A DNA stretch of 64,000 bases from Streptomyces lienomycini. GTDB taxonomy: Bacteria; Actinomycetota; Actinomycetes; Streptomycetales; Streptomycetaceae. The translations under genes were made by a program, and so were the position numbers. Below are positions 1 through 64,000 of this stretch, piece by piece. Below the pieces are notes generated by a model. The model was not told the origin of the DNA. It was given only the letters and a program-made list of their open reading frames with translations, and ran no database searches. The stretch is taken from contig NZ_CP116257.1 of assembly GCF_027947595.1 (NCBI RefSeq), positions 1,302,001-1,366,000 of the forward strand, written 5' to 3'. Each line of letters begins with the position of its first letter. Position 1 is the first letter of the stretch.

Positions 1-150
<150 letters not shown>

Positions 151-246
151 CTAACCCTGTCGGCCACGGCTCACATCGTGGCACGGCTTCGCGCCGGGGT
201 GACCCCGCACGCTCCGTGATCCCTTCTGTATACCTGCGAGACCCCC

Positions 247-262
247 CTTGGTCTAGTCCACA
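247..262. promoter_or_regulatory. dre operator (DasR box), dasR-proximal
   Basis: CTTGGTCTAGTCCACA is an imperfect palindrome matching the DasR operator consensus, roughly ACTGGTCTAGACCAGT. It lies about 135 bases upstream of dasR and 305 bases upstream of dasA, so autoregulation of dasR is the likely role. The match is visible; binding is inferred. Confidence 0.8.
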
Positions 263-438
263 GGCGGGTTCGACGCCGCTGGTACGCGCGTTCGGAACCG
301 TACCGGCACGTCATTCGGTGGGGGGTGGTACACCCGGTCCCGGTCCGCCCGATCTGCCGCTTGCGCAATGAAAGGTCCCTGCATATCTCGGTCCCATCAC
401 GGACGGCCGGACTGGGTTTGAACACCCTTGACAGTCCT

Positions 439-454
439 ATTGGTCTGGGCCAAG
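439..454. promoter_or_regulatory. dre operator within the dasA promoter
   Basis: ATTGGTCTGGGCCAAG matches the dre palindrome. It begins five bases after the TTGACA hexamer (428-433) and covers the spacer and the place where a -10 box would sit, so bound DasR would block RNA polymerase at dasA. Confidence 0.8.
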
Positions 455-462
455 CTCCCCGT

Positions 463-478
463 ACTGGTCTACACCATT
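463..478. promoter_or_regulatory. second dre operator upstream of dasA
   Basis: ACTGGTCTACACCATT is a second DasR-type palindrome, centred 24 bases from the previous one. This is close to two helical turns, so two repressor dimers could occupy the same DNA face. A weaker partial copy (ATTGGTCCAGG) begins at 476. Confidence 0.78.
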
Positions 479-567
479 GGTCCAGGTCCCGGCCCCATGG
501 GCGGTCCGCGTCGACGAGCAACCGCGGGGAGGCAGGGGGGTTTTGTGGCATCCCTGAGGAGGGTGGC

Positions 568-1845
568 GTGAAGCGCAAGCTGATAGCCGCGATCGGTATC
601 GCGGGCATGATGGTCTCGATCGCGGCATGCGGCGGCGACAGCGACGACGACGGCAAGAAGGCCGGAGCCGACGGCTACGCCGGCGAGACGCTCACCGTGT
701 GGGTGATGGACGGGTCCTCGCCGGACGACTGGCAGGCGGACCTCGCCAAGGAGTTCGAGGCGAAGACCAAGGCCAAGGTCAAGTTCGAGATCCAGAAGTG
801 GAACGGTATCCAGCAGAAGCTGACCACCGCTCTCTCCGAGGAGAACCCGCCCGACGTCTTCGAGATCGGCAACACTCAGACCCCGGCCTACGCCAAGACC
901 GGCGGCCTCGCGGACCTGAGCGACCTGAAGGGCGAGATCGGCACCGACTGGTCCGAGTCCCTCAACAAGTCCGCCGTCTTCGACGGCAAGCAGTACGCGG
1001 CGCCGTGGTTCGTGGTCAACCGCGTGGTCGTCTACAACAAGAAGATCTGGGCGGACGCGGGCATCAAGGAGACGCCCAAGACCCGCGACGAGTTCTACAA
1101 CGACCTCAAGACGATCGGCGAGAAGACCGACGCCGAGCCGATCTACCTGCCCGGCCAGAACTGGTACCACTTCGTGGGCCTGGTCATCGGCGAGGGCGCC
1201 GAGCTGGTCAAGAAGGACGGCGACAAGTACGTCTCCAACCTGGACGACCCGAAGGTCGCCGCGGCCACCGAGACCTACAAGAAGTTCCAGGCCCTGTCCA
1301 AGGCCCCCAAGGACAAGGACGAGGCCACCCCGCAGCAGGGTGAGATCTTCGCCAAGGGCAAGACGGGCTCCTTCATCGGCATGGGCTGGGAGGGCGCCAC
1401 GGCGATCACCACCAACCCGGCGATCGAGAAGGACCTCGGCTACTTCACCATCCCGGGTGCCACGGCGGACAAGCCTGAGGGCGTCTTCCTCGGCGGCTCC
1501 AACCTGGCCGTCGCCGCGGGCAGCAAGAAGCAGGAGCTGGCCAAGGAGTTCCTGAAGCTCGCGCTCTCCGACAAGTTCGAAGGTGCCCTCGCCAAGGCCA
1601 ACGGCGTCATCCCGAACAAGGACGCCCTGCAGAGCAATCTGAAGGGCAACGCCGCCGCCGAGGCCGCCGCGCCGGCCTCCGCGACCGGTGACACCACACC
1701 GCTGATCCCGGAGTGGGCCGCGGTCGAGAACGACCCGAACCCGATCAAGACGTACCTGACGGCCGTCCTGAAGGGGAAGTCCCCGGCCGAGGCCGCCAAG
1801 CAGGTCGAGGGCGAGTTCAACAAGCGCCTGGCGCAGCAGCAGTAG
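568..1845 (+). CDS. dasA: DasA, chitobiose ABC transporter substrate-binding lipoprotein
   Basis: 425 residues from GTG at 568, chosen because GAGGAGG sits just upstream and the frame then opens with a lipoprotein signal peptide. The signal is a KRK n-region, a hydrophobic stretch and a lipobox IAAC with Cys21. The rest is a family 1 extracellular sugar-binding protein, with the typical opening ETLTVWVMDG and EIGNTQTPAYAKTG. DasA captures N,N'-diacetylchitobiose at the cell surface and passes it to DasBC; loss in Streptomyces affects development. It is the first gene of dasABC-dasD and follows two dre operators. The ATPase is expected to be the shared MsiK encoded elsewhere, since none is present here. 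Confidence 0.95.
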   Translation: MKRKLIAAIGIAGMMVSIAACGGDSDDDGKKAGADGYAGETLTVWVMDGSSPDDWQADLAKEFEAKTKAKVKFEIQKWNGIQQKLTTALSEENPPDVFEIGNTQTPAYAKTGGLADLSDLKGEIGTDWSESLNKSAVFDGKQYAAPWFVVNRVVVYNKKIWADAGIKETPKTRDEFYNDLKTIGEKTDAEPIYLPGQNWYHFVGLVIGEGAELVKKDGDKYVSNLDDPKVAAATETYKKFQALSKAPKDKDEATPQQGEIFAKGKTGSFIGMGWEGATAITTNPAIEKDLGYFTIPGATADKPEGVFLGGSNLAVAAGSKKQELAKEFLKLALSDKFEGALAKANGVIPNKDALQSNLKGNAAAEAAAPASATGDTTPLIPEWAAVENDPNPIKTYLTAVLKGKSPAEAAKQVEGEFNKRLAQQQ

Positions 1846-1932
1846 CACCGGGCGAGCCGGGGCGGGGGCCCGCACACGCGGCCCCCGTCCCGGCGTCGAG
1901 GCGAACAGGTCGAGAAGAGAGAGACCGCGAGC

Positions 1933-2919
1933 ATGACCGTGCAGACCGAACGGCCGCCCTCAGGCCCGTCGGACGTCCGCAAGGCGGACGGTGGGGGAAC
2001 CGGCGGGCCGAGAGCGGGAGCCGCGAAGCGTGCCCGCGCGCTGGGCCCGTATCTGCTGTTGCTGCCCGCCGCCGCGGCCACCGTGCTGCTGCTCGGCTGG
2101 CCGCTGCTGAAGGACCTCCTGCTGTCCTTCCAGAACCTCAACATGGCGCAGCTGATCCAGCACGTCACCGAGTGGACCGGCTTCGACAACTACAAGGAGG
2201 TCCTCACCGGCGAGGACTTCTGGCGCGTCACCCTCCGCTCGATCCTCTTCACCGCGGTCAACGTCGTCCTGACGATGGTGGTGGGCGCCCTCATCGGCCT
2301 GCTCCTGGCCCGCCTCGGCAGGGTGATGCGGTTCGTCCTGATGATCGGCCTGGTGCTGGCGTGGGCCATGCCGGTGGTCGCCGCGACCACCGTCTACCAG
2401 TGGCTCTTCGCCCAGCGCTTCGGCGTCGTCAACTGGGTGCTCGACAAGCTCGGCTGGCACTCCATGGCCGACTTCAGCTGGACCGGCAGCCAGTTCTCGA
2501 CCTTCTTCGTCGTCACCGTGCTGATCGTCTGGATGTCCGTCCCGTTCGTCGCGATCAACCTGTACGCGGCGACGACCACCATCCCCGGCGAGCTGTACGA
2601 GGCCGCCGCCCTCGACGGCGCCGGCATGTGGCGCAGCTTCACCTCGGTGACCCTGCCGTTCCTGCGTCCGTTCCTCTACGCGACGACGTTCCTGGAAGTC
2701 ATCTGGATCTTCAAGGCGTTCGTTCAGGTCTACACGTTCAACGGCGGCGGACCCGACCGGCTCACCGAGATCCTGCCCGTCTACGCGTACGTGGAGGGCG
2801 TCGGCAACCAGCACTACGGCATGGGCGCCGCGATCGCGGTCCTCACCATCCTGATCATGCTCGCCCTGACCGCCTACTACCTCAGGATCGTGCTCAAGCA
2901 AGAGGAGGACGAGCTGTGA
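1933..2919 (+). CDS. dasB: DasB, sugar ABC transporter permease
   Basis: 328 residues with six predicted membrane segments after a Gly/Arg-rich cytoplasmic N-terminus of about 35 residues. The EAA loop that contacts the ATPase is visible near residue 223 (YEAAALDGAG, then TLPFLRP). It belongs to the MalF-like binding-protein-dependent permeases. It starts 87 bases after dasA and its TGA overlaps the dasC GTG, so the two permease halves are translationally coupled. Together with DasC it forms the chitobiose channel. Confidence 0.93.
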   Translation: MTVQTERPPSGPSDVRKADGGGTGGPRAGAAKRARALGPYLLLLPAAAATVLLLGWPLLKDLLLSFQNLNMAQLIQHVTEWTGFDNYKEVLTGEDFWRVTLRSILFTAVNVVLTMVVGALIGLLLARLGRVMRFVLMIGLVLAWAMPVVAATTVYQWLFAQRFGVVNWVLDKLGWHSMADFSWTGSQFSTFFVVTVLIVWMSVPFVAINLYAATTTIPGELYEAAALDGAGMWRSFTSVTLPFLRPFLYATTFLEVIWIFKAFVQVYTFNGGGPDRLTEILPVYAYVEGVGNQHYGMGAAIAVLTILIMLALTAYYLRIVLKQEEDEL

Positions 2920-3746
2920 AGCGCTCGCTCTACGGCCGCCTGTGGCCCAACGTCACGGCCGTCGTCCTGTTCGTCGGCCTCGTCTTCCCCGTCTACTGGA
3001 TGTTCTCCACGGCCTTCAAGCCGACCGGTGACATCATCTCCGAGGACCCGGTCTGGTTCCCGACCGACATCACCTTCGAGCACTTCAAGACCGCGACCGA
3101 GGCCGACCACTTCTGGACGTACGTCAGCAACTCGCTCATCGTCACGGTCCTCGCGGTCGTCTTCTCCCTGGTCATCGCGCTGGCCGGGTCCTTCGCCCTG
3201 GCGCGGATGCGGTTCAGGGGGCGGCGCGGTTTCATCGTCGGCTTCATGCTCGCCCAGATGGCGCCCTGGGAAGTCATGGTCATCGCGATCTACATGATCG
3301 TGCGCGACGCGTCGATGCTGAACAGCCTGGTGCCGCTCACCCTCTTCTACATGATGATGATCCTGCCCTTCACCATCCTGACGCTGCGCGGCTTCGTCGC
3401 CGCCGTGCCCAAGGAGCTGGAGGAGTCGGCGATGGTCGACGGCTGCACCCGCATGCAGGCGTTCCGGCGCGTCATCCTGCCGCTGCTCGCCCCCGGCCTG
3501 ATGTCCACGTCGATGTTCGGCTTCATCACCGCCTGGAACGAGCTGCCCCTCGTCCTGGTCGTCAACAAGGAGGCGGAGTCCCAGACCCTGCCGCTGTGGC
3601 TGACCAGCTTCCAGACCGTCTTCGGGGACAACTGGGGGGCGACCATGGCAGCCTCCTCCCTGTTCGCCATCCCGATCCTGATCCTCTTCGTCTACCTCCA
3701 GCGCAAGGCCGTCAGCGGCCTGACCGCCGGCGCCGTGAAGGGATAA
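2916..3746 (+). CDS. dasC: DasC, sugar ABC transporter permease
   Basis: 276 residues from GTG at 2916, overlapping the dasB stop as GTGA, with GAGGAGG at 2902-2908. It is a MalG-type permease with six membrane segments. The EAA-like loop reads LEESAMVDGCTRMQAF near residue 168, a slightly divergent form of EAA-x3-G. The C-terminal segment is typical of second permease subunits. It is followed after eight bases by dasD in the same operon. Confidence 0.93.
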   Translation: MKRSLYGRLWPNVTAVVLFVGLVFPVYWMFSTAFKPTGDIISEDPVWFPTDITFEHFKTATEADHFWTYVSNSLIVTVLAVVFSLVIALAGSFALARMRFRGRRGFIVGFMLAQMAPWEVMVIAIYMIVRDASMLNSLVPLTLFYMMMILPFTILTLRGFVAAVPKELEESAMVDGCTRMQAFRRVILPLLAPGLMSTSMFGFITAWNELPLVLVVNKEAESQTLPLWLTSFQTVFGDNWGATMAASSLFAIPILILFVYLQRKAVSGLTAGAVKG

Positions 3747-3754
3747 CGCCACCG

Positions 3755-5245
3755 ATGACGACCATCGCCAGGGCCACCGACACCCTCACGCGTGACGCGC
3801 TCACCGTCCTCCAGCCCGGCTTCGCCGGCACCACCGCCCCCGACTGGCTGCTGCGCCGCCTCGGCGAGGGACTGGCCTCCGTCGCCCTGTTCGGCCGCAA
3901 CGTCACCTCGCCCGAGCAGGTGGCCGCCCTGACCGCGCAGTTGCGCGCCGAGCACGAGGACGTGCTGGTCGCGATCGACGAGGAGGGGGGTGACGTCACC
4001 CGGCTCGAGGTGCGTACCGGCTCCTCCTTCCCCGGCAACCACGCCCTCGGCGCGGTGGACGACGTCGGGCTCACCCGCGCGGTCGCCGCCGAGCTGGGCC
4101 GACGGCTCGCCGCCGCGGGCGTCGACTTCAACTGGGCGCCGTCCGCCGACGTGAACTCCAACCCGGACAACCCGGTCATCGGCGTACGCGCCTTCGGTGC
4201 CGACACCGACCTGGTCGCCCGGCACACCGCCGCCTACGTCACCGGGATGCAGTCCGTCGGCGTGGCCACCTGCACCAAGCACTTCCCGGGGCACGGCGAC
4301 ACGGGCGTCGACTCCCACCACGCCATGCCGCGCATCGACGTCTCCGCCGAGGTGCTGGCCGAACGCGACCTGGTCCCGTTCCGGGCGGCCATCGCGGCCG
4401 GCAGCCGCGCGGTGATGAGCGCCCACATCCTGGTCCCGGCCCTGGACCCGGACCGCCCCGCGACGCTGTCCCGCCGGATCCTGACCGACCTGCTCCGCGG
4501 CGAGCTGGGCTACGACGGGCTCATCGTCACCGACGGCATCGAGATGAAGGCCATCGCCGGCACCTACGGCATCGAACGCGGCACCGCCATGGCCATCGCC
4601 GCCGGAGCCGACGCGATCTGCGTGGGCGGCGGCCTCTGCGACGAGGGCACCGTACGGCGGCTGAGCGACGCGCTGGTCGAGGCCGTCCGTGCGGGCGAGC
4701 TGCCCGAGGAGCGGCTGGCCGACGCGGCGGAACGGGTCCGGGCGCTGGCCCGCTGGACCGCGGCGCACCGTCCGGACGGCCGGGACGGGGACACCGCCGA
4801 CGGCGACGTGGGCCTGCGCGCGGCCCGCCGTGCCCTGCGCGTCACCGTCGCCGAGGACTTCGCCCCGCTCACCGAGCCGCCGTACGTCGCCGCGTTCTCC
4901 CCCGTGGCGAACATCGCGGTCGGCGACGAGACCCCCTGGGGCGTCGCCGCCGAGCTGGTCCGCCTGCTCCCGGGCACCGAGACCGGCAGCTTCGGCGGCA
5001 CCGACGCCGGGGCCGGGGCGCTGGCCGCGGCGGGCTCGCGCCGCATCGTCGCCGTCGTCCGCGACGAGCACCGCCACCCGTGGATGGGGGCGGCCCTGGA
5101 CGTGCTGCTGGCGGCCCGGCCCGACACGGTCGTCGTCGAGATGGGCGTCCCGCGCGCCGAGCCCCGCGGCGCCCTCCACGTGGCCACCCACGGCGCGGCC
5201 CGCGTCTGCGGCCGGGCGGCGGCGGAGGCCGTCGCGGGCGTCTGA
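3755..5245 (+). CDS. dasD: DasD, beta-N-acetylglucosaminidase (GH3)
   Basis: 496 residues with no signal peptide, so a cytoplasmic enzyme. It is a glycoside hydrolase family 3 protein of the NagZ type. The conserved KHFPGHGDT loop near residues 174-182 carries the His/Asp general acid-base pair of this subgroup, and IVTDGIEM near residue 258 contains the aspartate nucleophile. It is longer than E. coli NagZ (about 340 residues) because of an extra C-terminal domain from about residue 350. Located eight bases behind the chitobiose permease genes, it would cleave imported (GlcNAc)2 to N-acetylglucosamine. The start ATG follows GAAGGGA. Confidence 0.9.
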   Translation: MTTIARATDTLTRDALTVLQPGFAGTTAPDWLLRRLGEGLASVALFGRNVTSPEQVAALTAQLRAEHEDVLVAIDEEGGDVTRLEVRTGSSFPGNHALGAVDDVGLTRAVAAELGRRLAAAGVDFNWAPSADVNSNPDNPVIGVRAFGADTDLVARHTAAYVTGMQSVGVATCTKHFPGHGDTGVDSHHAMPRIDVSAEVLAERDLVPFRAAIAAGSRAVMSAHILVPALDPDRPATLSRRILTDLLRGELGYDGLIVTDGIEMKAIAGTYGIERGTAMAIAAGADAICVGGGLCDEGTVRRLSDALVEAVRAGELPEERLADAAERVRALARWTAAHRPDGRDGDTADGDVGLRAARRALRVTVAEDFAPLTEPPYVAAFSPVANIAVGDETPWGVAAELVRLLPGTETGSFGGTDAGAGALAAAGSRRIVAVVRDEHRHPWMGAALDVLLAARPDTVVVEMGVPRAEPRGALHVATHGAARVCGRAAAEAVAGV

Positions 5246-5264
5246 CGCCCACCCGTTCCGGACA

Positions 5265-5303
5265 CCGAAGGCGCCGGCCCCCGCCAGGGGACGGCGCCTT
5301 CGG
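5265..5303. terminator. bidirectional terminator after dasD
   Basis: Perfect 11-base inverted repeat, CCGAAGGCGCC (5265-5275) and GGCGCCTTCGG (5293-5303), with a 17-base loop, 20 bases after the dasD stop. Confidence 0.75.
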
Positions 5304-5334
5304 CGTGCGTGCGGGGGCCCGGGGTGCGGGTACG

Positions 5335-5373
5335 ACGAAGGCGCCGGCCCCCGTCGGGGATCCGGCGCCTCGT
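5335..5373. terminator. terminator at the 3' side of nagB
   Basis: Second hairpin with arms ACGAAGGCGCCGG (5335-5347) and CCGGCGCCTCGT (5362-5373), one bulged base. It repeats the left arm and loop start of the previous terminator almost exactly and lies 50 bases beyond the nagB stop on the opposite strand. Confidence 0.7.
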
Positions 5374-5423
5374 GCGTGGACGTCAGGCCGGGCGGCTCCG
5401 TCCCGCGGGCTCGGGCGGGACGG

Positions 5424-6209
5424 TCAGATGCCCTGCCAGTCGGGCTTGTGGGCGAAGGTGTGCCGGAAGTAGTCGGCGAGCTTCAGCTTGGCGGCGGCGG
5501 CCTCGTCGACGACGACCGTGGCGTGCGGGTGCAGCTGCAGCGCGGAGGCCGGGCAGACGGCCGCGACCGGACCCTCGACGCTCGCGGCGACCGCGTCGGC
5601 CTTCCCCTCCCCGGTGGCGAGCAGCACCACGTGCCGGGCCTCCAGGATGGTGCCGATGCCCTGCGTGATCACGTGGTGCGGCACCTGCTCGATGTCGCCG
5701 TCGAAGAAGCGCGCGTTGTCGACGCGGGTCTGCTCGGTCAGCGTCTTGATCCGCGTCCGGGAGGCGAGCGAGGAGCACGGTTCGTTGAAACCGATGTGCC
5801 CGTCGGTGCCGATGCCCAGCAGCTGGAGGTCGACCCCGCCGGCCTCGCCCAGCGCCCGGTCGTAGGCCTCGCAGGCGCCCTGCACGTCGGCGGACGTGCC
5901 GTCGGGACCCATGAACGCGTCCATGCCGACGCCCAGCGGCTCGAGCACCTCGCGCCGCAGCACCGAGCGGTACGACTCCGGGTGCTCCGCGGGCAGGCCC
6001 ACGTACTCGTCGAGCTGGGCGATCCGCGCCCGCGCGGTGTCCACGGCGCCCGAGCGCACCTTGGCCGCCAGCGCCTCGTACACGGGCAGCGGCGTCGAGC
6101 CGGTGGCCACCCCGAGCAGGGCTTCGGGCTTGCGCCGGAGCAGCTGTGCCATGGCCTCGGCTATGAGTTCGCCGCCCGCCTTGGCATCGGGAACGATGAC
6201 AACTTCCAC
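5424..6209 (-). CDS. nagB: NagB, glucosamine-6-phosphate deaminase
   Basis: 261 residues, close to the 266 of E. coli NagB. It converts glucosamine-6-phosphate to fructose-6-phosphate and ammonia, feeding chitin-derived sugar into glycolysis. Key parts are visible: the sugar-phosphate loop GVATGSTPLPVYEAL, LDEYVG with the catalytic Asp67, and GIGTDGHIGFNEP with Asp136, His138 and Glu143. Its substrate is also the effector that releases DasR. Two dre sites lie upstream, at about 52 and 222 bases from the ATG, so it belongs to the same regulon as dasABC although transcribed convergently to it. Confidence 0.95.
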   Translation of the reverse strand: MEVVIVPDAKAGGELIAEAMAQLLRRKPEALLGVATGSTPLPVYEALAAKVRSGAVDTARARIAQLDEYVGLPAEHPESYRSVLRREVLEPLGVGMDAFMGPDGTSADVQGACEAYDRALGEAGGVDLQLLGIGTDGHIGFNEPCSSLASRTRIKTLTEQTRVDNARFFDGDIEQVPHHVITQGIGTILEARHVVLLATGEGKADAVAASVEGPVAAVCPASALQLHPHATVVVDEAAAAKLKLADYFRHTFAHKPDWQGI

Positions 6210-6260
6210 GCTGGCCTGCCGTTTCGAAGAGAGGACTCACCCGGGGTCCGGGACTGGCTA

Positions 6261-6276
6261 TGTGGTTTAGACCAAT
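6261..6276. promoter_or_regulatory. dre operator at the nagB promoter
   Basis: TGTGGTTTAGACCAAT; read from the nagB strand it is ATTGGTCTAAACCACA, a good match to the DasR box. It sits 52-67 bases upstream of the nagB ATG. Confidence 0.82.
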
Positions 6277-6430
6277 CTAACAGAGTGCGACCCCGCGGTC
6301 GCGCCGAAACGGTCCGCCGGTTGGGCCCCGCGCGTGGGCCAACAGGGTTACGCTTCTGGCGGCTGCCGGCGCACCCGTGCGGCCGGCACCACCACCGACA
6401 ACAAACAACGTCCACCGCATGGACACGGTT

Positions 6431-6446
6431 AGTGGTCTAGTCCACA
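6431..6446. promoter_or_regulatory. distal dre operator between nagB and the kinase gene
   Basis: AGTGGTCTAGTCCACA is one of the most symmetrical dre boxes in the window, yet it lies 222 bases upstream of nagB and 315 bases from the kinase start. It may serve a second nagB promoter or support looping with the proximal site. Confidence 0.72.
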
Positions 6447-6760
6447 ATGGTCATCAAGGCACCGACCGTGTCGCTCACGCAAGGTGATCGTCTGGCTTCC
6501 GTCCTCCCCGCACAGGAGGACGGACCGAGGAACCGGAGCTCTCTGCCCTGACTGCCCCGGCTCCTCATCCTTCGGCCGACCGGGACCGCACACCCCACGG
6601 CCGATGTTGCTCCGGGCTGCGGTGCCGGGAGGGCTGAGGGTCCCTCTCAGGCGCCGCGGCCCGCGGGTGTTTCCGGGGGGTCGCTGCGGCGGGGGCGGGG
6701 GGAGCTGTGGAGGCCGACTGGTTTCGATCACCGTCCGTACCGCCAGGTACGCTCGGCCTC

Positions 6761-8236
6761 GTGCCCTCCATGAACGAACTCGTACGCCAGCACACCGCAC
6801 TCGACGACTCCGATCTCGAGTGGCTCCATCTGCTGGTCTCGGAGTGGCAGCTTCTCTCCGACCTCTCCTTCGCCGACCTGGTCCTGTGGGTCCCCACCCG
6901 CGACGGCACCCGCTACGTCTCCGTCGCCCAGATGCGGCCCAACACCGGCCCCACCTCCTACCAGGACGACATGGTCGGCCACCTGGTCCCGCGCGGCCGG
7001 CGGCCCATGCTGGACGCCGCCCTGGACGAGGGCCGCATCGTGCGCGAGGGCGACCCCGAGTGGCGCGAGGAGGTCCCGGTCCGCGTCGAGTCCATCCCCG
7101 TACGCCGCCAGGGCCGCGTCCTGGGCGTCATCGCCCGCAACACCAACCTGCTCACCGTGCGTACACCGAGCCGCCTGGAGCTGACCTATCTGCAGAGCGC
7201 CTCGGACCTGGCCCAGATGATCGCGGCCGGCGCCTTCCCGTTCGAGAACCAGCAGGTCGACATGGACGCCTCGCCCCGCGTCGGTGACGGCCTGATCAGG
7301 GTCGACGGCGACGGCATCGTCCAGTACGCCTCCCCGAACGCGCTGTCGGCCTACCACCGCATGGGTCTGGCCGCCGATCTGGTCGGCCACCACCTGGGCC
7401 GGACCACCGCCGAACTCGCCCCCTCCCGCGGCCCGGTGGACGAGGCCCTCGCCAAGGTGGCCAGCGGCTGGGCGCCGCGCGAGTTCGAGATCGAGGCGCA
7501 CGACGGAGTGATCCAGTTCCGCGCCATCCCGCTCAAACCCAAGGGCACCCGCATCGGTTCGCTGGTGCTCCTGCGCGACGTGACGGAACTGCGTCGCCGT
7601 GAGCGCGAGTTGATCACCAAGGACGCCACCATCCGGGAGATCCACCACCGGGTGAAGAACAACCTCCAGACGGTGGCCGCCCTGCTGCGCCTCCAGGCCC
7701 GGCGCATCGAGTCCGACCGGGGCCGCGAGGCGCTGGAGGAGGCCGTGCGCCGGGTGGGCTCGATCGCGATCGTGCACGAGACGCTCTCCCAGAACCTGGA
7801 CGAGCGCGTGGAGTTCGACGAGATCGCCGACCGGGTGCTGGCCATGGTGGCCGAGATCTCCCCGGGCAGGGTCACCGGCCGGCGCACCGGACGCTTCGGC
7901 ATCCTCGACGCCGAGGTCGCCACCCCGCTGTCCATGGTGCTGACCGAGGTGCTGCAGAACGCCCTGGAGCACGGCTTCCGGGACAGCGACACCGGCACGG
8001 TCGAGGTCTCGGCGGTCCGTGGCGGCACGACCAAGGAGGCCAGGCTCCTGGTCACCGTCCAGGACGACGGCGTCGGTCTGCCCGACGACTTCGACCCGCA
8101 CCGCTCCGGCAACCTCGGCCTGCAGATCGTGCGCACCCTGGTGGAGGGCGAGTTGGGCGGCACCTTCGACATGGTCCCGGCCCCCGGGCACGGCACCCGG
8201 GTGATCCTCGACATCCCCGTGCCCGCCGCGAAGTAG
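6761..8236 (+). CDS. PdtaS-like sensor histidine kinase (HisKA_2 type)
   Basis: 491 residues from GTG at 6761. The start is chosen because TACGCT at 6748-6753 ends seven bases before it, the arrangement of a leaderless mRNA, and there is no Shine-Dalgarno sequence; ATG at 6770 is the alternative. No membrane segments are seen, so it is cytosolic. An N-terminal GAF-like region (about 10-165) is followed by a PAS domain, then the HisKA_2 phosphoacceptor motif EIHHRVKNNLQ with His295, then an HATPase domain with DDGVGLPDDF and a late GNLGLQIVR box. This architecture matches mycobacterial PdtaS, also encoded beside a WhiB1-type gene. Its partner, probably an ANTAR-type regulator, is not in the window. 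Confidence 0.85.
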   Translation: MPSMNELVRQHTALDDSDLEWLHLLVSEWQLLSDLSFADLVLWVPTRDGTRYVSVAQMRPNTGPTSYQDDMVGHLVPRGRRPMLDAALDEGRIVREGDPEWREEVPVRVESIPVRRQGRVLGVIARNTNLLTVRTPSRLELTYLQSASDLAQMIAAGAFPFENQQVDMDASPRVGDGLIRVDGDGIVQYASPNALSAYHRMGLAADLVGHHLGRTTAELAPSRGPVDEALAKVASGWAPREFEIEAHDGVIQFRAIPLKPKGTRIGSLVLLRDVTELRRRERELITKDATIREIHHRVKNNLQTVAALLRLQARRIESDRGREALEEAVRRVGSIAIVHETLSQNLDERVEFDEIADRVLAMVAEISPGRVTGRRTGRFGILDAEVATPLSMVLTEVLQNALEHGFRDSDTGTVEVSAVRGGTTKEARLLVTVQDDGVGLPDDFDPHRSGNLGLQIVRTLVEGELGGTFDMVPAPGHGTRVILDIPVPAAK

Positions 8237-8303
8237 CGACAACGCGGAGGCGGAGGCCGCCGCGCGGGGCCGGACGGGCCGGGGCGCACGGTCCCGGGAC
8301 AGC

Positions 8304-8333
8304 AAAAAGCCCCGGACCGGTGAAGGTCCGAGG
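8304..8333 (-). terminator. intrinsic terminator of wblE
   Basis: On the minus strand a GCCTCGGACC/GGTCCGGGGC stem with a six-base loop is followed by a run of five T. It ends the wblE transcript and also separates it from the convergent kinase gene. Confidence 0.8.
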
Positions 8334-8457
8334 CCAGTGCTCGTGCGTTGCATCGTCCGATGCGCATCGGGGGTACTGCGCGCTGCGGCTCGGGAGCGGG
8401 GGGATGCGTACTCGCTGTACGCGCCGCCAAGCTGAGGCTGTCAGTAGGGGTCGGTTG

Positions 8458-8715
8458 TCAGGCGGAGGCCTGACGAGCCCGGTTGCGGGCGGCACGGCGC
8501 TTCATTGCGCGGCGCTCGTCCTCGCTGAGACCACCCCAGACGCCGGAGTCCTGGCCGGACTCGAGCGCCCACTGCAGGCACTGCTCCATGACGGGGCAGC
8601 GACGGCAGACGGCCTTGGCTTCCTCGATCTGCAGCAGCGCGGGACCGGTGTTGCCGATGGGGAAGAAGAGCTCGGGGTCTTCCTCGCGGCAAACGGCGCG
8701 GTGACGCCAGTCCAT
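8458..8715 (-). CDS. wblE: WblE, WhiB1-type iron-sulfur regulator
   Basis: 85 residues with the four cysteines that hold the [4Fe-4S] cluster at 9, 37, 40 and 46 (C-x27-C-x2-C-x5-C). The GVWGG turn follows at 58-62, then a basic C-terminal tail for DNA or sigma-factor contact. Length and spacing match WhiB1 of mycobacteria and WblE of Streptomyces, a nitric-oxide-sensing, probably essential regulator that binds the primary sigma factor. The ATG is preceded by GGAGAGG on the minus strand. A CRP-type palindrome lies 45-60 bases upstream. Confidence 0.93.
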   Translation of the reverse strand: MDWRHRAVCREEDPELFFPIGNTGPALLQIEEAKAVCRRCPVMEQCLQWALESGQDSGVWGGLSEDERRAMKRRAARNRARQASA

Positions 8716-9034
8716 GGCTGCTACCTCTCCTTGGTATTACATGCTGGGATGCTTGTGAATGTGAACGCTTTCACGAATCCCTCAACAAGGGAAGGGCCTA
8801 CCGTCAGGTTCCCTGACGTGGTCCTGTGTTTGAAGAGGGGTTCCGGTGATCTGTGGATGCCGGTCCTGCGGGCTGTCCCGATCGCCAAGAAGAGACTCGC
8901 AAACCTCGGCGGCGGATACAACCCCTTCCGGAAAGTTTTTTTTGATTCTTCGGTGTCGACTAGGTCACAGCCGTACTTCCATGGGGTGGACCCTGGTCTA
9001 AACGTTCGAGTGAAAGGACTTTCGCCCCTTCTGC
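8716..9034 (-). promoter_or_regulatory. wblE upstream region
   Basis: 319 bases between the wblE start and the stop of the next minus-strand gene. It contains the CRP-type palindrome at 8760-8775, a T-rich tract near 8936-8945, and no open frame with Streptomyces codon bias. A half dre-like motif (CCTGGTCTAAAC at 8992) lacks its second arm. Confidence 0.5.
8760..8775. promoter_or_regulatory. CRP-type operator upstream of wblE
   Basis: TGTGAACGCTTTCACG fits the TGTGA-N6-TCACA pattern at nine of ten positions. Mycobacterial whiB1 is known to be controlled by cAMP-CRP through such a site. The sequence match is direct; regulation here is inferred. Confidence 0.5.
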
Positions 9035-10003
9035 TCACACAATCACACGCAGTGCACGGCGTACGCCTGTGAACGTCACGCTGGTGCGCAACCCCAGGTG
9101 GTCACCGTCCATCTGAAGGGGCAGAGGCACCTTCGAATGCAAGGTGAACTCGGTCAGATCGTGCAGGGAGACCGCGTGCCTGCCGCGCGGGCCGCGCTCG
9201 GGGGACGAAGTGAGCAACTGGGTGCCATACCGGGCAACCGCGGCCGTCGAGAGCCGACTGAGTCCGAAGACGTCGAGCGCGGTGTCGAACGACGCCTCGG
9301 GTGACGCGTAGATCGGGCGGTTGCCGAGAAACGTCCACGGGCAGGTGTTCGAGACTATGGACAGCACCAGATCGGTGACCGGGTCCTCGCCCGCCCGCTC
9401 CAGCGTGATCGTCCCGCTGCGGCGGTGCGGCTCGCCGACGAGCTGGCGCAGCACCTGGCGGACGTACAGCGCGTGGGTCGACTTCCTGCCGCGCTCGCGG
9501 TGCTGTTCGACGCGGCCGACCACGCCGGCGTCGAAGCCCAGTCCGGCGTTGAAGGTGAACCAGCGCGCCGGGACCGCCTCGTCGTCCGTGCCCGGAGTGC
9601 CCGACGCCAGGCCGAGGCCGACGGTCCGTTCGCTGCCCTCGCGCAGGGCGTCCAGCAGGGCGCCGGTGGCCTCCACCGCGTGGTTGGGCAGGCCGAGCGC
9701 GCGGGCGAAGACGTTGGTCGAACCACCGGGAACCACCGCGAGACCGGGCAGGTGCTCCGGGTCGGGGCCCGCGTGCAGCAGACCGTTGACGACCTCGTTC
9801 ACCGTCCCGTCGCCGCCGAGGGCCACCACCAGGTCGATGTCGTCGCTGCGCGCCGCCTGACGGCCGAGGTCGCGCGCGTGGCCGCGGTACTCGGTGGTGA
9901 CCGCCTCCAGCTTCATCTCGCTCGCGAGCGCGTGGATCAGCACGTCGCGCGTGCGCGCGCTCGTGGTGGTTGCCGCCGGATTGACCACGAGAAGTGCACG
10001 CAT
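9035..10003 (-). CDS. Diacylglycerol kinase / lipid kinase family protein
   Basis: 322 residues from ATG at 10001-10003. This start is preferred over the upstream one because TACCCT ends seven bases before it on the minus strand, with no Shine-Dalgarno. The protein opens MRALLVVNPAATT and carries the family motif GGDGTVNEV at 63-71, which binds the nucleotide phosphates, followed by VVPGGSTNVFARAL. It belongs to the YegS/BmrU/DagK fold group. Substrate (diacylglycerol, sphingoid or other lipid) cannot be told from the sequence. It is a single-gene unit between wblE and a divergent membrane protein. Confidence 0.85.
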   Translation of the reverse strand: MRALLVVNPAATTTSARTRDVLIHALASEMKLEAVTTEYRGHARDLGRQAARSDDIDLVVALGGDGTVNEVVNGLLHAGPDPEHLPGLAVVPGGSTNVFARALGLPNHAVEATGALLDALREGSERTVGLGLASGTPGTDDEAVPARWFTFNAGLGFDAGVVGRVEQHRERGRKSTHALYVRQVLRQLVGEPHRRSGTITLERAGEDPVTDLVLSIVSNTCPWTFLGNRPIYASPEASFDTALDVFGLSRLSTAAVARYGTQLLTSSPERGPRGRHAVSLHDLTEFTLHSKVPLPLQMDGDHLGLRTSVTFTGVRRALRVIV

Positions 10004-10150
10004 GGTCTGCAGGGTACCTACTGGGTGGTACTCGGCCCAGACCGAGGTGAAGATCACCACCGGCACACCGCGCGCGTGATACGGGCTGATACGGAGTGGT
10101 ACGGGAGACACCTTGGCGGGCGCGGGTGCGCCGCGGGCTACCCTTCAGGG

Positions 10151-10609
10151 GTGAGCAGTGAGCAGACCCCCGCCCCCACCCCCACCTCCGCGGACACGGA
10201 GGAGGCGGGCCCCCGCCCGGGCCGGCTGACCGCCGCGGCCGCGCTCGCCGCGCTGGAGGGCCTGGCGCTCGTCGTGGGCGGCGCCTGGATGCTCGTGGGC
10301 GGTCTCACCGGGCACCCCGACGACCGGACCTCGGCCCTCACCGGCGGCGTCACCCTGATCGTCCTCGCCCTGCTGCCGCTGCTCGCCGCCCGCGGGCTGA
10401 TGCACCGGCGGGGCTGGAGCCGGGGGCCCGCCGTGGTCACGCAGATCATGGCGCTGCCCGTCGCCTACAACATGCTGCGGGCCGACAGCCTGGCCGTCCC
10501 GGCGGGCGCCGTGCTCGGCGTCATGGCCGTCGCCGCGCTGGTCCTGCTCGTCAACCCCACGACCACCGAGGCCCTCGGGATCCGGGGGCCCGGCAGCGCC
10601 GGGAAGTAG
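10151..10609 (+). CDS. Small integral membrane protein
   Basis: 152 residues from GTG at 10151, six bases after TACCCT (10139-10144), so probably leaderless. About 25 N-terminal residues are Pro/Thr-rich and polar, followed by four hydrophobic helices with short Arg-rich loops and a polar C-terminus. No domain is recognised. It is divergent from the lipid kinase gene and convergent with sigH. Function unknown; it resembles other Streptomyces membrane proteins of this size that lie near sigH. Confidence 0.75.
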   Translation: MSSEQTPAPTPTSADTEEAGPRPGRLTAAAALAALEGLALVVGGAWMLVGGLTGHPDDRTSALTGGVTLIVLALLPLLAARGLMHRRGWSRGPAVVTQIMALPVAYNMLRADSLAVPAGAVLGVMAVAALVLLVNPTTTEALGIRGPGSAGK

Positions 10610-10612
10610 CCG

Positions 10613-10635
10613 GGAGCCGCCCGCTGCCCGGCTCC
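10613..10635. terminator. terminator between the membrane protein gene and sigH
   Basis: GGAGCCG (10613-10619) and CGGCTCC (10629-10635), a nine-base loop, between convergent stops at 10609 and 10658. Both genes may use it. Confidence 0.6.
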
Positions 10636-10657
10636 GCGCGGTGACGGGTACCGGCGG

Positions 10658-11743
10658 CTACTCCTCGACCAGCAGCTTCTCCCGCAGCTGCGCCAGGGTG
10701 CGGGCCAGCAGACGCGACACGTGCATCTGCGAGATCCCGACCTCCTGCGCGATCTGCGACTGGGTCATGTTGCCGAAGAAGCGCAGCAGCAGGATCCGCT
10801 TCTCGCGCGGCGGCAGGTCCTCCAGGAGCGGCTTGAGCGACTCCCGGTACTCGACGCCCTCCAGCGCCTCGTCCTCGGCGCCGAGGGTGTCGGCGACCGC
10901 CGGGGACTCGTCGTCGGTGTCCGGGACGTCCAGGGACAGCGTGGAGTACGCGTTGGCCGACTCCAGGCCCTCCAGGACCTCCTCCTCGGAGATCGCCAGC
11001 TTCTCGGCCAGCTCGTGGACCGTGGGGGAGCGGCCGTGCAGCTGGGAGAGCTCCGCCGTGGCCGTCGTCAGGGCCAGCCGCAGCTCCTGGAGCCGGCGCG
11101 GGACGCGCACCGCCCAGCCCTTGTCCCGGAAGTGCCGCTTGATCTCGCCGACGACCGTGGGCGTCGCGTACGTCGAGAACTCCACCCCGCGGTCCGGGTC
11201 GAAGCGGTCGACCGACTTGATCAGCCCGATGGTGGCGACCTGGGTGAGGTCGTCCAGGGGCTCGCCCCGGTTGCGGAAGCGGCGCGCGAGATGCTCGACG
11301 AGCGGCAGGTGCATGCGGACCAGCCGGTTGCGCAACTCCGCGTACTCGGGACTGTCCTTCGTCAGGGTGCGCAGTTCGGCGAACAGGAGGCGCGCACCGC
11401 TGCGGTCCTGCGGGTCGTGCCGGGTGCCCTGCGTGCCCCGCGCACCCGGCGCGTGGCCCTCGGAGTGTCGCTCGTGCTCGCTCATCGTCCCGCCCGTCGC
11501 CCTTTCCCGAGCCCCCGCCTCCGCTCGGACGGGCGGGACGGGGGTGTCCCCGGCCCGCTGCCCGTCGCCCGGCACGACGGCCTCGGGCGAGGTCTCGTCC
11601 TCCGGATGCGGCCGGGCCTGCTCGGGGATGCCGTCGATGCCGTCCGCCATGCGTCGCGCCTCGTTGGGAGAACGTGTGCCCTCGGCCGGAAGCTCCCGTG
11701 TGCCGCGCTCTTCGTCCCGCACCGGCCCGTCCCCGTCCCTCAC
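10658..11743 (-). CDS. sigH: SigH, SigB-like stress-response sigma factor
   Basis: 361 residues from GTG at 11743, which overlaps the ushX stop as GTGA. In-frame ATGs at 11650 (330 residues) and 11485 (275 residues) could yield shorter forms. The first 95 or so residues are disordered and acidic. The sigma core follows: region 2 with DDLTQVATIGLIKSVDRFD and GVEFSTYATPTVVGEIKRHF, then region 3, and a region 4 helix-turn-helix (MTQSQIAQEVGISQMHVSRL). It belongs to the SigB/SigF group controlled by partner switching. Known work on S. coelicolor SigH reports several protein sizes and roles in osmotic stress and septation. Confidence 0.92.
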   Translation of the reverse strand: MRDGDGPVRDEERGTRELPAEGTRSPNEARRMADGIDGIPEQARPHPEDETSPEAVVPGDGQRAGDTPVPPVRAEAGARERATGGTMSEHERHSEGHAPGARGTQGTRHDPQDRSGARLLFAELRTLTKDSPEYAELRNRLVRMHLPLVEHLARRFRNRGEPLDDLTQVATIGLIKSVDRFDPDRGVEFSTYATPTVVGEIKRHFRDKGWAVRVPRRLQELRLALTTATAELSQLHGRSPTVHELAEKLAISEEEVLEGLESANAYSTLSLDVPDTDDESPAVADTLGAEDEALEGVEYRESLKPLLEDLPPREKRILLLRFFGNMTQSQIAQEVGISQMHVSRLLARTLAQLREKLLVEE

Positions 11744-12153
11744 GCCGGCCCGGGTCCCGCGCCGCGTTGTTTGTAGAGGCTGATCGAAACGGTTCTGTCC
11801 TCGTCCACGGCGGAGGAGACCTTGCCCGCGAGGGCGGACAGCACCGTCCAGGCGAAGGTGTCCCGCGAAGGGGCGTGGCCGTCCGTGGTCGGCGCCGAGA
11901 CGGTGACCTCGAGCGAGTCGTCGACGAGGCGGAAGACACAACTGAGCACCGAGCCGGGCACGGCCTGCTGAAGCAGGATCGCGCAGGCCTCGTCGACTGC
12001 GATGCGCAGGTCCTCGATCTCGTCGAGGGTGAAGTCCAAACGGGCTGCGAGGCCGGCCGTCGCCGTACGCAGCACCGACAGGTAGGCACCCGCGGCCGGC
12101 AGCCGGACTTCGACGAAGTCCTGGGTCGCGGGCTCGCCTGCGATCTGGGACAC
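11740..12153 (-). CDS. ushX: UshX/PrsH, RsbW-like anti-sigma factor for SigH
   Basis: 137 residues from GTG at 12153, chosen because GGAGG precedes it by five bases. It is a small GHKL-fold serine kinase of the RsbW type. The N-box region reads EDLRIAVDEACAILLQQA, and the later part is compact with a short C-terminus. Such proteins hold a SigB-like sigma factor inactive until an unphosphorylated anti-anti-sigma factor binds them. Its stop overlaps the sigH start, fitting coupled synthesis of inhibitor and target. No anti-anti-sigma gene is adjacent. Confidence 0.88.
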   Translation of the reverse strand: MSQIAGEPATQDFVEVRLPAAGAYLSVLRTATAGLAARLDFTLDEIEDLRIAVDEACAILLQQAVPGSVLSCVFRLVDDSLEVTVSAPTTDGHAPSRDTFAWTVLSALAGKVSSAVDEDRTVSISLYKQRGAGPGPA

Positions 12154-12403
12154 CCTCACCTCCAAGGTGGTACAAGCGTTACAGGGCCGAGGTTCGCCCC
12201 TCGGGGTAACGCGATACGTGGTTCAGCGGTGACGTTATCGCGCTCCGAAGTTTCCTGTCCCCGAGACCCCAACCCCGTGCTGTCACTCATAGTAAACACG
12301 CGAACACGCACAGTGGCTAGGGGGTGGGCGGGCCCAAATCGGAAGAGCGCGCGCCGGGTTGACGTACCCAGACGTCAGACGGTCGAACCGTCCCGGGCAG
12401 AGG
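12154..12403 (-). promoter_or_regulatory. ushX-sigH promoter region
   Basis: About 250 bases upstream of ushX. On the minus strand I see ATGAGTGACAGCAC around 12280, which resembles one arm of a BldD operator (AGTGA core); S. coelicolor sigH is a reported BldD target. No certain -10/-35 pair stands out. Confidence 0.35.
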
Positions 12404-12664
12404 TCACACCAGGACGTGATCGACGAAGCACCAGCGCCAGCTCTCCCCGGGCTCGAAGGTGCGCATCACCGGGTGACCGGTCTCCTTGTGGTGCGCCGTC
12501 GCGTGCTGCCTCGGCGAGGAGTCGCAGCAGCCGACGTGGCCGCAGACGAGGCACAGCCGCAACTGCACCGGGTCCGTGCCCTCGGCCAGACACTCCGGAC
12601 AGGTCTCGCCGCACGGCTCCGGTTCCGGGTGCGGCAGCGCGTCGGCGTGCGTGCACTGTTTCAT
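12404..12664 (-). CDS. UBP-type zinc finger protein
   Basis: 86 residues. Cysteines and histidines are arranged as in the ZnF-UBP domain: CTHAD near the start, CGETCPECL, LCLVCGHVGCCDSS, HATAHHKETGHPV and a final WRWCFVDH. In eukaryotes this fold binds the free C-terminus of ubiquitin; small stand-alone bacterial versions are common in actinobacteria and have no settled role. It is divergent from the antiporter gene with a 63-base gap. Confidence 0.85.
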   Translation of the reverse strand: MKQCTHADALPHPEPEPCGETCPECLAEGTDPVQLRLCLVCGHVGCCDSSPRQHATAHHKETGHPVMRTFEPGESWRWCFVDHVLV

Positions 12665-12727
12665 GATTGCCAGGTTACGACGGGTGCGCGGACGACCGCG
12701 CGGGAAAACGAGGGGCGGGCGGGCGCG

Positions 12728-14320
12728 ATGGACGTGATGCCGCTGCTGTTGCTGGTGGCGGGCAGCGCCGCGGTGGCCGGGGCGGGACGGCGGGTGCCCG
12801 TTCCGGTACCCCTGCTCCTGGTCGCGGTGGGTCTGGCGGTGAGCTACGTCCCCGGGGTGCCCGACTACACCCTCGACCCGCACGTCGTCCTGCCGCTGCT
12901 GCTGCCCCCGCTGCTGTACACGGCCGCCTCGGACAGCTCCTACCTGGACCTGCGGGCGCAGACCCGGCCCGTGGCGCTGCTGTCCGTGGGCTACGTCCTG
13001 TTCGCCACCTTCGTCGTCGGCTGCGCCGCGTACCTCGTCGTGCCGGGCCTGCCGCTGACCGCGGCGCTGGTGCTGGGCGCGGTCGTGGCGCCCCCGGACG
13101 CCGTCGCGGCCACCGCCGTGGCACGCCGGGTGGGGCTGCCCTCCCGGATCACCACGATCCTCCAGGGCGAGTCCCTGGTGAACGACGCCACCGCCATCAC
13201 CGCCTTCAAGGTGGCGCTCGCGGCGGCCGTCGGCGAGGGCGCCACCTGGGCCGGCGGGATCGGCGAGTTCCTGATCGCGGCGGTGGGCGGCGTCGGCGTG
13301 GGACTGGTGCTGATGGTGCCGCTCCACTGGCTGCGCACCCACCTGAGGGAGGCGCTGCTGCAGAACACGCTCTCCCTGCTGATCCCGTTCGTCGCCTACG
13401 CGGTCGCCGAGCAGGTGCACGCCTCCGGGGTGCTCGCGGTGGTCGTCGTCGCGCTCCACCTCGGCCACCGCGCGTGGGAGGTCGATTTCGCCACCCGGCT
13501 CCAGGAGGAGGCGGTGTGGAAGATGGTCGCGTTCGTCCTGGAGTCGGCCGTGTTCGCCCTGATCGGACTCCAGCTGCCCGTCGTCCTCAAGGGCCTGGGG
13601 GAGTACCAGGGCCTGGACGCCGCCTGGTACGCGGTCGCCGTCTTCCTGGTGGTCGCCGTGGCGAGGTTCGTGTGGGTGTACCCGGCGACCTTCCTGCCCC
13701 GGCTGTCGGCCCGCGTACGCGCACGCGAAGGCCCCCTCTCCTGGAAGGGCCCGTTCGTGATCGGCTGGGCCGGGATGCGCGGCGTGGTCTCCCTGGCCAT
13801 CGCCTTCTCCATCCCGCTCACCGTGCACGGCGGCGAGCCCTTCCCCGAGCGCAACCTCATCCTGTTCCTGACCTTCACCACGGTCATCGGCACGCTGGTC
13901 GTCCAGGGCGTCACCCTGCCGCCGCTGATCCGCCTGCTGAAGTTCCCCGCACGCGACGTACAGGCCGAGACGCTGGCGGAGGCCAACGCCCAGGCACAGG
14001 CCTCGCGGGTCGCCGAGCAGCGCCTGGACGACCTGCTCGCCGACGAGCGCAACGCCCTGCCGGGCCCGCTCGCCGACCGCCTGCGCACGGTCATGGAACG
14101 CCGCCGCAACGCCGTCTGGGAACGGCTCGGGCAGGTCAACTCCGTCACCGGCGAGACCGTCGACGACACCTACCGGCGGCTCTCCCGGGAGATGATCGGC
14201 GCCGAGCGTGAGGTCTTCGTACGGCTGCGGGACGGCCGCTACATCGACGACGAGATGCTCCGGACGCTGCTGCGGCGACTGGACCTGGAGGAGGCGGCGG
14301 CGTACCGGGAGACGACGTGA
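12728..14320 (+). CDS. Na+/H+ antiporter, CPA1 family (NhaP-type)
   Basis: 530 residues from ATG at 12728. About twelve membrane segments fill residues 1-410. The CPA1 signature in the fifth transmembrane region, LQGESLVNDATAITAF near 146-161, contains the Asn-Asp pair that binds the cation, and a later helix has GWAGMRGVVSLAIAFS with the conserved Arg. A cytosolic tail of about 110 charged residues may regulate activity. It would exchange Na+ or K+ for protons, in keeping with the nearby osmotic-stress sigma factor, though no shared operon is visible. Confidence 0.88.
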   Translation: MDVMPLLLLVAGSAAVAGAGRRVPVPVPLLLVAVGLAVSYVPGVPDYTLDPHVVLPLLLPPLLYTAASDSSYLDLRAQTRPVALLSVGYVLFATFVVGCAAYLVVPGLPLTAALVLGAVVAPPDAVAATAVARRVGLPSRITTILQGESLVNDATAITAFKVALAAAVGEGATWAGGIGEFLIAAVGGVGVGLVLMVPLHWLRTHLREALLQNTLSLLIPFVAYAVAEQVHASGVLAVVVVALHLGHRAWEVDFATRLQEEAVWKMVAFVLESAVFALIGLQLPVVLKGLGEYQGLDAAWYAVAVFLVVAVARFVWVYPATFLPRLSARVRAREGPLSWKGPFVIGWAGMRGVVSLAIAFSIPLTVHGGEPFPERNLILFLTFTTVIGTLVVQGVTLPPLIRLLKFPARDVQAETLAEANAQAQASRVAEQRLDDLLADERNALPGPLADRLRTVMERRRNAVWERLGQVNSVTGETVDDTYRRLSREMIGAEREVFVRLRDGRYIDDEMLRTLLRRLDLEEAAAYRETT

Positions 14321-14323
14321 GCG

Positions 14324-14356
14324 GGGCCTCAGCGCGCGTGCCCGCGCGAGAGGCCC
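14324..14356. terminator. terminator between antiporter and PLP-enzyme genes
   Basis: GGGCCTC (14324-14330) pairs with GAGGCCC (14350-14356); the loop itself contains GCGCGCG/CGCGCG. It lies in the 43-base gap between convergent stops and can serve both. Confidence 0.7.
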
Positions 14357-14363
14357 GTCCCGC

Positions 14364-15272
14364 TCAGGGGAAGGGCCGGCCGGTGACGACCGCCGCCAGG
14401 GTCGTCCCGCGCGGGAAGGCGCCCTCCTGGGTGAGCGCGAGCAGGGCGTACAGCATCTTGGCGACGTAGACGCGCTCCACAGGGAGGCCGTGCCGGTCTT
14501 CGAAGTCCTCGGCGAAGGCGTCCAGCTCGGGCGTCGTGCGAGCGTAGCCGCCGTGGTGGAAGCGGTCGTCGAGGCTCCAGGCGCCGCGTGGCCCGCCGAA
14601 CGCGCGCTCCTGGAGGCGCCGTATGTCGCCGTCCAGGAAGCCGCCCTTGAGGACCGGTATGCCGAGGGCACGCCGCCCCGTGGGGAGCCCCGCGGCCAGC
14701 CCGGCGAGCGTGCCCCCGGTGCCGCAGGCGACTGCGGCCACGTCGGCGTGCTCGCCCAGTTCCTCGCCCAGGGCGCGGCAGCCGCGGACGGCGTCGGCGT
14801 TGCTGCCGCCCTCGGGGACGACGACCGCGTCCTCGGCGTCCACCGCGCGCAGGAGCGCCGCCAGCGTCTCCGGTTCGGCCTTGCGGCGGTACGTCGAGCG
14901 GTCGACGAAGTGCAGCCGCATGCCGTCGGCGGCGCAGCGGGCCAGCGAGGCGTTGAGCGCCAGGCCGGCCAGCTCGTGACCGCGGACCACACCCACGGTG
15001 GGCAGCCCGAGCAGCCGGCCCGCGGCGGCCGCGGCCCGCAGGTGGTTGGAGTAGGCCCCGCCGAACGTGACGACGGTGCGGCCCCCCGCCGCGAGGAGGT
15101 TCGGCGCCAGTTTGCGCCACTTGTTGCCGACCAGTTCCGGGTGGATCAGGTCGTCCCGCTTGAGCAGCAGCCGGACGCCGTGCCGCGCGAACCGCCCGTC
15201 GGCCGCCTCCCGCAGCGGGGAGGGCAGCCGGGGCCGCAGGGCGGCGAAAGCGCGGGTGTCGGTGCCGGTCAC
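14364..15272 (-). CDS. PLP-dependent ACC deaminase / D-cysteine desulfhydrase family enzyme
   Basis: 302 residues from GTG at 15272; an ATG at 15305 would add eleven residues. It belongs to the fold-type II PLP family that includes 1-aminocyclopropane-1-carboxylate deaminase and D-cysteine desulfhydrase. LKRDDLIHPELVGNKWRKL near the N-terminus holds the PLP-binding lysine, TFGGAYSNHLRA follows, and ACGTGGTLAG is the phosphate-binding glycine loop. Which amino acid it uses cannot be read from the sequence. It follows the amidase gene with a short gap and may share its transcript. Confidence 0.82.
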   Translation of the reverse strand: MTGTDTRAFAALRPRLPSPLREAADGRFARHGVRLLLKRDDLIHPELVGNKWRKLAPNLLAAGGRTVVTFGGAYSNHLRAAAAAGRLLGLPTVGVVRGHELAGLALNASLARCAADGMRLHFVDRSTYRRKAEPETLAALLRAVDAEDAVVVPEGGSNADAVRGCRALGEELGEHADVAAVACGTGGTLAGLAAGLPTGRRALGIPVLKGGFLDGDIRRLQERAFGGPRGAWSLDDRFHHGGYARTTPELDAFAEDFEDRHGLPVERVYVAKMLYALLALTQEGAFPRGTTLAAVVTGRPFP

Positions 15273-15294
15273 CGTGCCATTGTCACGCCCCCGC

Positions 15295-15334
15295 GCGCCG
15301 GGCACCTCACTTCGGCGCCGGGCACCTCACTTCA
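15295..15334. repeat. 20-bp tandem duplication at the amidase stop codon
   Basis: GCGCCGGGCACCTCACTTCG (15295-15314) is repeated at 15315-15334 with one base changed (last G to A). The second copy contains the amidase TGA (15327-15329); the first carries the same TGA in another frame. Confidence 0.9.
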
Positions 15335-15917
15335 GCCGGTCCCGGATCCGCCGGCGCATCGACGCCATCGTGAACCCGCGCGGGTCCGACTTCCCCGGCT
15401 GCCACTCCAGATGGCCGATGACGGAGCGCTCGTTCCACCCGTGGTGGCGGCAGACCGCGGCGGCGGCCCGCTCGATCGCCTCCAGCTGCGCCGCCGGCCA
15501 GGGGTCGTCGCCGTCGCCGAGGTTCTCGCACTCGAAGCCGTAGAAGTGCCGGTTGCCGTCGGTGTTCGCCTCGTTGTCCCGGGGCAGCGCCTTCTCGGCG
15601 ATCACCGCGCGCAGGACGTCGTCGTCGCCGAGGCCGGCGTGGTTGGCCCTGCCGTACCCGACCAGGTGGACCTTGCCGTCCTTGGTGATCACCCCGTGGC
15701 ACAGCGGGCCCGGCAGGTCCTCGTGCCCCTCGCGGCAGATGTCCACCGTCCGCGCGCTGCCCTTGGTGACCGTGTGGTGGATCATCACGCCGTGCACCGG
15801 ACCCCAGTGGCCCTTGTGGTTGCGGTTGTGGTCCCGCCAGTCGCCGACCTCGACGACGGTCAGGCCCTCCGCCTTGAGTGCCTTGAGGAAACTGCTCGCG
15901 GACATGGGTGAGGCCAC
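15327..15917 (-). CDS. N-acetylmuramoyl-L-alanine amidase (amidase_2)
   Basis: 196 residues from GTG at 15917, chosen because AAGGAG lies six bases upstream. An amidase_2/PGRP fold: VMIHHTVT supplies the first zinc histidine, NHAGLGDDD and YGFECENLG form the core, and IGHLEWQPGKSDP carries the later zinc histidine and the active-site lysine region. No signal peptide is visible, which is unusual for a cell-wall hydrolase and resembles phage or tailocin endolysins. It is divergent from the encapsulin gene. Confidence 0.85.
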   Translation of the reverse strand: MASPMSASSFLKALKAEGLTVVEVGDWRDHNRNHKGHWGPVHGVMIHHTVTKGSARTVDICREGHEDLPGPLCHGVITKDGKVHLVGYGRANHAGLGDDDVLRAVIAEKALPRDNEANTDGNRHFYGFECENLGDGDDPWPAAQLEAIERAAAAVCRHHGWNERSVIGHLEWQPGKSDPRGFTMASMRRRIRDRLK

Positions 15918-16254
15918 GGTCGGCTCCTTCACGCTGCGCGACGCCCGCCCGACGCGACCGCCTCGTACGGTGCTTGTACCGAAACGGAGCCCTCACTATT
16001 GCTTGTTGGGCCCGGTTCGGTCGCTGTTCGGTCCGTGTGCGATCCGTTTCGGCCACCCCGTCCCGGCCCGGCTGAGTCCGGCGGGAGGGGCAAGTCGCCG
16101 AGCCGCTCGGGCAAGCCCCCATACCTGCCCCGGCCGTACGTGATCCATTCCCGCTCTTTCGTGTAATAGCACCGGCACGCTCCGTGAGGAAGGCTGGTGC
16201 ACGCACATCGATGCCGGGCGCGATCGTCCGGCATGACCGGGAGGGCAATTCCTT
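15918..16254. promoter_or_regulatory. amidase-encapsulin divergent promoter region
   Basis: 337 bases. A perfect 10-base inverted repeat, CCGAAACGGA (15979-15988) and TCCGTTTCGG (16043-16052), brackets a segment holding the direct repeat TTCGGTC (16016-16022 and 16027-16033). The encapsulin ribosome site GGGAGGG is at 16239-16245. No small open frame is convincing. Confidence 0.55.
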
Positions 16255-17661
16255 ATGTCGGTAGGCGAAGAGGTCCGCACCGAGCAGACCAGGCCGCAGC
16301 AGAGCCTCGGCACGGCGGCCGCGCGGAACCTGGCCACCACCACCAAGTCCGTTCCTCAGATGCAGGAGATCAGCTCGCGCTGGCTGCTGCGCTCGCTGCC
16401 CTGGGTGGACATCCAGGGCGGCACGTACCGGGTGAACCGGCGTCTGACCTTCGCCGTCGGCGACGGCCGGGTGACGTTCGTGAAGACCGGCGACCGCGTC
16501 GAGGTCATCCCCGCGGAGCTGGGCGAGCTGCCGGCCCTGCGTTCGTACGAGGACGACGAGGTCCTCTCGGAGCTCGCGCAGCGCTGCGAGCAGCGCGAGT
16601 TCGGCCCCGGCGAGGTCATCGCCTCCTTCGGCGGCCGGGCCGACGAGGTCTACCTGCTGGCGCACGGCAAGGTCGAGAAGATCGGCAGCGGCCCCTACGG
16701 CGACGACGCGGTGCTCGGCGTGCTCGCCGACGGCGCCTACTTCGGGGACCAGGCGCTGCTCGACGGCGACGCCATCTGGGAGTACACCGCCCGCACGGTC
16801 ACGGCCTGCACGGTCCTGGTGCTGCCCCGCCAGGAGGTGGAGCAGGTCGCGGAGCGGTCGGACTCCCTGCGCGAGCACCTGGAGCAGCGGCGCTCGATCC
16901 CGGAGCAGAACACCAACAGGCACGGCGAGAAGGCGATCGACCTCTCCGCCGGCCACAGCGGCGAGCCGGACATCCCGCATACCTTCGTCGACTACGATGC
17001 CCGGCCCCGTGAGTACGAACTGAGCGTCGCCCAGACCGTGCTGCGCATCCACTCGCGCGTGGCCGACCTGTACAACCAGCCGATGAACCAGACCGAGCAG
17101 CAGATCCGGCTGACGGTCGAGGCGCTGAAGGAGCGTCAGGAGCACGAACTCGTCAACAACCGCGAGTTCGGCCTGCTCCACAACTGCGAGTACGACCAGC
17201 GCATCCAGCCCCACGACGGCGTGCCCGGCCCGGACGACCTGGACGAACTGCTGAGCCGCCGGCGCGGCACCAAGCTCCTGCTCGCCCACCCGCGCGCCAT
17301 CGCCGCCATCGGCCGCGAGCTGAACAAGCGCGGACTCGTCCCCGAGACGATCGACATCGCCGGGAACCGCATCCCGACCTGGCGCGGTGTGCCCATCTAC
17401 CCGTGTAACAAGATCCCGGTCACCGACGCCCGCACCACCTCGATCATCGCGATGCGTACCGGGGAGCAGGACCAGGGCGTCATCGGCCTGCGGGCCACCG
17501 GCATCCCGGACGAGATCGAGCCGAGTCTGTCGGTGCGCTTCATGGGCATCAACGAGCAGGCCATCATCAAGTACCTGGTCACGGCCTACTACTCGGCCGC
17601 CGTCCTCGTGCCGGACGCGCTCGGCGTCATGGAGAACGTCGAGATCGGCCGCTGGCGGTGA
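16255..17661 (+). CDS. Family 2 encapsulin shell protein with cyclic-nucleotide-binding domain (EshA-like)
   Basis: 468 residues. The N-terminal arm (1-35) is polar, and [27 protein letters not shown] begins the HK97-type shell fold. A cNMP-binding-like domain follows at about 95-205 ([20 protein letters not shown], then [11 protein letters not shown]), and the shell fold resumes from about 255 with long helices and [20 protein letters not shown] to the C-terminus. This order matches family 2B encapsulins and Streptomyces EshA. In the phosphate cassette the canonical FGE and Arg are replaced (FGD, then AIWEYT), so ordinary cAMP binding is doubtful. It should assemble into a cytosolic protein compartment. 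The prenyl synthase gene 85 bases downstream is the likely cargo. Confidence 0.88.
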
Positions 17662-17680
17662 CGTCACTCTCCCGGACTCC

Positions 17681-17708
17681 GTGTCCCCGCCCTCTCGGGC
17701 GGGTACAC
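17681..17708 (+). terminator. hairpin between shell gene and cargo gene
   Basis: CCCGCCC-TCTC-GGGCGGG (17686-17703), extended by GTGT (17681-17684) with ACAC (17705-17708) across one mismatch. There is no T-run. It lies between two same-strand genes, so it may act as a partial terminator or 3' stabiliser. Confidence 0.6.
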
Positions 17709-17746
17709 CCCGGGGGTACGGACGGGCCCATGGGGAAGGTGAGTCC

Positions 17747-18907
17747 ATGACGGAGACCGGGCGCGGCGCCGTCGCGACGCGCCGTCCCAGCGGAACGCCT
17801 GAGAGGCACGGGCCCATCGCCACACAGCGGGACGGAGAACCGGGGGAGTCGTCCGAGGGCCAGGGGACGGGGGTGGCCGAAGGGCACGAGGCGGCGGTGC
17901 TCCTGAGGGAGTCCCGGGCGTCGGTCGACCCCGAACTGCGCGCCGCCATCGGGACCCTGCCCGACGCGATGCGGCGGGTCGCGCTCTACCACTTCGGCTG
18001 GCAGCACGCGGACGGCACGCCCGCGGCGGACAACGCGGGCAAGGCGATCCGTCCCGCACTCGTCCTCACGGCGGCGACCGCGCTCGGCGGACCCGTGGCG
18101 CGGGCGGCGGTGCTCCGGGCCGCGGCGGCGGTGGAACTGGTCCACAACTTCACCCTGCTGCACGACGACGTGATGGACCGGGACGCCACCCGGCGCCACC
18201 GGCCCACGGCGTGGGCCGTGTTCGGGGACGCCGACGCGATCCTCGCCGGGGACGCCCTCCAGGCGCTCGCCCTGCGGATGCTCGCCGTGGACCCGCACCC
18301 GGCGTCCGCGGCGGCGGCCGCCCGGGTCGCCGACTGCGTCATGGAGTTGTGCGAGGGCCAGCACGCGGACACGGCCATGGAACGGCGCCCGCCGGGCGAG
18401 GTCACCCTCGCGGAGACGCTCACCATGGCCGAGGCCAAGACGGGTGCCCTGCTGGGATGCGCCTGTGCCGTCGGGGCCCTGTACGCCGGGGCCGCCGAGG
18501 AGGACGTCGAGGCCCTGGACGCCTTCGGCCGGGAGGCGGGGCTGGCCTTCCAGCTCATCGACGACGTCATCGGCATATGGGGCGACCCGCGCCGGACCGG
18601 CAAGCCGGCCGGTGCGGACCTGGCCGCACGCAAGAAGTCGCTGCCGGTGGTCGCCGCCCTGACCTCCGGTACCCCGGCCGCCACCGAACTCGCCGAGTTG
18701 TACGCGGCGCCGTACGACGAGCACAAGGAGGACCTGCGGCGCACCGCCCTGATCGTGGAGCGGGCCGGGGGCCGGGACTGGGCGCAGGCCCAGGCGGCCG
18801 ACCGGATGGCGAGAGCCATGCAGGAGCTGGCCCGTGCCGTGCCCGAGCCGGAGGCGGCGGGGGGCCTGCTCGCCCTGGCCGAGTTCGTGACCCGGCGCAG
18901 CACCTGA
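17747..18907 (+). CDS. Polyprenyl diphosphate synthase, probable encapsulin cargo
   Basis: 386 residues from ATG at 17747. Trans-isoprenyl synthase features: KAIRPALVL, the first Asp-rich motif LLHDDVMDRD with Asp140, 141 and 144, AILAGDALQALA, and FQLIDDVIGIWGD at 268-280. The second motif reads DDVIG rather than DDxxD, as in many actinobacterial C20 synthases. The first 48 or so residues are Gly/Glu/Arg/Ser-rich and without predicted structure, a tail that ordinary synthases lack; in family 2 encapsulin systems such tails load the enzyme into the shell. It would make a C15-C25 prenyl diphosphate. No terpene cyclase lies nearby. Confidence 0.88.
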   Translation: MTETGRGAVATRRPSGTPERHGPIATQRDGEPGESSEGQGTGVAEGHEAAVLLRESRASVDPELRAAIGTLPDAMRRVALYHFGWQHADGTPAADNAGKAIRPALVLTAATALGGPVARAAVLRAAAAVELVHNFTLLHDDVMDRDATRRHRPTAWAVFGDADAILAGDALQALALRMLAVDPHPASAAAAARVADCVMELCEGQHADTAMERRPPGEVTLAETLTMAEAKTGALLGCACAVGALYAGAAEEDVEALDAFGREAGLAFQLIDDVIGIWGDPRRTGKPAGADLAARKKSLPVVAALTSGTPAATELAELYAAPYDEHKEDLRRTALIVERAGGRDWAQAQAADRMARAMQELARAVPEPEAAGGLLALAEFVTRRST

Positions 18908-18908
18908 G

Positions 18909-18940
18909 GGCCGGCCCGGCGCCTTGTGGCCGGGCCGGCC
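18909..18940 (+). terminator. terminator after the prenyl synthase
   Basis: GGCCGGCCCGG (18909-18919) and CCGGGCCGGCC (18930-18940), 11 perfect pairs with a ten-base loop, starting two bases after the stop codon. The rest of the gap up to 19172 shows nothing further. Confidence 0.75.
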
Positions 18941-19172
18941 GCGCAAGACCCCGGAGCCCGTGCAGGGCCGTACGGCACCTGACCGACGTACGGCCGCACC
19001 GCCGACGGCTCCGGTCCGGCGGGTCCCGCACTTCCCCACGGTGTGCGGGGCCCGCCTCCTTCACCCGCCCGCCCGCGGCACGCGTCCGTCGTGAGGGTCC
19101 GGCGGCCGCCGCTTTCACCCGTTAGTCTCAACCGCCGTACGCGCGAGCGATGTTGACTCCTGGGAGCGGGGC

Positions 19173-19766
19173 ATGGGTGTGCTGATCCGGACGGCGGGCG
19201 AGGGTGACCGGGATCTGGTGGTCCGGCTGCTGGACGAGGCCTTCCAGGACGATCCGGTGAGCAGTTGGGTCTTCCCCGGCGAGGAGTACCGCCGGCGCAC
19301 CCACCACCGGCTCATGGCCGCCTTCGCCGACGCCGTGTTCGCCGGGGGCCGGGTCGACCTCACCGAGGACGGCGCGGCGTGCGCACTGTGGCTGCCCGTC
19401 CCGGCGGAGGCGCAGGCCGGTGATGAGGACGGTCCGGCACAGGTGCGCGAGGCCGTCGACCCGGGCAACGAGCGCGTCGAGCTGATAGCGCGCCTGACGG
19501 AGGACATCCATCCCGCCGGGCGGGCCCACGCGTACCTGTGGATGATCGGCGTGGCCCCGGGGCGGCAGGGCGAGGGGCTGGGCACCGCCCTGATCGAGCG
19601 GGCCCTCGGCCGCTGCGACCGCGAGGGGCTGCCCGCCTACCTCGAAGCCAGCAGTGCCCGCGGCCGGGTCCTGTACGAGCGCCTCGGCTTCGAGTTCACC
19701 GGCCGGGCCCTGGAGCTGCCGGACGGCCCCCGCATGTGGCCGATGTGGCGCGAACCGCGCCCTTGA
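19173..19766 (+). CDS. GNAT-family N-acetyltransferase
   Basis: 197 residues from ATG at 19173 with GGGAGCGG upstream. The acetyl-CoA site is clear: GVAPGRQGEGLGTALIERAL (motif A, Q/RxxGxG/A), followed by LYERLGFEFTGR typical of the family end. The N-terminal half has the IRTAGEGDRDLVVRLLDEAF opening. The substrate is unknown. It is a lone gene, with the RibD-like gene following after a palindromic gap. Confidence 0.85.
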   Translation: MGVLIRTAGEGDRDLVVRLLDEAFQDDPVSSWVFPGEEYRRRTHHRLMAAFADAVFAGGRVDLTEDGAACALWLPVPAEAQAGDEDGPAQVREAVDPGNERVELIARLTEDIHPAGRAHAYLWMIGVAPGRQGEGLGTALIERALGRCDREGLPAYLEASSARGRVLYERLGFEFTGRALELPDGPRMWPMWREPRP

Positions 19767-19770
19767 ACAT

Positions 19771-19836
19771 AACCGGTACCCAAACCACTACGAGTGAAGT
19801 ACTGTCGCCGTAGTGGTCAAACGAGAGGGACCGGTT
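19771..19836 (+). promoter_or_regulatory. nested inverted repeats covering the RibD-like gene start
   Basis: Inner pair ACCACTACG (19784-19792) with CGTAGTGGT (19809-19817), nine perfect bases with a 16-base loop. Outer pair AACCGGT (19771-19777) with ACCGGTT (19830-19836), whose second arm reaches the TTG start at 19836. The ribosome binding site GAGAGGGA lies between the two right arms. Confidence 0.6.
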
Positions 19837-20420
19837 TGCGCAAGCTCACGTACTTCATCGCCTGCTCCATCGACGGCTTCATCGGCGGTCCGGACGGCGA
19901 CGCGTCGTTCATGTACCCGTTCATCGACGAGGAGTTCCTCGGGTTCCTGAAGGAGGAGTACCCGGAGACGATGGCCACCCACGGCCGCCGGGCGCTCGGC
20001 CTCGACGACCTGCCCAACAAGCGGTTCGACACGGTCGTCCAGGGCAGGGCCAGCTACGACCTGGCCCTGAAGGAGGGCGTCACCAGCCCCTACGCCCACC
20101 TGCGCGAGTACGTCGCCTCCCGCACCCTCACCGAGTCGCCCGACCCGAACGTCGAGATCATCTCGACCGACCTGGTCGGCAGGGTGCGCGAGCTGAAGGC
20201 GGAGCGGAGCGGACTGGACATCTACCTGTGCGGCGGAGCCACCGTCGCCGGAGAGCTGCTCGTCGAGGTCGACGAGCTGGTCATCAAGACGTACCCGGTG
20301 GTGATCGGCTCAGGGATGCCGATGTTCGCCTCCGGTTTCGAGGTCTCCGAGTTCACGGCGGACCGGGTGCGGACCTTCGGCAACGGTGTCGTGGTGCGGT
20401 CGTACCAGCGCAAGCGCTGA
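19836..20420 (+). CDS. Dihydrofolate-reductase-fold protein (RibD C-terminal-like)
   Basis: 194 residues from TTG at 19836, six bases after GAGAGGGA, giving MRKLTYFIACSIDGFIGG, the standard opening of this family. The NADPH-binding half ends with IYLCGGATVAGELLVEVDELV. These stand-alone reductases share the fold of DHFR and of the RibD reductase domain, but most have unknown substrates. The TTG start and the hairpin at it suggest translational control. Confidence 0.8.
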   Translation: MRKLTYFIACSIDGFIGGPDGDASFMYPFIDEEFLGFLKEEYPETMATHGRRALGLDDLPNKRFDTVVQGRASYDLALKEGVTSPYAHLREYVASRTLTESPDPNVEIISTDLVGRVRELKAERSGLDIYLCGGATVAGELLVEVDELVIKTYPVVIGSGMPMFASGFEVSEFTADRVRTFGNGVVVRSYQRKR

Positions 20421-20446
20421 GCCGTAACCTGTTCTAGCCTGGGGGT

Positions 20447-20659
20447 ATGGACAGCGACAGGTACGACTGTCCCGTCTGCGGACAGCCAGTGGAAGCGGTC
20501 GTCCGGCGGTACAAGACGCTGGGCGCATGGGTCCCGACATGGGTTCCCGGCCCGTGCCGCAACCCGCGGTGCGAGGCCTCCACCGGCCGGAGCGCCGGAG
20601 CCGAGGCGCGGCCCGCGACGGCGGAGCCCTCCCGGGGAGCGACCACGGACAACCCCTGA
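20447..20659 (+). CDS. Small zinc-ribbon protein
   Basis: 70 residues from ATG at 20447. TAGCCT (20435-20440) ends six bases before the start and there is no Shine-Dalgarno, so it is probably leaderless. Two Cys pairs, YDCPVCGQP and PCRNPRCEAS, frame a hydrophobic turn and suggest a single zinc ribbon; the remaining 25 residues are disordered. Function unknown. Confidence 0.7.
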   Translation: MDSDRYDCPVCGQPVEAVVRRYKTLGAWVPTWVPGPCRNPRCEASTGRSAGAEARPATAEPSRGATTDNP

Positions 20660-20670
20660 CATCGGGGATA

Positions 20671-20710
20671 CCGAAGGGGCCCGGCCAGGATGGCGGCCGG
20701 GCCCCTTCGG
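20671..20710. terminator. bidirectional terminator between zinc-ribbon gene and sodN
   Basis: CCGAAGGGGCCCGGCC (20671-20686) and GGCCGGGCCCCTTCGG (20695-20710), 16 perfect pairs around an eight-base loop, the longest stem in the window. Confidence 0.85.
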
Positions 20711-20767
20711 GCGCTCCTGGGGCCTGCGATGGTGCACCGATCGCCGGCCCTGGATACTGACGGGTCG

Positions 20768-21163
20768 TCAAGCCTTCTTGGTCTCCCAGAAGATCTTGTC
20801 GATCTGGGCGATGTAGTCCAGGGCCTTCTGGCCGGTCGCCGGGTCCTTCGAGCCCTTGGCGGCCGACAGGGCCTTCAGGGTGTCGTTGACCAGCTGGTGC
20901 AGCTCCGGGTACTTCTCGAAGTGCGGGGGCTTGAAGTAGTCGCTCCACAGCACGGAGACGTGGTGCTTCGCGAGCTCGGCGCGCTGCTCCTTGATGACCG
21001 TGGCGCGCGTCTGGAAGTGCGGGTCGTCGTTGCCGGCCATCTTCTCCTGGACGGCCTTCACCGACTCCGCCTCGATGCGGGCCTGGGCAGGGTCGTACAC
21101 GCCGCAGGGCAGGTCGCAGTGGGCGCTGACCGTGACCTTGGGGGCAAACAGGCGGGAAAGCAT
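20768..21163 (-). CDS. sodN: SodN, nickel superoxide dismutase precursor
   Basis: 131 residues. A 14-residue leader (MLSRLFAPKVTVSA) precedes HCDLPCGVY, the nickel hook: after leader removal His1, Cys2 and Cys6 bind Ni. The remainder is the four-helix bundle of the hexameric Ni-SOD. It dismutates superoxide in the cytosol and is the main SOD of Streptomyces when nickel is available. The gene is divergent from sodX, which encodes the maturation protease, with 145 bases between them. The strong 16-bp terminator lies beyond its stop. Confidence 0.96.
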   Translation of the reverse strand: MLSRLFAPKVTVSAHCDLPCGVYDPAQARIEAESVKAVQEKMAGNDDPHFQTRATVIKEQRAELAKHHVSVLWSDYFKPPHFEKYPELHQLVNDTLKALSAAKGSKDPATGQKALDYIAQIDKIFWETKKA

Positions 21164-21308
21164 GAAGCGTTCCTTCCTCGTGATCGTCTTCTCAGGGGGG
21201 ACATTACTCCCTGGGAGGACCGATTTCGCGGGTGCCCCCATGGGCTTAGGACAAAAGTCCGGGGTGAGACTGAGACTGGTGGAGGAAAGACCGGGGAGGT
21301 GCCGGGTG

Positions 21309-21746
21309 ATGCCGGAGCAACTGTCGCAGGAGACCGAGCGCGCCAGAGGGGCGTTGCCCTTCGGGCCGGCCGAGGTGACCGGGCCGTCCATGGTGCCCAC
21401 GCTGCACCACGGGGACGTGCTGCTCGTGCACTGGGGGGCACGGGTCCGGCCGGGTGACGTGGTCGTGCTGCGGCACCCCTTCCAGCAGGACCTGCTGGTG
21501 GTCAAGCGGGCGGCCGAGCGGCGCGGGGCCGGCTGGTGGGTGCTCGGGGACAACGCGTTCGCGGGCGGGGACAGCACCGACTACGGCGTCGTCCCGCAGG
21601 ACCTCGTACTGGGCCGGGTGCGGTTCAGGTACCGGCCGCCGCGGCCGGGTCAGCGCTCGCCGTTCGCCGTGGTGCGCTGGGCGCTGTCGGCGGTCAGGCC
21701 GGTGCTGGCCGACCGGTCCGCCTCCAGGCGCTTGCGGGCGCGGTAG
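21309..21746 (+). CDS. sodX: SodX, nickel-SOD maturation protease (signal-peptidase-like)
   Basis: 145 residues from ATG at 21309 (GTG at 21306 is equally possible; GGAGG at 21295-21299). It is an S26 peptidase: GPSMVPTLHHGDVLLV has catalytic Ser27, DLLVVKRAAE has the general-base Lys66, and WVLGDNAF plus GDSTDYG form the last conserved box. Unlike LepB it has no clear membrane anchor, consistent with cutting the SodN leader in the cytosol. Its 3' end overlaps the convergent CGNR gene by 97 bases. Confidence 0.9.
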   Translation: MPEQLSQETERARGALPFGPAEVTGPSMVPTLHHGDVLLVHWGARVRPGDVVVLRHPFQQDLLVVKRAAERRGAGWWVLGDNAFAGGDSTDYGVVPQDLVLGRVRFRYRPPRPGQRSPFAVVRWALSAVRPVLADRSASRRLRAR

Positions 21747-22279
21747 GCCGCCACGTTGGCGCGGGTGGCGCAGCGGTCGGAGCAGTAGCGGCGGGAGCGG
21801 TTGGTGGAGGTGTCCAGGTAGGCGTTGCGGCAGGGTGCCGCCTCGCACAGGCCCAGCCGGTCCACGCCGTACTCGGTGAGGTGGAAGGCCAGGCCCATCG
21901 CCGCGATGGCCGCGAAACCGGCGGTCGCGTTGGAAGGGTGGTCCGCCAGGTGCATGTGCCACAGCGGGCTGCCGTCGTCCGCGCGGTGGTCGTGGCCGGA
22001 GATCTGCGGGCTCACCGGGAACTCCAGGAGCAGTGAGTTCAGCAGATCCACGGCGAGGGTCTCGTCGCCGCCGTCGGCCGCCTCGAAGACCGCGCGCAGC
22101 CGCCCCCGGACCGAGCGGAACCGTGTCACGTCGGCCTCGGCCGCGCGCCGGGCCGCCGACTGGTTGGCGCCGAACAGTTCACGGACGGCCTCCACCGAGG
22201 TCAGGGAGTCCTGTCCCCGGGACGGTTCCTCGGTGTTGACGAGACGTACGGCGTAGTCCGAGTAATAGGCCAGTTCCAC
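21650..22279 (-). CDS. CGNR zinc-finger protein (ABATE domain)
   Basis: 209 residues from GTG at 22279 with AAGGA upstream. The N-terminal three quarters is the stress-related ABATE helical region; the C-terminal CGNR zinc finger shows CEAAPCRNAYLDTS and RRYCSDRCATRANVAAYR, with the four cysteines that bind zinc. Members are presumed transcription regulators. The last 97 bases are antisense to the end of sodX. Confidence 0.85.
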   Translation of the reverse strand: MELAYYSDYAVRLVNTEEPSRGQDSLTSVEAVRELFGANQSAARRAAEADVTRFRSVRGRLRAVFEAADGGDETLAVDLLNSLLLEFPVSPQISGHDHRADDGSPLWHMHLADHPSNATAGFAAIAAMGLAFHLTEYGVDRLGLCEAAPCRNAYLDTSTNRSRRYCSDRCATRANVAAYRARKRLEADRSASTGLTADSAQRTTANGER

Positions 22280-22378
22280 TTGTAGTCCTTACGAAGGGGC
22301 TCTATGGTCGTGCCTGCGGTCAGGTAACAGCTGATCGTGCTTCCAGGGTATTACGTCACGCAGGCATGGAGGGGCTCG

Positions 22379-23164
22379 ATGACGGACGCGGACACCACCA
22401 CCACCACTACCACCACGGCCGGTACCGACTGGCAGGCCTGGCAACAGAGCTGGGACCGGCAGCAGGAGTGGTACATGCCGGACCGCGAGGAACGGTTTCG
22501 GATCATGCTCGACATGGTCGAGGCACTCGTCGGCCGCGCCCCGCGCGTGCTCGACCTGGCCTGCGGCACCGGCACCATCACGGCCCGGCTGCTCGACCGG
22601 TTCCCGGACGCCACCAGCACCGGCGTGGACCTCGACCCGGCGCTCCTGGCCATCGCCGAGGGCACCTTCGCGGGCGACGGGCGGGTCTCCTTCGTCACCG
22701 CCGACCTCAAGGACCCCGACTGGCCGGCGAAACTGCCGTACGACTCGTACGACGCCGTGCTGACCGCCACGGCCCTGCACTGGTTGCACGCCGAGCCCCT
22801 CGCGGATCTCTACGGCCGGGTCGCGGGGCTGGTCCGCGACGGCGGTGTCTTCATGAACGCGGACCACATGATCGACGACACGACGCCCCGGATCAACGCG
22901 GCCGAGCGCGCGCAGCGGCACGCGCGGATGGACGCCGCCAAGGGCGGGGGCGCGCTCGACTGGTCCGAGTGGTGGCAGCTCGCCGCCAAGGACCCGGTGC
23001 TCGCCGGACCCACCGCCCGCCGCTTCGAGATCTACGGCGAGCACGCCGACGGCGAGATGCCCCCGCCCGCGTGGCACGCGCGCGTGCTGCGCGAGAAGGG
23101 CTTCGGCGAGGCGCGGCCGGCGTGGTGCTCGCCGTCGGACACCCTGCTGCTGGCCGTGAAGTGA
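22379..23164 (+). CDS. Class I SAM-dependent methyltransferase
   Basis: 261 residues from ATG at 22379, with GGAGGGG four bases upstream. Motif I is VLDLACGTGTITARLL near 55-70, followed by GVDLDPALLAIAE (acidic residue for the SAM ribose) and YDAVLTATALHWLH. The N-terminus has a run of eight threonines encoded by ACC/ACT repeats (about 22397-22420). The substrate is unknown. It stands alone between the CGNR gene and the ABC importer. Confidence 0.85.
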   Translation: MTDADTTTTTTTTAGTDWQAWQQSWDRQQEWYMPDREERFRIMLDMVEALVGRAPRVLDLACGTGTITARLLDRFPDATSTGVDLDPALLAIAEGTFAGDGRVSFVTADLKDPDWPAKLPYDSYDAVLTATALHWLHAEPLADLYGRVAGLVRDGGVFMNADHMIDDTTPRINAAERAQRHARMDAAKGGGALDWSEWWQLAAKDPVLAGPTARRFEIYGEHADGEMPPPAWHARVLREKGFGEARPAWCSPSDTLLLAVK

Positions 23165-23222
23165 GCCGGTGACAGCGCGGAGGGGCGGTAGGGGAGACCC
23201 CTGCCGCCCCTCGGGCGTGACG

Positions 23223-23999
23223 TCACAGGACCTTGGACAGGAACGCCTTGGTCCGCTCGTGCTGCGGGTCGGTCAGGACGTCGCGCGGGTTGCCCGCCTC
23301 GACCACCGCGCCGTCGTCCATGAAGACCAGGCTGTCGCCGACCTCGCGGGCGAAGCCCATCTCGTGGGTGACGACGACCATCGTCATGCCGGACTCGGCG
23401 AGGTCGCGCATGACGTCGAGGACGTCGCCGACCAGTTCCGGGTCCAGGGCGGAGGTCGGCTCGTCGAACAGCATCAGCTTCGGGTCCATCGCCAGGGCCC
23501 GTGCGATGGCGACGCGCTGCTGCTGGCCGCCGGAGAGCTGCGAGGGGTAGTTGCCGGCCTTGTCGGCCAGGCCCACGCGCTCCAGCAGCGCCCGCGCGCG
23601 GTCCCTGGCCTGGGGCTTGCTCATGCCCTTGACCTGGACCGGTGCCTCCATGACGTTCTCCACGGCCGTCATGTGCGGGAACAGGTTGAAGCGCTGGAAG
23701 ACCATGCCGATGTCCCGGCGCTTGAGGGCGACCTCGCTGTCCTTCAACTCGTAGAGCTTGTCACCCTTCTGGCGGTAGCCGACCAGCTCGCCGTCGACGT
23801 ACAGACGCCCGGCGTTGATCTTCTCGAGGTGGTTGATACACCTGAGGAAGGTGGACTTGCCGGAGCCGGAGGGGCCGATGAGGCAGAACACCTCGCCCTG
23901 CTTCACCTCCAGGTCGATGCCCTTGAGGACCTCGACGGCGCCGAAGGACTTGTGGACGCCCTCGGCCTTGACCATGGACGCGGTTGCACTCCGGGTCAT
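23223..23999 (-). CDS. Polar amino-acid ABC transporter ATPase (GlnQ/GluA type)
   Basis: 258 residues from ATG at 23999, overlapping the permease stop as ATGA. Walker [11 protein letters not shown]-loop [12 protein letters not shown], signature [15 protein letters not shown], Walker [13 protein letters not shown] and the switch THEMGFARE are all intact. A short insert ([15 protein letters not shown]) follows Walker A, as in other actinobacterial relatives. It powers import of glutamate, glutamine or a similar amino acid with the next two genes. Confidence 0.92.
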
Positions 24000-24934
24000 G
24001 CCGGGACCCCCTTCGGGCGACGCGAGGGAAGGACCGCCGTCTTCAGACGCTGCAGGGGTGTCGGCGGCAGGGAGCGGACCGATCCCCGGGCGTAGTGGCG
24101 CTCGACGTAGTACTGGCCGACGCTGAGGACGGAGGTCATGATCAGGTACCAGGCCGCCGCGAGGAAGTACATCTCCACCGGTGAGCCCGAGTTCTGCCCG
24201 ATGTCCTTGGCCTCCTTGAAGAGGTCGGCGAACTGCACCGCCGAGACGAGCGAGGTCGTCTTCAGCATGTTGATGACCTCGTTGCCCGTCGGCGGCACGA
24301 TCACGCGCATCGCCTGGGGGATGACGATCCGGCGCAACGTCTTGGCCTGGCTCATGCCGAGTGCGTGGGAGGCCTCGGTCTGGCCCTCGTCGACCGAGAG
24401 CAGTCCGGCCCGGCAGATCTCGGACATGTAGGCGGCCTCGTTGAGGCCCAGGCCGAGCAGCGCCGTCAGCAGCGGCGTCATGAACGACGCCCAGTAGTCC
24501 TTGTAGATCGGGCCGAGGTTGATGTACTCGAAGACCAGGCCGAGGTTGAACCAGACGAAGAGCTGCACCAGGACCGGGGTGCCGCGGAAGAACCAGATGT
24601 AGAACCAGGCGAGGGACGAGGTGACCGGGTTCTTGGACAGGCGCATCACGGCGAGCGTGATGCCGCCGACGATGCCGATCACCATGGACAGCACGGTCAG
24701 GAGCAGGGTGTTCCAGACACCGTGCATGATCCGGTCGTCGAAGAAGTAGTCGGGGATCGCGCCCCAGTTGATGTCGCCCTGGGCGAAGGCGTAGACGATC
24801 GCGCACAGGAGGGCGAGAGCGACGGCTGCGGACACGTACCGCCCGGGATGCCGGACCGGAACGGCCTTGATGGCCTCCGGTCCGGCGTGGGGCGTCGCGC
24901 CGGGACCGTCCGTCTTGTTGACGTCAGCAGTCAC
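23996..24934 (-). CDS. Polar amino-acid ABC transporter permease
   Basis: 312 residues from GTG at 24934, with GAAAGG eight bases upstream. A polar N-terminus of about 30 residues precedes the membrane domain, which has a HisM/GlnP layout: [31 protein letters not shown], and the EAA-like [22 protein letters not shown]. One permease presumably forms a homodimer. A 38-base gap separates it from the binding-protein gene upstream. Confidence 0.9.
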
Positions 24935-24972
24935 GGGTTGGGCCTTTCGGAGCCGAGTCGAACGGTGCGGTC

Positions 24973-25935
24973 TCAGGAACCACCGTTGATCTTGGCCTCG
25001 GTGATCGCGCCGTCCGCGACCCCCCACTTGTCGACGATCTTCTGGTACTCGCCGCTGTCGATGACGGCCTGGACGGCGGCCTTGACGGCGTCACGCAGCT
25101 GGGTGTTGTCCTTGGCGACGGCGATGCCGTACGGGCCCGCCTCCACCTGGTCGCCGACGATCTCGAAGTACTTGCCGCCGCCGGAGTTCTTCACGGAGTA
25201 GGCCGCGATCGGGAAGTCGGCGGACACGACGTCCGCGCCCTTGGAACGCATCCGGGTCTCGGCCTCGGGGTTGGTGTCGAAGGGCTCGATCCCCAAGGTC
25301 TTCTTGCCCGCGTCCGTGCACTTCTTCGCCTGGTCCTTCGCCAGGTCGTGGGAGAAGGTGTTGCGCTGCACGGCCATGGTCTTGCCGCACAGGTCGTCCC
25401 AGGTCTTGATGGACTGGTCGTCGCCCTTGAGGGTGTAGAGGGACACTCCCGCCGTGAAGTAGTCGACGAAGTCGACGCCCGCGCCGACCTTCTTGCCGGT
25501 GTCGGCGTCGATGCCCTCCTGGCGGTCCTTGGTGTCGGTCATGGCCGACATGGCGAGGTCGTAGCGCTTGGAGGCGAGACCGCCGACGAGCGTGTCGAAG
25601 GTGGCGTTCTCGAATTCGAACGTCACGCCGAGCTGCTTGCCCATCGCCGCCGCGAGGTCCGGGTCAATACCGACCACCTTGCCGGAGTCGTCCTTGAATT
25701 CGACCGGCGCGTAGGCGATGTCCGAACCGACCTTGATGGTGCCCTTGTCACGTATGGCCTGGGGGAGCTTGTCGGCCAGCGGGGCCTTGCTCTCGGACTG
25801 GCTCCCGCCGGAGTCCTTGTCCTTGGTCTGGTCGCCGCAACCGGTGAGCAGCAGGGCGCCGGCGACCGCGATCGCACCGACCGCTGCTAGCCGGGAGTGC
25901 GCGGCGGTCGTACGACGGGTGAAGCGTGCGGTCAT
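24973..25935 (-). CDS. Amino-acid ABC transporter substrate-binding lipoprotein
   Basis: 320 residues from ATG at 25935 with GGAGG upstream. The signal peptide ends in the lipobox LLTGC (Cys33). SBP_bac_3 family: KGTIKVGSDIAYAPVEF, GIDPDLAAAMGKQLGV, RYDLAMSAMTDTKDRQ and CGKTMAVQRNTF. This is the first gene of a three-gene importer operon. The family suggests glutamate/glutamine or a related amino acid; specificity is not determined. Confidence 0.9.
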   Translation of the reverse strand: MTARFTRRTTAAHSRLAAVGAIAVAGALLLTGCGDQTKDKDSGGSQSESKAPLADKLPQAIRDKGTIKVGSDIAYAPVEFKDDSGKVVGIDPDLAAAMGKQLGVTFEFENATFDTLVGGLASKRYDLAMSAMTDTKDRQEGIDADTGKKVGAGVDFVDYFTAGVSLYTLKGDDQSIKTWDDLCGKTMAVQRNTFSHDLAKDQAKKCTDAGKKTLGIEPFDTNPEAETRMRSKGADVVSADFPIAAYSVKNSGGGKYFEIVGDQVEAGPYGIAVAKDNTQLRDAVKAAVQAVIDSGEYQKIVDKWGVADGAITEAKINGGS

Positions 25936-26576
25936 GGTGGTTCCTCCGGCGGATGAGGGAGTTGCCGATGGGGACGGTGGAGTTCCGGTGGGGCGAGACG
26001 CCGGCCGGGGGACCGGCCGGTGCCGTGGGTCGACGAGAGCACACACCTTCGAGTGCCGCGACCTCGTGTGATTACGGCATCTTGCCATTCGGACTCGGCC
26101 GTTCAGGGGGGCCGTCATGTCAAAATCGGATAACGGGTCGCCTCTCGAACCACATCAGGTCGGTACATCACGACCGAACCTTTGCGGGAATCTGCCCTTC
26201 CGGCGGGAAGATCTACGGAATTTCTCCTTATCCCGCCATGGATTGCGGGTGGGTGGGGCTGCAGAAGGGGCCCGGGACAGGTCTGTCAAGAGGTCTCGGG
26301 AGGTTGGCCGGAACCCCGGCTATGAGTCATGTCACCGACATGCGGTGTGCCGGGTCCGACATGTGAGCTTGCGCTTATCGGACTCGTCGTGGGGGGCGTC
26401 CGTCGGGTAAGAAGGTTCTTTACACCCCTCATCAGGGGCTCAGGGCGCGTGTGCGGCGTGCCCGTCGCGCAGGGGTCCTCGTGGCCCAGACAGCCATCTC
26501 CCTGTGCGGTGCCCGCCCATTCCTCACCAGGAGTGGACACACCCTCAAACCATGAACTCTTAAGGGGTAAGACAAA
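25936..26576. other. importer-malic enzyme divergent intergenic region
   Basis: 641 bases, the longest gap in the window. Visible elements: the palindrome CATGTC-ACC-GACATG (26328-26342), the near-palindrome GTAAGAAGGTTCTTTAC (26407-26423), and the hairpin CCCCT-CATC-AGGGG (26425-26438), all on the malic-enzyme side, and AAGGGG (26562-26567) as its ribosome site. I found no frame with Streptomyces codon bias. Confidence 0.55.
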
Positions 26577-27806
<1,230 letters not shown>

Positions 27807-27994
27807 CGGTGTGACTCCCGGTGCGGTTGGCGGCCTCGTCCTTGGCGGACGGGGCCGCTTGTCTTTGGGCGCGGGGCCGGCGCAGCTGGGGGAAGAGGAA
27901 GGGGGCGCGGCCGCATCGTCGCTGTGCGCAAGAGGGGGTGTGTCACACGGGGTTGTGGTTCCCGTTGTGCGGTGGGGAACCTATCGTCGGGGGC

Positions 27995-28960
27995 ATGTTC
28001 GCTGTCTACGCCGCCCGAATCGACCGCGACCAGCCGTTGGCCGGCCTGGAGTCGGGAGAGCTTCCGGCTCCCGAGGCCCGCCCCGGCTGGAGTGTCGTCG
28101 ATGTCAGGGCCGCCTCCCTCAACCACCACGACCTGTGGTCCCTGCGCGGCGTCGGCCTCCCGGAGGACCGGCTGCCGATGATCCTCGGCTGCGACGCCGC
28201 CGGTGTCGACGCGGACGGCAACGAGGTCGTCCTGCACTCCGTGATCGGCCAGACCGGCCACGGTGTCGGCCCCAAGGAGCCCCGCTCCATCCTCACCGAG
28301 CGCTACCCGGGGACGTTCGCCGAGCAGGTGGCCGTGCCGACCTGGAACATCCTGCCCAAGCCCAGGGAACTCTCCTTCGAGGAGGCCGCCTGTCTGCCGA
28401 CCGCCTGGCTGACGGCGTACCGGATGCTGTTCACCAACGCCGGGGTGCGCCCCGGTGACTCGGTGCTGGTGCAGGGCGCGGGCGGCGGCGTGGCCACGGC
28501 GGCGATCGTGCTCGGCAAGGCGGCCGGGCTGCGGGTCTTCGCCACCAGCCGGGACGAGGCCAAGCGCAAGCGCGCCCTGGAACTCGGTGCCGTGGAGGCC
28601 GTCGAGACCGGCGCGCGGCTGCCGCAGCGGGTCGACGCCGTGATCGAGACCGTCGGCGCCGCCACCTGGTCGCACTCCATCAAGTCGCTGCGACCCGGCG
28701 GCACACTGGTCATCTCCGGTGCCACCAGCGGCGACCGGCCCTCCCACGCCGAGCTGACCCGCATCTTCTTCCTGGAGCTCAAGGTCGTCGGCTCCACGAT
28801 GGGCAGCAAGGACGAGCTGGAGGACCTGCTGTCCTTCTGCGCCGCCACCGGCGTGCGGCCCGTCATCGACGAGGTGCTGCCGATGAACCGGGCGCGCGAG
28901 GGGTTCGAGCGGATGGCCTCGGGGGAGCAGTTCGGCAAGATCGTGCTCAGCAACTCCTGA
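27995..28960 (+). CDS. Zinc-type MDR alcohol dehydrogenase / quinone oxidoreductase
   Basis: 321 residues from ATG at 27995. TATCGT ends seven bases before the ATG and no Shine-Dalgarno is present, so it is likely leaderless. Medium-chain dehydrogenase: GroES-like half with ASLNHHDLWSLRG and MILGCDAAG, then the cofactor fold with VLVQGAGGGVATAAI and VFATSRDEAKRKRALELGA, the Arg/Lys pattern favouring NADPH. The structural-zinc cysteines are absent. Substrate unknown. Confidence 0.85.
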   Translation: MFAVYAARIDRDQPLAGLESGELPAPEARPGWSVVDVRAASLNHHDLWSLRGVGLPEDRLPMILGCDAAGVDADGNEVVLHSVIGQTGHGVGPKEPRSILTERYPGTFAEQVAVPTWNILPKPRELSFEEAACLPTAWLTAYRMLFTNAGVRPGDSVLVQGAGGGVATAAIVLGKAAGLRVFATSRDEAKRKRALELGAVEAVETGARLPQRVDAVIETVGAATWSHSIKSLRPGGTLVISGATSGDRPSHAELTRIFFLELKVVGSTMGSKDELEDLLSFCAATGVRPVIDEVLPMNRAREGFERMASGEQFGKIVLSNS

Positions 28961-29037
28961 CGCGACGCGCTTCCTTCACCTGCGGCGGGTCCGGTTCTCC
29001 GGGCCCGCCGTTCGCGTGCGCCGTCCCGCCTCCCATA

Positions 29038-29055
29038 TGTCAACCAGGGTTGACA
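29038..29055. promoter_or_regulatory. palindromic operator 1 of the HTH/Clp-N operon
   Basis: TGTCAAC-CAGG-GTTGACA, seven perfect arm bases. Its right arm supplies the TTGACA -35 hexamer at 29050-29055. Confidence 0.8.
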
Positions 29056-29078
29056 GGCGCGGGATGTCAACTTACGTT
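29050..29078 (+). promoter_or_regulatory. promoter of the HTH/Clp-N operon
   Basis: TTGACA (29050-29055), a 17-base spacer and TACGTT (29073-29078), close to the vegetative consensus. Initiation six or seven bases later falls on the ATG at 29085, giving a leaderless mRNA. Confidence 0.8.
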
Positions 29079-29082
29079 GACA
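29065..29082. promoter_or_regulatory. palindromic operator 2 of the HTH/Clp-N operon
   Basis: TGTCAAC-TTAC-GTTGACA has the same arms as operator 1, centred 27 bases downstream, and covers the -10 box. Together the two sites would occlude the whole promoter. Confidence 0.8.
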
Positions 29083-29084
29083 GT

Positions 29085-29294
29085 ATGAGTGAAGCAACGG
29101 ATCTCGCCACGCGTGCGGGTGACCGTGACCCCCGGATCGGGCTGCGGGCCGTCGCCGCCCTCAGGAAGCTGGTGGAGCAGCTGGAGGCGGTGCAGGTGCG
29201 CGGCGCGCGCCTGCAGGGGTGGTCGTGGCAGGAGATCGCCACGGAACTCGGGGTCAGCAGGCAGGCCGTGCACAAGAAGTACGGGAGGCAGTGA
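29085..29294 (+). CDS. Small helix-turn-helix protein, probable autoregulator
   Basis: 69 residues. The first 45 form a helical, Arg/Leu-rich segment (LRAVAALRKLVEQLEAVQV); the last 24 are a helix-turn-helix, SWQEIATELGVSRQAVHKKYG, like the sigma-70 region 4 or Fis-type HTH. It ends at this helix, so it probably binds as a dimer through the first segment. The gene begins two bases after operator 2, and its stop overlaps the next start as TGATG. I infer that it binds the two TGTCAAC-N4-GTTGACA sites. Confidence 0.8.
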   Translation: MSEATDLATRAGDRDPRIGLRAVAALRKLVEQLEAVQVRGARLQGWSWQEIATELGVSRQAVHKKYGRQ

Positions 29295-29857
29295 TGTTCG
29301 AGCGGTTCACGAAGGATGCCCGGGCGGTCGTGCAGGGGGCGGTCGATCAGGCGGAGGAGGAACGGGCACGGACCGTCGAGAGCGAGCACCTCCTGCTCGC
29401 CCTGCTGGAACGGGAGGGCAGCCGGGCCTCCTTCGCACTGGCGGCGCTCGGGGTCGCCGAGCGACGGGACGCGGTACGGCAGGCGCTGCGGGACGCACGG
29501 CGCCGGGCGGGTCTGTCGCAGGCGGAGACCGAGGCCCTCGCCGGCCTGGGCATCGACGTCGCGGAGGTCGTCGCCCGGGTGGAGGAGGCCCACGGCGTCG
29601 GCGCGATGTCCGCCGACCGGAAGGGCGGGCGCCGGTGGTCCGGGCACCGCGGCTTCGGCCGGGGCGCCAAGGAGGTCCTGGAGAAGTCGCTGCGGGTCGC
29701 CGTGGCCCGTCGCGACCGGCACATCGGGGACGAGCACCTCCTCCTCGCCCTCACCCTCCGCCCCGGTGTGCCCGCCGAGGTGCTGGCGGACCTCGGGGTG
29801 ACCCATGAGTCGCTGACCCGGGTGCTGGGCGACGGCGCCGGGGAGGCCTGCGCCTGA
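29294..29857 (+). CDS. Stand-alone double Clp-N domain protein
   Basis: 187 residues from ATG at 29294, sharing one base with the previous stop; GGGAGG lies upstream. Two Clp N-terminal repeats are visible: MFERFTKDARAVVQGAVDQA through ESEHLLLALLERE, and GAKEVLEKSLRVAVARRD through GDEHLLLALTLRP. ClpC and ClpA use this domain to receive adaptors and substrates (ClpC also phospho-arginine), but here the AAA+ modules are missing. It may compete for or deliver ClpC substrates, or act as a cofactor of the adjacent HTH protein. The pairing with a small HTH gene recurs in actinobacteria. Confidence 0.85.
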   Translation: MFERFTKDARAVVQGAVDQAEEERARTVESEHLLLALLEREGSRASFALAALGVAERRDAVRQALRDARRRAGLSQAETEALAGLGIDVAEVVARVEEAHGVGAMSADRKGGRRWSGHRGFGRGAKEVLEKSLRVAVARRDRHIGDEHLLLALTLRPGVPAEVLADLGVTHESLTRVLGDGAGEACA

Positions 29858-29915
29858 CCGGCGCCCACGGCGCCCACGGCTGTGCCGGGGGCGCCGCGTC
29901 CTGCCGAGCCGGGGC

Positions 29916-30992
29916 TCAGGCCTTCGGTGTCCGCAGTATCACCCCGATGTGCGCCGCGGCCTCCGACAGCCGGCGGCGCGCGTCGCGCACCTGGTCGGCC
30001 GTGACCCCGTGGTCCCGGGCGGCGTCGCGGATGTCGTCCCGGAAGCGGTCGAGCAGCCGGTCCAGGTCCCGGGCCGGGTCGCCGGTGGAGTCCGCGGCGT
30101 CCTCGTGGGCCCAGGCCGGGGTGTAGGCGGCCGGGAAGTCCTCGGGCGTGGCGGAGTACTCCGGGCCGGTGGGGTGCTCGGTCCGCGGGGCGGTGCTCCC
30201 GGCGTCGGTGCGGCCGAAGCCCCAGTCCTTGCCGAACTCCTTCCCGAAGTCCTTGCCGAAGTCCCCGACCTCCTTGGCCAGTTCGCTCAGTCCCTCGCGC
30301 AGTCCCGTCGGCCAGTCGCCCCGTGAGAAGTGGTCCTGCACCTGCTCCTGCACGCGCTGGGCGATGCGCTGGACCTCCTCCTGCGCCTGGGCCCGGGCCC
30401 GGTCCTGGGCCTCCTTGGCCTGGTGCCGGGCCCGCTGTGCCTCGTCGCGGGCGCGGCGGCTCTCGTCCTTGGCGCGGCGGGCCTGCTCCTTCCACTCCTG
30501 CTTGACCCGCCGCATCTCCTCCTTGGCGGCCCGCCAGGCCTCCTTCTCGTCGGTGTCTCCTCCGCCGCCCGCGGCCTCGTCGCGGGGCCCGGGGCCGGTG
30601 CCCCGGCGGGCCGCGGTGGCCGCCGCTCGCATCTCCCGCCGCAGATCTCCCGCCGCGCCCCGCACGTCCGCCCGGATCTCGGCGGCCAGCTCGGCGACCG
30701 ACTCCCGGATCTCCAGCTCCAGGTCGGCCAGCTCGCCACTGCGGTCGGCCAGCTCGGCGCGGCCGGCGTCCGTGATGGCGTACACCTTGCGGCCGCCCTC
30801 GGTGGTGTGGGTGACCAGGCCCTCGGCCTCCAGCTTGGCCAGGCGCGGGTACACCGTGCCCGCGGACGGGGCGTAGAGGCCCTGGAAGCGCTCTTCCAAG
30901 AGCCGGATCACCTCGTAACCGTGGCGCGGGGCCTCGTCCAGGAGCTTGAGGAGGTAGAGGCGGAGGCGGCCGTGGGCGAAGACGGGGGGCAT
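29916..30992 (-). CDS. PadR-family regulator with a long coiled-coil extension
   Basis: 358 residues from ATG at 30992. Residues 1-90 form the PadR winged helix (FAHGRLRLYLLKLLDEAPRH, YEVIRLLEERF, GTVYPRLAKLEAEGLV). Classical PadR proteins end near residue 110-180. Here a highly charged coiled coil follows (about 95-245, rich in Arg/Glu/Ala/Gln), then a Gly-Phe-Lys segment and an acidic C-terminus with another helix. It starts one base after the DUF4097 stop, so the two genes are one transcript. The extension may sense membrane or envelope state through the DUF4097 partner; this is inference. Confidence 0.82.
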   Translation of the reverse strand: MPPVFAHGRLRLYLLKLLDEAPRHGYEVIRLLEERFQGLYAPSAGTVYPRLAKLEAEGLVTHTTEGGRKVYAITDAGRAELADRSGELADLELEIRESVAELAAEIRADVRGAAGDLRREMRAAATAARRGTGPGPRDEAAGGGGDTDEKEAWRAAKEEMRRVKQEWKEQARRAKDESRRARDEAQRARHQAKEAQDRARAQAQEEVQRIAQRVQEQVQDHFSRGDWPTGLREGLSELAKEVGDFGKDFGKEFGKDWGFGRTDAGSTAPRTEHPTGPEYSATPEDFPAAYTPAWAHEDAADSTGDPARDLDRLLDRFRDDIRDAARDHGVTADQVRDARRRLSEAAAHIGVILRTPKA

Positions 30993-30993
30993 G

Positions 30994-31974
30994 TCAGAGC
31001 ACCTTCTTGTCGGTCGTGCCGTCGGAAGGGGCACCGGTGGCGCCGGCCTCCCGGACGGAAGCGGAATTGTCCCCCGGGCCGCCCCGTGCGTCGTCCACCG
31101 GGCCGGTGTTCTGCGGATCCCGCTCCCACGGCGCGTCCTCCGGCGCCGGACGGCGGAGCAGGGCGATCGAGCCGGAGACCGTGGTGGCCTTCAACCGGCC
31201 GTTGCCCGCGCCGAGCCGGCCGGTGATGCGTTTGGCCCCCCACTGGCCGCCCACCCGCAGGTCCTCGAAGGCGCTGGAGACCATGCCGCTGGCCGTGTTC
31301 GCCTCGACCTTGGCGTCGGCCGGCTGGGGCAGCCGTATGGCGATCTCGCCCGAGACGCTGTTCAGGCTGATGTCGGTGGGCCCACCGGTCGGGTCCAGGT
31401 CGACGATCATCGAACCGCTCACCGAGTCGGCCCGCACGGAGGAGCCCGCCTCCACCACCGTCAGGTCGCCGGAGACGGAGTTGAAGCGCAGGTCTCCGGT
31501 GAGGGCCTGCGCCTCCACGTTGCCCGAGACGGTGTCGGCGCGGACGGGGCCCGCGAGGCTCACCAGCGTGGTGTCCCCGGAGACGCCCTTCACCTCGGCC
31601 GGTCCGTCGAGCCCGGAGACGACGGCCGCGGCTCCGACCACGCCCACCTCCACGCGGGTGCCGGTCGGCACGGCCAGGGAGACCACCGCGCTGCGGCGCC
31701 AGCCCTTGCGGTCCAGCCACTTGAGGAAGCCCTTCCAGGGCAGGTCCTCGTAGGCCACCGTGAGCACGCCGTCCCGGTGGGTCACGACCAGAGGCGGTCC
31801 GTCGATCTCGGACACCTCCAGGCGGGCGGAACCTTCGTCCGTGCCCACCACGTTCACAGTTCCCCCGACGATGCGTACCTGGAGCACGCTCACGGGCTCG
31901 TCGAAGGTGAGTTTCCTGGGTTCCGCGACGGACCACTCGGGCATGGTGACGACCTCCTCGACCGAACGCGCCAT
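30994..31974 (-). CDS. DUF4097 beta-strand repeat protein
   Basis: 326 residues from ATG at 31974, seven bases after GGAGG. Residues 25-270 contain repeated short beta motifs with the recurring word VSG (GVSGDTTLVS, TVSGNVEAQA, SVSGDLTVVE, SVSGSMIVDL, SVSGEIAIRL, TVSGSIALL), as in DUF4097/adhesin-like right-handed beta helices. No signal peptide is present. The C-terminal 50 residues are disordered. It is co-transcribed with the PadR gene, a pairing common in Gram-positive bacteria and often linked to envelope stress. Confidence 0.82.
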   Translation of the reverse strand: MARSVEEVVTMPEWSVAEPRKLTFDEPVSVLQVRIVGGTVNVVGTDEGSARLEVSEIDGPPLVVTHRDGVLTVAYEDLPWKGFLKWLDRKGWRRSAVVSLAVPTGTRVEVGVVGAAAVVSGLDGPAEVKGVSGDTTLVSLAGPVRADTVSGNVEAQALTGDLRFNSVSGDLTVVEAGSSVRADSVSGSMIVDLDPTGGPTDISLNSVSGEIAIRLPQPADAKVEANTASGMVSSAFEDLRVGGQWGAKRITGRLGAGNGRLKATTVSGSIALLRRPAPEDAPWERDPQNTGPVDDARGGPGDNSASVREAGATGAPSDGTTDKKVL

Positions 31975-31994
31975 ATCGCGTCCTCCGTGATTCA

Positions 31995-32004
31995 CGATAT
32001 ATCG
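31995..32004. promoter_or_regulatory. putative PadR operator
   Basis: CGATATATCG, a perfect 10-base palindrome in A/T-rich form, rare in this GC-rich sequence, lies 20 bases upstream of the DUF4097 ATG. A related half (CGCGATAT on the minus strand) recurs at the start codon itself. Autoregulation by the PadR protein is inferred. Confidence 0.55.
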
Positions 32005-32081
32005 CGGGGGTGGAAAGTCAAGACACCCGTTCTGGTGATCAACGATCGACCGGGCGGGACGAACTGCCCTAGGTTGTGGAT

Positions 32082-32927
32082 ATGTCGACGGAAGAGTCCG
32101 TGCCGGCGCCCGCGCCCGCTGCGGGCGCCCTGCTGCTCTGCCGCGCCGAGCCGGACTCCGTCGCCGTCGTCGCCCCGCTGCTGGGCGAACGCATGCAACT
32201 GGTCCGCGCGGGCGAGGAGTGGAGCGCGCTCGTCCCGGAGGGCGGCCCCTGGCGCACGGGCGGCGAACCGGTCGACCGTGTGGTCGGCGGCTGGGCCGCG
32301 GCGCTCGCCGTCGGCGCCCCGTGGCCCGTACTCGCCCTGTGGTGGGACGCCGACCGGGCCGGCTACACCCTCGGGTCCGGGTTCCGCCGCCCGGTCGGCT
32401 ACGTCTGGCTCGCGGACGGCACCCCGGTCGGCGAGGACGAGGCGATGCGTACCTTCGCCGCCCGGCTCGGCCTGGATCCCGTACTCGACCTCCAGGCGCT
32501 GGACCGGCTGACCCGCCCGGACCCGGACGCAGGTCAGGATCACGACCACAGCCCCGGGGCCGGTGCCCGGGCCCGGCTGCGCGGACTGCTCGCGGTGCTG
32601 ACGCGTGCCGGGATCTCGCTGCCCGCGGGGCTCGAACCCGGTGAGGACGCGGACCGCCTCGGCACCCTCGCCCGCGCCCTGCCCGGTGCCCGCCGGACCG
32701 AGGCCGCGGAACGCCGCCCGACCGCCGACGAGAGCCGCCTGGCCGCCTGGATGCCCTGGGTGGGCGGCCCCGGAGCCCGTGCCCTGGCCCTGGTCCAGAT
32801 GGCGGTGGGCCTGCCGCTCACCGCCTGGGGCCTGCGGCGTCGAAGCGCCGGCTGGACCGCGGCGGGTGCGCTGCTCGTCGCGCACGGCGCGCTCGGCACG
32901 GCCTACGGTCTCTCCAGGCGCTCCTGA
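32082..32927 (+). CDS. Conserved actinobacterial protein with C-terminal membrane hairpin
   Basis: 281 residues from ATG at 32082. TAGGTT (32070-32075) ends six bases before, with no Shine-Dalgarno. The N-terminal 140 residues form a soluble alpha/beta region (ALLLCRAEPDSVAVVAPLLG, WPVLALWWDADRAGYTLGSG), a disordered Asp/His-rich linker follows, and two hydrophobic helices close the protein (ARALALVQMAVGLPLTAWGL and AAGALLVAHGALGTAYGL). I recognise no domain. It is monocistronic and divergent from the PadR-DUF4097 operon. Confidence 0.7.
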   Translation: MSTEESVPAPAPAAGALLLCRAEPDSVAVVAPLLGERMQLVRAGEEWSALVPEGGPWRTGGEPVDRVVGGWAAALAVGAPWPVLALWWDADRAGYTLGSGFRRPVGYVWLADGTPVGEDEAMRTFAARLGLDPVLDLQALDRLTRPDPDAGQDHDHSPGAGARARLRGLLAVLTRAGISLPAGLEPGEDADRLGTLARALPGARRTEAAERRPTADESRLAAWMPWVGGPGARALALVQMAVGLPLTAWGLRRRSAGWTAAGALLVAHGALGTAYGLSRRS

Positions 32928-32987
32928 CGGGTTACGCAGGCCGCCCGGAACGCGGCCCGGGCACCGCGGGAACCCCGTACCGCGTGC

Positions 32988-33173
32988 CTACTCGTCCTCG
33001 TCCTCGTCGTCGTCCAGTCGCGCCAGCCACGTCGCCAGTCGCTCCACCGGAACTTCGAAGTCGGGGTTCAGGTCGACGAAGGTCCGCAGCTGCTCGGCGA
33101 GCCACTCGAAGGTGACCTCCTCCTCGCCGCGCCGCTTCTCCAGTTCCTCGATGCCTCGGTCGGTGAAGTACAA
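32988..33173 (-). CDS. DUF6104-type small acidic protein
   Basis: 61 residues from TTG at 33173, chosen because GGAG lies six bases upstream and the product then starts MYFTDRGIEELEKRRGEEE, the usual form of this Streptomyces family; GTG at 33206 is an alternative. It is helical and ends in an acidic tail. Near-identical proteins are widespread in Streptomyces, and function is unknown. Confidence 0.75.
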   Translation of the reverse strand: MYFTDRGIEELEKRRGEEEVTFEWLAEQLRTFVDLNPDFEVPVERLATWLARLDDDEDEDE

Positions 33174-33224
33174 CTCATGCTCCTGATGCGGGTGGGACGG
33201 GCCCACGGCCGTAGTACCCGTCCA

Positions 33225-33268
33225 GGGTAGTCCGTGCGGCCGGACCGGGTAGTCCGTGCGGCCGGACC
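33225..33268. repeat. 22-bp tandem duplication downstream of kgd
   Basis: Two exact copies of a 22-base unit beginning GGGTAGTCCGTGCGG (33225-33246 and 33247-33268). Each contains the small hairpin TCCG-TGCGGC-CGGA. It lies in the gap between the DUF6104 gene and the kgd terminator. Confidence 0.85.
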
Positions 33269-33348
33269 GGGCAGGGGCCGCGTCGAGGCCGGGCGGCCGG
33301 CGTCCGGGGCCGGCCCGGACGATCCGGGCGCTGCCCGCCGGACGCCGA

Positions 33349-33378
33349 AGGGCCGACCCCGTTCCCGGGACCGGCCCC
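33349..33378 (-). terminator. terminator of the 2-oxoglutarate dehydrogenase gene
   Basis: AGGGCCG (33349-33355) pairs with CGGCCCC (33372-33378) across a GC-rich loop, 70 bases beyond the stop. The remaining bases up to 33448 show no gene. Confidence 0.55.
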
Positions 33379-33448
33379 TCGTGCCGAACCTGTGCGGTCA
33401 GGCCGACGGTGTCATGCCGACGCCGTCAGGCCTGTTCCACGCGAGGCC

Positions 33449-36400
33449 TCAGGCCTCGAACACCTCACGCACCAGCTGCTCCTGCTCGGCCTGGTGCCGC
33501 TTGGCGGAACCGACGGCCGGGGACGAGCCGTGCGGGCGCGAGATGCGGCGCAGGCGCTCGCCGTGCGGGACGTCCGCGCCGACCGCCAGGTCCAGGTGGT
33601 CGATCAGGTTGAGCGCGATGAACGGCCAGGCACCCTGGTTCGCCGGCTCCTCCTGGGCCCACAGGTACTTCTCGGCGTTCGGGTACTTGGCGATCTCCGC
33701 CTGGAGCTCGGCACCCGGCAGCGGGTACAGGCGCTCGATGCGGATGATGGCCGTGTCCGTCAGACCGCGCTTCTTCCGCTCGGCGTCGAGGTCGTAGTAG
33801 ACCTTGCCGGCGCAGAAGACGACCTTCTTGACCGCCGCCGCGTCGACCGACTCGTCGCCGATGACCGGACGGAACTGGCCCGTCGTGAACTCCTCCGCCT
33901 TCGACGCCGCGGCCTTCAGGCGCAGCATCGACTTCGGGGTGAAGACCACCAGCGGCTTGTGGTGCGGGTTGTGCACCTGCCACCGCAGGAGGTGGAAGTA
34001 GTTCGACGGCAGGGTCGGCATCGCGACCGTCATGTTGTTCTGCGCGCACAGCTGCAGGAACCGCTCCGGACGGGCCGAGGAGTGGTCCGGGCCCTGGCCC
34101 TCGTAGCCGTGCGGCAGCAGCAGCGTGACGCCCGAGGTCTGGTTCCACTTCTGCTCGGCCGACGAGATGAACTCGTCCAGGACCGTCTGGGCGCCGTTGA
34201 CGAAGTCGCCGAACTGCGCCTCCCACATCACCAGCGCGTCCGGGCGGGCCAGCGAGTAGCCGTACTCGAAGCCCATCACCGCGTACTCGGAGAGCAGGGA
34301 GTTGTAGACGTTGTACCGGGACTGGTCCTCGGACAGGTACAGCAGCGGCGTGAACTCGTCGCCCGTCTCACGGTCGATGACGACCGCGTGGCGCTGGCCG
34401 AAGGTGCCGCGCTGCGAGTCCTGGCCCGTCAGGCGGACCGGCACGCCGTCCAGCAGGAGGGAGCCGACGGCGAGGGTCTCGCCCATGCCCCAGTCGATCG
34501 TGCCGTCCTCGACCATGGCCGCACGGCGCTGCAGCTGCGGCAGCAGACGCGGGTGCACGGTGATGTGGTCGGGGATGTTGACCTGGGACTCGGCGATCCG
34601 CTTGACGGTCTCCGCGGTGATCGCGGTGTTCACGGACACCGGGAACTCGGCCTGCGGGTCCGAGGGTTCGGCGGCGGTCGGCTGCGAGACGGCCTCGCGG
34701 ACCTCGGTGAAGACCTTCTCCAGCTGGCCCTGGTAGTCCTGCAGCGCCTGCTCGGCCTCTTCCAGGGTGATGTCGCCGCGACCGATGAGGGACTCGGTGT
34801 ACAGCTTGCGCACCGAGCGCTTCTTGTCGATCAGGTCGTACATCAGCGGCTGGGTGAAGGCCGGGTTGTCGGTCTCGTTGTGGCCGCGGCGGCGGTAGCA
34901 CAGGAGGTCGATCACGACGTCCTTGTTGAACGCCTGGCGGAACTCGAAGGCCAGCCGCGCCACGCGGACGCAGGCCTCCGGGTCGTCGCCGTTCACGTGG
35001 AAGATCGGGGCCTCGATCATGCGGGCCACGTCGGTGGCGTACATGGAGGAGCGCGAGGACTCCGGGGCGGCGGTGAAGCCGACCTGGTTGTTGATGACCA
35101 CGTGGACCGTGCCGCCGGTGCGGTAGCCGCGCAGCTGCGACATGTTCAGGGTCTCGGCCACCACGCCCTGGCCCGCGAAGGCCGCGTCGCCGTGGATCGC
35201 CACGGGCAGGACGGTGAAGTCCGTGCCGCCCTTGTTGATGATGTCCTGCTTGGCGCGGGAGACACCCTCCAGGACCGGGTCGACCGCCTCCAGGTGCGAG
35301 GGGTTGGCGACCAGCGAGACGTTGATCTGCTCGCCGTCCAGGCCGGTGAAGGTGCCCTCGGCGCCCAGGTGGTACTTCACGTCGCCGGAGCCGTGCATCG
35401 ACTTCGGGTCGAGGTTGCCCTCGAACTCGCGGAAGATCTGCGCGTACGACTTGCCGACGACGTTGGCGAGCACGTTCAGCCGGCCGCGGTGGGCCATGCC
35501 GATGACGACCTCGTCCAGGCGGGACTCGGCCGCCGAGTCGATGACCGCGTCCAGCAGCGGGATGACGGACTCGCCGCCCTCCAGGGAGAACCGCTTCTGG
35601 CCGACGTACTTGGTCTGCAGGAAGGTCTCGAAGGCCTCCGCCGCGTTCAGCCGGCGCAGGATGCGCAGCTGCTCCTCGCGCTCCGGCTTGGTGTGCGAGC
35701 GCTCGATGCGGTCCTGGATCCACTTGCGCTGCTTGGGGTCCTGGATGTGCATGAACTCGACGCCGGTGGTGCGGCAGTACGAGTCGCGCAGCACGCCGAG
35801 GATGTCGCGCAGCTTCATCAGGGACTTGCCGGCGAAGCCGCCGACCGCGAACTCGCGCTCCAGGTCCCACAGGGTGAGCCCGTGCTCGGTGATGTCCAGG
35901 TCGGGGTGCTTGCGCTGCTGGTACTCCAGCGGGTCGGTGTCGGCCATGACGTGGCCGCGGACCCGGTAGGAGTGGATCAGCTCGAAGACGCGGGCGGCCT
36001 TGGTGACGTCGTCGTCGTGCGAGGCGTCGATGTCCTTGAGCCAGCGGACCGGCTCGTAGGGGATGCGCAGCGCCTTGAAGATCTCGTCGTAGAAGCCGCT
36101 CTCGCCCAGGAGCAGGTTGGCGACCTGGCGCAGGAACTCGCCGGAGGCGGCGCCCTGGATGACCCGGTGGTCGTAGGTCGACGTGAGCGTCATGACCTTC
36201 GAGATGCCGAGCTTGTTCAGGGTGTCCTGGCTGGTGCCCTGGAACTCCGCCGGGTAGTCCATGGAGCCGACGCCCAGGATGACCGACTGGCCGGGCATCA
36301 GGCGCGGCACGGAGTGGACGGTGCCGAGGCCGCCGGGGTTGGTCAGGGAGACCGTGACGCCGGTGAAGTCGTCCATCGTCAGCTTGTTGTCGCGGGCGCG

Positions 36401-37276
36401 ACGGACGATGTCCTCGTAGGCCTGCCAGAACTCGAAGAAGTTCAGCGTCTCGGCCTTCTTGATCGCCGCGACGACCAGCTGGCGGTCGCCGTTGGGCTTG
36501 ACCAGGTCGATGGCGAGGCCGAGGTTGATGTGGGCCGGCTTGACCAGGGTCGGCTTGCCGTCCTTCTCACCGAAGGAGTGGTTCATCGCCGGCATGGCCT
36601 TGATGGCCTGCACCATCGCGTAGCCGATCAGGTGCGTGAAGGAGATCTTCCCGCCCCGGGCGCGCTTGAGGTGGTTGTTGATGACGATGCGGTTGTCGAA
36701 CAGCAGCTTCACCGGGACCGCGCGCACGGACGTGGCCGTGGGCAGCTCCAGCGAGGCGTTCATGTTCTTCGCGACCGCGGCGGCCGGGCCGCGCAGGGTC
36801 ACCAGCTCGGGGCCCTCGGGCGCGGCGGCGTCCTTGGCGGGCGCGGCGGCCTTCGCCTGCGGCTTGGCGGCCGGCTTGGCCGGCGCGGCGGCGGGCTTCG
36901 CGGCCGGGGCGGCCGGAGCCGCCGGGGCGGCGGCGGGCTGCGCGGCCGGCTTGGCGGGGGCGGACGCCGGGGCGGCGGCCTGCGGCTGGGCCGGGGCGGC
37001 AGCCTGCGCCTGCGGGGCGGGGGCGGCCTGCGGCGTGCTGCCGGAGTCCGTGGCCGTGGCACCGGCGGCCTGGGCCGCGGGTGCGCCTGGCTTGTAGTCG
37101 GCGAAGAAGTCCCACCAGGCTCGGTCCACGGAGTTCGGGTCCTGGAGGTACTGCTGATAGATCTCGTCGACGAGCCACTCATTGGCACCGAACGCGGCCG
37201 CGGGGTTCTTTCCCGCGGTGCCCGCTTGGTCGGTGTCGGTCGAGATGCTCGAGTTACTGGGGGACTGTGGCGACAC
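33449..37276 (-). CDS. kgd: Hybrid 2-oxoglutarate dehydrogenase E1-E2 (Kgd/OdhA type)
   Basis: 1275 residues from GTG at 37276; GTG at 37303 would add nine. Order: an N-terminal E1 helix ([20 protein letters not shown]), an Ala/Pro-rich linker of about 90 residues, an E2 acyltransferase catalytic domain ending in [14 protein letters not shown] near residue 370, then a full thiamin-diphosphate E1 ([41 protein letters not shown]) to the C-terminus. There is no lipoyl domain, as in mycobacterial Kgd and corynebacterial OdhA, which borrow the lipoylated E2 of pyruvate dehydrogenase. It oxidises 2-oxoglutarate in the TCA cycle; relatives are inhibited by the FHA protein GarA/OdhI. Confidence 0.95.
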
Positions 37277-37557
37277 GGCGAGAACCGCCCTCTTCCGCTT
37301 CACAAGGATGGTGGACAGCGGGAATCAAGGCTACGCCTACCGGGCCCCGAAGGTCAGGCCGGGCCCGTTCAACGTCGCGCAAGTCACATCGCGGACCGCG
37401 TTTCGGCGCTGGAAATGGCGGGAAACAAGCGAGGTTCTGCTGCGTGAGGGATCGGGAGACCGCGACCCGGCGCCTCGACGGCGCGGGTTCGTGCCTGATC
37501 ACACGTGTCCGCCAGCGCGGATGCAGTGGATCTTGGTGCTCCGCTTCGAACCCTACG

Positions 37558-38682
37558 TCAACCGGTCGTAGACGGAAGGCCCGGAAGAGTGATGAGAATC
37601 CGGCAGCCCCGCTCGGATTCGGCCACCCCGATCCGGCCGCCGTGCAGATCCACCGCCCAGCGTGCGATCGCGAGGCCGAGACCGGTGCCGCCGTCGCTGC
37701 CGGGACCGTGCGGCCGCGACACCGAACCCCGGTTGAACCGCTCGAACACCCGTCGCCACTCCGAGCGCGGAATGCCGGGGCCCTCGTCGAGAACCTCCAG
37801 CTCCAGGGACTCGGGCAGCTCCCCGCGCCGCGCCCGGACCGTCACGCGGCCGTGCGGCGGGCTGTGCTTGACGGCGTTGTCGATGAGGTTGGAGACGACC
37901 TGGTGGATGCGCTCGGGGTCGGCGTGCGCGGTCAGCTCGGGCGGGAAGACGTCCAGGGCCAGGTGCACGTCGGTGCGGGTGTGGCTGCCGGAGCCGGAGG
38001 CGATGCCCGCGCGTGCCGAGGCGACCATGTTGGCCTCCTTCAGCACGCCCGACAGATACGGCCACACCTCGAAGCGCCGCTTGCGCAGCGGTATGACGCC
38101 GTTGTCCAGGCGGGAGAGGTCGAGGAGCGTCTCCACCAGCCGGCCGAGCCGCTCGGTCTGCCCGAGCGCCGTGCGCATGGTCTCCGGGTCGGCCTCGGTG
38201 ACGCCGTCGACGATGTTCTCCAGCACCGCGCGCAGGCCCGCGATCGGGGTGCGCAGCTCGTGCGAGACGTTCGCCACCAGCTCCTTGCGCTGGAGGTCCT
38301 GCGCCTCCAGGTCGTCGGCCATGCGGTTGATGGTGACGGCCAGGTCGCCCAGCTCGTCGCGGCGGTTCTCCCGCACCCGGCGCGTGTAGTCGCCGTGCGA
38401 GATGGACCGGGCGACGGCGTTCATCTCGTCCAGCGGCGCGGTCAGCGAGTGCGCCACGAACTGGGTGATCAGCAACGTGGCGATCATGGAGAACACCGTG
38501 ATGAAGCGCAGCTCCGTCTTGGTGTGCACCGCTATCACCGACAGGCCGGTGGTGATCAGCACCGACGTGACGACCAGCGCGCCCAGCTTGGTCTTGATCG
38601 AGAACGGGCGTACGCCGCCCCAGGGATCCCCGGTGTTCCGAGGGCCGGGGCTCCTCCGTGCGGCCTCCCGTCCTCGGCTCAT
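37558..38682 (-). CDS. Sensor histidine kinase, HAMP type
   Basis: 374 residues from ATG at 38682, overlapping the regulator stop as ATGA. Two adjacent membrane helices (about 33-52 and 58-78) leave almost no extracellular loop. A HAMP domain follows (81-132), then HisKA with ELVANVSHELRTPIAG and His141, and the HATPase with NLIDNAVKHSPPHG, DEGPGIP and GGTGLGLAIARW. With so little outside domain it probably senses membrane state or an intracellular signal. Encoded with the following response regulator. Confidence 0.9.
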   Translation of the reverse strand: MSRGREAARRSPGPRNTGDPWGGVRPFSIKTKLGALVVTSVLITTGLSVIAVHTKTELRFITVFSMIATLLITQFVAHSLTAPLDEMNAVARSISHGDYTRRVRENRRDELGDLAVTINRMADDLEAQDLQRKELVANVSHELRTPIAGLRAVLENIVDGVTEADPETMRTALGQTERLGRLVETLLDLSRLDNGVIPLRKRRFEVWPYLSGVLKEANMVASARAGIASGSGSHTRTDVHLALDVFPPELTAHADPERIHQVVSNLIDNAVKHSPPHGRVTVRARRGELPESLELEVLDEGPGIPRSEWRRVFERFNRGSVSRPHGPGSDGGTGLGLAIARWAVDLHGGRIGVAESERGCRILITLPGLPSTTG

Positions 38683-39413
38683 GGCGTCGGCGTCTCCAGG
38701 GCGTAGCCCACGCCGTGCACGGTGCGGATGCGCTCGGCGCCGATCTTGCGGCGCAGCGCCTTGATGTGGCTGTCGACGGTGCGGGTGCCCGAGGCGTCCG
38801 CCCAGTCCCACACCTCGGCGAGCAGCTGCTCACGGGAGAGCACCGCGCGCGGGGTGTTCGCCAGGCAGACCAGCAGGTCGAACTCGGTGGGCGTGAGGTG
38901 GACGTCCTCGCTGCGCACCCGCACCCGGCGCTGCGCGTGGTCGATCTCCAGCTCACCCAGGCGCAGGATGCCGCTGCGCGGCGTCGAGGCGGCCACCACG
39001 GCCCGCTCCACCCGCCGCAGCAGCACGTGCACGCGCGCGGCCAGCTCGCGCATCGAGAACGGCTTGGTCATGTAGTCGTCGGCGCCGACGCCGAGACCGA
39101 CCAGCATGTCCGTCTCGTCGTCGCGCGCGGTGAGCATCATCACCGGCACCGGCCGCTGGGCCTGCACGCGCCGGCAGACCTCCAGACCGTCGAAGCCCGG
39201 CAGCATGATGTCGAGGATCAGCAGGTCGGGCTGCCAGGCCTCGGCCGTGTCGACGGCGGACGGACCGTCCCCCGCCGTTTGCACCAGGAACCCTTCGGCG
39301 CGCAGGCGGGTGGCGATGGCGTCCACGATCGTCTGATCGTCCTCGACCACCAGCACCCGACGCTGCGCGCCCTGGGTGGCCGTGTTGTTGTGGGAGGTCT
39401 GTGTCTGCTCCAT
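38679..39413 (-). CDS. OmpR-type response regulator
   Basis: 244 residues. Receiver domain 18-130 with acidic pocket VEDD, phosphoacceptor Asp68 in LLILDIMLPG and Lys117 in MTKPFS. A winged-helix output domain follows (LTPTEFDLLVCLANTPRAVLSREQLL, ending VDSHIKALRRKIGAERIRTV). The upstream gene of a two-gene operon with the HAMP kinase. Target genes are not evident. Confidence 0.92.
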   Translation of the reverse strand: MEQTQTSHNNTATQGAQRRVLVVEDDQTIVDAIATRLRAEGFLVQTAGDGPSAVDTAEAWQPDLLILDIMLPGFDGLEVCRRVQAQRPVPVMMLTARDDETDMLVGLGVGADDYMTKPFSMRELAARVHVLLRRVERAVVAASTPRSGILRLGELEIDHAQRRVRVRSEDVHLTPTEFDLLVCLANTPRAVLSREQLLAEVWDWADASGTRTVDSHIKALRRKIGAERIRTVHGVGYALETPTP

Positions 39414-39526
39414 CGCCCGCCCCTGAGGTGTGCTTTCCGGAATCCGTGGGGTGATCCCATGACTGCGCTCGACGCTTGAATGATCCGCGTCAGGGCAGCA
39501 GCGTACGGGGAGTCACCGCGCCTTTG

Positions 39527-40225
39527 CTATCCAGGCCCGACGCCGATGTGCACGACGTCCGGAACGCCCCGGGCAACGGGGATCTCTTCGGTACGCACCT
39601 GTTGGAATCCGGCATTACGCAAGGTTTCTTCGAATTCCGGAGAGGGCTGCGCGGACCATACGGCAAGCACCCCGCCGGGCCTCAACAGCCGCGCGCAGCC
39701 CGCCAGTCCGGACGGCGCGTAGAGCCCGTCGTTGCCCTCGGTGACGGTCCAGCCGGGGCCGTTGTCGATGTCGAGGCACAGGGCGTCGTACGTGTCGGAT
39801 GTCTCATTGACGTACGCGACCAGGTCCGCCTCGACGATCTCCGTGCGGGGGTCGGCGAGGGCCTCGGCGGAGAGCGGGGCCAGCGGCCCGTCGCGGTGCC
39901 AGTCGATGATCGCGCCCTCGCGTTCGACGACCGCGATCCGGCCCCAGCGGGGGTCCGCGGCCGCGTGGACGAGGGAGAAGCCGACGCCGAGTCCGCCGAT
40001 GAGCAGGCGCGGCGCGGTCCGCCCGCCGGCCGTGGACAGCGCGTCGGCCGCCGCGTCGACCAGGCGGCGTTCGGAGCGTCCGTCGGAGGTGTCCATCAGG
40101 AAGCAGCCGTTCGCGATGATCTGCAGCAACGTCCCGTGCCGGCGCAGGACCACCTCGCCGTACGGACCGTCGCGGCGGTCCAGCACCTCGGGGATGTCGG
40201 CCAAGGGGTGGGAAGTGAGGGACAT
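39527..40225 (-). CDS. Spermidine-synthase-like methyltransferase-fold protein
   Basis: 232 residues from ATG at 40225. It resembles the SpeE/polyamine synthase fold: APRLLIGGLGVGFSLVHA is the nucleotide loop, IAVVEREGAIIDWH the acidic ribose contact, and YDALCLDIDNGPGW the substrate loop. The N-terminal beta domain is short compared with SpeE (about 290 residues), so it may not make spermidine. Single gene, convergent with none, divergent from lon. Confidence 0.78.
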   Translation of the reverse strand: MSLTSHPLADIPEVLDRRDGPYGEVVLRRHGTLLQIIANGCFLMDTSDGRSERRLVDAAADALSTAGGRTAPRLLIGGLGVGFSLVHAAADPRWGRIAVVEREGAIIDWHRDGPLAPLSAEALADPRTEIVEADLVAYVNETSDTYDALCLDIDNGPGWTVTEGNDGLYAPSGLAGCARLLRPGGVLAVWSAQPSPEFEETLRNAGFQQVRTEEIPVARGVPDVVHIGVGPG

Positions 40226-40336
40226 CGGCCCATCCTGGCACCCGCCCCGCGCAGGAATGCCGGTCGGTCCGGGGGCGCTGTGCACAGGAGGGCCGCCGCT
40301 TGCCCGCGAGGTGCCGAGGCGCGGCCCCGCGCTTGA

Positions 40337-40351
40337 TCGCTCAGAGCGAAC
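40337..40351. promoter_or_regulatory. ClgR-type operator upstream of lon
   Basis: On the minus strand GTTCGCTCTGAGCGA fits the ClgR motif GTTCGC-N5-GCG. It is about 75 bases before the lon ATG. lon is a reported ClgR target in S. lividans. Confidence 0.65.
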
Positions 40352-40425
40352 AGCTGGTGGGGAACAATCAGAGGCTCCCTTTCATTGAGTCGATGTAACT
40401 CAACTTGACTGCCGAAGGGGAGATC

Positions 40426-42849
<2,424 letters not shown>

Positions 42850-42870
42850 CGGACGCGCACCGGATGAGGT

Positions 42871-42905
42871 GAAGGCCCGGGTCCCGTGAGGGTTCCCGGG
42901 CCTTC
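42871..42905. terminator. bidirectional terminator between lon and the lysozyme gene
   Basis: GAAGGCCCGGG (42871-42881) and CCCGGGCCTTC (42895-42905), 11 perfect pairs, between convergent stops. Confidence 0.8.
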
Positions 42906-42917
42906 GCCCGTGCCGTT

Positions 42918-42968
42918 GGCGCCGGTCAGCCGCTGGCGCCCGTCAGCCCGTGGCGCCGGTCAGCCGTT
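42918..42968. repeat. three 17-bp tandem repeats over the lysozyme stop codon
   Basis: Units at 42918-42934, 42935-42951 and 42952-42968 share GGCGCC(G/C)GTCAGCC with small changes. On the minus strand each carries TGA; because 17 is not a multiple of three, the three stops fall in all three frames. Confidence 0.88.
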
Positions 42969-43787
42969 GGCGAGCGCCTGGACGCGGTCCAGCGCGCCGT
43001 TGAACTTGTTGTGGTCGCCCACCGTCGGACCGGACGACGTGTACTGCCACATCGTGTAGTAGCCCCAGCCGGCCGGCAGCGTGCCCACCGTCGAGGCGTA
43101 CCGGGCCACCCACAGCGGGTTGTTCGCGGCGAAGCCGCCGTAGTTGCCGGTGCACTGGGTCCACCAGCTGGTCGCCGTGTAGATCACGGCGTCCCGGCCG
43201 GTGCGGGCCTTGTACGTGTTCAGGAAGTCGCGGACCCAGGTGACCATCTGGCTCTGCGTCTTGCCGTAGCAGGTGGCCCCGTACGGGTTCCACTCGATGT
43301 CGAGCGCGCCCGGCAGCGTCTTCCCGTCCTTGGACCAGCCGCCGCCGTGGTCGACGAAGTAGTTGGCCTGGGTGGCGCCGCTCGTCGTGTCCGGGGTGGC
43401 GAAGTGGTACGAGCCGCGGATCATGCCGACGTTGTAGGAGCCGTTGTACTGCTGGGCGAAGTAGGGGTTGGTGTAGTAGGTCCCCTCGGTGGCCTTGGCG
43501 TAGGCCCACCTGACGCCGCTGTTCCACAGGGTCGACCAGGCGACGTTGCCCTGGTGGCTGGAGACGTCCACGCCCTCGGTCTGGGCCGCGCGGCCCGGTA
43601 CCGGGGTGCCGTGCTCGCCGTCGTGGGCCGCGACGCCCATGCCCATGTGGGCGGAGCCGCGCGGCGGGACGTCGGCGGACGACGAGGCGTGCGCCGGAAG
43701 AGTGAAGACGAGGGAGAGCGCGGCGAGCAGGGTCCCGGCGACGGCGAAGCGCCGTCCACGGGCCGATCCGGGTCTGTGCACGAGCAT
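42960..43787 (-). CDS. Secreted GH25 lysozyme (N,O-diacetylmuramidase type)
   Basis: 275 residues from ATG at 43787, six bases after GGAGG. The signal peptide has an Arg-rich n-region (GSARGRRFAV), a hydrophobic core and a cut after AHA near residue 37. The GH25 catalytic domain opens with EGVDVSSHQGNVAW and contains WAYAKATEGTYYTNPYF, PGALDIEWNPYG (catalytic Asp/Glu) and YTMWQYTSSG near the end. It resembles the cellosyl-type muramidases of Streptomyces that cut the cell-wall glycan. The mature N-terminus has a short His/Gly-rich linker. Confidence 0.93.
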   Translation of the reverse strand: MLVHRPGSARGRRFAVAGTLLAALSLVFTLPAHASSSADVPPRGSAHMGMGVAAHDGEHGTPVPGRAAQTEGVDVSSHQGNVAWSTLWNSGVRWAYAKATEGTYYTNPYFAQQYNGSYNVGMIRGSYHFATPDTTSGATQANYFVDHGGGWSKDGKTLPGALDIEWNPYGATCYGKTQSQMVTWVRDFLNTYKARTGRDAVIYTATSWWTQCTGNYGGFAANNPLWVARYASTVGTLPAGWGYYTMWQYTSSGPTVGDHNKFNGALDRVQALANG

Positions 43788-44026
43788 GACGTGCCTCCGA
43801 TGGCTCGGTGGTGGCTCGGTGGGGGATGCGCGAGTGGGGAGAACCCATGAGTGGCGTGAGCATGCCACCAGCGGGTCCGGTGAAGACGCTACGCACGTAG
43901 AACGGGGGTGGGAAGAGGGACCGGCAGCCGCCGTTGGTCTAAGCCTGCGAAATACTTGCCAAGCTGCGGTGATGGCGGCCCGTGGCGGAAACTTTCAGGA
44001 CCGGGAAAATCGAGGCAGGGGCTGAC

Positions 44027-44521
44027 GTGCACGAAGACGGGAACGACGGCGGTCGCGGAGTTGAATCCCACCTGTCCGGCAGTGGTGTGAACCAACCGGA
44101 GTTCCTGGCACTGGAACGCGAGTTGACGGTCCTGCTGCGACGGGCGCGGGCCAACCAGGGCGAGATGGCCCGGGAGGTCCACCCCGACCTGGAGTCCTCC
44201 GCGTACGGCCTGCTCGTCCGGCTCGGCGAGTGCGGCGGGCAGCGCGCCACGGACCTGGCCGGCTTCATCGGCGTCGGCAAGGCGACGATGTCCCGCCAGC
44301 TGCGCGCCCTGGAGGAACTCGGGCTCGTCGCCCGCGAACCCGATCCCGCCGACGGCCGGGCCTGGCTGGTCACCCTCACCCCCGAGGGCCAGGAGCGCGT
44401 GGGCAGGGTCCGGGAGGCCCGCCGCGCCCGGTACGCCCGCAGGCTCGCCGACTGGAACCCGCGCGAGGTGACCGAACTGGCCCGGCTGCTGCACGAACTC
44501 AACCGGGGCATGGAGCGGTAG
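44027..44521 (+). CDS. MarR-family transcriptional regulator
   Basis: 164 residues from GTG at 44027; upstream in-frame starts exist and the choice is uncertain. Winged helix: LESSAYGLLVRLGECG, QRATDLAGFIGVGKATMSRQLRALEELGLV and the wing DPADGRAWLVTLTPEG. Dimerisation helices flank it. The neighbours are the divergent lysozyme gene and a convergent PP2C-like gene; its ligand and targets are unknown. Confidence 0.82.
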   Translation: MHEDGNDGGRGVESHLSGSGVNQPEFLALERELTVLLRRARANQGEMAREVHPDLESSAYGLLVRLGECGGQRATDLAGFIGVGKATMSRQLRALEELGLVAREPDPADGRAWLVTLTPEGQERVGRVREARRARYARRLADWNPREVTELARLLHELNRGMER

Positions 44522-44578
44522 CGCCGGGCCGGCCGTCGCCCGGCCGAGCCCGGACCCGCCCCTGCGACGCGGCCCCTC

Positions 44579-45370
44579 TCACAACTGCGCGTACACCACC
44601 GTCGCGTCGTCGTGCGTCTTGCCGCGGCCGAGGAACGTCCGGTCGCCCGCCGCGTCCACGCGCTCCAGCTCCCGCACCCGGTCCACCAGACCCCGGGCGC
44701 CCTGCTTGCGTACCAGCGCCAGGCACTGCGCCCAGTCGCCCTCCCCGAACTTCTCCACCCACCGTGCGGCCCCGTCCGTCAACGCGGCCAGCGTCCGCAC
44801 CCCGTCGCGCGGCAGCACCCCCGTCACGGCACGTGCCGCCACCGCGGGATCGGCCGCGGCCGTGAAGAAGCCGCCCTCCCTGTTGCGCAGGTTCGCGTCC
44901 ACCAGCGCCTCCGAGGCGAGGGCCGCACGGGGCAGCCGGGCCAGCCGGTCGTCCAGGACCGCCGAGACCGTGCCGTCCGGGGCCTCCACCAGCAGGGCCG
45001 AGTCGGACAGCACCAGGTACTCGACCGAGGCCGGGGACCAGCGGGCGAGGACCACGGTTGCCTGCGGCGTGCGCGGGTGAGAAAGGTCACAGGTTTCGGC
45101 GTGCGCCGCCGAGGTACGAGCGATGGCGCGGGACAGGGCCTCGGCGAGGGGAAGATCCGGGAGTGAAACGGTCAGTTCGGTCAGTGCGCCGCCGAGGCGC
45201 GCGGTGAACCACGGCACGGAATGCAGACAGCCCGACGCGGTCCGTGGCGGCGTCACACCGTCCAGCACGACGAGTGAACCGCCCTGTCCCGAGGCCGGTA
45301 GCCCGACGCTCGCGAAGTCCTCGTTGGGGTGGTCGGCCAGACCGGGTTCCGAGACAAGTTCCGTGCGCAT
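44579..45370 (-). CDS. PP2C-like phosphatase-fold protein
   Basis: 263 residues from ATG at 45370, no Shine-Dalgarno. Remnants of the PPM fold are visible: LADHPNEDFASVG, GGSLVVLDGVTPP (metal Asp), LAALTDGAARWVE, and the terminal THDDATVVYAQL with the last metal Asp. The set suggests a bacterial PP2C of reduced length and possibly reduced activity, as motif spacing is loose. It lies upstream of and divergent from the conservon. Confidence 0.7.
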   Translation of the reverse strand: MRTELVSEPGLADHPNEDFASVGLPASGQGGSLVVLDGVTPPRTASGCLHSVPWFTARLGGALTELTVSLPDLPLAEALSRAIARTSAAHAETCDLSHPRTPQATVVLARWSPASVEYLVLSDSALLVEAPDGTVSAVLDDRLARLPRAALASEALVDANLRNREGGFFTAAADPAVAARAVTGVLPRDGVRTLAALTDGAARWVEKFGEGDWAQCLALVRKQGARGLVDRVRELERVDAAGDRTFLGRGKTHDDATVVYAQL

Positions 45371-45813
45371 CCGGCCAGTCTGCACGACCCCTTCACAGGG
45401 TCCGCAAAAGATCGGCGACTTCCCCGCAATCAACGCAGCAGCGCAGGTCAGGCGCCGGATTTGGGAGGAGATTCCGTGCTCCGGCTACGCGTGGCGGCAC
45501 ATAGTGCCACCGCCTGTCGCGGACGTCCAACCGGCACGCCGCGCGACCACCCCGTACGAGCCGTCGGAACTTGCTCCCCAACTCCCGTCCGGGGTTCACT
45601 CCTTCGGGTGGCGGGTCGGATGATGCGCGCTCACCACCCACCGGCACTGGGAGGGTCGGGAACCGGTGGGGGGCATGTCCCGCTCACGCGGTCTCCCCGC
45701 CCGACGCGCTGCCGGCGGCCGGGAAACGGCCCAGAGCCCGGCGGAGTGCGCACGCGCCCCCGACCGGCCAGTTGACGGAGCGCCACCCGGTCCCACGGGT
45801 ACACGAGTCAGGA
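45371..45813. other. PP2C-conservon divergent intergenic region
   Basis: 443 bases. The only structure I see is CCACCGG (45638-45644) with CCGGTGG (45663-45669). Some frames run open through it upstream of cvnA, but they lack Streptomyces codon bias and family features. Confidence 0.5.
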
Positions 45814-48800
45814 ATGCGAGCACCGGTGCAGAAGACGCGGCCTCGTCGCACAGGCAAGCAGACGGCCCCCGCGGGGAGCGCGGAGCGTACCCCCGGCGCC
45901 TCCACCCCACCGCCTCCCCAGACCCCACCCGTGGGCAAGGGCCGTCCCACCCACGTACGCAACCGCCTCATCGTCGCGGTGGCGGTCGTCGCCGCCGCCG
46001 TCGCCGGGGCCGGAGCCCCGTCGGTCGTGGCCGCCTCCGGGCAACTGCACGACTCCCAGTCACTGGTGACGCTCGCCGAGCAGACCCAGGGCGCGCTGAC
46101 CCTCGCCCATTCCCTCGCCGACGAGCGCGACGAGGTCACCCCGTACATCGCGGCCGGGCGCCCCAAGTCCAAGGCGCCCTCCGAGCAGCGCAGCGCCCGC
46201 GTCGACCGCCAGGTGGAGGAACTGCGCACCGACACCGACACGCCCGCCTCCCTGCGCGACGACCTGGACGCCGTCGCGGCGCTGCGCCGGGCCGCGCTCA
46301 CCGGCAAGAGCACCGCCCTCGAGGCCCACGACGCGTACTCGGAGGCGATCACCGAACTCCACGCCCTCGCCGAGGAACTGGGCGAGGAGTCGCCGCCCCG
46401 TGCGGGCGCCGGCGCGTACGCGCTCGCCGAACTGGACACCGCCGTCCAGCAGGCCGCCGCCACCCGCGGTCTGCTGCTCGCGGCCCTGAACGTGCCGAGC
46501 ACCACCGAGACGGTCATCGACCCGTTCACCGGCCTGCCGACCGAGGAGACCACGACCAAGGGCTCCGACGCCAAGCAGCGCGACGCGCTCTCCGCCGCCG
46601 CCCAGCAGGCCCGCGTACGGTCCGACGCGGCGCTCGCCGACTTCCGCGAGAGCGCGCCCAAGGAGGCCCGGGACCGCTTCGACGCCACCGTCGCCGGGCC
46701 CGAGGTCAACTCCGCGGAGAAGTACCTCGCCGGTCTCACCGACGAGCCGACGCTCTCCGACGACGACCTCGCCACCAGCACCAAGAGGCTGGACGCCGCG
46801 CTATCCGCCCGCGTCGACGCGATGCGCGGCGCCGAGTCCGCCCTGTACGAGAAGCGGGTCGAGGCCCTGGAGCAGTTGCGGGACGACGACGTCACCGCGC
46901 TGGAGGTCCGGATCGCGCTCCTCGGCGCCCTGATCCTGCTGGCCCTCGGCATCGCCACCGCGCTGGCCCGCACCCTCACCCGCCCGCTGTCGGTACTGCG
47001 CCGCGGCTCGGCGCGGCTGGCCGGCGCGGAGGACCCGACGGCCGAGGAACCGGTCGCCTTCACCGGCCGCAACGACGAGTTCGCGCAGGTCGTCCGCTCC
47101 GTCAACGCCCTGCACGCACACGCCGTCACCCTCGCCGAGCGGGTCGGCACGCTGGAGGCCGACCGCAAGCACCTCGTCGGCCAGCGGCAGAAGATGGCCG
47201 ACACCCGCGAGCAACTGCGAGCCGAACTCGCCGAGTCCGTCGCCCAGCTCGACGTCGTCCGCAAGAGCATCGGCGGCACCTTCGTCAACCTCGCGCTGCG
47301 CACCCTCGGCCTGGTCGAGCGGCAACTCGCGGTCATCGAGAGCCTGGAGGACCGCGAGCAGGACCCGGACCGGCTCGCCACCCTGTTCAAGCTCGACCAC
47401 TTCGCCACGGTCATGCGCCGGCACAGCGAGAACCTCCTGGTCCTCGCCGGTACCGAGCACGTGCAGCACAGCACCTCGCCGGTGCCGCTGGTCGACGTGG
47501 TCCGGGCCGCGGTCAGCGAGATCGAACGGTACGAGCGGGTACGCATCGCCGCGCTGCCGCCCCACGCCCACGTGGCCGGGTTCGCCGCCGACGACCTCTC
47601 CCACCTGCTGGCCGAGCTGATGGAGAACGCCACCTCCTTCTCGCCGCCCGACCTGCCCGTCGAGGTCTCCGGCTGGCTGCTGGAGAACGGCGAGGTGATG
47701 CTCTCCGTCCAGGACGAGGGCATCGGCATGGCCACCGAACGCCTCCAGCGGCTCAACGCCCGCCTCACCGACTTCGACCCGGACGCGCCGTTCGACCAGG
47801 AGGGCGAGGACGGTCTCGGGCTCGGTCTCTACGTCGTCGCCCGGCTCGCCCACCGGCACGGGGCGCGCGTGCGGCTGCGGGAGCAGAAGCAGGGCGGTGT
47901 CGCGGCGGTCGTCGTGCTCCCGACCCCGCTGCTCGCGGCGGCCCCGCCGGCGGCGCTGGCCCCGACCGTGCCGGTGTCCGACGGCACCGGCTCCTTCTCC
48001 CTGCCGGGTGCCGACGCGGAGGCCAACTCCAACGTCCTGCGCGGACGCGCGGAGAAGGCTCAGCAGCCGGAGAAGGCGGAACAGGCGGAGAGGGCAGAAC
48101 AGGCGGAACGGGCAGAGCGGGCGGAGGGAGCGGAGGGGACGGAGCAGGCTCGGGCGAACGCCGGGGACGAAGCAGACACCCGTCCCGACACCGACCCGCT
48201 GGTGGCCTCGGCCGAGGCAGCCGTACGCCGCGCGGAGGCGGACGCGGAGGCGGACGGGCCGCGCGCGACCCCTACCACCGAGCCGGAGGCCACGCAGCCG
48301 GAGGCCCCGGAGCCGGAGAGCGAGGAACCGGCCACCCCGCAGGCGGAAGCCGCAGAGCCGGAGAGCAAGGAACCGGCCACCCCGCAGGCGGAAGCCGCGC
48401 AGCCGGGAGCCGTGGTGCCCGACGAGGGTGACGCCCTGGCCGGGGAGGCCGCCCCGCAGCCCGGTCGTGATCTCCCCGACGACGCGACGATGGCCCTCTT
48501 CCTCCCGGCCGTCGCGGAACCGGAACCGGAACTGGCCCGGGAACCGGACCCGGAACCGGCCCCCGAACCGGAACCGGCGCCGGAAGCGACTCGGCCGGAG
48601 CCCGCACCCGGTCCGTACGCCATCGGCCCCGACGCCCATGACCGCACGCCGGACGAGAGCGCGGCCCGGACCCAGGACCGGGCGGACCGGATGGACCCGG
48701 TGGACGCCGCGGCCGCGTCGGCCGACACCGAATCCCGAAGCGCCGCTCCGGAACCGGAGGAGCCCGTCACCGACAAGGGCCTGCCGAAGCGGACCCCGAA

Positions 48801-49023
48801 GCTCGCCGCCCCGGCCTCGGTGCCGCGTCCGCGCGCGTCGGGTTCCGTCGACGCCGAGGCACTCCGCCGTCGCCTGGGAGGATTCCGCCAGGGGGCGGAG
48901 GCGGGCCGCCGGGACGTCGAGGCGGAGATCGCCGACCGGACGGACCGGCACGAGGCGCCGCCCACCGCGGCGGGCACGACCGAAGAAGCAACGGGGGGCA
49001 CCGTCGAGGAGGCAAGCAGTTGA
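45814..49023 (+). CDS. CvnA, conservon sensor-kinase-like membrane protein
   Basis: 1069 residues from ATG at 45814 (GTG at 45826 also possible). A cytosolic tail precedes a first membrane helix (about 48-70), an extracytoplasmic helical sensor of the nitrate/sulfonate-sensing type (70-365), a second membrane helix (LGALILLALGIATALA), HAMP, a dimerisation region (GGTFVNLALRTLGLVERQL) without a classical phospho-His box, and an HATPase with ELMENATSFSPPD and DEGIGMA. From about residue 720 to the end it is a low-complexity Glu/Ala/Pro tail with repeated words such as EKAEQAERAEQ and EPATPQAEAA. First gene of cvnABCD plus monooxygenase. Confidence 0.85.
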   Translation: MRAPVQKTRPRRTGKQTAPAGSAERTPGASTPPPPQTPPVGKGRPTHVRNRLIVAVAVVAAAVAGAGAPSVVAASGQLHDSQSLVTLAEQTQGALTLAHSLADERDEVTPYIAAGRPKSKAPSEQRSARVDRQVEELRTDTDTPASLRDDLDAVAALRRAALTGKSTALEAHDAYSEAITELHALAEELGEESPPRAGAGAYALAELDTAVQQAAATRGLLLAALNVPSTTETVIDPFTGLPTEETTTKGSDAKQRDALSAAAQQARVRSDAALADFRESAPKEARDRFDATVAGPEVNSAEKYLAGLTDEPTLSDDDLATSTKRLDAALSARVDAMRGAESALYEKRVEALEQLRDDDVTALEVRIALLGALILLALGIATALARTLTRPLSVLRRGSARLAGAEDPTAEEPVAFTGRNDEFAQVVRSVNALHAHAVTLAERVGTLEADRKHLVGQRQKMADTREQLRAELAESVAQLDVVRKSIGGTFVNLALRTLGLVERQLAVIESLEDREQDPDRLATLFKLDHFATVMRRHSENLLVLAGTEHVQHSTSPVPLVDVVRAAVSEIERYERVRIAALPPHAHVAGFAADDLSHLLAELMENATSFSPPDLPVEVSGWLLENGEVMLSVQDEGIGMATERLQRLNARLTDFDPDAPFDQEGEDGLGLGLYVVARLAHRHGARVRLREQKQGGVAAVVVLPTPLLAAAPPAALAPTVPVSDGTGSFSLPGADAEANSNVLRGRAEKAQQPEKAEQAERAEQAERAERAEGAEGTEQARANAGDEADTRPDTDPLVASAEAAVRRAEADAEADGPRATPTTEPEATQPEAPEPESEEPATPQAEAAEPESKEPATPQAEAAQPGAVVPDEGDALAGEAAPQPGRDLPDDATMALFLPAVAEPEPELAREPDPEPAPEPEPAPEATRPEPAPGPYAIGPDAHDRTPDESAARTQDRADRMDPVDAAAASADTESRSAAPEPEEPVTDKGLPKRTPKLAAPASVPRPRASGSVDAEALRRRLGGFRQGAEAGRRDVEAEIADRTDRHEAPPTAAGTTEEATGGTVEEASS

Positions 49024-49532
49024 CCGCGCCCAGTACCTTCGGACTGAGCAGTGAAGCCCGCAATCTCCACTGGCTGCTGACCAACCTCGTCGAGGAGGTG
49101 CCCGGCATCCAATCGGTCGCGGTGGTCTCCTCCGACGGCCTGCTGCTCCTCTCCTCCGACCCCGGTCGCAACGAGGAGGCCAGGCAGGTCCGCGAGACGC
49201 CCCGCGCGGGCCCGCGCGGCTCCGCCGCCGACCTCGCCACCGTCGTCTCCGGCGTGGGCAGCCTGACCGTCGGCGCCGCCCGGCTGATGGACGTCGGCGC
49301 CGTGAAGCACACGATGGTCACCATGGACGAGGGCAGCCTGTTCGTCATGTCGATCAGCGACGGCTCGCTGCTCGGCGTGCACGGCTCCGCGGACTGCGAC
49401 ATGAGTGTCGTCGCGTACCACATGGCGCTCTTCGTCGGTCGCGCCGGCCACGTCCTGACCCCCGAACTCCGCAGCGAACTGCGGCAGTCGCTGGAGTCCC
49501 CGGAGTCCGAGTCGGCGGGGAGGACCCGATGA
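49020..49532 (+). CDS. CvnB, roadblock/LC7 protein
   Basis: 170 residues from TTG at 49020, overlapping the cvnA stop as TTGA, with GAGGAGG seven bases upstream. Roadblock/LC7 fold: NLHWLLTNLVEEVPGIQSVAVVSSDGLLLL and the C-terminal DMSVVAYHMALFVG. Such proteins scaffold or regulate the conservon GTPase (CvnD), in a way likened to eukaryotic G-protein complexes. An inserted Arg/Pro-rich loop lies between the two halves. Confidence 0.9.
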   Translation: MTAPSTFGLSSEARNLHWLLTNLVEEVPGIQSVAVVSSDGLLLLSSDPGRNEEARQVRETPRAGPRGSAADLATVVSGVGSLTVGAARLMDVGAVKHTMVTMDEGSLFVMSISDGSLLGVHGSADCDMSVVAYHMALFVGRAGHVLTPELRSELRQSLESPESESAGRTR

Positions 49533-49969
49533 GCAGCAGCCCGCGGAAGAGTCCGAAGAACCTCCCCGTACGCGGCGCCGACCGCAAAGCGGCCCGCGTC
49601 CGCCCCTACTCGCTCACCGGCGGCCGCACCCGCTTCGGCCACGTCCTGCTCGTCGAGACGTTCGTCGGCGCCACCGCCGGCACCGCCGCGCTCGAAGCCG
49701 CCGAGGAGCGGAAGGAGCTGACGAACGGGAGCCTCACCTCCCGCGTGATGCCGGAGATGCGGGCCATCGTCGAACTGTGCCGCCGTATGCGTACGGTGGC
49801 CGAGATCGCCGCGCTGCTGAAGATGCCGCTCGGTGTGGTCCGCGTCCTCATCAGCGACCTGGCGGACCAGGGAAAGATCCGTGTGTACGGCACCGGGACC
49901 GGCCACGGCACGGGCCGCCCCGACCGCGCACTGCTCGAAAGGGTGCTCAGTGGGCTCCGCCGTCTCTGA
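49529..49969 (+). CDS. CvnC, DUF742 protein
   Basis: 146 residues, ATGA overlap with cvnB. A basic N-terminus is followed by VRPYSLTGGRTR, the DUF742 signature, and a winged-helix-like C-terminal half (VELCRRMRTVAEIAALLKMPLGVVRVLISDLADQ). DUF742 proteins occur only in conservon-type operons, between the roadblock and GTPase genes. Confidence 0.92.
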   Translation: MSSSPRKSPKNLPVRGADRKAARVRPYSLTGGRTRFGHVLLVETFVGATAGTAALEAAEERKELTNGSLTSRVMPEMRAIVELCRRMRTVAEIAALLKMPLGVVRVLISDLADQGKIRVYGTGTGHGTGRPDRALLERVLSGLRRL

Positions 49970-50591
49970 CGCCGCCGCGTTCGGCGTCCCCCCGCTCGTC
50001 GACACCGACGGGCCCGTACAGCCCTGGCAGCGGGACGCCACCCGGGCGCCGGTCGCCACGAAGATCGTCGTCGCGGGCGGTTTCGGCGTCGGGAAGACCA
50101 CCCTGGTCACCGCCGTCTCGGAGATCACGCCCCTGCAGACCGAGGCGCTGATGACCGAGGCGAGCGAGGAGACCGACGACCTCACCGCCACCCCGGGCAA
50201 GGTCACCACCACCGTCGCCATGGACTTCGGCCGCCTCACGCTCGACGACGACCTGGTGCTCTACCTCTTCGGCACGCCGGGCCAGCAGCGGTTCTGGTTC
50301 ATGTGGGACGACCTGGTGCGCGGCGCGATCGGCGCCGTCGTGCTGGCCGACACCCGCCGCCTCAAGGACTGCTGGCCGGCGCTGGACTACTTCGAGAGCT
50401 GCGGACTGCCGTACGTCGTCGCCGTCAACCACTTCGACGGCAGCGAGCTGTTCGACGCGGAGGACGTGCGGGAGGCGTTGACGATCCCGCCCCACGTACC
50501 TGTCATGATCATGGACGCGCGCCGCCGGATCTCGGCCATCGAGACCCTGCTGTCCCTCGTGGGCCACGCGCTCGACGAGACCCCCGAGTAG
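49950..50591 (+). CDS. CvnD, small GTPase of the conservon
   Basis: 213 residues from GTG at 49950, which lies 20 bases inside the end of cvnC; AAAGGG is six bases upstream. G1 is VVAGGFGVGKTTLV, G3 is LFGTPGQQRFWFMW with GTPGQ in place of DxxGQ, and G4 is AVNHFDG in place of NKxD. This is the MglA-related actinobacterial family. It would cycle between GDP and GTP under CvnB and CvnC control. The last residues end ETPE. Confidence 0.9.
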   Translation: MGSAVSDAAAFGVPPLVDTDGPVQPWQRDATRAPVATKIVVAGGFGVGKTTLVTAVSEITPLQTEALMTEASEETDDLTATPGKVTTTVAMDFGRLTLDDDLVLYLFGTPGQQRFWFMWDDLVRGAIGAVVLADTRRLKDCWPALDYFESCGLPYVVAVNHFDGSELFDAEDVREALTIPPHVPVMIMDARRRISAIETLLSLVGHALDETPE

Positions 50592-50635
50592 TCCACGAGC
50601 AGTCCCCGAGCAGTCCCCTTAGGAGCGTCCCCCGC

Positions 50636-51898
50636 ATGCGGAAGATACTCGTCGTCGGAGCCGGCCAGTCCGGTCTCCAACTCGCCCTCGGCCTCCAGTC
50701 GCACGGCTACGAGGTCACCCTGATGTCCAACCGGACCGCGGACGAGATCCGCACCGGCCGGGTCATGTCGACGCAGTGCATGTTCCACACCGCCCTCCAG
50801 CACGAGCGCGACCTCCAGCTGAACTTCTGGGAGTCCCAGGCCCCGAAGATCGAGGGACTCGGCCTCTCGGTGGCGGCCCCCGGCTCCCACGACCCGGGCC
50901 CCTCGCAGCGCGCGATCAACTGGCTGGGCCGTCTCGACGGCCACGCGCAGTCGGTCGACCAGCGGGTGAAGATGGCCGGCTGGATGGAGACCTTCGCCCA
51001 GCGCGGCGGCCAGTTGGTCATCCACGGCGTGGCCGTCGGCGACCTGGACTACTTCTCCCGCGCCTACGACCTCGTCCTGGTCTCCGCGGGCAAGGGCGAG
51101 CTGGTCCAGATGTTCGGCCGCGACGCCTCCCGCTCCCCGTACAGCGAGCCGCAGCGCGCCCTCGCCGTCGCCTACGTCCACGGGATGGACCCGCGCCCGG
51201 AGCACCCGGAGACCGAGGCCGTGCGCTGCAACCTGGTGCCCGGCGTCGGCGAGCTGTTCGTCATGCCGACGTTCACCACCTCGGGCCGCGCCGACATCCT
51301 GTTCCTGGAGGGCATACCCGGCGGCCCGCTCGACGTGTTCAAGGACGTCAAGGACCCCTCGGAGCACCTCTCCCTGACCCTGGAACTCATGGAGAAGTAC
51401 GTCCCCTGGGAGTACGCGCGCGCCACCAAGGTCGAACTGACCGACGCCGGCGGCACCCTCGCCGGCCGCTACGCCCCCACCGTGCGCCACCCGATCGGGC
51501 GCCTGCCCGGCGGCGGCGCCGTCCTCGGCGTGGCCGACGTGGTCGTCGCCAACGACCCGACCACCGGCCAGGGCTCCAACTCCGCGTCCAAGTGCGCCGC
51601 CTCCTACCTCGCCTCGATCCTCGAGCGAGGGGACCAGGAGTTCGACGAGGCGTGGATGCGGCAGACCTTCGACCGCTACTGGGACACGGCCCGGCACGTC
51701 ACCAAGTGGACCAACGCCATGCTGGCCCCGCCGCCCGAGCACATCGTCGGCCTGCTCGGCGCCGCCGGTGAGCTGCAGCCCGTCGCCGACCGCATCGCCA
51801 ACGGCTTCAACGACCCGTCCGACTTCGAGAACTTCTTCTACGAACCGGCGAAGACCCAGGGCTACCTGGCGGAGGTCTCGGGCGCCGCGGGCGCGTAG
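50636..51898 (+). CDS. StyA-like flavoprotein monooxygenase (group E), conservon-linked
   Basis: 420 residues from ATG at 50636 with AGGAG upstream. Rossmann motif ILVVGAGQSGLQLALGLQ at the N-terminus; GQGSNSASKCAASYL near residue 315 matches the FAD-binding segment of styrene/indole monooxygenase StyA. Such enzymes take reduced FAD from a separate reductase (StyB), and none is encoded here. The gene is 44 bases behind cvnD on the same strand with no terminator, so it may be part of the conservon transcript. The substrate could be an indole, styrene or aromatic alkene. Confidence 0.82.
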   Translation: MRKILVVGAGQSGLQLALGLQSHGYEVTLMSNRTADEIRTGRVMSTQCMFHTALQHERDLQLNFWESQAPKIEGLGLSVAAPGSHDPGPSQRAINWLGRLDGHAQSVDQRVKMAGWMETFAQRGGQLVIHGVAVGDLDYFSRAYDLVLVSAGKGELVQMFGRDASRSPYSEPQRALAVAYVHGMDPRPEHPETEAVRCNLVPGVGELFVMPTFTTSGRADILFLEGIPGGPLDVFKDVKDPSEHLSLTLELMEKYVPWEYARATKVELTDAGGTLAGRYAPTVRHPIGRLPGGGAVLGVADVVVANDPTTGQGSNSASKCAASYLASILERGDQEFDEAWMRQTFDRYWDTARHVTKWTNAMLAPPPEHIVGLLGAAGELQPVADRIANGFNDPSDFENFFYEPAKTQGYLAEVSGAAGA

Positions 51899-53115
51899 GA
51901 CGCCGCGTATCCCTCGTCGGACCCCTCCGACGCCCCCGCGGGGAGCCTCGGCGGCGTGTAGCGCCGCACGGGCTCCTCGCCGGGGTCGGGGCGCACCGCG
52001 CCCAGGACCGGGTTGGCGGCGATCGGCGAGACCTTGACGTCGGCGCCGGGGCGTGGGGCCTGGACGACCATGCCGTCGCCGAGGTACAGCGCCACGTGGG
52101 TGGCCTCGGGGAAGTACACGACCAGGTCGCCGGGGCGCAGTTCGCCGAGCGGCACGTGCGTGAGCCGCGCCCACTGCTCCTGGCTGGTCCGCGGGATCGG
52201 CGTCCCGGCCCGCCGCCAGGCCACCGAGGTCAGCCCCGAGCAGTCGTAGGCGGCCGGGCCCTCGGCGCCCCACTCGTACGGCTTGCCCAGCTGCTCCACC
52301 GCGAAGCGCACCGCCCGGTCGCCCTCGGCCGAGGGCCTGGCGTCGTCGCCGAGCGCGCCGGACGCGAGGAACCGCTCCTGGTCCTCGGCGACGCCGCTCT
52401 CCTCCAGCTCCGCCAGCGCGGCCAGTTCCCGCGGGGTGAGCGAGGCGAGGAGTTCCTCCACGGCGCGCAGGCGTTCGCGTACGCCGTCCCGTTCGCTCTC
52501 CTGGCGCTCGGCGAGGGCGGTCTGCCGGGCCAGGGCCGCACGGGCGCGTCCGGCCAGCTCGTCGGCCTTCCTCGCGTCGCCGGTCAGGCGGCCCACGGTC
52601 TCGGACCGCTCCCGGGACAGCCGGCCGATCACATGCCCCTGGTCGAGGGCGTGCTGTGGGTCGCGGGCCAGCAGCAGCCGCAGGTAGGGGGAGAGGTTGC
52701 TGCTGTTCTGGTACTGCTGCCGGGCCAGCCGTCCGGCCGCGCCGCGGCTGTCGCGCAGGGACAGCCGGGTCCGGGCCAGCTCGGCGTCCAGCCGTTTCAC
52801 CTCGGTGCGCTGCCGCTTCAGCCGCTCCTCGGTGCCGTTGTAGGTCTCGGTGGCTTTCTCCGCCTCCCGGTACAGCCGCTGAAGGTCCGTCAGCAGCTCG
52901 GCCACGGACCGGTCGCCGGTGGGTGCGGCGGCCCCGTCGCCGCCGGGGGGCGCGGACTCTTCGCCGCCGGGTGGCGCGGACTCTTCGCCGGTGGACGCCC
53001 CGGTGCCGGGTCCGGACCCGCCGGGTTCCGGTTCGGCCGCGGCGGACACGGGCGCGAGGACGATCCCGGCCGCCACCGTCGCCGTGCACACCAGACGCAG
53101 AAGCCTTCCTGACAC
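51862..53115 (-). CDS. Secreted NlpC/P60 peptidoglycan endopeptidase
   Basis: 417 residues from GTG at 53115, eight bases after GGAGG. Signal peptide (RLLRLVCTATVAAGIVLAP, cut near AAA at 25-27), a Gly/Pro/Glu linker with two EESAPPGG repeats, a long coiled coil (70-250), then the NlpC/P60 domain: YDCSGLTSVAWRR with the catalytic Cys, HVALYLGDGMVV with the His. This is the RipA/CwlO layout. It cuts stem peptides in the wall. Its 3' end overlaps the convergent monooxygenase gene by 37 bases. Confidence 0.92.
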   Translation of the reverse strand: MSGRLLRLVCTATVAAGIVLAPVSAAAEPEPGGSGPGTGASTGEESAPPGGEESAPPGGDGAAAPTGDRSVAELLTDLQRLYREAEKATETYNGTEERLKRQRTEVKRLDAELARTRLSLRDSRGAAGRLARQQYQNSSNLSPYLRLLLARDPQHALDQGHVIGRLSRERSETVGRLTGDARKADELAGRARAALARQTALAERQESERDGVRERLRAVEELLASLTPRELAALAELEESGVAEDQERFLASGALGDDARPSAEGDRAVRFAVEQLGKPYEWGAEGPAAYDCSGLTSVAWRRAGTPIPRTSQEQWARLTHVPLGELRPGDLVVYFPEATHVALYLGDGMVVQAPRPGADVKVSPIAANPVLGAVRPDPGEEPVRRYTPPRLPAGASEGSDEGYAASYAPAAPETSAR

Positions 53116-53218
53116 GCCATCACCTCCGATGCGGGGCGGTGGGTCCGCTCCGCACGGTGAGCATGTGGCGGGTCCGCGGGGCGCGCGCGCCGAGTGTGCG
53201 CGGACCGGCGCAACGGGG

Positions 53219-53542
53219 TCACCCGTCCGCGTCGTCCGGCTTGCCGCGCGGCGTGGCGTCTGGATCGGCGGCCCCCGAGCGGTCCGGCCTCGACCAGGGC
53301 CACTTCCGGCCGGAGCCCCTTCCGCCCGCGGGGTCGTACGTGTACTTCCAGCGGGCGAACCGCAGCCCGCCCCGGGAGTCGCGGGGCACGCGCCGGTACA
53401 CCAGCACGGTGGGCGGACCGCCGTCCGGGTCCGGTACGGGGATGCGGTACGTCTTCGGCGGGTGCCCGGTCATCCCGACCAGGACGGGCAGCACCCGCCC
53501 GTCCATGGGGCCGCCCTCGAAGGGGGTGTCTTCGCTCTTCAC
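53219..53542 (-). CDS. Conserved hypothetical protein
   Basis: 107 residues from GTG at 53542. It opens MKSEDTPFEGGPMDGRVLPV and contains VLVYRRVPRDSRGGLRFARW and KYTYDPAGG; the last 30 residues are Arg/Gly/Pro-rich and disordered. I recognise no family. It sits between the NlpC/P60 gene and the TetR gene on the same strand, but a 51-base gap and weak translation signals leave the operon uncertain. Confidence 0.65.
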   Translation of the reverse strand: MKSEDTPFEGGPMDGRVLPVLVGMTGHPPKTYRIPVPDPDGGPPTVLVYRRVPRDSRGGLRFARWKYTYDPAGGRGSGRKWPWSRPDRSGAADPDATPRGKPDDADG

Positions 53543-53593
53543 GGCACCAGTGTCGGTGATCGGCGCACCGGGGCGAGAGGGCGGCGCACGCCG

Positions 53594-54247
53594 TCAGAGG
53601 TCCGCGGCCAGGGCCTCGACCAGCGTCGCGGTCTGCGGGTCGCGGCGGGCGGTGACCGTCAGTACGGCGAGGAACTGCTCCACCAGCCAGTCCCGCAGCT
53701 CGCCGACGGGCGGCTGCTTGTCCTCGTCCAGCCAGATCAACGAGGCCGCCTCCACCGCCGTGATCCACATCCGCACGGTCATCCGCAGCCGGGGGCCGGG
53801 CCCGGCCACGTCCAGGTGGTCCAGGATGTGCTCGGCGGCGGCCCGGCGCACTCCGTCCACGATGCCGGAGGTCTGCGACGTCTCGACCACGCTGCCGCCG
53901 CGCAGCAGGGCGCTGAAGCCGGTGTCGTGCTGGTCGACGAAGGTGAGGTAGCGGTCCAGGGCGCGGGAGAGCCGGGCCAGCAGCGGGCCCTCGCGGGGTT
54001 CGTCGAAGCACAGCCGCAGCTCGTCGGCGGCCGACCCGAGCGCGGCCTCGTACAGCTGCTGCTTGCCGCCGGGGAAATACCGGTACACCAGCGGGCGCGA
54101 GACCCCGGCCTGCTCCGCCACGTCGTCCAGGGAGACCTCCTCCGGCGCCCGGCGCGCGAAGAGGACGAGCGCCGCCTCCAGCAACTGGACGCGGCGCTCC
54201 TCGACGCTGAGGCGGCGGTAGGCGGGGGTGGGAGCCTGCGGGGTCAT
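53594..54247 (-). CDS. TetR-family regulator
   Basis: 217 residues from ATG at 54247. TACGCT ends seven bases before it on the minus strand and there is no Shine-Dalgarno, so leaderless. The HTH is EVSLDDVAEQAGVSRPLVYRYFPGGKQQLYEAAL; the C-terminal ligand domain is all-helical. It lies downstream of the AurF-like gene on the same strand, separated by a degenerate copy of that gene's end, and may control it. Confidence 0.88.
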   Translation of the reverse strand: MTPQAPTPAYRRLSVEERRVQLLEAALVLFARRAPEEVSLDDVAEQAGVSRPLVYRYFPGGKQQLYEAALGSAADELRLCFDEPREGPLLARLSRALDRYLTFVDQHDTGFSALLRGGSVVETSQTSGIVDGVRRAAAEHILDHLDVAGPGPRLRMTVRMWITAVEAASLIWLDEDKQPPVGELRDWLVEQFLAVLTVTARRDPQTATLVEALAADL

Positions 54248-54309
54248 GAACCGCAGCGTAACCCGCAGGACGCCGCGCCCACCCACGCCGGCGGACCGGA
54301 CCGACGGCT

Positions 54310-54379
54310 CTACGCCAGCAGCCCCGACGACCTCCGCAGCCGTCGTCCGACGCCGCGCAGTACGCCGATGTCGTCCAGG
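54310..54379 (-). pseudogene. duplicated 3' end of the AurF-like diiron oxygenase gene
   Basis: 70 bases nearly identical (one mismatch) to 54443-54512. In the minus-strand frame it encodes LDDIGVLRGVGRRLRRSSGLLA then a stop in the same place as the real gene (Trp to Arg at one position). Upstream similarity resumes briefly (CAGTGAGGCGCT) after an unrelated segment. It has no start and is not a gene by itself. Confidence 0.85.
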
Positions 54380-54442
54380 CTGTGTTCGCTCTGCGGCTCC
54401 GCCGCGTGGCAGTGAGGCGCTGCGGTCTCGTGAGCGGGAGTG

Positions 54443-54512
54443 CTACGCCAGCAGCCCCGACGACCTCCACAGCCGTCGTCCGACGCCGCGCAGTACGCCG
54501 ATGTCGTCCAGG
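54443..54512. repeat. parent copy of the 70-bp direct repeat
   Basis: The C-terminal coding end of the diiron oxygenase gene, repeated 133 bases away at 54310-54379 with one base difference. Confidence 0.88.
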
Positions 54513-55381
54513 AAGTCAGTGAGGCGCTTCGCTCCGGTCTGCATGATCTCCGTGCGGTGGCCGCTGGCCTTGACCTGGGCCAGGGCCTCGCGCTTGTCGA
54601 GGCCGACGTTCGTGTACACGTCCGGGTTGATGAAGGCGAGGGAGAAGACGCGGGCGAACTCCCCGGAGGTGACCCGGGTGAACTCCTGCGACCACTTCGG
54701 GGCCGTCACCATCTGGCGGCGCAGCTCCTCACGGGCGTACCGGACGTGCCGGGCCTCCTCCACGACGTGGATGCGCGTGACGCCCCGGATCAGCGGCTGG
54801 ACCCGCTCGTCCGGGAACGTCAGCCGCTGCATCCAGTCCAGGACCTCCTCGCCGAGCAGCGTGGCGGTGAAGGAGCCGGGCGTGGTGGAGATCGTCTTGA
54901 ACAGGCGCCCCAGGTGCTGGTGGACGGGGCTCACCGGGTACCAGGGGGTCTCGCCGCGGGATATGAGCCGGGCGAACATCTTCGAGTGCCGGCACTCGTC
55001 CTCGATCTCGGTCAGCGCGTACCGCACGTGGGCGCTCGTCGCCGCCTTGTCGTAGATGTGCCGGACCAGGAGCTGCATGAGGATCAGCTCGAACCAGATG
55101 CCGAGCGAGGCGAGGGCCGCGGCCTCGTGCTGGGAGAGCGCGATGCGCTGCTCCTCGCTCATCCGCTGCCACATCGGCGTGTCGTACAGCGACACCAGCT
55201 CCGGCGGCCAGAACCACTTGCCGTCCTCGAACGGCGCGTCCCAGTCCAGCTCCTTGTCCGGGTCGAAGGAGTGCTTGGCGGACGAGTCGAGCAGCCGTTC
55301 GGCCACCTGCTCCCGGTCCTTGAGCAGGCCGAGCGCGTCGCGCAGGCCCTCGAGCGCGTCGGCTTCCGTCAGGGTCGTCAT
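54443..55381 (-). CDS. AurF-like diiron oxygenase
   Basis: 312 residues from ATG at 55381. The ferritin-like bundle has iron ligands in ALSQHEAAALASLG, LTEIEDECRHSKMF, LGEEVLDWMQR and VVEEARHVRYA, giving the Glu/ExxxH sets of the AurF group (N-oxygenation of amines such as p-aminobenzoate). The N-terminus is longer and no partner reductase or biosynthetic genes are adjacent. The neighbouring TetR gene is a likely regulator. Substrate unknown. Confidence 0.82.
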   Translation of the reverse strand: MTTLTEADALEGLRDALGLLKDREQVAERLLDSSAKHSFDPDKELDWDAPFEDGKWFWPPELVSLYDTPMWQRMSEEQRIALSQHEAAALASLGIWFELILMQLLVRHIYDKAATSAHVRYALTEIEDECRHSKMFARLISRGETPWYPVSPVHQHLGRLFKTISTTPGSFTATLLGEEVLDWMQRLTFPDERVQPLIRGVTRIHVVEEARHVRYAREELRRQMVTAPKWSQEFTRVTSGEFARVFSLAFINPDVYTNVGLDKREALAQVKASGHRTEIMQTGAKRLTDFLDDIGVLRGVGRRLWRSSGLLA

Positions 55382-55618
55382 GGCTGTGTCCCACCTCGTC
55401 GAACGGATCGTGTTACCCGCGGTCACTCCAGCGTGCTGCGTCTTATGAGACTGCGTGTCAGCAAGCTCGTCAATCCCCCGCGCGGAACTTGTTGACCGCG
55501 AGTAAAGGTGGGGTGGCCGTCAATCGTCCGGCGTGGGTTCGCTCGATGAGGCGCTCCGTCGGCGTTCGTCCTGGGTACGCTGGCCATGTCCGTCAGACTC
55601 CGGCACATGGGAGCGATC

Positions 55619-56245
55619 ATGAGCGCCGCACGCGACTACGGGCTGGACGACGACTACCAGTGGCCCCGTCCGCCCGAGGGCGGCTGGACGGCGGACGACC
55701 TCGACGAGCTTCCCAACCTGCCTCCGCACACGGAGCTGATCGACGGGAGCCTTGTCTTCGTGAGTCCGCAGACCCGCTTTCACATGCGCACCATCCGGCT
55801 GCTTGAGTACGCGCTGCTCGGTCAGGCGCCGGACGCGTACGACGTCGACCGAGAGTTCAGTGTCAAGCTTGACCGGCGAAACCGTCCAGAACCGGATGTG
55901 TTGGTATATCGGGCGGATGCCGACACCGGACCGCGGCAGACGTGGCACCACTCGGATTCCGTTGTCCTCGCCATCGAAGTGGTGTCCGAGGACTCCCAGG
56001 AGCGGGACCGGGACGTGAAACCGCGGAAGTATGCGTTGGCGGGCATCCCGTACTACTGGAGGGTCGAGGAAAACGAGGGGCTGCCAGTCGTCTACACCTA
56101 CGAACTCGACCGGGCCACGGACACCTATGGCCTTACTGGCATCCACCACAACCGACTGAAGCTCAATGTCCCGTTCCCTCTCACGATTGATCTCACCGTC
56201 ATCAACCGCCGGCCGCCGGTGATGCCACCTTCGGGCCTGCTGTAG
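55619..56245 (+). CDS. Uma2-family restriction-endonuclease-fold protein
   Basis: 208 residues from ATG at 55619, with GGGAG five bases upstream; upstream ATGs at 55586 and 55607 lack a site. Uma2/DUF820 fold with PD-(D/E)xK-type residues in RNRPEPDVLVYR and VLAIEVVSEDSQ. Local GC content and codon choice look lower than the neighbours (for example TTGGTATATCGG). Such genes are numerous and variable in Streptomyces. Its 3' end overlaps the convergent PBP gene by 44 bases. Confidence 0.82.
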   Translation: MSAARDYGLDDDYQWPRPPEGGWTADDLDELPNLPPHTELIDGSLVFVSPQTRFHMRTIRLLEYALLGQAPDAYDVDREFSVKLDRRNRPEPDVLVYRADADTGPRQTWHHSDSVVLAIEVVSEDSQERDRDVKPRKYALAGIPYYWRVEENEGLPVVYTYELDRATDTYGLTGIHHNRLKLNVPFPLTIDLTVINRRPPVMPPSGLL

Positions 56246-57695
56246 AGAGCACCGCCTCCATCACCCCCCGCGCGATCGGCGCCGCCAGCCCGCCCCCGCT
56301 GACGCCGCCGCGGTCCGCCGCCGAGCCCTCGACCACCACCGCGACCGCGACCTTCGCCTCCATGTCCCCGTCGCCCCGCGCCCAGGAGATGAACCACGCG
56401 TACGGCGTGCCCGAGTTGCCGACGCCGTGCTGGGCCGTGCCGGTCTTGCCGCCCACGGTGGCACCCTCGATCGCGGCCTTCGCGCCGGTTCCCCGCTCCA
56501 CCACGCCGGTCATCAGCTCCTTGAGCAGTGCCGCCGTGGCGGGGCGCATCACCTCCCGGGTGGGACGCGACCCGGCCGCCGCCACCAGGCTGCCGCCCGC
56601 CCGCAGGGTGCGCTCCACCAGGTACGGCGACCGCACCTGCCCGCCGCCCGCCACCGCCGCCGCGACCACCGCCATCTGCAGCGGAGTCGCGCGCGTGTTG
56701 TACTGCCCGATCGACGACAGGCCGAGCTGCGCCCGGTCGACCGAGGTGTCGAAGGTGCTCCGCGCGACGGGGAAGGGCACCCGCAGCCCGTCGTCGTTGA
56801 AACCGAAGGCGTCCGCCATCGCCGTCATGCCGCCCACGCCCACGTCCACGCCGAGCTTGGCGAACACCGTGTTGCAGGACCACTCGAACGCCTCCCGCAG
56901 CGAGGCGTCGCGGCAGCCGTCGGCCTCGTTGGTGAGCTTCGTCCGCGTGCCCGGCAGGGTGTACGGGTCGGGGGAGCGGGTCGGCGCGTCCAGGTCGCGG
57001 ACCACGCCCGCGTCCAGCGCCGCCGCCGCGGTGACCACCTTGAACGTCGAACCCGGCGGATAGGTCCGGCTCACCGCCCGGTTGAGCATCGGCTTGTCCG
57101 GGTCGTCGTTCAGCCGGTGCCAGGTCCGGGTGGCGGCCGCGCTGTTCCCGGACAGCAGCTGGGGGTCGTACGACGGGGTGGAGACCAGGGCCAGGATCCG
57201 GCCCGTGGACGGCTCGATCGCGGCCACCGCGCCCTTGCGCCCGCCCAGGCCCTCGAACGCCGCCCGCTGCGCGGCCCCGTCGATCGTCGTCACGACGTCG
57301 CCGCCCGGATTGTGCGCCCCCGTGACGTCGTTCCACAGCGGCAGCGGCGCCAGCATCGGGTCGGCGCCGGACAGCAATCCGTCCTCGGCGTGCTCCAGCA
57401 GCGTCGTCCCGTACGCCTGCGAGGCGAAGCCGGTGATCGGCGCGTACATCGGCCCGTTCGCGTAGGTCCGCTCGAAACGCAGGTGCTCGCCGGTGTCCCG
57501 GGAGCCGGTGACGGCCTCGCCGCCGACCAGGATGTCCCCGCGCGGCTGCTGGTAGCGGGCGATGTCGGGGCGGCGGTTGGCCGGGTTGCCGTCGTACTCC
57601 GGCTTCTGGACGATCTGCACCCGGGCCGCGTTGACCACCAGGGCGACCAGCAGCAGGGCGCAGAAGACGGCGGCGTGCCGGATGTGCCGGGTCAC
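56202..57695 (-). CDS. Class B penicillin-binding protein (PbpA-type)
   Basis: 497 residues from GTG at 57695, overlapping the FtsW/RodA stop as GTGA. One N-terminal membrane helix (HAAVFCALLLVALVVNAA), a dimerisation domain, then a transpeptidase with SxxK in YPPGSTFKVV, SCN in FEWSCNTVF and KTG in VGGKTGTAQHG. It cross-links peptidoglycan with the partner glycosyltransferase encoded upstream. The two genes form a coupled pair as in other SEDS/bPBP couples. The final residues are Gly/Ala-rich. Confidence 0.93.
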   Translation of the reverse strand: MTRHIRHAAVFCALLLVALVVNAARVQIVQKPEYDGNPANRRPDIARYQQPRGDILVGGEAVTGSRDTGEHLRFERTYANGPMYAPITGFASQAYGTTLLEHAEDGLLSGADPMLAPLPLWNDVTGAHNPGGDVVTTIDGAAQRAAFEGLGGRKGAVAAIEPSTGRILALVSTPSYDPQLLSGNSAAATRTWHRLNDDPDKPMLNRAVSRTYPPGSTFKVVTAAAALDAGVVRDLDAPTRSPDPYTLPGTRTKLTNEADGCRDASLREAFEWSCNTVFAKLGVDVGVGGMTAMADAFGFNDDGLRVPFPVARSTFDTSVDRAQLGLSSIGQYNTRATPLQMAVVAAAVAGGGQVRSPYLVERTLRAGGSLVAAAGSRPTREVMRPATAALLKELMTGVVERGTGAKAAIEGATVGGKTGTAQHGVGNSGTPYAWFISWARGDGDMEAKVAVAVVVEGSAADRGGVSGGGLAAPIARGVMEAVLSTAGPKVASPAAGG

Positions 57696-59053
57696 GCGGG
57701 CGCCCCGCGCCGGGCCGCGTGGCTGACCCGGATCAGCAGCGCCACGATCGCCCAGTTGGTGACGACGGAGGACCCGCCCTGGGCCAGGAACGGCATCGCC
57801 ATGCCGGTCAGCGGGATCAGCCCGGTCACCCCGCCCGCGATGACGAACACCTGGAGCGCCACGATCGAGGAGAGGCCGACCGCGAGCAGCCGGCCGAACG
57901 GGTCGCGGACGCCGAGGCCCGCCCGGTAGCCGCGCTCCACCAGCAGCCCGTACAGCAGGAAGACGGCGGTCAGGCCCAGGAAGCCCAGCTCCTCGCCCGC
58001 GGTCGCCAGGATGAAGTCCGACTTCACGGCGAAGCCGATCAGGATCGAGTGCCCGAGGCCCAGACCCGTGCCGGTCACCCCGCCGGCCGCGAAGGCGAAG
58101 AGGGACTGGGCCAGCTGGCCCGGCCCGTCGCCCGCCTCGATGGACGCGAAGGGGTGCAGCCAGTCCTCCACCCGGCTGTGCACGTGCGGCTCCAGCCAGC
58201 CCACGGCCACCGCGCCCAGCGAGGCCAGCACCAGGCCGACGGCGATCCAGCCGGTGCGGCCGGTGGCGACGTAGAGCAGGACGACGAACAGGCCGAAGAA
58301 CAGCAGCGAGGTGCCGAGGTCCCGCTCCAGGACCAGGACGCCGACGCTGACCAGCCACACCGCCACGATCGGGCCGAGGACCCGGCCCGTGGGCAGCTGG
58401 AGGCGCCACACCCGGCGCCCCGCGTACGCCAGCGCGCTGCGGTTGGCGGCCAGGTAGGCGGCGAAGAACACCGCGAGCAGCACCTTCGCGAACTCGCCGG
58501 GCTGGATGGAGAAGCCCTGGACCCGGATCCAGATGCGGGCGCCGTTCACCGCCGGGAAGAAGATCGGCACGGTGAGCAGGGCGAGCGCCGCGGTGACGCA
58601 GACGTACGCGTAGCGCGCCAGGACGCGGTGGTCGCGCAGGAGCAGCACGACCACGATGAACAGCGCGACGCCCAGCGTCGACCACACCAGCTGCGTCGGG
58701 GCCGCCCGGTCGCCCGGCGTCTCCAGGTCGAGCCGGTAGATCAGCACCAGGCCGAGCCCGTTGAGCAGCACGCCGATGGGCAGCAGCAGCGGGTCCGCGT
58801 ACGGGGCTCGCAGCCGTACCGCCAGATGGGCCAGGAGCGCGAGCACACCGAGCCCGGCGCCGTAACCGGCGGCGCCGGGCGGGAGGGTGCCGTGCTGGGC
58901 GAGGCCGACGTTGCAGTAGCCGAACACCGACAGCAGTACGGCCATCAGGATGAGCGTGAGTTCGATGCCCCGGCGCCGGGGGAGTCGGGCGACGGGAGCG
59001 GGGGTGTCCGCCTGTGCCACGGTGATCCCGGTTCCGGTTCCGGCCTTGGTCAT
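57692..59053 (-). CDS. FtsW/RodA/SpoVE-family glycosyltransferase (SEDS)
   Basis: 453 residues from ATG at 59053. TAAGTT ends six bases before it on the minus strand and there is no Shine-Dalgarno. About ten membrane helices; the SEDS motif FSIQPGEFAKVLLAVFFAAYL and the late GLIPLTGMAMPFLAQGGSS are clear. It polymerises glycan strands from lipid II together with the PBP whose gene overlaps its end. Several SEDS paralogs exist in Streptomyces; whether this one acts in growth or sporulation cannot be read here. Confidence 0.92.
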   Translation of the reverse strand: MTKAGTGTGITVAQADTPAPVARLPRRRGIELTLILMAVLLSVFGYCNVGLAQHGTLPPGAAGYGAGLGVLALLAHLAVRLRAPYADPLLLPIGVLLNGLGLVLIYRLDLETPGDRAAPTQLVWSTLGVALFIVVVLLLRDHRVLARYAYVCVTAALALLTVPIFFPAVNGARIWIRVQGFSIQPGEFAKVLLAVFFAAYLAANRSALAYAGRRVWRLQLPTGRVLGPIVAVWLVSVGVLVLERDLGTSLLFFGLFVVLLYVATGRTGWIAVGLVLASLGAVAVGWLEPHVHSRVEDWLHPFASIEAGDGPGQLAQSLFAFAAGGVTGTGLGLGHSILIGFAVKSDFILATAGEELGFLGLTAVFLLYGLLVERGYRAGLGVRDPFGRLLAVGLSSIVALQVFVIAGGVTGLIPLTGMAMPFLAQGGSSVVTNWAIVALLIRVSHAARRGAPA

Positions 59054-59096
59054 GTCCGGAACTTACCTAAATGGTGTGGTGTGCACGCCGTCTGGA

Positions 59097-59540
59097 TCAG
59101 CACCAGCGCGGCGCGGGGCCGACGTTGTCGATGTAGCGGGCCGCGCCCCAGGCCCAGGTGCCGTCCGTCAGGAGGTACCAGAGGGGGTTGCCCTTCACCT
59201 TGTCGCCGGGCGTCTTGCAGTAGATGGAGACGGTCTCGCCCCGGTGGGCGTACCGGATGACGTCCGAGCCGCGGGCCGGCGAGGTGTGCAGGGCGAGCCG
59301 GTCGGCCGTCACGACACCCCGGTAGCGGCCCCGTTCCTGGCGGCCGTCGCTCCCGCCCCACGCGTCGCCGCCGTTCCCGCCGCCGGTGGCGGCGGAGGTG
59401 GAGCCCGGGTCGCCGTCCCGCGCGTCGCTCGCGACGGCGGGCGTGACGGCGACGGCGGTGGCGAGCGCGCCGGCCGCCAGGGCGGTGGCGAGGCCGCGGA
59501 CCAGGGGGGAGCGCGAGACCGGTGCGGACAGTAGGGGCAT
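59097..59540 (-). CDS. Secreted SH3-like domain protein
   Basis: 147 residues from ATG at 59540, seven bases after GGGAGG. Signal peptide (LVRGLATALAAGALATAVAV, cut near AVA-S), a Gly/Asp/Ser linker, then an SH3_3-like domain: VVTADRLALHTSPARGSDVIRY and YLLTDGTWAWGAARYIDN. Two cysteines (in IYCKTP and the terminal WC) may form a disulfide. It is likely a wall-associated or secreted binding module, with no enzyme domain. Confidence 0.82.
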   Translation of the reverse strand: MPLLSAPVSRSPLVRGLATALAAGALATAVAVTPAVASDARDGDPGSTSAATGGGNGGDAWGGSDGRQERGRYRGVVTADRLALHTSPARGSDVIRYAHRGETVSIYCKTPGDKVKGNPLWYLLTDGTWAWGAARYIDNVGPAPRWC

Positions 59541-59678
59541 GGGAGTACCTCCCGGGAGCGAACGGGTCTTCAGGTGACTAACCGCCACATTAGGAGCGCC
59601 CGGAGTGGACCGCCCGCCGCGCTGCGCCATCGGGGAAGCACCGGGCGGGCGGGGCCGCCCGGACGGGACCACGCGGCG

Positions 59679-60923
59679 TCAGGGCCGCTGAGGCAGCGTC
59701 AGCGTGGCCAGCGCCCCGCCGTCCGGCGGGTTGGTGAACTCCAGACGGGCCCCGAGCACCTCCGCCTGCCCCAGCGCGATCGTCAGCCCCAGGCCGTGGC
59801 CCTTCGCCCCGCTCTCGGTGCGAAAGCGCTGCGGCCCGTGCGCGAGGAGGTACGCCGGATAGCCGTCCCCGCGGTCCCGTACGGTGATCACCGCCCCGTC
59901 CACGGTCAGCACCACGGGCGCCCGCCCGTGCCGGTGCGCGTTGGCGACCAGGTTGCCCAGCACCCGCTCCAGGCGCCGCCGGTCGGTCTCCACGCGCGTG
60001 TCCCGCACGACGTCCACGCGCGTGTCGGTGCCGGAGCCGCGCACCACCCGCCGGGCCAGCGCGCCCAGTTCCTCCGGCTCCGTCTCCAGCCGCTCCCGCC
60101 CGCTCTCCAGCCGGGAGATCTCCAGCAGGTCCTCGGTGAGGGTGCGCAGCGCCGCCACCCGGTCCCGCACCAGCTCCGTCGGGCGGCCCGGCGGCAGCAG
60201 TTCGGCCGCCGCGTGCAGCCCGGTGAGCGGCGTGCGCAGTTCGTGCGCCACGTCCGCGGTGAACCGCTGCTCGGCGAGGAGCTTGCCCTGCAGGGACGAC
60301 GCCATGGAGTCCAGCGCGGCGGCCACCGACGCCACCTCGTCCTGCGGGCGCGTCGGATCCTGCGCGCGCGGATCGCCGACCCGTGCGTCCAGGTCGCCCG
60401 CGCTGATCCGCCGCGCCACCCGTGCCGTCGTGTGCAGCCGCCGCGTCACCCGCGTCACCGCGAACGCGCCGACCAGCAGCGTCGCCCCGATCGCCAGCGC
60501 CGACGACCACACGATCGCGCCGTCCAGGCCGTCGATGGTGGCCTCGCCCTGGGACTGGTCGACCCGCACCGCCAGCACCCGGCCGCCGTCGGCGGGGCCC
60601 GCCGCCCACATCGTGGGGCGCCCGTCGTAGTCGGCGGCCATCGTGCCGCGCCGGCCCGAGACGGCCAGCTCGCGCAGCCGCCCGGGCAGCCCCGGCGGGT
60701 CCACACCGGCGCTCCGCCGCAGCGGGTCCCCGGCCTCGTAGGACTCCGTCGCCTCCCGCAGCCGGTCCAGGGCCGCGTCCCGGGCCTGGCCCATGGTCTG
60801 GTTGGTCACCGAGACGTGCACCAGGACGCCGAGCAGCGCGGCGAGCGCGCAGCACATCACGGTGATGAAGACGGCCGCCTTCACGGCGAGCGGACCGGCC
60901 CACCGGGGAAGGGCGAGCCTCAC
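59679..60923 (-). CDS. Sensor histidine kinase with lipoprotein partner
   Basis: 414 residues from GTG at 60923, overlapping the lipoprotein stop as GTGA. Two membrane helices (about 13-35 and 160-183) bracket a 120-residue extracytoplasmic domain, followed by HAMP, HisKA with DVAHELRTPLTGL, and HATPase with NLVANAHRHG, DRGDGYPAYLL and GHGLGLTIALG. No response regulator gene is adjacent. The arrangement, lipoprotein then kinase, resembles systems in which the lipoprotein tunes the kinase, such as CseA/CseC, but the regulator is missing. Confidence 0.85.
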   Translation of the reverse strand: MRLALPRWAGPLAVKAAVFITVMCCALAALLGVLVHVSVTNQTMGQARDAALDRLREATESYEAGDPLRRSAGVDPPGLPGRLRELAVSGRRGTMAADYDGRPTMWAAGPADGGRVLAVRVDQSQGEATIDGLDGAIVWSSALAIGATLLVGAFAVTRVTRRLHTTARVARRISAGDLDARVGDPRAQDPTRPQDEVASVAAALDSMASSLQGKLLAEQRFTADVAHELRTPLTGLHAAAELLPPGRPTELVRDRVAALRTLTEDLLEISRLESGRERLETEPEELGALARRVVRGSGTDTRVDVVRDTRVETDRRRLERVLGNLVANAHRHGRAPVVLTVDGAVITVRDRGDGYPAYLLAHGPQRFRTESGAKGHGLGLTIALGQAEVLGARLEFTNPPDGGALATLTLPQRP

Positions 60924-61744
60924 CGGGCGCCCGCCGACGACGACCCGGCCGACGGCGCCTTCGAGGACGTGGGGGAGGGCGAGGGCGAGGGTGATGCGGA
61001 CGGGCGCTTCGTGTGCTGTCCGCCGTCGTCGGTGCGCAGCATCTCGTCGCTGGTCAGCAGCATGGCCCGCTGGTCGGCGTCCCAGGTCCACTGGAGCCGG
61101 TACTCGTAGCCGGCGACCTCCGAGGGCGAGCGGACGATCACCGTCCGCCCGGCCAGCTCGACCGCGCTCACGGCGTCGTCGTAGGACATGACGCGCACCA
61201 GCCGGTCCTTCTCGACGGTGTAGACGCGCACGGCGGTCAGCTGCTCCGGCAGCAGCCGGAAGCCCAGCGTCATCTCGGGCCGCCCGTCGCCGGTCAGGTC
61301 GCGGTAGTACGGCGGCAGCACCGGGCAGCCGTCCCGCGCGCCGTCAGAACCGTCGGACCCGCCCGCCCCGCCGCCCGTGCCGCAGTCCGCCATCCGCACG
61401 GACGTCTCGTGGTACCGCGCCTTCGGGCCCGCGTAGTCGCCCGGATGCGCGTCGATCTCGGCCCGCACCGCCGCCACCGGGTCCGCCCGGCGGATGTCGC
61501 CGCCGGGCACGGCGACGCCCTCCACGCGCGCGTGCTCCACCTCGCCGATGTCGTACGCCGGGCTCGACGCCGGCGTCAGACCGGGCCAGAGCCGGGCCGG
61601 ACTCCGCGCGGCCGACGTCGCCCCCGCGCTCCGCAGCCCGCCGCCGTCCCCGCACGCGGTCAGCGCCCCGGCCGCCCCGACCGCCATGAGCAGCGCGAGG
61701 AGGGCGGAGACGCGGGCGGGGCGCCCTCGGCGGCTCGGGAGCAC
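60920..61744 (-). CDS. Lipoprotein encoded with a sensor kinase
   Basis: 274 residues from GTG at 61744, with AGGAG upstream. The signal ends in ALTAC with a lipobox Cys; the preceding RRGRPARV is a positive n-region. The mature protein has a disulfide-capable central part (MADCGTGGG and GCPVLPPYY), YYRDLTGDGRPEMTLGF resembling VCBS/FG-GAP-type repeat edges, and a Ser/Pro-rich C-terminus. It is co-transcribed with the downstream histidine kinase and may control it. Confidence 0.8.
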   Translation of the reverse strand: MLPSRRGRPARVSALLALLMAVGAAGALTACGDGGGLRSAGATSAARSPARLWPGLTPASSPAYDIGEVEHARVEGVAVPGGDIRRADPVAAVRAEIDAHPGDYAGPKARYHETSVRMADCGTGGGAGGSDGSDGARDGCPVLPPYYRDLTGDGRPEMTLGFRLLPEQLTAVRVYTVEKDRLVRVMSYDDAVSAVELAGRTVIVRSPSEVAGYEYRLQWTWDADQRAMLLTSDEMLRTDDGGQHTKRPSASPSPSPSPTSSKAPSAGSSSAGAR

Positions 61745-61939
61745 TGCACTCCTGGGGTTCGGTGATCGGCGTCGGTGGTCCCGCACGGCCGCGGGCGGCA
61801 CCGCATACGGCGCGGCACCGCACACATCTTGGTACGGGAGGCCATTTTGCCCGCGCGCGGGCCCGCCGGGCCACCCGGAGCCGACCGGGTCCTTGCCCCC
61901 GCGGCACCCCTCCTGGTCCCATGGAAGGGGGTGAGGCGC

Positions 61940-62743
61940 ATGCACCGACTGCGCGTCGTACCGGCCCGGCGCCACGGCCGGGAACGGCTCTACGTCTGCC
62001 TTCCGGACGGCGCGAACGTCGCCTGGTACGACCGTGAGGCGGCCCGCGTCAACCTGCTGCGCGACGACCGCGAGGACGAGGTCCTCGAAGCCCTGGCACC
62101 CTTCCTCACCGGCCCGGTCGCGGTCGGCCCGCCCCCGGTCCCGACCCCGGCCGAGCTGGCCCGGCTCACCCTCCACCCCGACGACGACCTCGCCCCCAAC
62201 CGGCCCGGCGAGGCGCTCCTGGTCGCCGTGGAGCGCGCACCCGGACCCGCGCACCGGCTGCGCCCCGACCCGCGCCGCCGGGCACTGGCCGCCGAGCAGG
62301 CCACGGGCGAGGCCCTCGACCGCCTCGACGGCGCCGGATGGCGCACCCTGCACTCCGTCCCGCTGCCGGGCGGCGACCGCGTCCACCATCTGCTGATCGG
62401 CCCCGGCGGCCTCTTCGCCCTGCACGTCCTGCCCGCCCGCAGGCAGCGGGTGCGCGTCGCCGACCCCCTGGTCGCGGTGGGCCGCCGTGCACCGCACCCC
62501 CTGCTGCACCGGGTCCGCGCCGCCGCGGACCGCGCCTCCCACGCCCTGACCGCCGAGGTCCGCCCCGTCCTCGTCCTCGTCGGCCCCGCGCACCTGAGCG
62601 TCGCCGCCGCGCCCCGGGCCCTGCGCGTCCTCACCGACCGGGAACTGCCGGGCCTCGCCGGCCCGGGCGGCGTGCTCAAACCGGCGGACGTCGAGGCCCT
62701 GCACGCCGTGGCCCGGGACCGGGCGACCTGGAAGCGCGTCTGA
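61940..62743 (+). CDS. NERD-domain-like protein
   Basis: 267 residues from ATG at 61940; GTG at 61931 is an alternative. The middle segment GWRTLHSVPLPGGDRVHHLL with IGPGGLFALHVLPARR matches the nuclease-related NERD fold, in which Asp, Glu-x-Lys-like residues form a PD-(D/E)xK-type core; here the D-V-HH-L-IGPGG portion is clear and the following acidic residue is less so. The first 100 residues are Arg-rich and unassigned. It lies between the lipoprotein/kinase pair and the LigD/Ku genes, which may hint at DNA work. Confidence 0.7.
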   Translation: MHRLRVVPARRHGRERLYVCLPDGANVAWYDREAARVNLLRDDREDEVLEALAPFLTGPVAVGPPPVPTPAELARLTLHPDDDLAPNRPGEALLVAVERAPGPAHRLRPDPRRRALAAEQATGEALDRLDGAGWRTLHSVPLPGGDRVHHLLIGPGGLFALHVLPARRQRVRVADPLVAVGRRAPHPLLHRVRAAADRASHALTAEVRPVLVLVGPAHLSVAAAPRALRVLTDRELPGLAGPGGVLKPADVEALHAVARDRATWKRV

Positions 62744-62755
62744 GACCGGCGCGGC

Positions 62756-63637
62756 TCAGGGCAGCGCCGCCGCCCGCCGCCGGTCGAACAGCGGCGCCAG
62801 CAGGTCGCCGTGGTTCCGCACCCGCGCCCCGGCGTCCGCCGCCCGGAAGACGAACTGCTCCGCCCGCCCGCACCCGGCCACCTCGTCCCACGTCACCGGG
62901 GTGGAGACCGCCGGCACCGACCGGGCCCGCACGGTGTACGGAGCGGCCGTGGTCTTGCGCGCGGCGTTCTGGCTCCAGTCCACGAACACCTTCCCCGGCC
63001 GCAGGCTGCGCGTCATCCGGTGCACCACCAGCTCCGGCAGCGCCCGCTCCGCCTCCACCGCGAGCGCCTTCGCGTACTCCGACACCCGCTCGGACGACGC
63101 TCCCCGCACGCCCGCCAGCAGATGCAGCCCCTTGGCCCCGGACGTCTTGGCGTACGCCTCGATCCCGTCCGCCGCCAGCCGCTCCCGCAGCCACAGCGCG
63201 ACCTCGCAGCACTGCACCACGGTCGCGGGCGGCCCCGGGTCCAGGTCGAACACCAGCCGGTCGGCCTCGCCGGGATCGTCCGCGGTCCACTGGTGCGTGT
63301 GGAACTCGGTCACCAGGTTCGCCGCCCACATCAGAGTCGCCAGGTCCTGCACGAGCACCATGCGGGCGGGCCCCTCCGAGCGCGGCACCTCGGCGGTGGT
63401 GACCCAGTCGGGCGTACCGGGCGGCACGTTCTTGGTGAAGAACAGCTGGCCGTCCGGACCGTCCGGATACCGCAGGAAGGAGACGGGGCGGTCCCGCAGA
63501 TGCGGCAGCAGCACCTGCGCGGTCGTCGCGTAGTAGTGCAGCAGCTCGCCCTTGGTGAAGCCGTCCTCGGGATACAGCACCTTGTCCAGGTTGCTGAGGG
63601 CCACCCGCCGCCCCTCCACCTCAGTGATAGGCGCCAT
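62756..63637 (-). CDS. ligD: LigD-type polymerase/primase domain protein (NHEJ)
   Basis: 293 residues from ATG at 63637. A stand-alone LigD POL domain: LSNLDKVLYPEDGFTKGEL at the start, VFDLDPGP with the metal Asp pair, AYAKTSGAKGLHLL and VFVDWSQNAARKTT. It extends and fills ends during non-homologous end joining. Ligase and nuclease domains are absent, as in many Streptomyces where they lie on separate genes. It is divergent from ku with 55 bases between. Confidence 0.92.
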   Translation of the reverse strand: MAPITEVEGRRVALSNLDKVLYPEDGFTKGELLHYYATTAQVLLPHLRDRPVSFLRYPDGPDGQLFFTKNVPPGTPDWVTTAEVPRSEGPARMVLVQDLATLMWAANLVTEFHTHQWTADDPGEADRLVFDLDPGPPATVVQCCEVALWLRERLAADGIEAYAKTSGAKGLHLLAGVRGASSERVSEYAKALAVEAERALPELVVHRMTRSLRPGKVFVDWSQNAARKTTAAPYTVRARSVPAVSTPVTWDEVAGCGRAEQFVFRAADAGARVRNHGDLLAPLFDRRRAAALP

Positions 63638-63692
63638 ACCATGAGAATCTCACGAAATACGTACAAACCGCCCGACAGGAAGGGTGCTGCAC

Positions 63693-64000
63693 GTGCGATC
63701 CATCTGGAACGGCGCCATCTCCTTCGGTCTGGTCAGCATCCCGATCAAGCTGGTGAACGCGACCGAGAACCACTCGGTCTCCTTCCGCCAGATCCACACC
63801 GAGGACGGCGGCCGGATCCGCTACCGCAAGGTGTGCGAGCTGGAGGACCGCGAGGTCTCCCAGGCCGAGATCGGCAAGGCCTACGAGGACGCCGACGGCT
63901 CGATGATCCCGATCACCGACGAGGACCTGTCCCAGCTGCCGATCCCCACGGCCCGCACGATCGAGATCGTGGCCTTCGTGCCCGAGGAGCGCATCGACCC
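63693..64000 (+). CDS. ku: Ku DNA-end-binding protein (N-terminus only)
   Basis: About 103 codons to the right edge of the window, from GTG at 63693 with AGGAAGG upstream. SIWNGAISFGLVSIPIKLVNA is the classic prokaryotic Ku opening, followed by SFRQIHTEDGGRIRYRK and PTARTIEIVAFVPEERID. It forms the ring that threads onto broken ends and recruits LigD. The C-terminal two thirds lie beyond the window. Confidence 0.95.
   Translation, partial: MRSIWNGAISFGLVSIPIKLVNATENHSVSFRQIHTEDGGRIRYRKVCELEDREVSQAEIGKAYEDADGSMIPITDEDLSQLPIPTARTIEIVAFVPEERID

Follow-up and report, generated by a model that had tools for sequence, protein, structure and literature searches.

Polyprenyl diphosphate synthase (PT) genes are the commonest neighbours of family 2b encapsulin shell genes (PMC8049743), and 900 operons of this PT type, 888 of them in Actinobacteria, were described by Andreas and Giessen in 2021 (PMC8346489). 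The sections of that paper on these operons give encapsulin-associated PTs 50-100 disordered N-terminal residues and no shared PT motif, and propose GPTGLGTSAAR as a cargo motif; the idea of a disordered tail, as in the initial annotation of the present locus, was thus already put forward for this class in 2021. A disordered N-terminal domain is needed for loading in the family 2A cysteine desulfurase system, SrpI/CyD (PMC8049743). In the passages of the cited literature that deal with PT-type family 2B shells, neither a demonstrated cargo nor a destination of the product is reported. The locus described here lies in a window of 64,000 nucleotides from Streptomyces lienomycini (contig NZ_CP116257.1, positions 1,302,001 to 1,366,000) and is almost certainly, by its sequence, a PT-type family 2B encapsulin operon, a class that is already known. 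The operon itself is ordinary; what is added is the lineage-specificity of the PT tail and the co-occurrence of geosmin synthase (GeoA) with 2B shells.

The shell gene and the adjacent prenyl synthase

The following features were located (positions in the window).

16255..17661, + strand, family 2B encapsulin shell gene, 468 aa (NF041163, 768.4 bits, cut-off 400; PF19307 and PF00027)
16297..16353, + strand, N-arm stretch of the shell, residues 15-33 (read off the sequence)
16594..16857, + strand, cNMP-binding-like insertion, residues 114-201, with an altered phosphate cassette (FGD, no Arg) (PF00027, 62.7 bits)
16900..17652, + strand, HK97-type SrpI-like part, residues 216-466 (PF19307, 453.8 bits)
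17662..17746, + strand, 85-base spacer with AAGG 7 nt before the PT start (coordinates and sequence)
17747..18907, + strand, polyprenyl diphosphate synthase (PT), 386 aa (NF041169, 487.5 bits, cut-off 450; PF00348, 198.8 bits; pTM 0.82)
17747..17878, + strand, N-terminal disordered tail of the PT, residues 1-44 (pLDDT below 50 at 1-13 and 15-44)
17873..17875, + strand, alternative GTG start (codon 43), which would delete the tail (344-aa database entry P0008)
18164..18178, + strand, first Asp-rich motif DDVMD (D140-D144), F135 at -5, no insertion (D140, D141, D144 and F135 invariant in alignment A2)
18560..18565, + strand, second Asp pair D272-D273 (DDVIGIWGD), invariant in alignments A1 and A2

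Both genes were found where the initial annotation had placed them, with 85 bases from the shell stop to the ATG of the PT, and its description of a family 2B shell with a cNMP-like domain and an HK97-type part, followed by a polyprenyl diphosphate synthase, was confirmed by the domain searches. The PF00027 insertion precedes the HK97-type part in one shell protein. By sequence, the nearest solved chain is 9bhu_A (E 3.6e-197), followed by 9bix and 9bje, and the shell would be expected to self-assemble as its solved relatives do. Inspection of the shell cNMP-like domain did not reveal a canonical phosphate-binding cassette with Arg, the consensus of the canonical cAMP site being the basis of comparison. 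The annotation had taken the FGD cassette as a sign of a ligand other than cAMP; the cassette is indeed unlike a cAMP site, and the part of PMC12407261 that concerns 2B CBDs reports that these do not bind cyclic nucleotides. The best explanation of the sequence is that this domain is probably no cAMP sensor, and a cAMP-regulated compartment was ruled out by the altered cassette together with the published non-binding.

Stretches of the form S-L-x-x-x-AAR, like that of the shell N-arm, are present in many of the compared shells. The N-arm stretch also resembles, by eye, the cyclase motif GPTGLGTSAAR (LGTSAAR in the cargo motif, SLGTAAAR in the N-arm), and, in the doubtful in-trans reading given below, cargo might dock at the docking place of the shell N-arm.

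The downstream gene was recognized by NF041169, the model 'family 2 encapsulin cargo protein polyprenyl transferase' with a curated cut-off of 450, and many of the best 120 of 7812 PT matches carry the name 'family 2 encapsulin nanocompartment cargo protein polyprenyl transferase'. Residues K99, R102, D140, D141, D144, R149, R150, K231, D272, D273 and K286 were invariant in the alignments (24 and 42 sequences). The gene is apparently intact and its product apparently a trans-prenyl diphosphate synthase, which would join IPP to allylic diphosphates and yield a product of C15-C20. A Phe at -5 without an insertion goes with C20 products, and this rule points to C20, whereas the GeoA clusters described below point to C15. 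Four other PF00348 genes are present in the genome.

Genome context

A PT gene directly follows the shell gene in 77 of 80 loci and in 77 of the 78 that were testable, two of the 77 being partial. Two misses are contig ends (less than 300 bases past the shell) and the third locus, L036, is without a PT and has an apparent C-terminal remnant. In the 60 loci with full flanks the PT was found in all 60 and five upstream neighbours were conserved in 59-60, which indicates a stable chromosomal place. Pfam identified conserved upstream genes as diacylglycerol-kinase-like, sigma-70 factor, Na+/H+ exchanger and PLP enzyme; the fifth gene had no Pfam match and is presumably RsbW-like. At least 31 of the 40 Streptomyces in the class sample have a PT shell; the true number may be higher, as some further shells (second to fourth) of G541, G574, G627, G610 and G750 were not fetched.

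The initial annotation's remark that no cyclase is nearby holds: a PF19086 terpene synthase is absent from the window, the nearest one lying about 26 kb before the shell gene on its upstream side, and a 2-MIBS query gave no match above 120 bits in any of the 80 PT loci. In the whole genome (7.86 Mb, single contig) PF19086 gave six matches in five terpene synthase genes. The genome also contains a second 2B shell, of the 2-MIBS type (G000:C1:3875115-3876458), beside a 2-MIBS-like cyclase. In a shell tree built by a quick method with SH-aLRT supports only, the Streptomyces PT shells formed one clade (28 rows, support 100) that joins nine 2-MIBS-type shells and the GeoA-linked shell of G635 (90). 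One shell of each two-shell pair was placed near the GeoA-linked shells of family f90 (82), and the PT shell was not singled out as a GeoA shell in this tree.

The N-terminal tail of the synthase

AlphaFold2 modelling (42 sequences) gave mean pLDDT values of 25-32 over blocks of residues 1-40 and placed the start of the first helix at residue 43, so that the tail comprises 42-44 residues; the initial annotation had rightly described this region as unstructured and had set its length slightly too high, at about 48. A tail-less database version of the protein (P0008, 344 aa) begins at codon 43. The ATG at 17747 is nevertheless favoured as the start over this GTG, although not proven, because of the upstream AAGG, an ATG beginning MTE that lies 85-88 nt past the shell stop in 13 loci and is always in frame across seven tail lengths, and a moderate excess of third-position changes. 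In ten non-independent comparisons with one reference, differences at codon positions 1, 2 and 3 numbered 75, 99 and 121 in the tail, 12, 13 and 11 in the spacer and 168, 107 and 365 in the PT core; a second clade gave 63, 59 and 98. The short motif [ILV]G[TSA][QRH] was present in 20 of 61 non-redundant PT tails, compared with 1.7 expected after shuffling, in a test that omitted L002, L107-L109, L048, L105, L106 and three tails of less than 15 residues. The other 41 tails, including that of the target with its degenerate PIATQ, fall outside the pattern. One universal PT targeting motif was ruled out on this basis.

Called tails in Streptomyces clade A have 20-108 residues (15 of 18 PTs parsed), while in its sister clade B (12 of 13 parsed) eleven have 7-29 residues and that of G627, whose start is ambiguous, has 48; the tails of G023, G706, G557 and G601 were left unparsed. 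Such lengths depend on the choice of start, and the only hard limits are given by the distance from the shell stop to the conserved EAxxLL. In clade B these limits are 8.7 codons in G690, 11.7 in G352, 16.7 in G651, 22.7 in G698 and 23.7 in G736; the other clade-B genomes have space for 41-85 codons, and the tails are short there by start choice. In family f89 the limit is 13.7-15.0 codons in L192, L222, L224, L225 and L257, the PTs of the first four beginning about 11 residues before the fold (capped at 13.7-14.7 codons); it is 34.7 in L254 and 55.7 in L259, and the starts read in L255, L256, L263, L264 and L265 give about 10-11 residues. Further values are 17.7 codons in L260 (f113) and at most 23 in L106 (f41). 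Altogether, the shell stop leaves room for fewer than 24 tail codons in five clade-B and five f89 loci. In the PT tree, for which six loci gave no PT row and clade labels were preset from the GeoA grouping, clade A (18 rows) fell on one side of a branch with an SH-aLRT support of 99 and clade B had a support of 83.

By these sequence comparisons the long tail is lineage-specific and in this sample confined to one Streptomyces clade, and a single gain in clade A is the simplest reading. It can therefore not be a general loading signal, and since near tail-less PTs adjoin shells in clade B and f89, adjacency is no proof that a PT is cargo. The rule that a tail equals cargo status was ruled out by these same PTs. 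Long N-termini were also found in L120 (34-54 residues, depending on start choice) and L135 (about 90), without a shell in the fetched flank. The claim that such tails are absent from ordinary synthases is weakened by these cases, and tails shared by synthases without encapsulin neighbours had been named in the initial annotation as an argument against its own proposal. Its view of the tail as typical of family 2 cargo agrees with the disordered PT N-termini described in the relevant section of PMC8346489, but applies to one Streptomyces clade only. Adjacency plus a disordered tail is an unsafe sign of cargo status.

Geosmin synthase and 2B shells

Of the 394 class genomes, 92 gave a GeoA match (E up to 1e-120), 98 had a strong 2B shell and 89 had both. 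A 2B shell was thus found in 89 of 92 genomes with GeoA compared with 9 of 302 without it, and by genus in 18 of 20 compared with 1 of 117; Fisher values for these counts are uncorrected for relatedness. The family cut-off was exceeded in 108 genomes, 98 were counted as 2B, and 15 genomes whose shell matches had E values from 1e-100 to 1e-112 were excluded as 2A-like. Three GeoA genomes lack a strong 2B hit. Two of them nevertheless have shell sequence next to GeoA or PT: in G477 a fragment cut off by the contig end, and in G411 a shell that lacks the cNMP-like part and adjoins GeoA. In the third, G649, no shell was found in the fetched flank. The sporulation family SsgA, present in 215 of 394 genomes, served as a control for lifestyle. 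By hand count, SsgA-positive genomes had a 2B shell in 88 of 91 cases with GeoA and in 9 of 124 without, which speaks against an explanation of the co-occurrence by lifestyle alone; in f90 a strong 2B shell was counted by hand in 26 of 26 GeoA genomes and in none of 9 SsgA-positive genomes without GeoA. Among the loci fetched, GeoA lies less than 7 kb from a shell in 22 of 24 from f90 and 12 of 23 from f89; G635 is the one Streptomyces with such linkage. As the two genes are neighbours in f90 and part of f89, their joint loss is expected there, and as all 40 Streptomyces have both, that genus cannot test the co-occurrence.

In the window genome GeoA is unlinked, 0.93 Mb from the PT shell. A two-domain geosmin-synthase-like cyclase joins a 2B shell and a PT in the deeper relatives L106, L107 and L109, and BLAST identified shell, PT and GeoA-type cyclase together outside Streptomyces in these three loci and in L192, L222, L224 and L259. 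MEP-pathway genes accompany shell and cyclase in L106, which has two of them, and in L115.

The pattern GxGT[SAT][AGTS] is carried by 34 of 39 unlinked Streptomyces GeoAs, either in the linker or within the final 80 residues, compared with a shuffle mean of 0.26. In the GeoA of the window genome (G000) it occurs in the inter-domain linker only, as the variant LTGPGTSAADVG (GPGTSAAD) with R replaced by D, and GeoA might for this reason be loaded in trans. The second, C-terminal copy is missing from this protein and from all 18 clade-A GeoAs examined. Its loss (18 of 18) and the acquisition of the PT tail likely fall on one branch, a coincidence that is suggestive but amounts to a single event. 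In clade A the linker motif sits within a longer conserved region, and may therefore be conserved for reasons other than loading. Ten Streptomyces have a PT shell as their sole 2B shell, and the motif is present in seven of them (linker 5, C-terminus 2) and missing from the GeoA of G524, G557 and G721. All seven f89 genomes with every shell beside a PT have it (C-terminus 7, linker 5), GeoA lying near a contig end in G720 and G493. Seven f89 GeoAs beside two shells combine a degenerate linker (GMN) with a near-canonical C-terminal copy of the GLGTATAR type. Both copies were found in six of six Streptomyces with all shells fetched and none PT-linked, and in G649. The GeoA motif is not supported as a marker of PT shells, being present in seven of ten genomes with a sole PT shell against six of six without a PT-linked shell.

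What the shell may hold

The preferred reading, with a probability of about 0.6 as a whole, is that this is a PT-type operon in which the clade-A PT is probably recruited to the lumen through its lineage-specific disordered tail, with no cAMP sensing by the shell. Recruitment might involve a motif of the [I/V]G[T/S/A]Q type, seen in many relatives and only as degenerate PIATQ in the target. The balance of the sequence evidence leans towards the PT as lumenal cargo here. As shell-adjacent PTs often have no tail, encapsulation is plausible for this PT and not implied by the operon type, and with near tail-less PTs beside shells being common elsewhere, recruitment by a tail would be a lineage-specific trait.

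An unlikely alternative is that the PT is not cargo and supplies prenyl diphosphate outside or at the shell, the loaded enzyme being a terpene synthase of the GPTGLGTSAAR type, here GeoA (or the 2-MIB synthase at the second shell locus). It is favoured by the co-occurrence (89 of 92 compared with 9 of 302), by the clusters of shell, PT and GeoA-type cyclase outside Streptomyces, by the nearly tail-less PTs of L192, L222, L224 and L225, and by the motif retained in 34 of 39 unlinked GeoAs. The motif's role in GeoA is, however, only a proposal in the cited part of PMC8346489, and its retention is weakest (7 of 10) where the PT shell is the sole shell, while both copies are kept in the six Streptomyces without a PT-linked shell and in G649. 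The GeoA of the window genome has lost its C-terminal copy and keeps only GPGTSAAD, this GeoA could be taken up by the 2-MIBS shell of the same genome, and the tail gained by clade-A PTs fits loading of the PT. A wider version of this alternative sees the Streptomyces PT shell as a geosmin (or germacradienol) compartment in trans, in which distant GeoA would be loaded through GxGTSA and fed with farnesyl diphosphate by the PT, 2B shells and GeoA would form one functional pair throughout the class, and the clade-A tail would have arisen where the C-terminal motif of GeoA was lost. This is likewise doubtful, being weakened by a motif retention that does not track the PT shell. It would offer an answer to the question, raised by the initial annotation, of where the product goes: GeoA encoded elsewhere is a candidate. 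Geosmin is the earthy smell of soil, and such a link, if true, would tie this common odour to a virus-derived compartment.

It is still less probable that the PT is merely a co-transcribed neighbour with no lasting tie to the shell and that its tail is drifting, unconstrained sequence. The tail does evolve faster than the core (163 of 444 compared with 245 of 2000 aligned residues differ) and its called length varies between 11 and 193 residues (mis-called L062 omitted), but the ATG stays in place and the reading frame holds across seven tail lengths, short motifs are enriched (20 of 61 tails compared with 1.7 expected), and the pairing with the shell persists in 77 of 78 testable loci. Gating of PT activity by a cyclic nucleotide bound to the insertion, to which the above-cut-off PF00027 match might be thought to point, is hardly credible given the altered cassette and the lack of such binding in relatives reported in the cited part of PMC12407261.

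Comparison with known systems

Fold and active site of the PT are common to the actinobacterial GGPP synthases of the IdsB type (NF045549; PDB 3nf2), including the paralogue L003 in the same genome, which is 43% identical. Unlike the PT, the IdsB type has a short N-terminus and no shell in the fetched stretch, and the PT scores 353.8 with the NF045549 model, below its cut-off of 475. The family 2A system SrpI/CyD resembles the PT system in the disordered N-terminal cargo domain, but its shell is without a cNMP-like domain and its cargo is another enzyme with a 225-aa loading domain. The 2B terpene-cyclase encapsulins (2-MIBS-like and geosmin-synthase-like) have a shell of the same family as that in the window; their cyclases carry GPTGLGT(SAAR), whereas the neighbour here is a prenyl synthase without the full motif. 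Closest are the known PT operons (PMC8346489; NF041163 with NF041169), which share the cNMP-like shell, the adjacent PT, its disordered N-terminus and the occurrence in Actinobacteria. No essential difference from them was seen as far as they are described in the cited part of that paper, which gives the long tail for PTs generally, whereas here it belongs to one clade.

Second shell and terpene synthases in the S. lienomycini genome

The genome that carries the shell gene of the window encodes a second family 2B shell and a further terpene synthase.
L012:8981-12783 (G000:C1, ~3.875 Mb): second 2B shell, adjoined by a 2-MIB synthase (2-MIBS)-like cyclase and a methyltransferase-like gene
L139 (G000:C1:1291547-1292134): PF19086 terpene synthase gene, outside the window, ~26 kb upstream of its shell gene
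The tail motif of the 2-MIBS-like cyclase reads RGPTGPGTTSLAL. The two shells, one linked to the polyprenyl diphosphate synthase (PT) and the other to the 2-MIBS-like cyclase, could mix or share a common cargo.

Variation in shells and their neighbouring genes

Two further shell clusters were found among the loci compared.
L200:5471-6352 (genome G411): geosmin synthase (GeoA)-like gene adjoining a shell without the cNMP-like part
L109:1-15980: single cluster in which a PT, a GeoA-like cyclase and a cysteine-desulfurase-like enzyme (PF00266) accompany two 2B-type shells
In the G411 shell, query residues 18-72 and 225-465 match end to end; the L109 cluster belongs to a deep actinobacterial family. 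The PT tails called at L076, L080 and L070 span 91-193 residues, that of L076 containing a short in-frame repeat (HGPAPRPETPPL). A Streptomyces MAG contig (L036:1957-3702) retains the shell and is missing the PT; the ~340 bases between the shell and a GNAT gene read as what is apparently left of the C-terminal end of a PT. This locus is possibly a natural cargo-less shell, or else an assembly fault.

Two-shell loci and the proposed cargo motif

Six Streptomyces two-shell pairs (L114, L232, L266, L267, L268 and L269) were assigned to the xylulose kinase (XK) type by position only. According to PMC12407261, XK systems lack any known native cargo. No PT-linked shell was found for these six pairs, and their genomes encode an unlinked GeoA with both motif copies present. 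At L193, L194, L195, L197, L198, L229 and L231, two 2B shells adjoin GeoA, whose linker motif is degenerate (GMN) and whose C-terminal copy is GLGTATAR-like.

By eye, SLGTxAARNL in the shell N-terminal arm (window 16297-16353; also the shells of L106, L107, L109 and L115) resembles the cyclase cargo motif GLGTSAAR; possibly the cargo mimics this arm.
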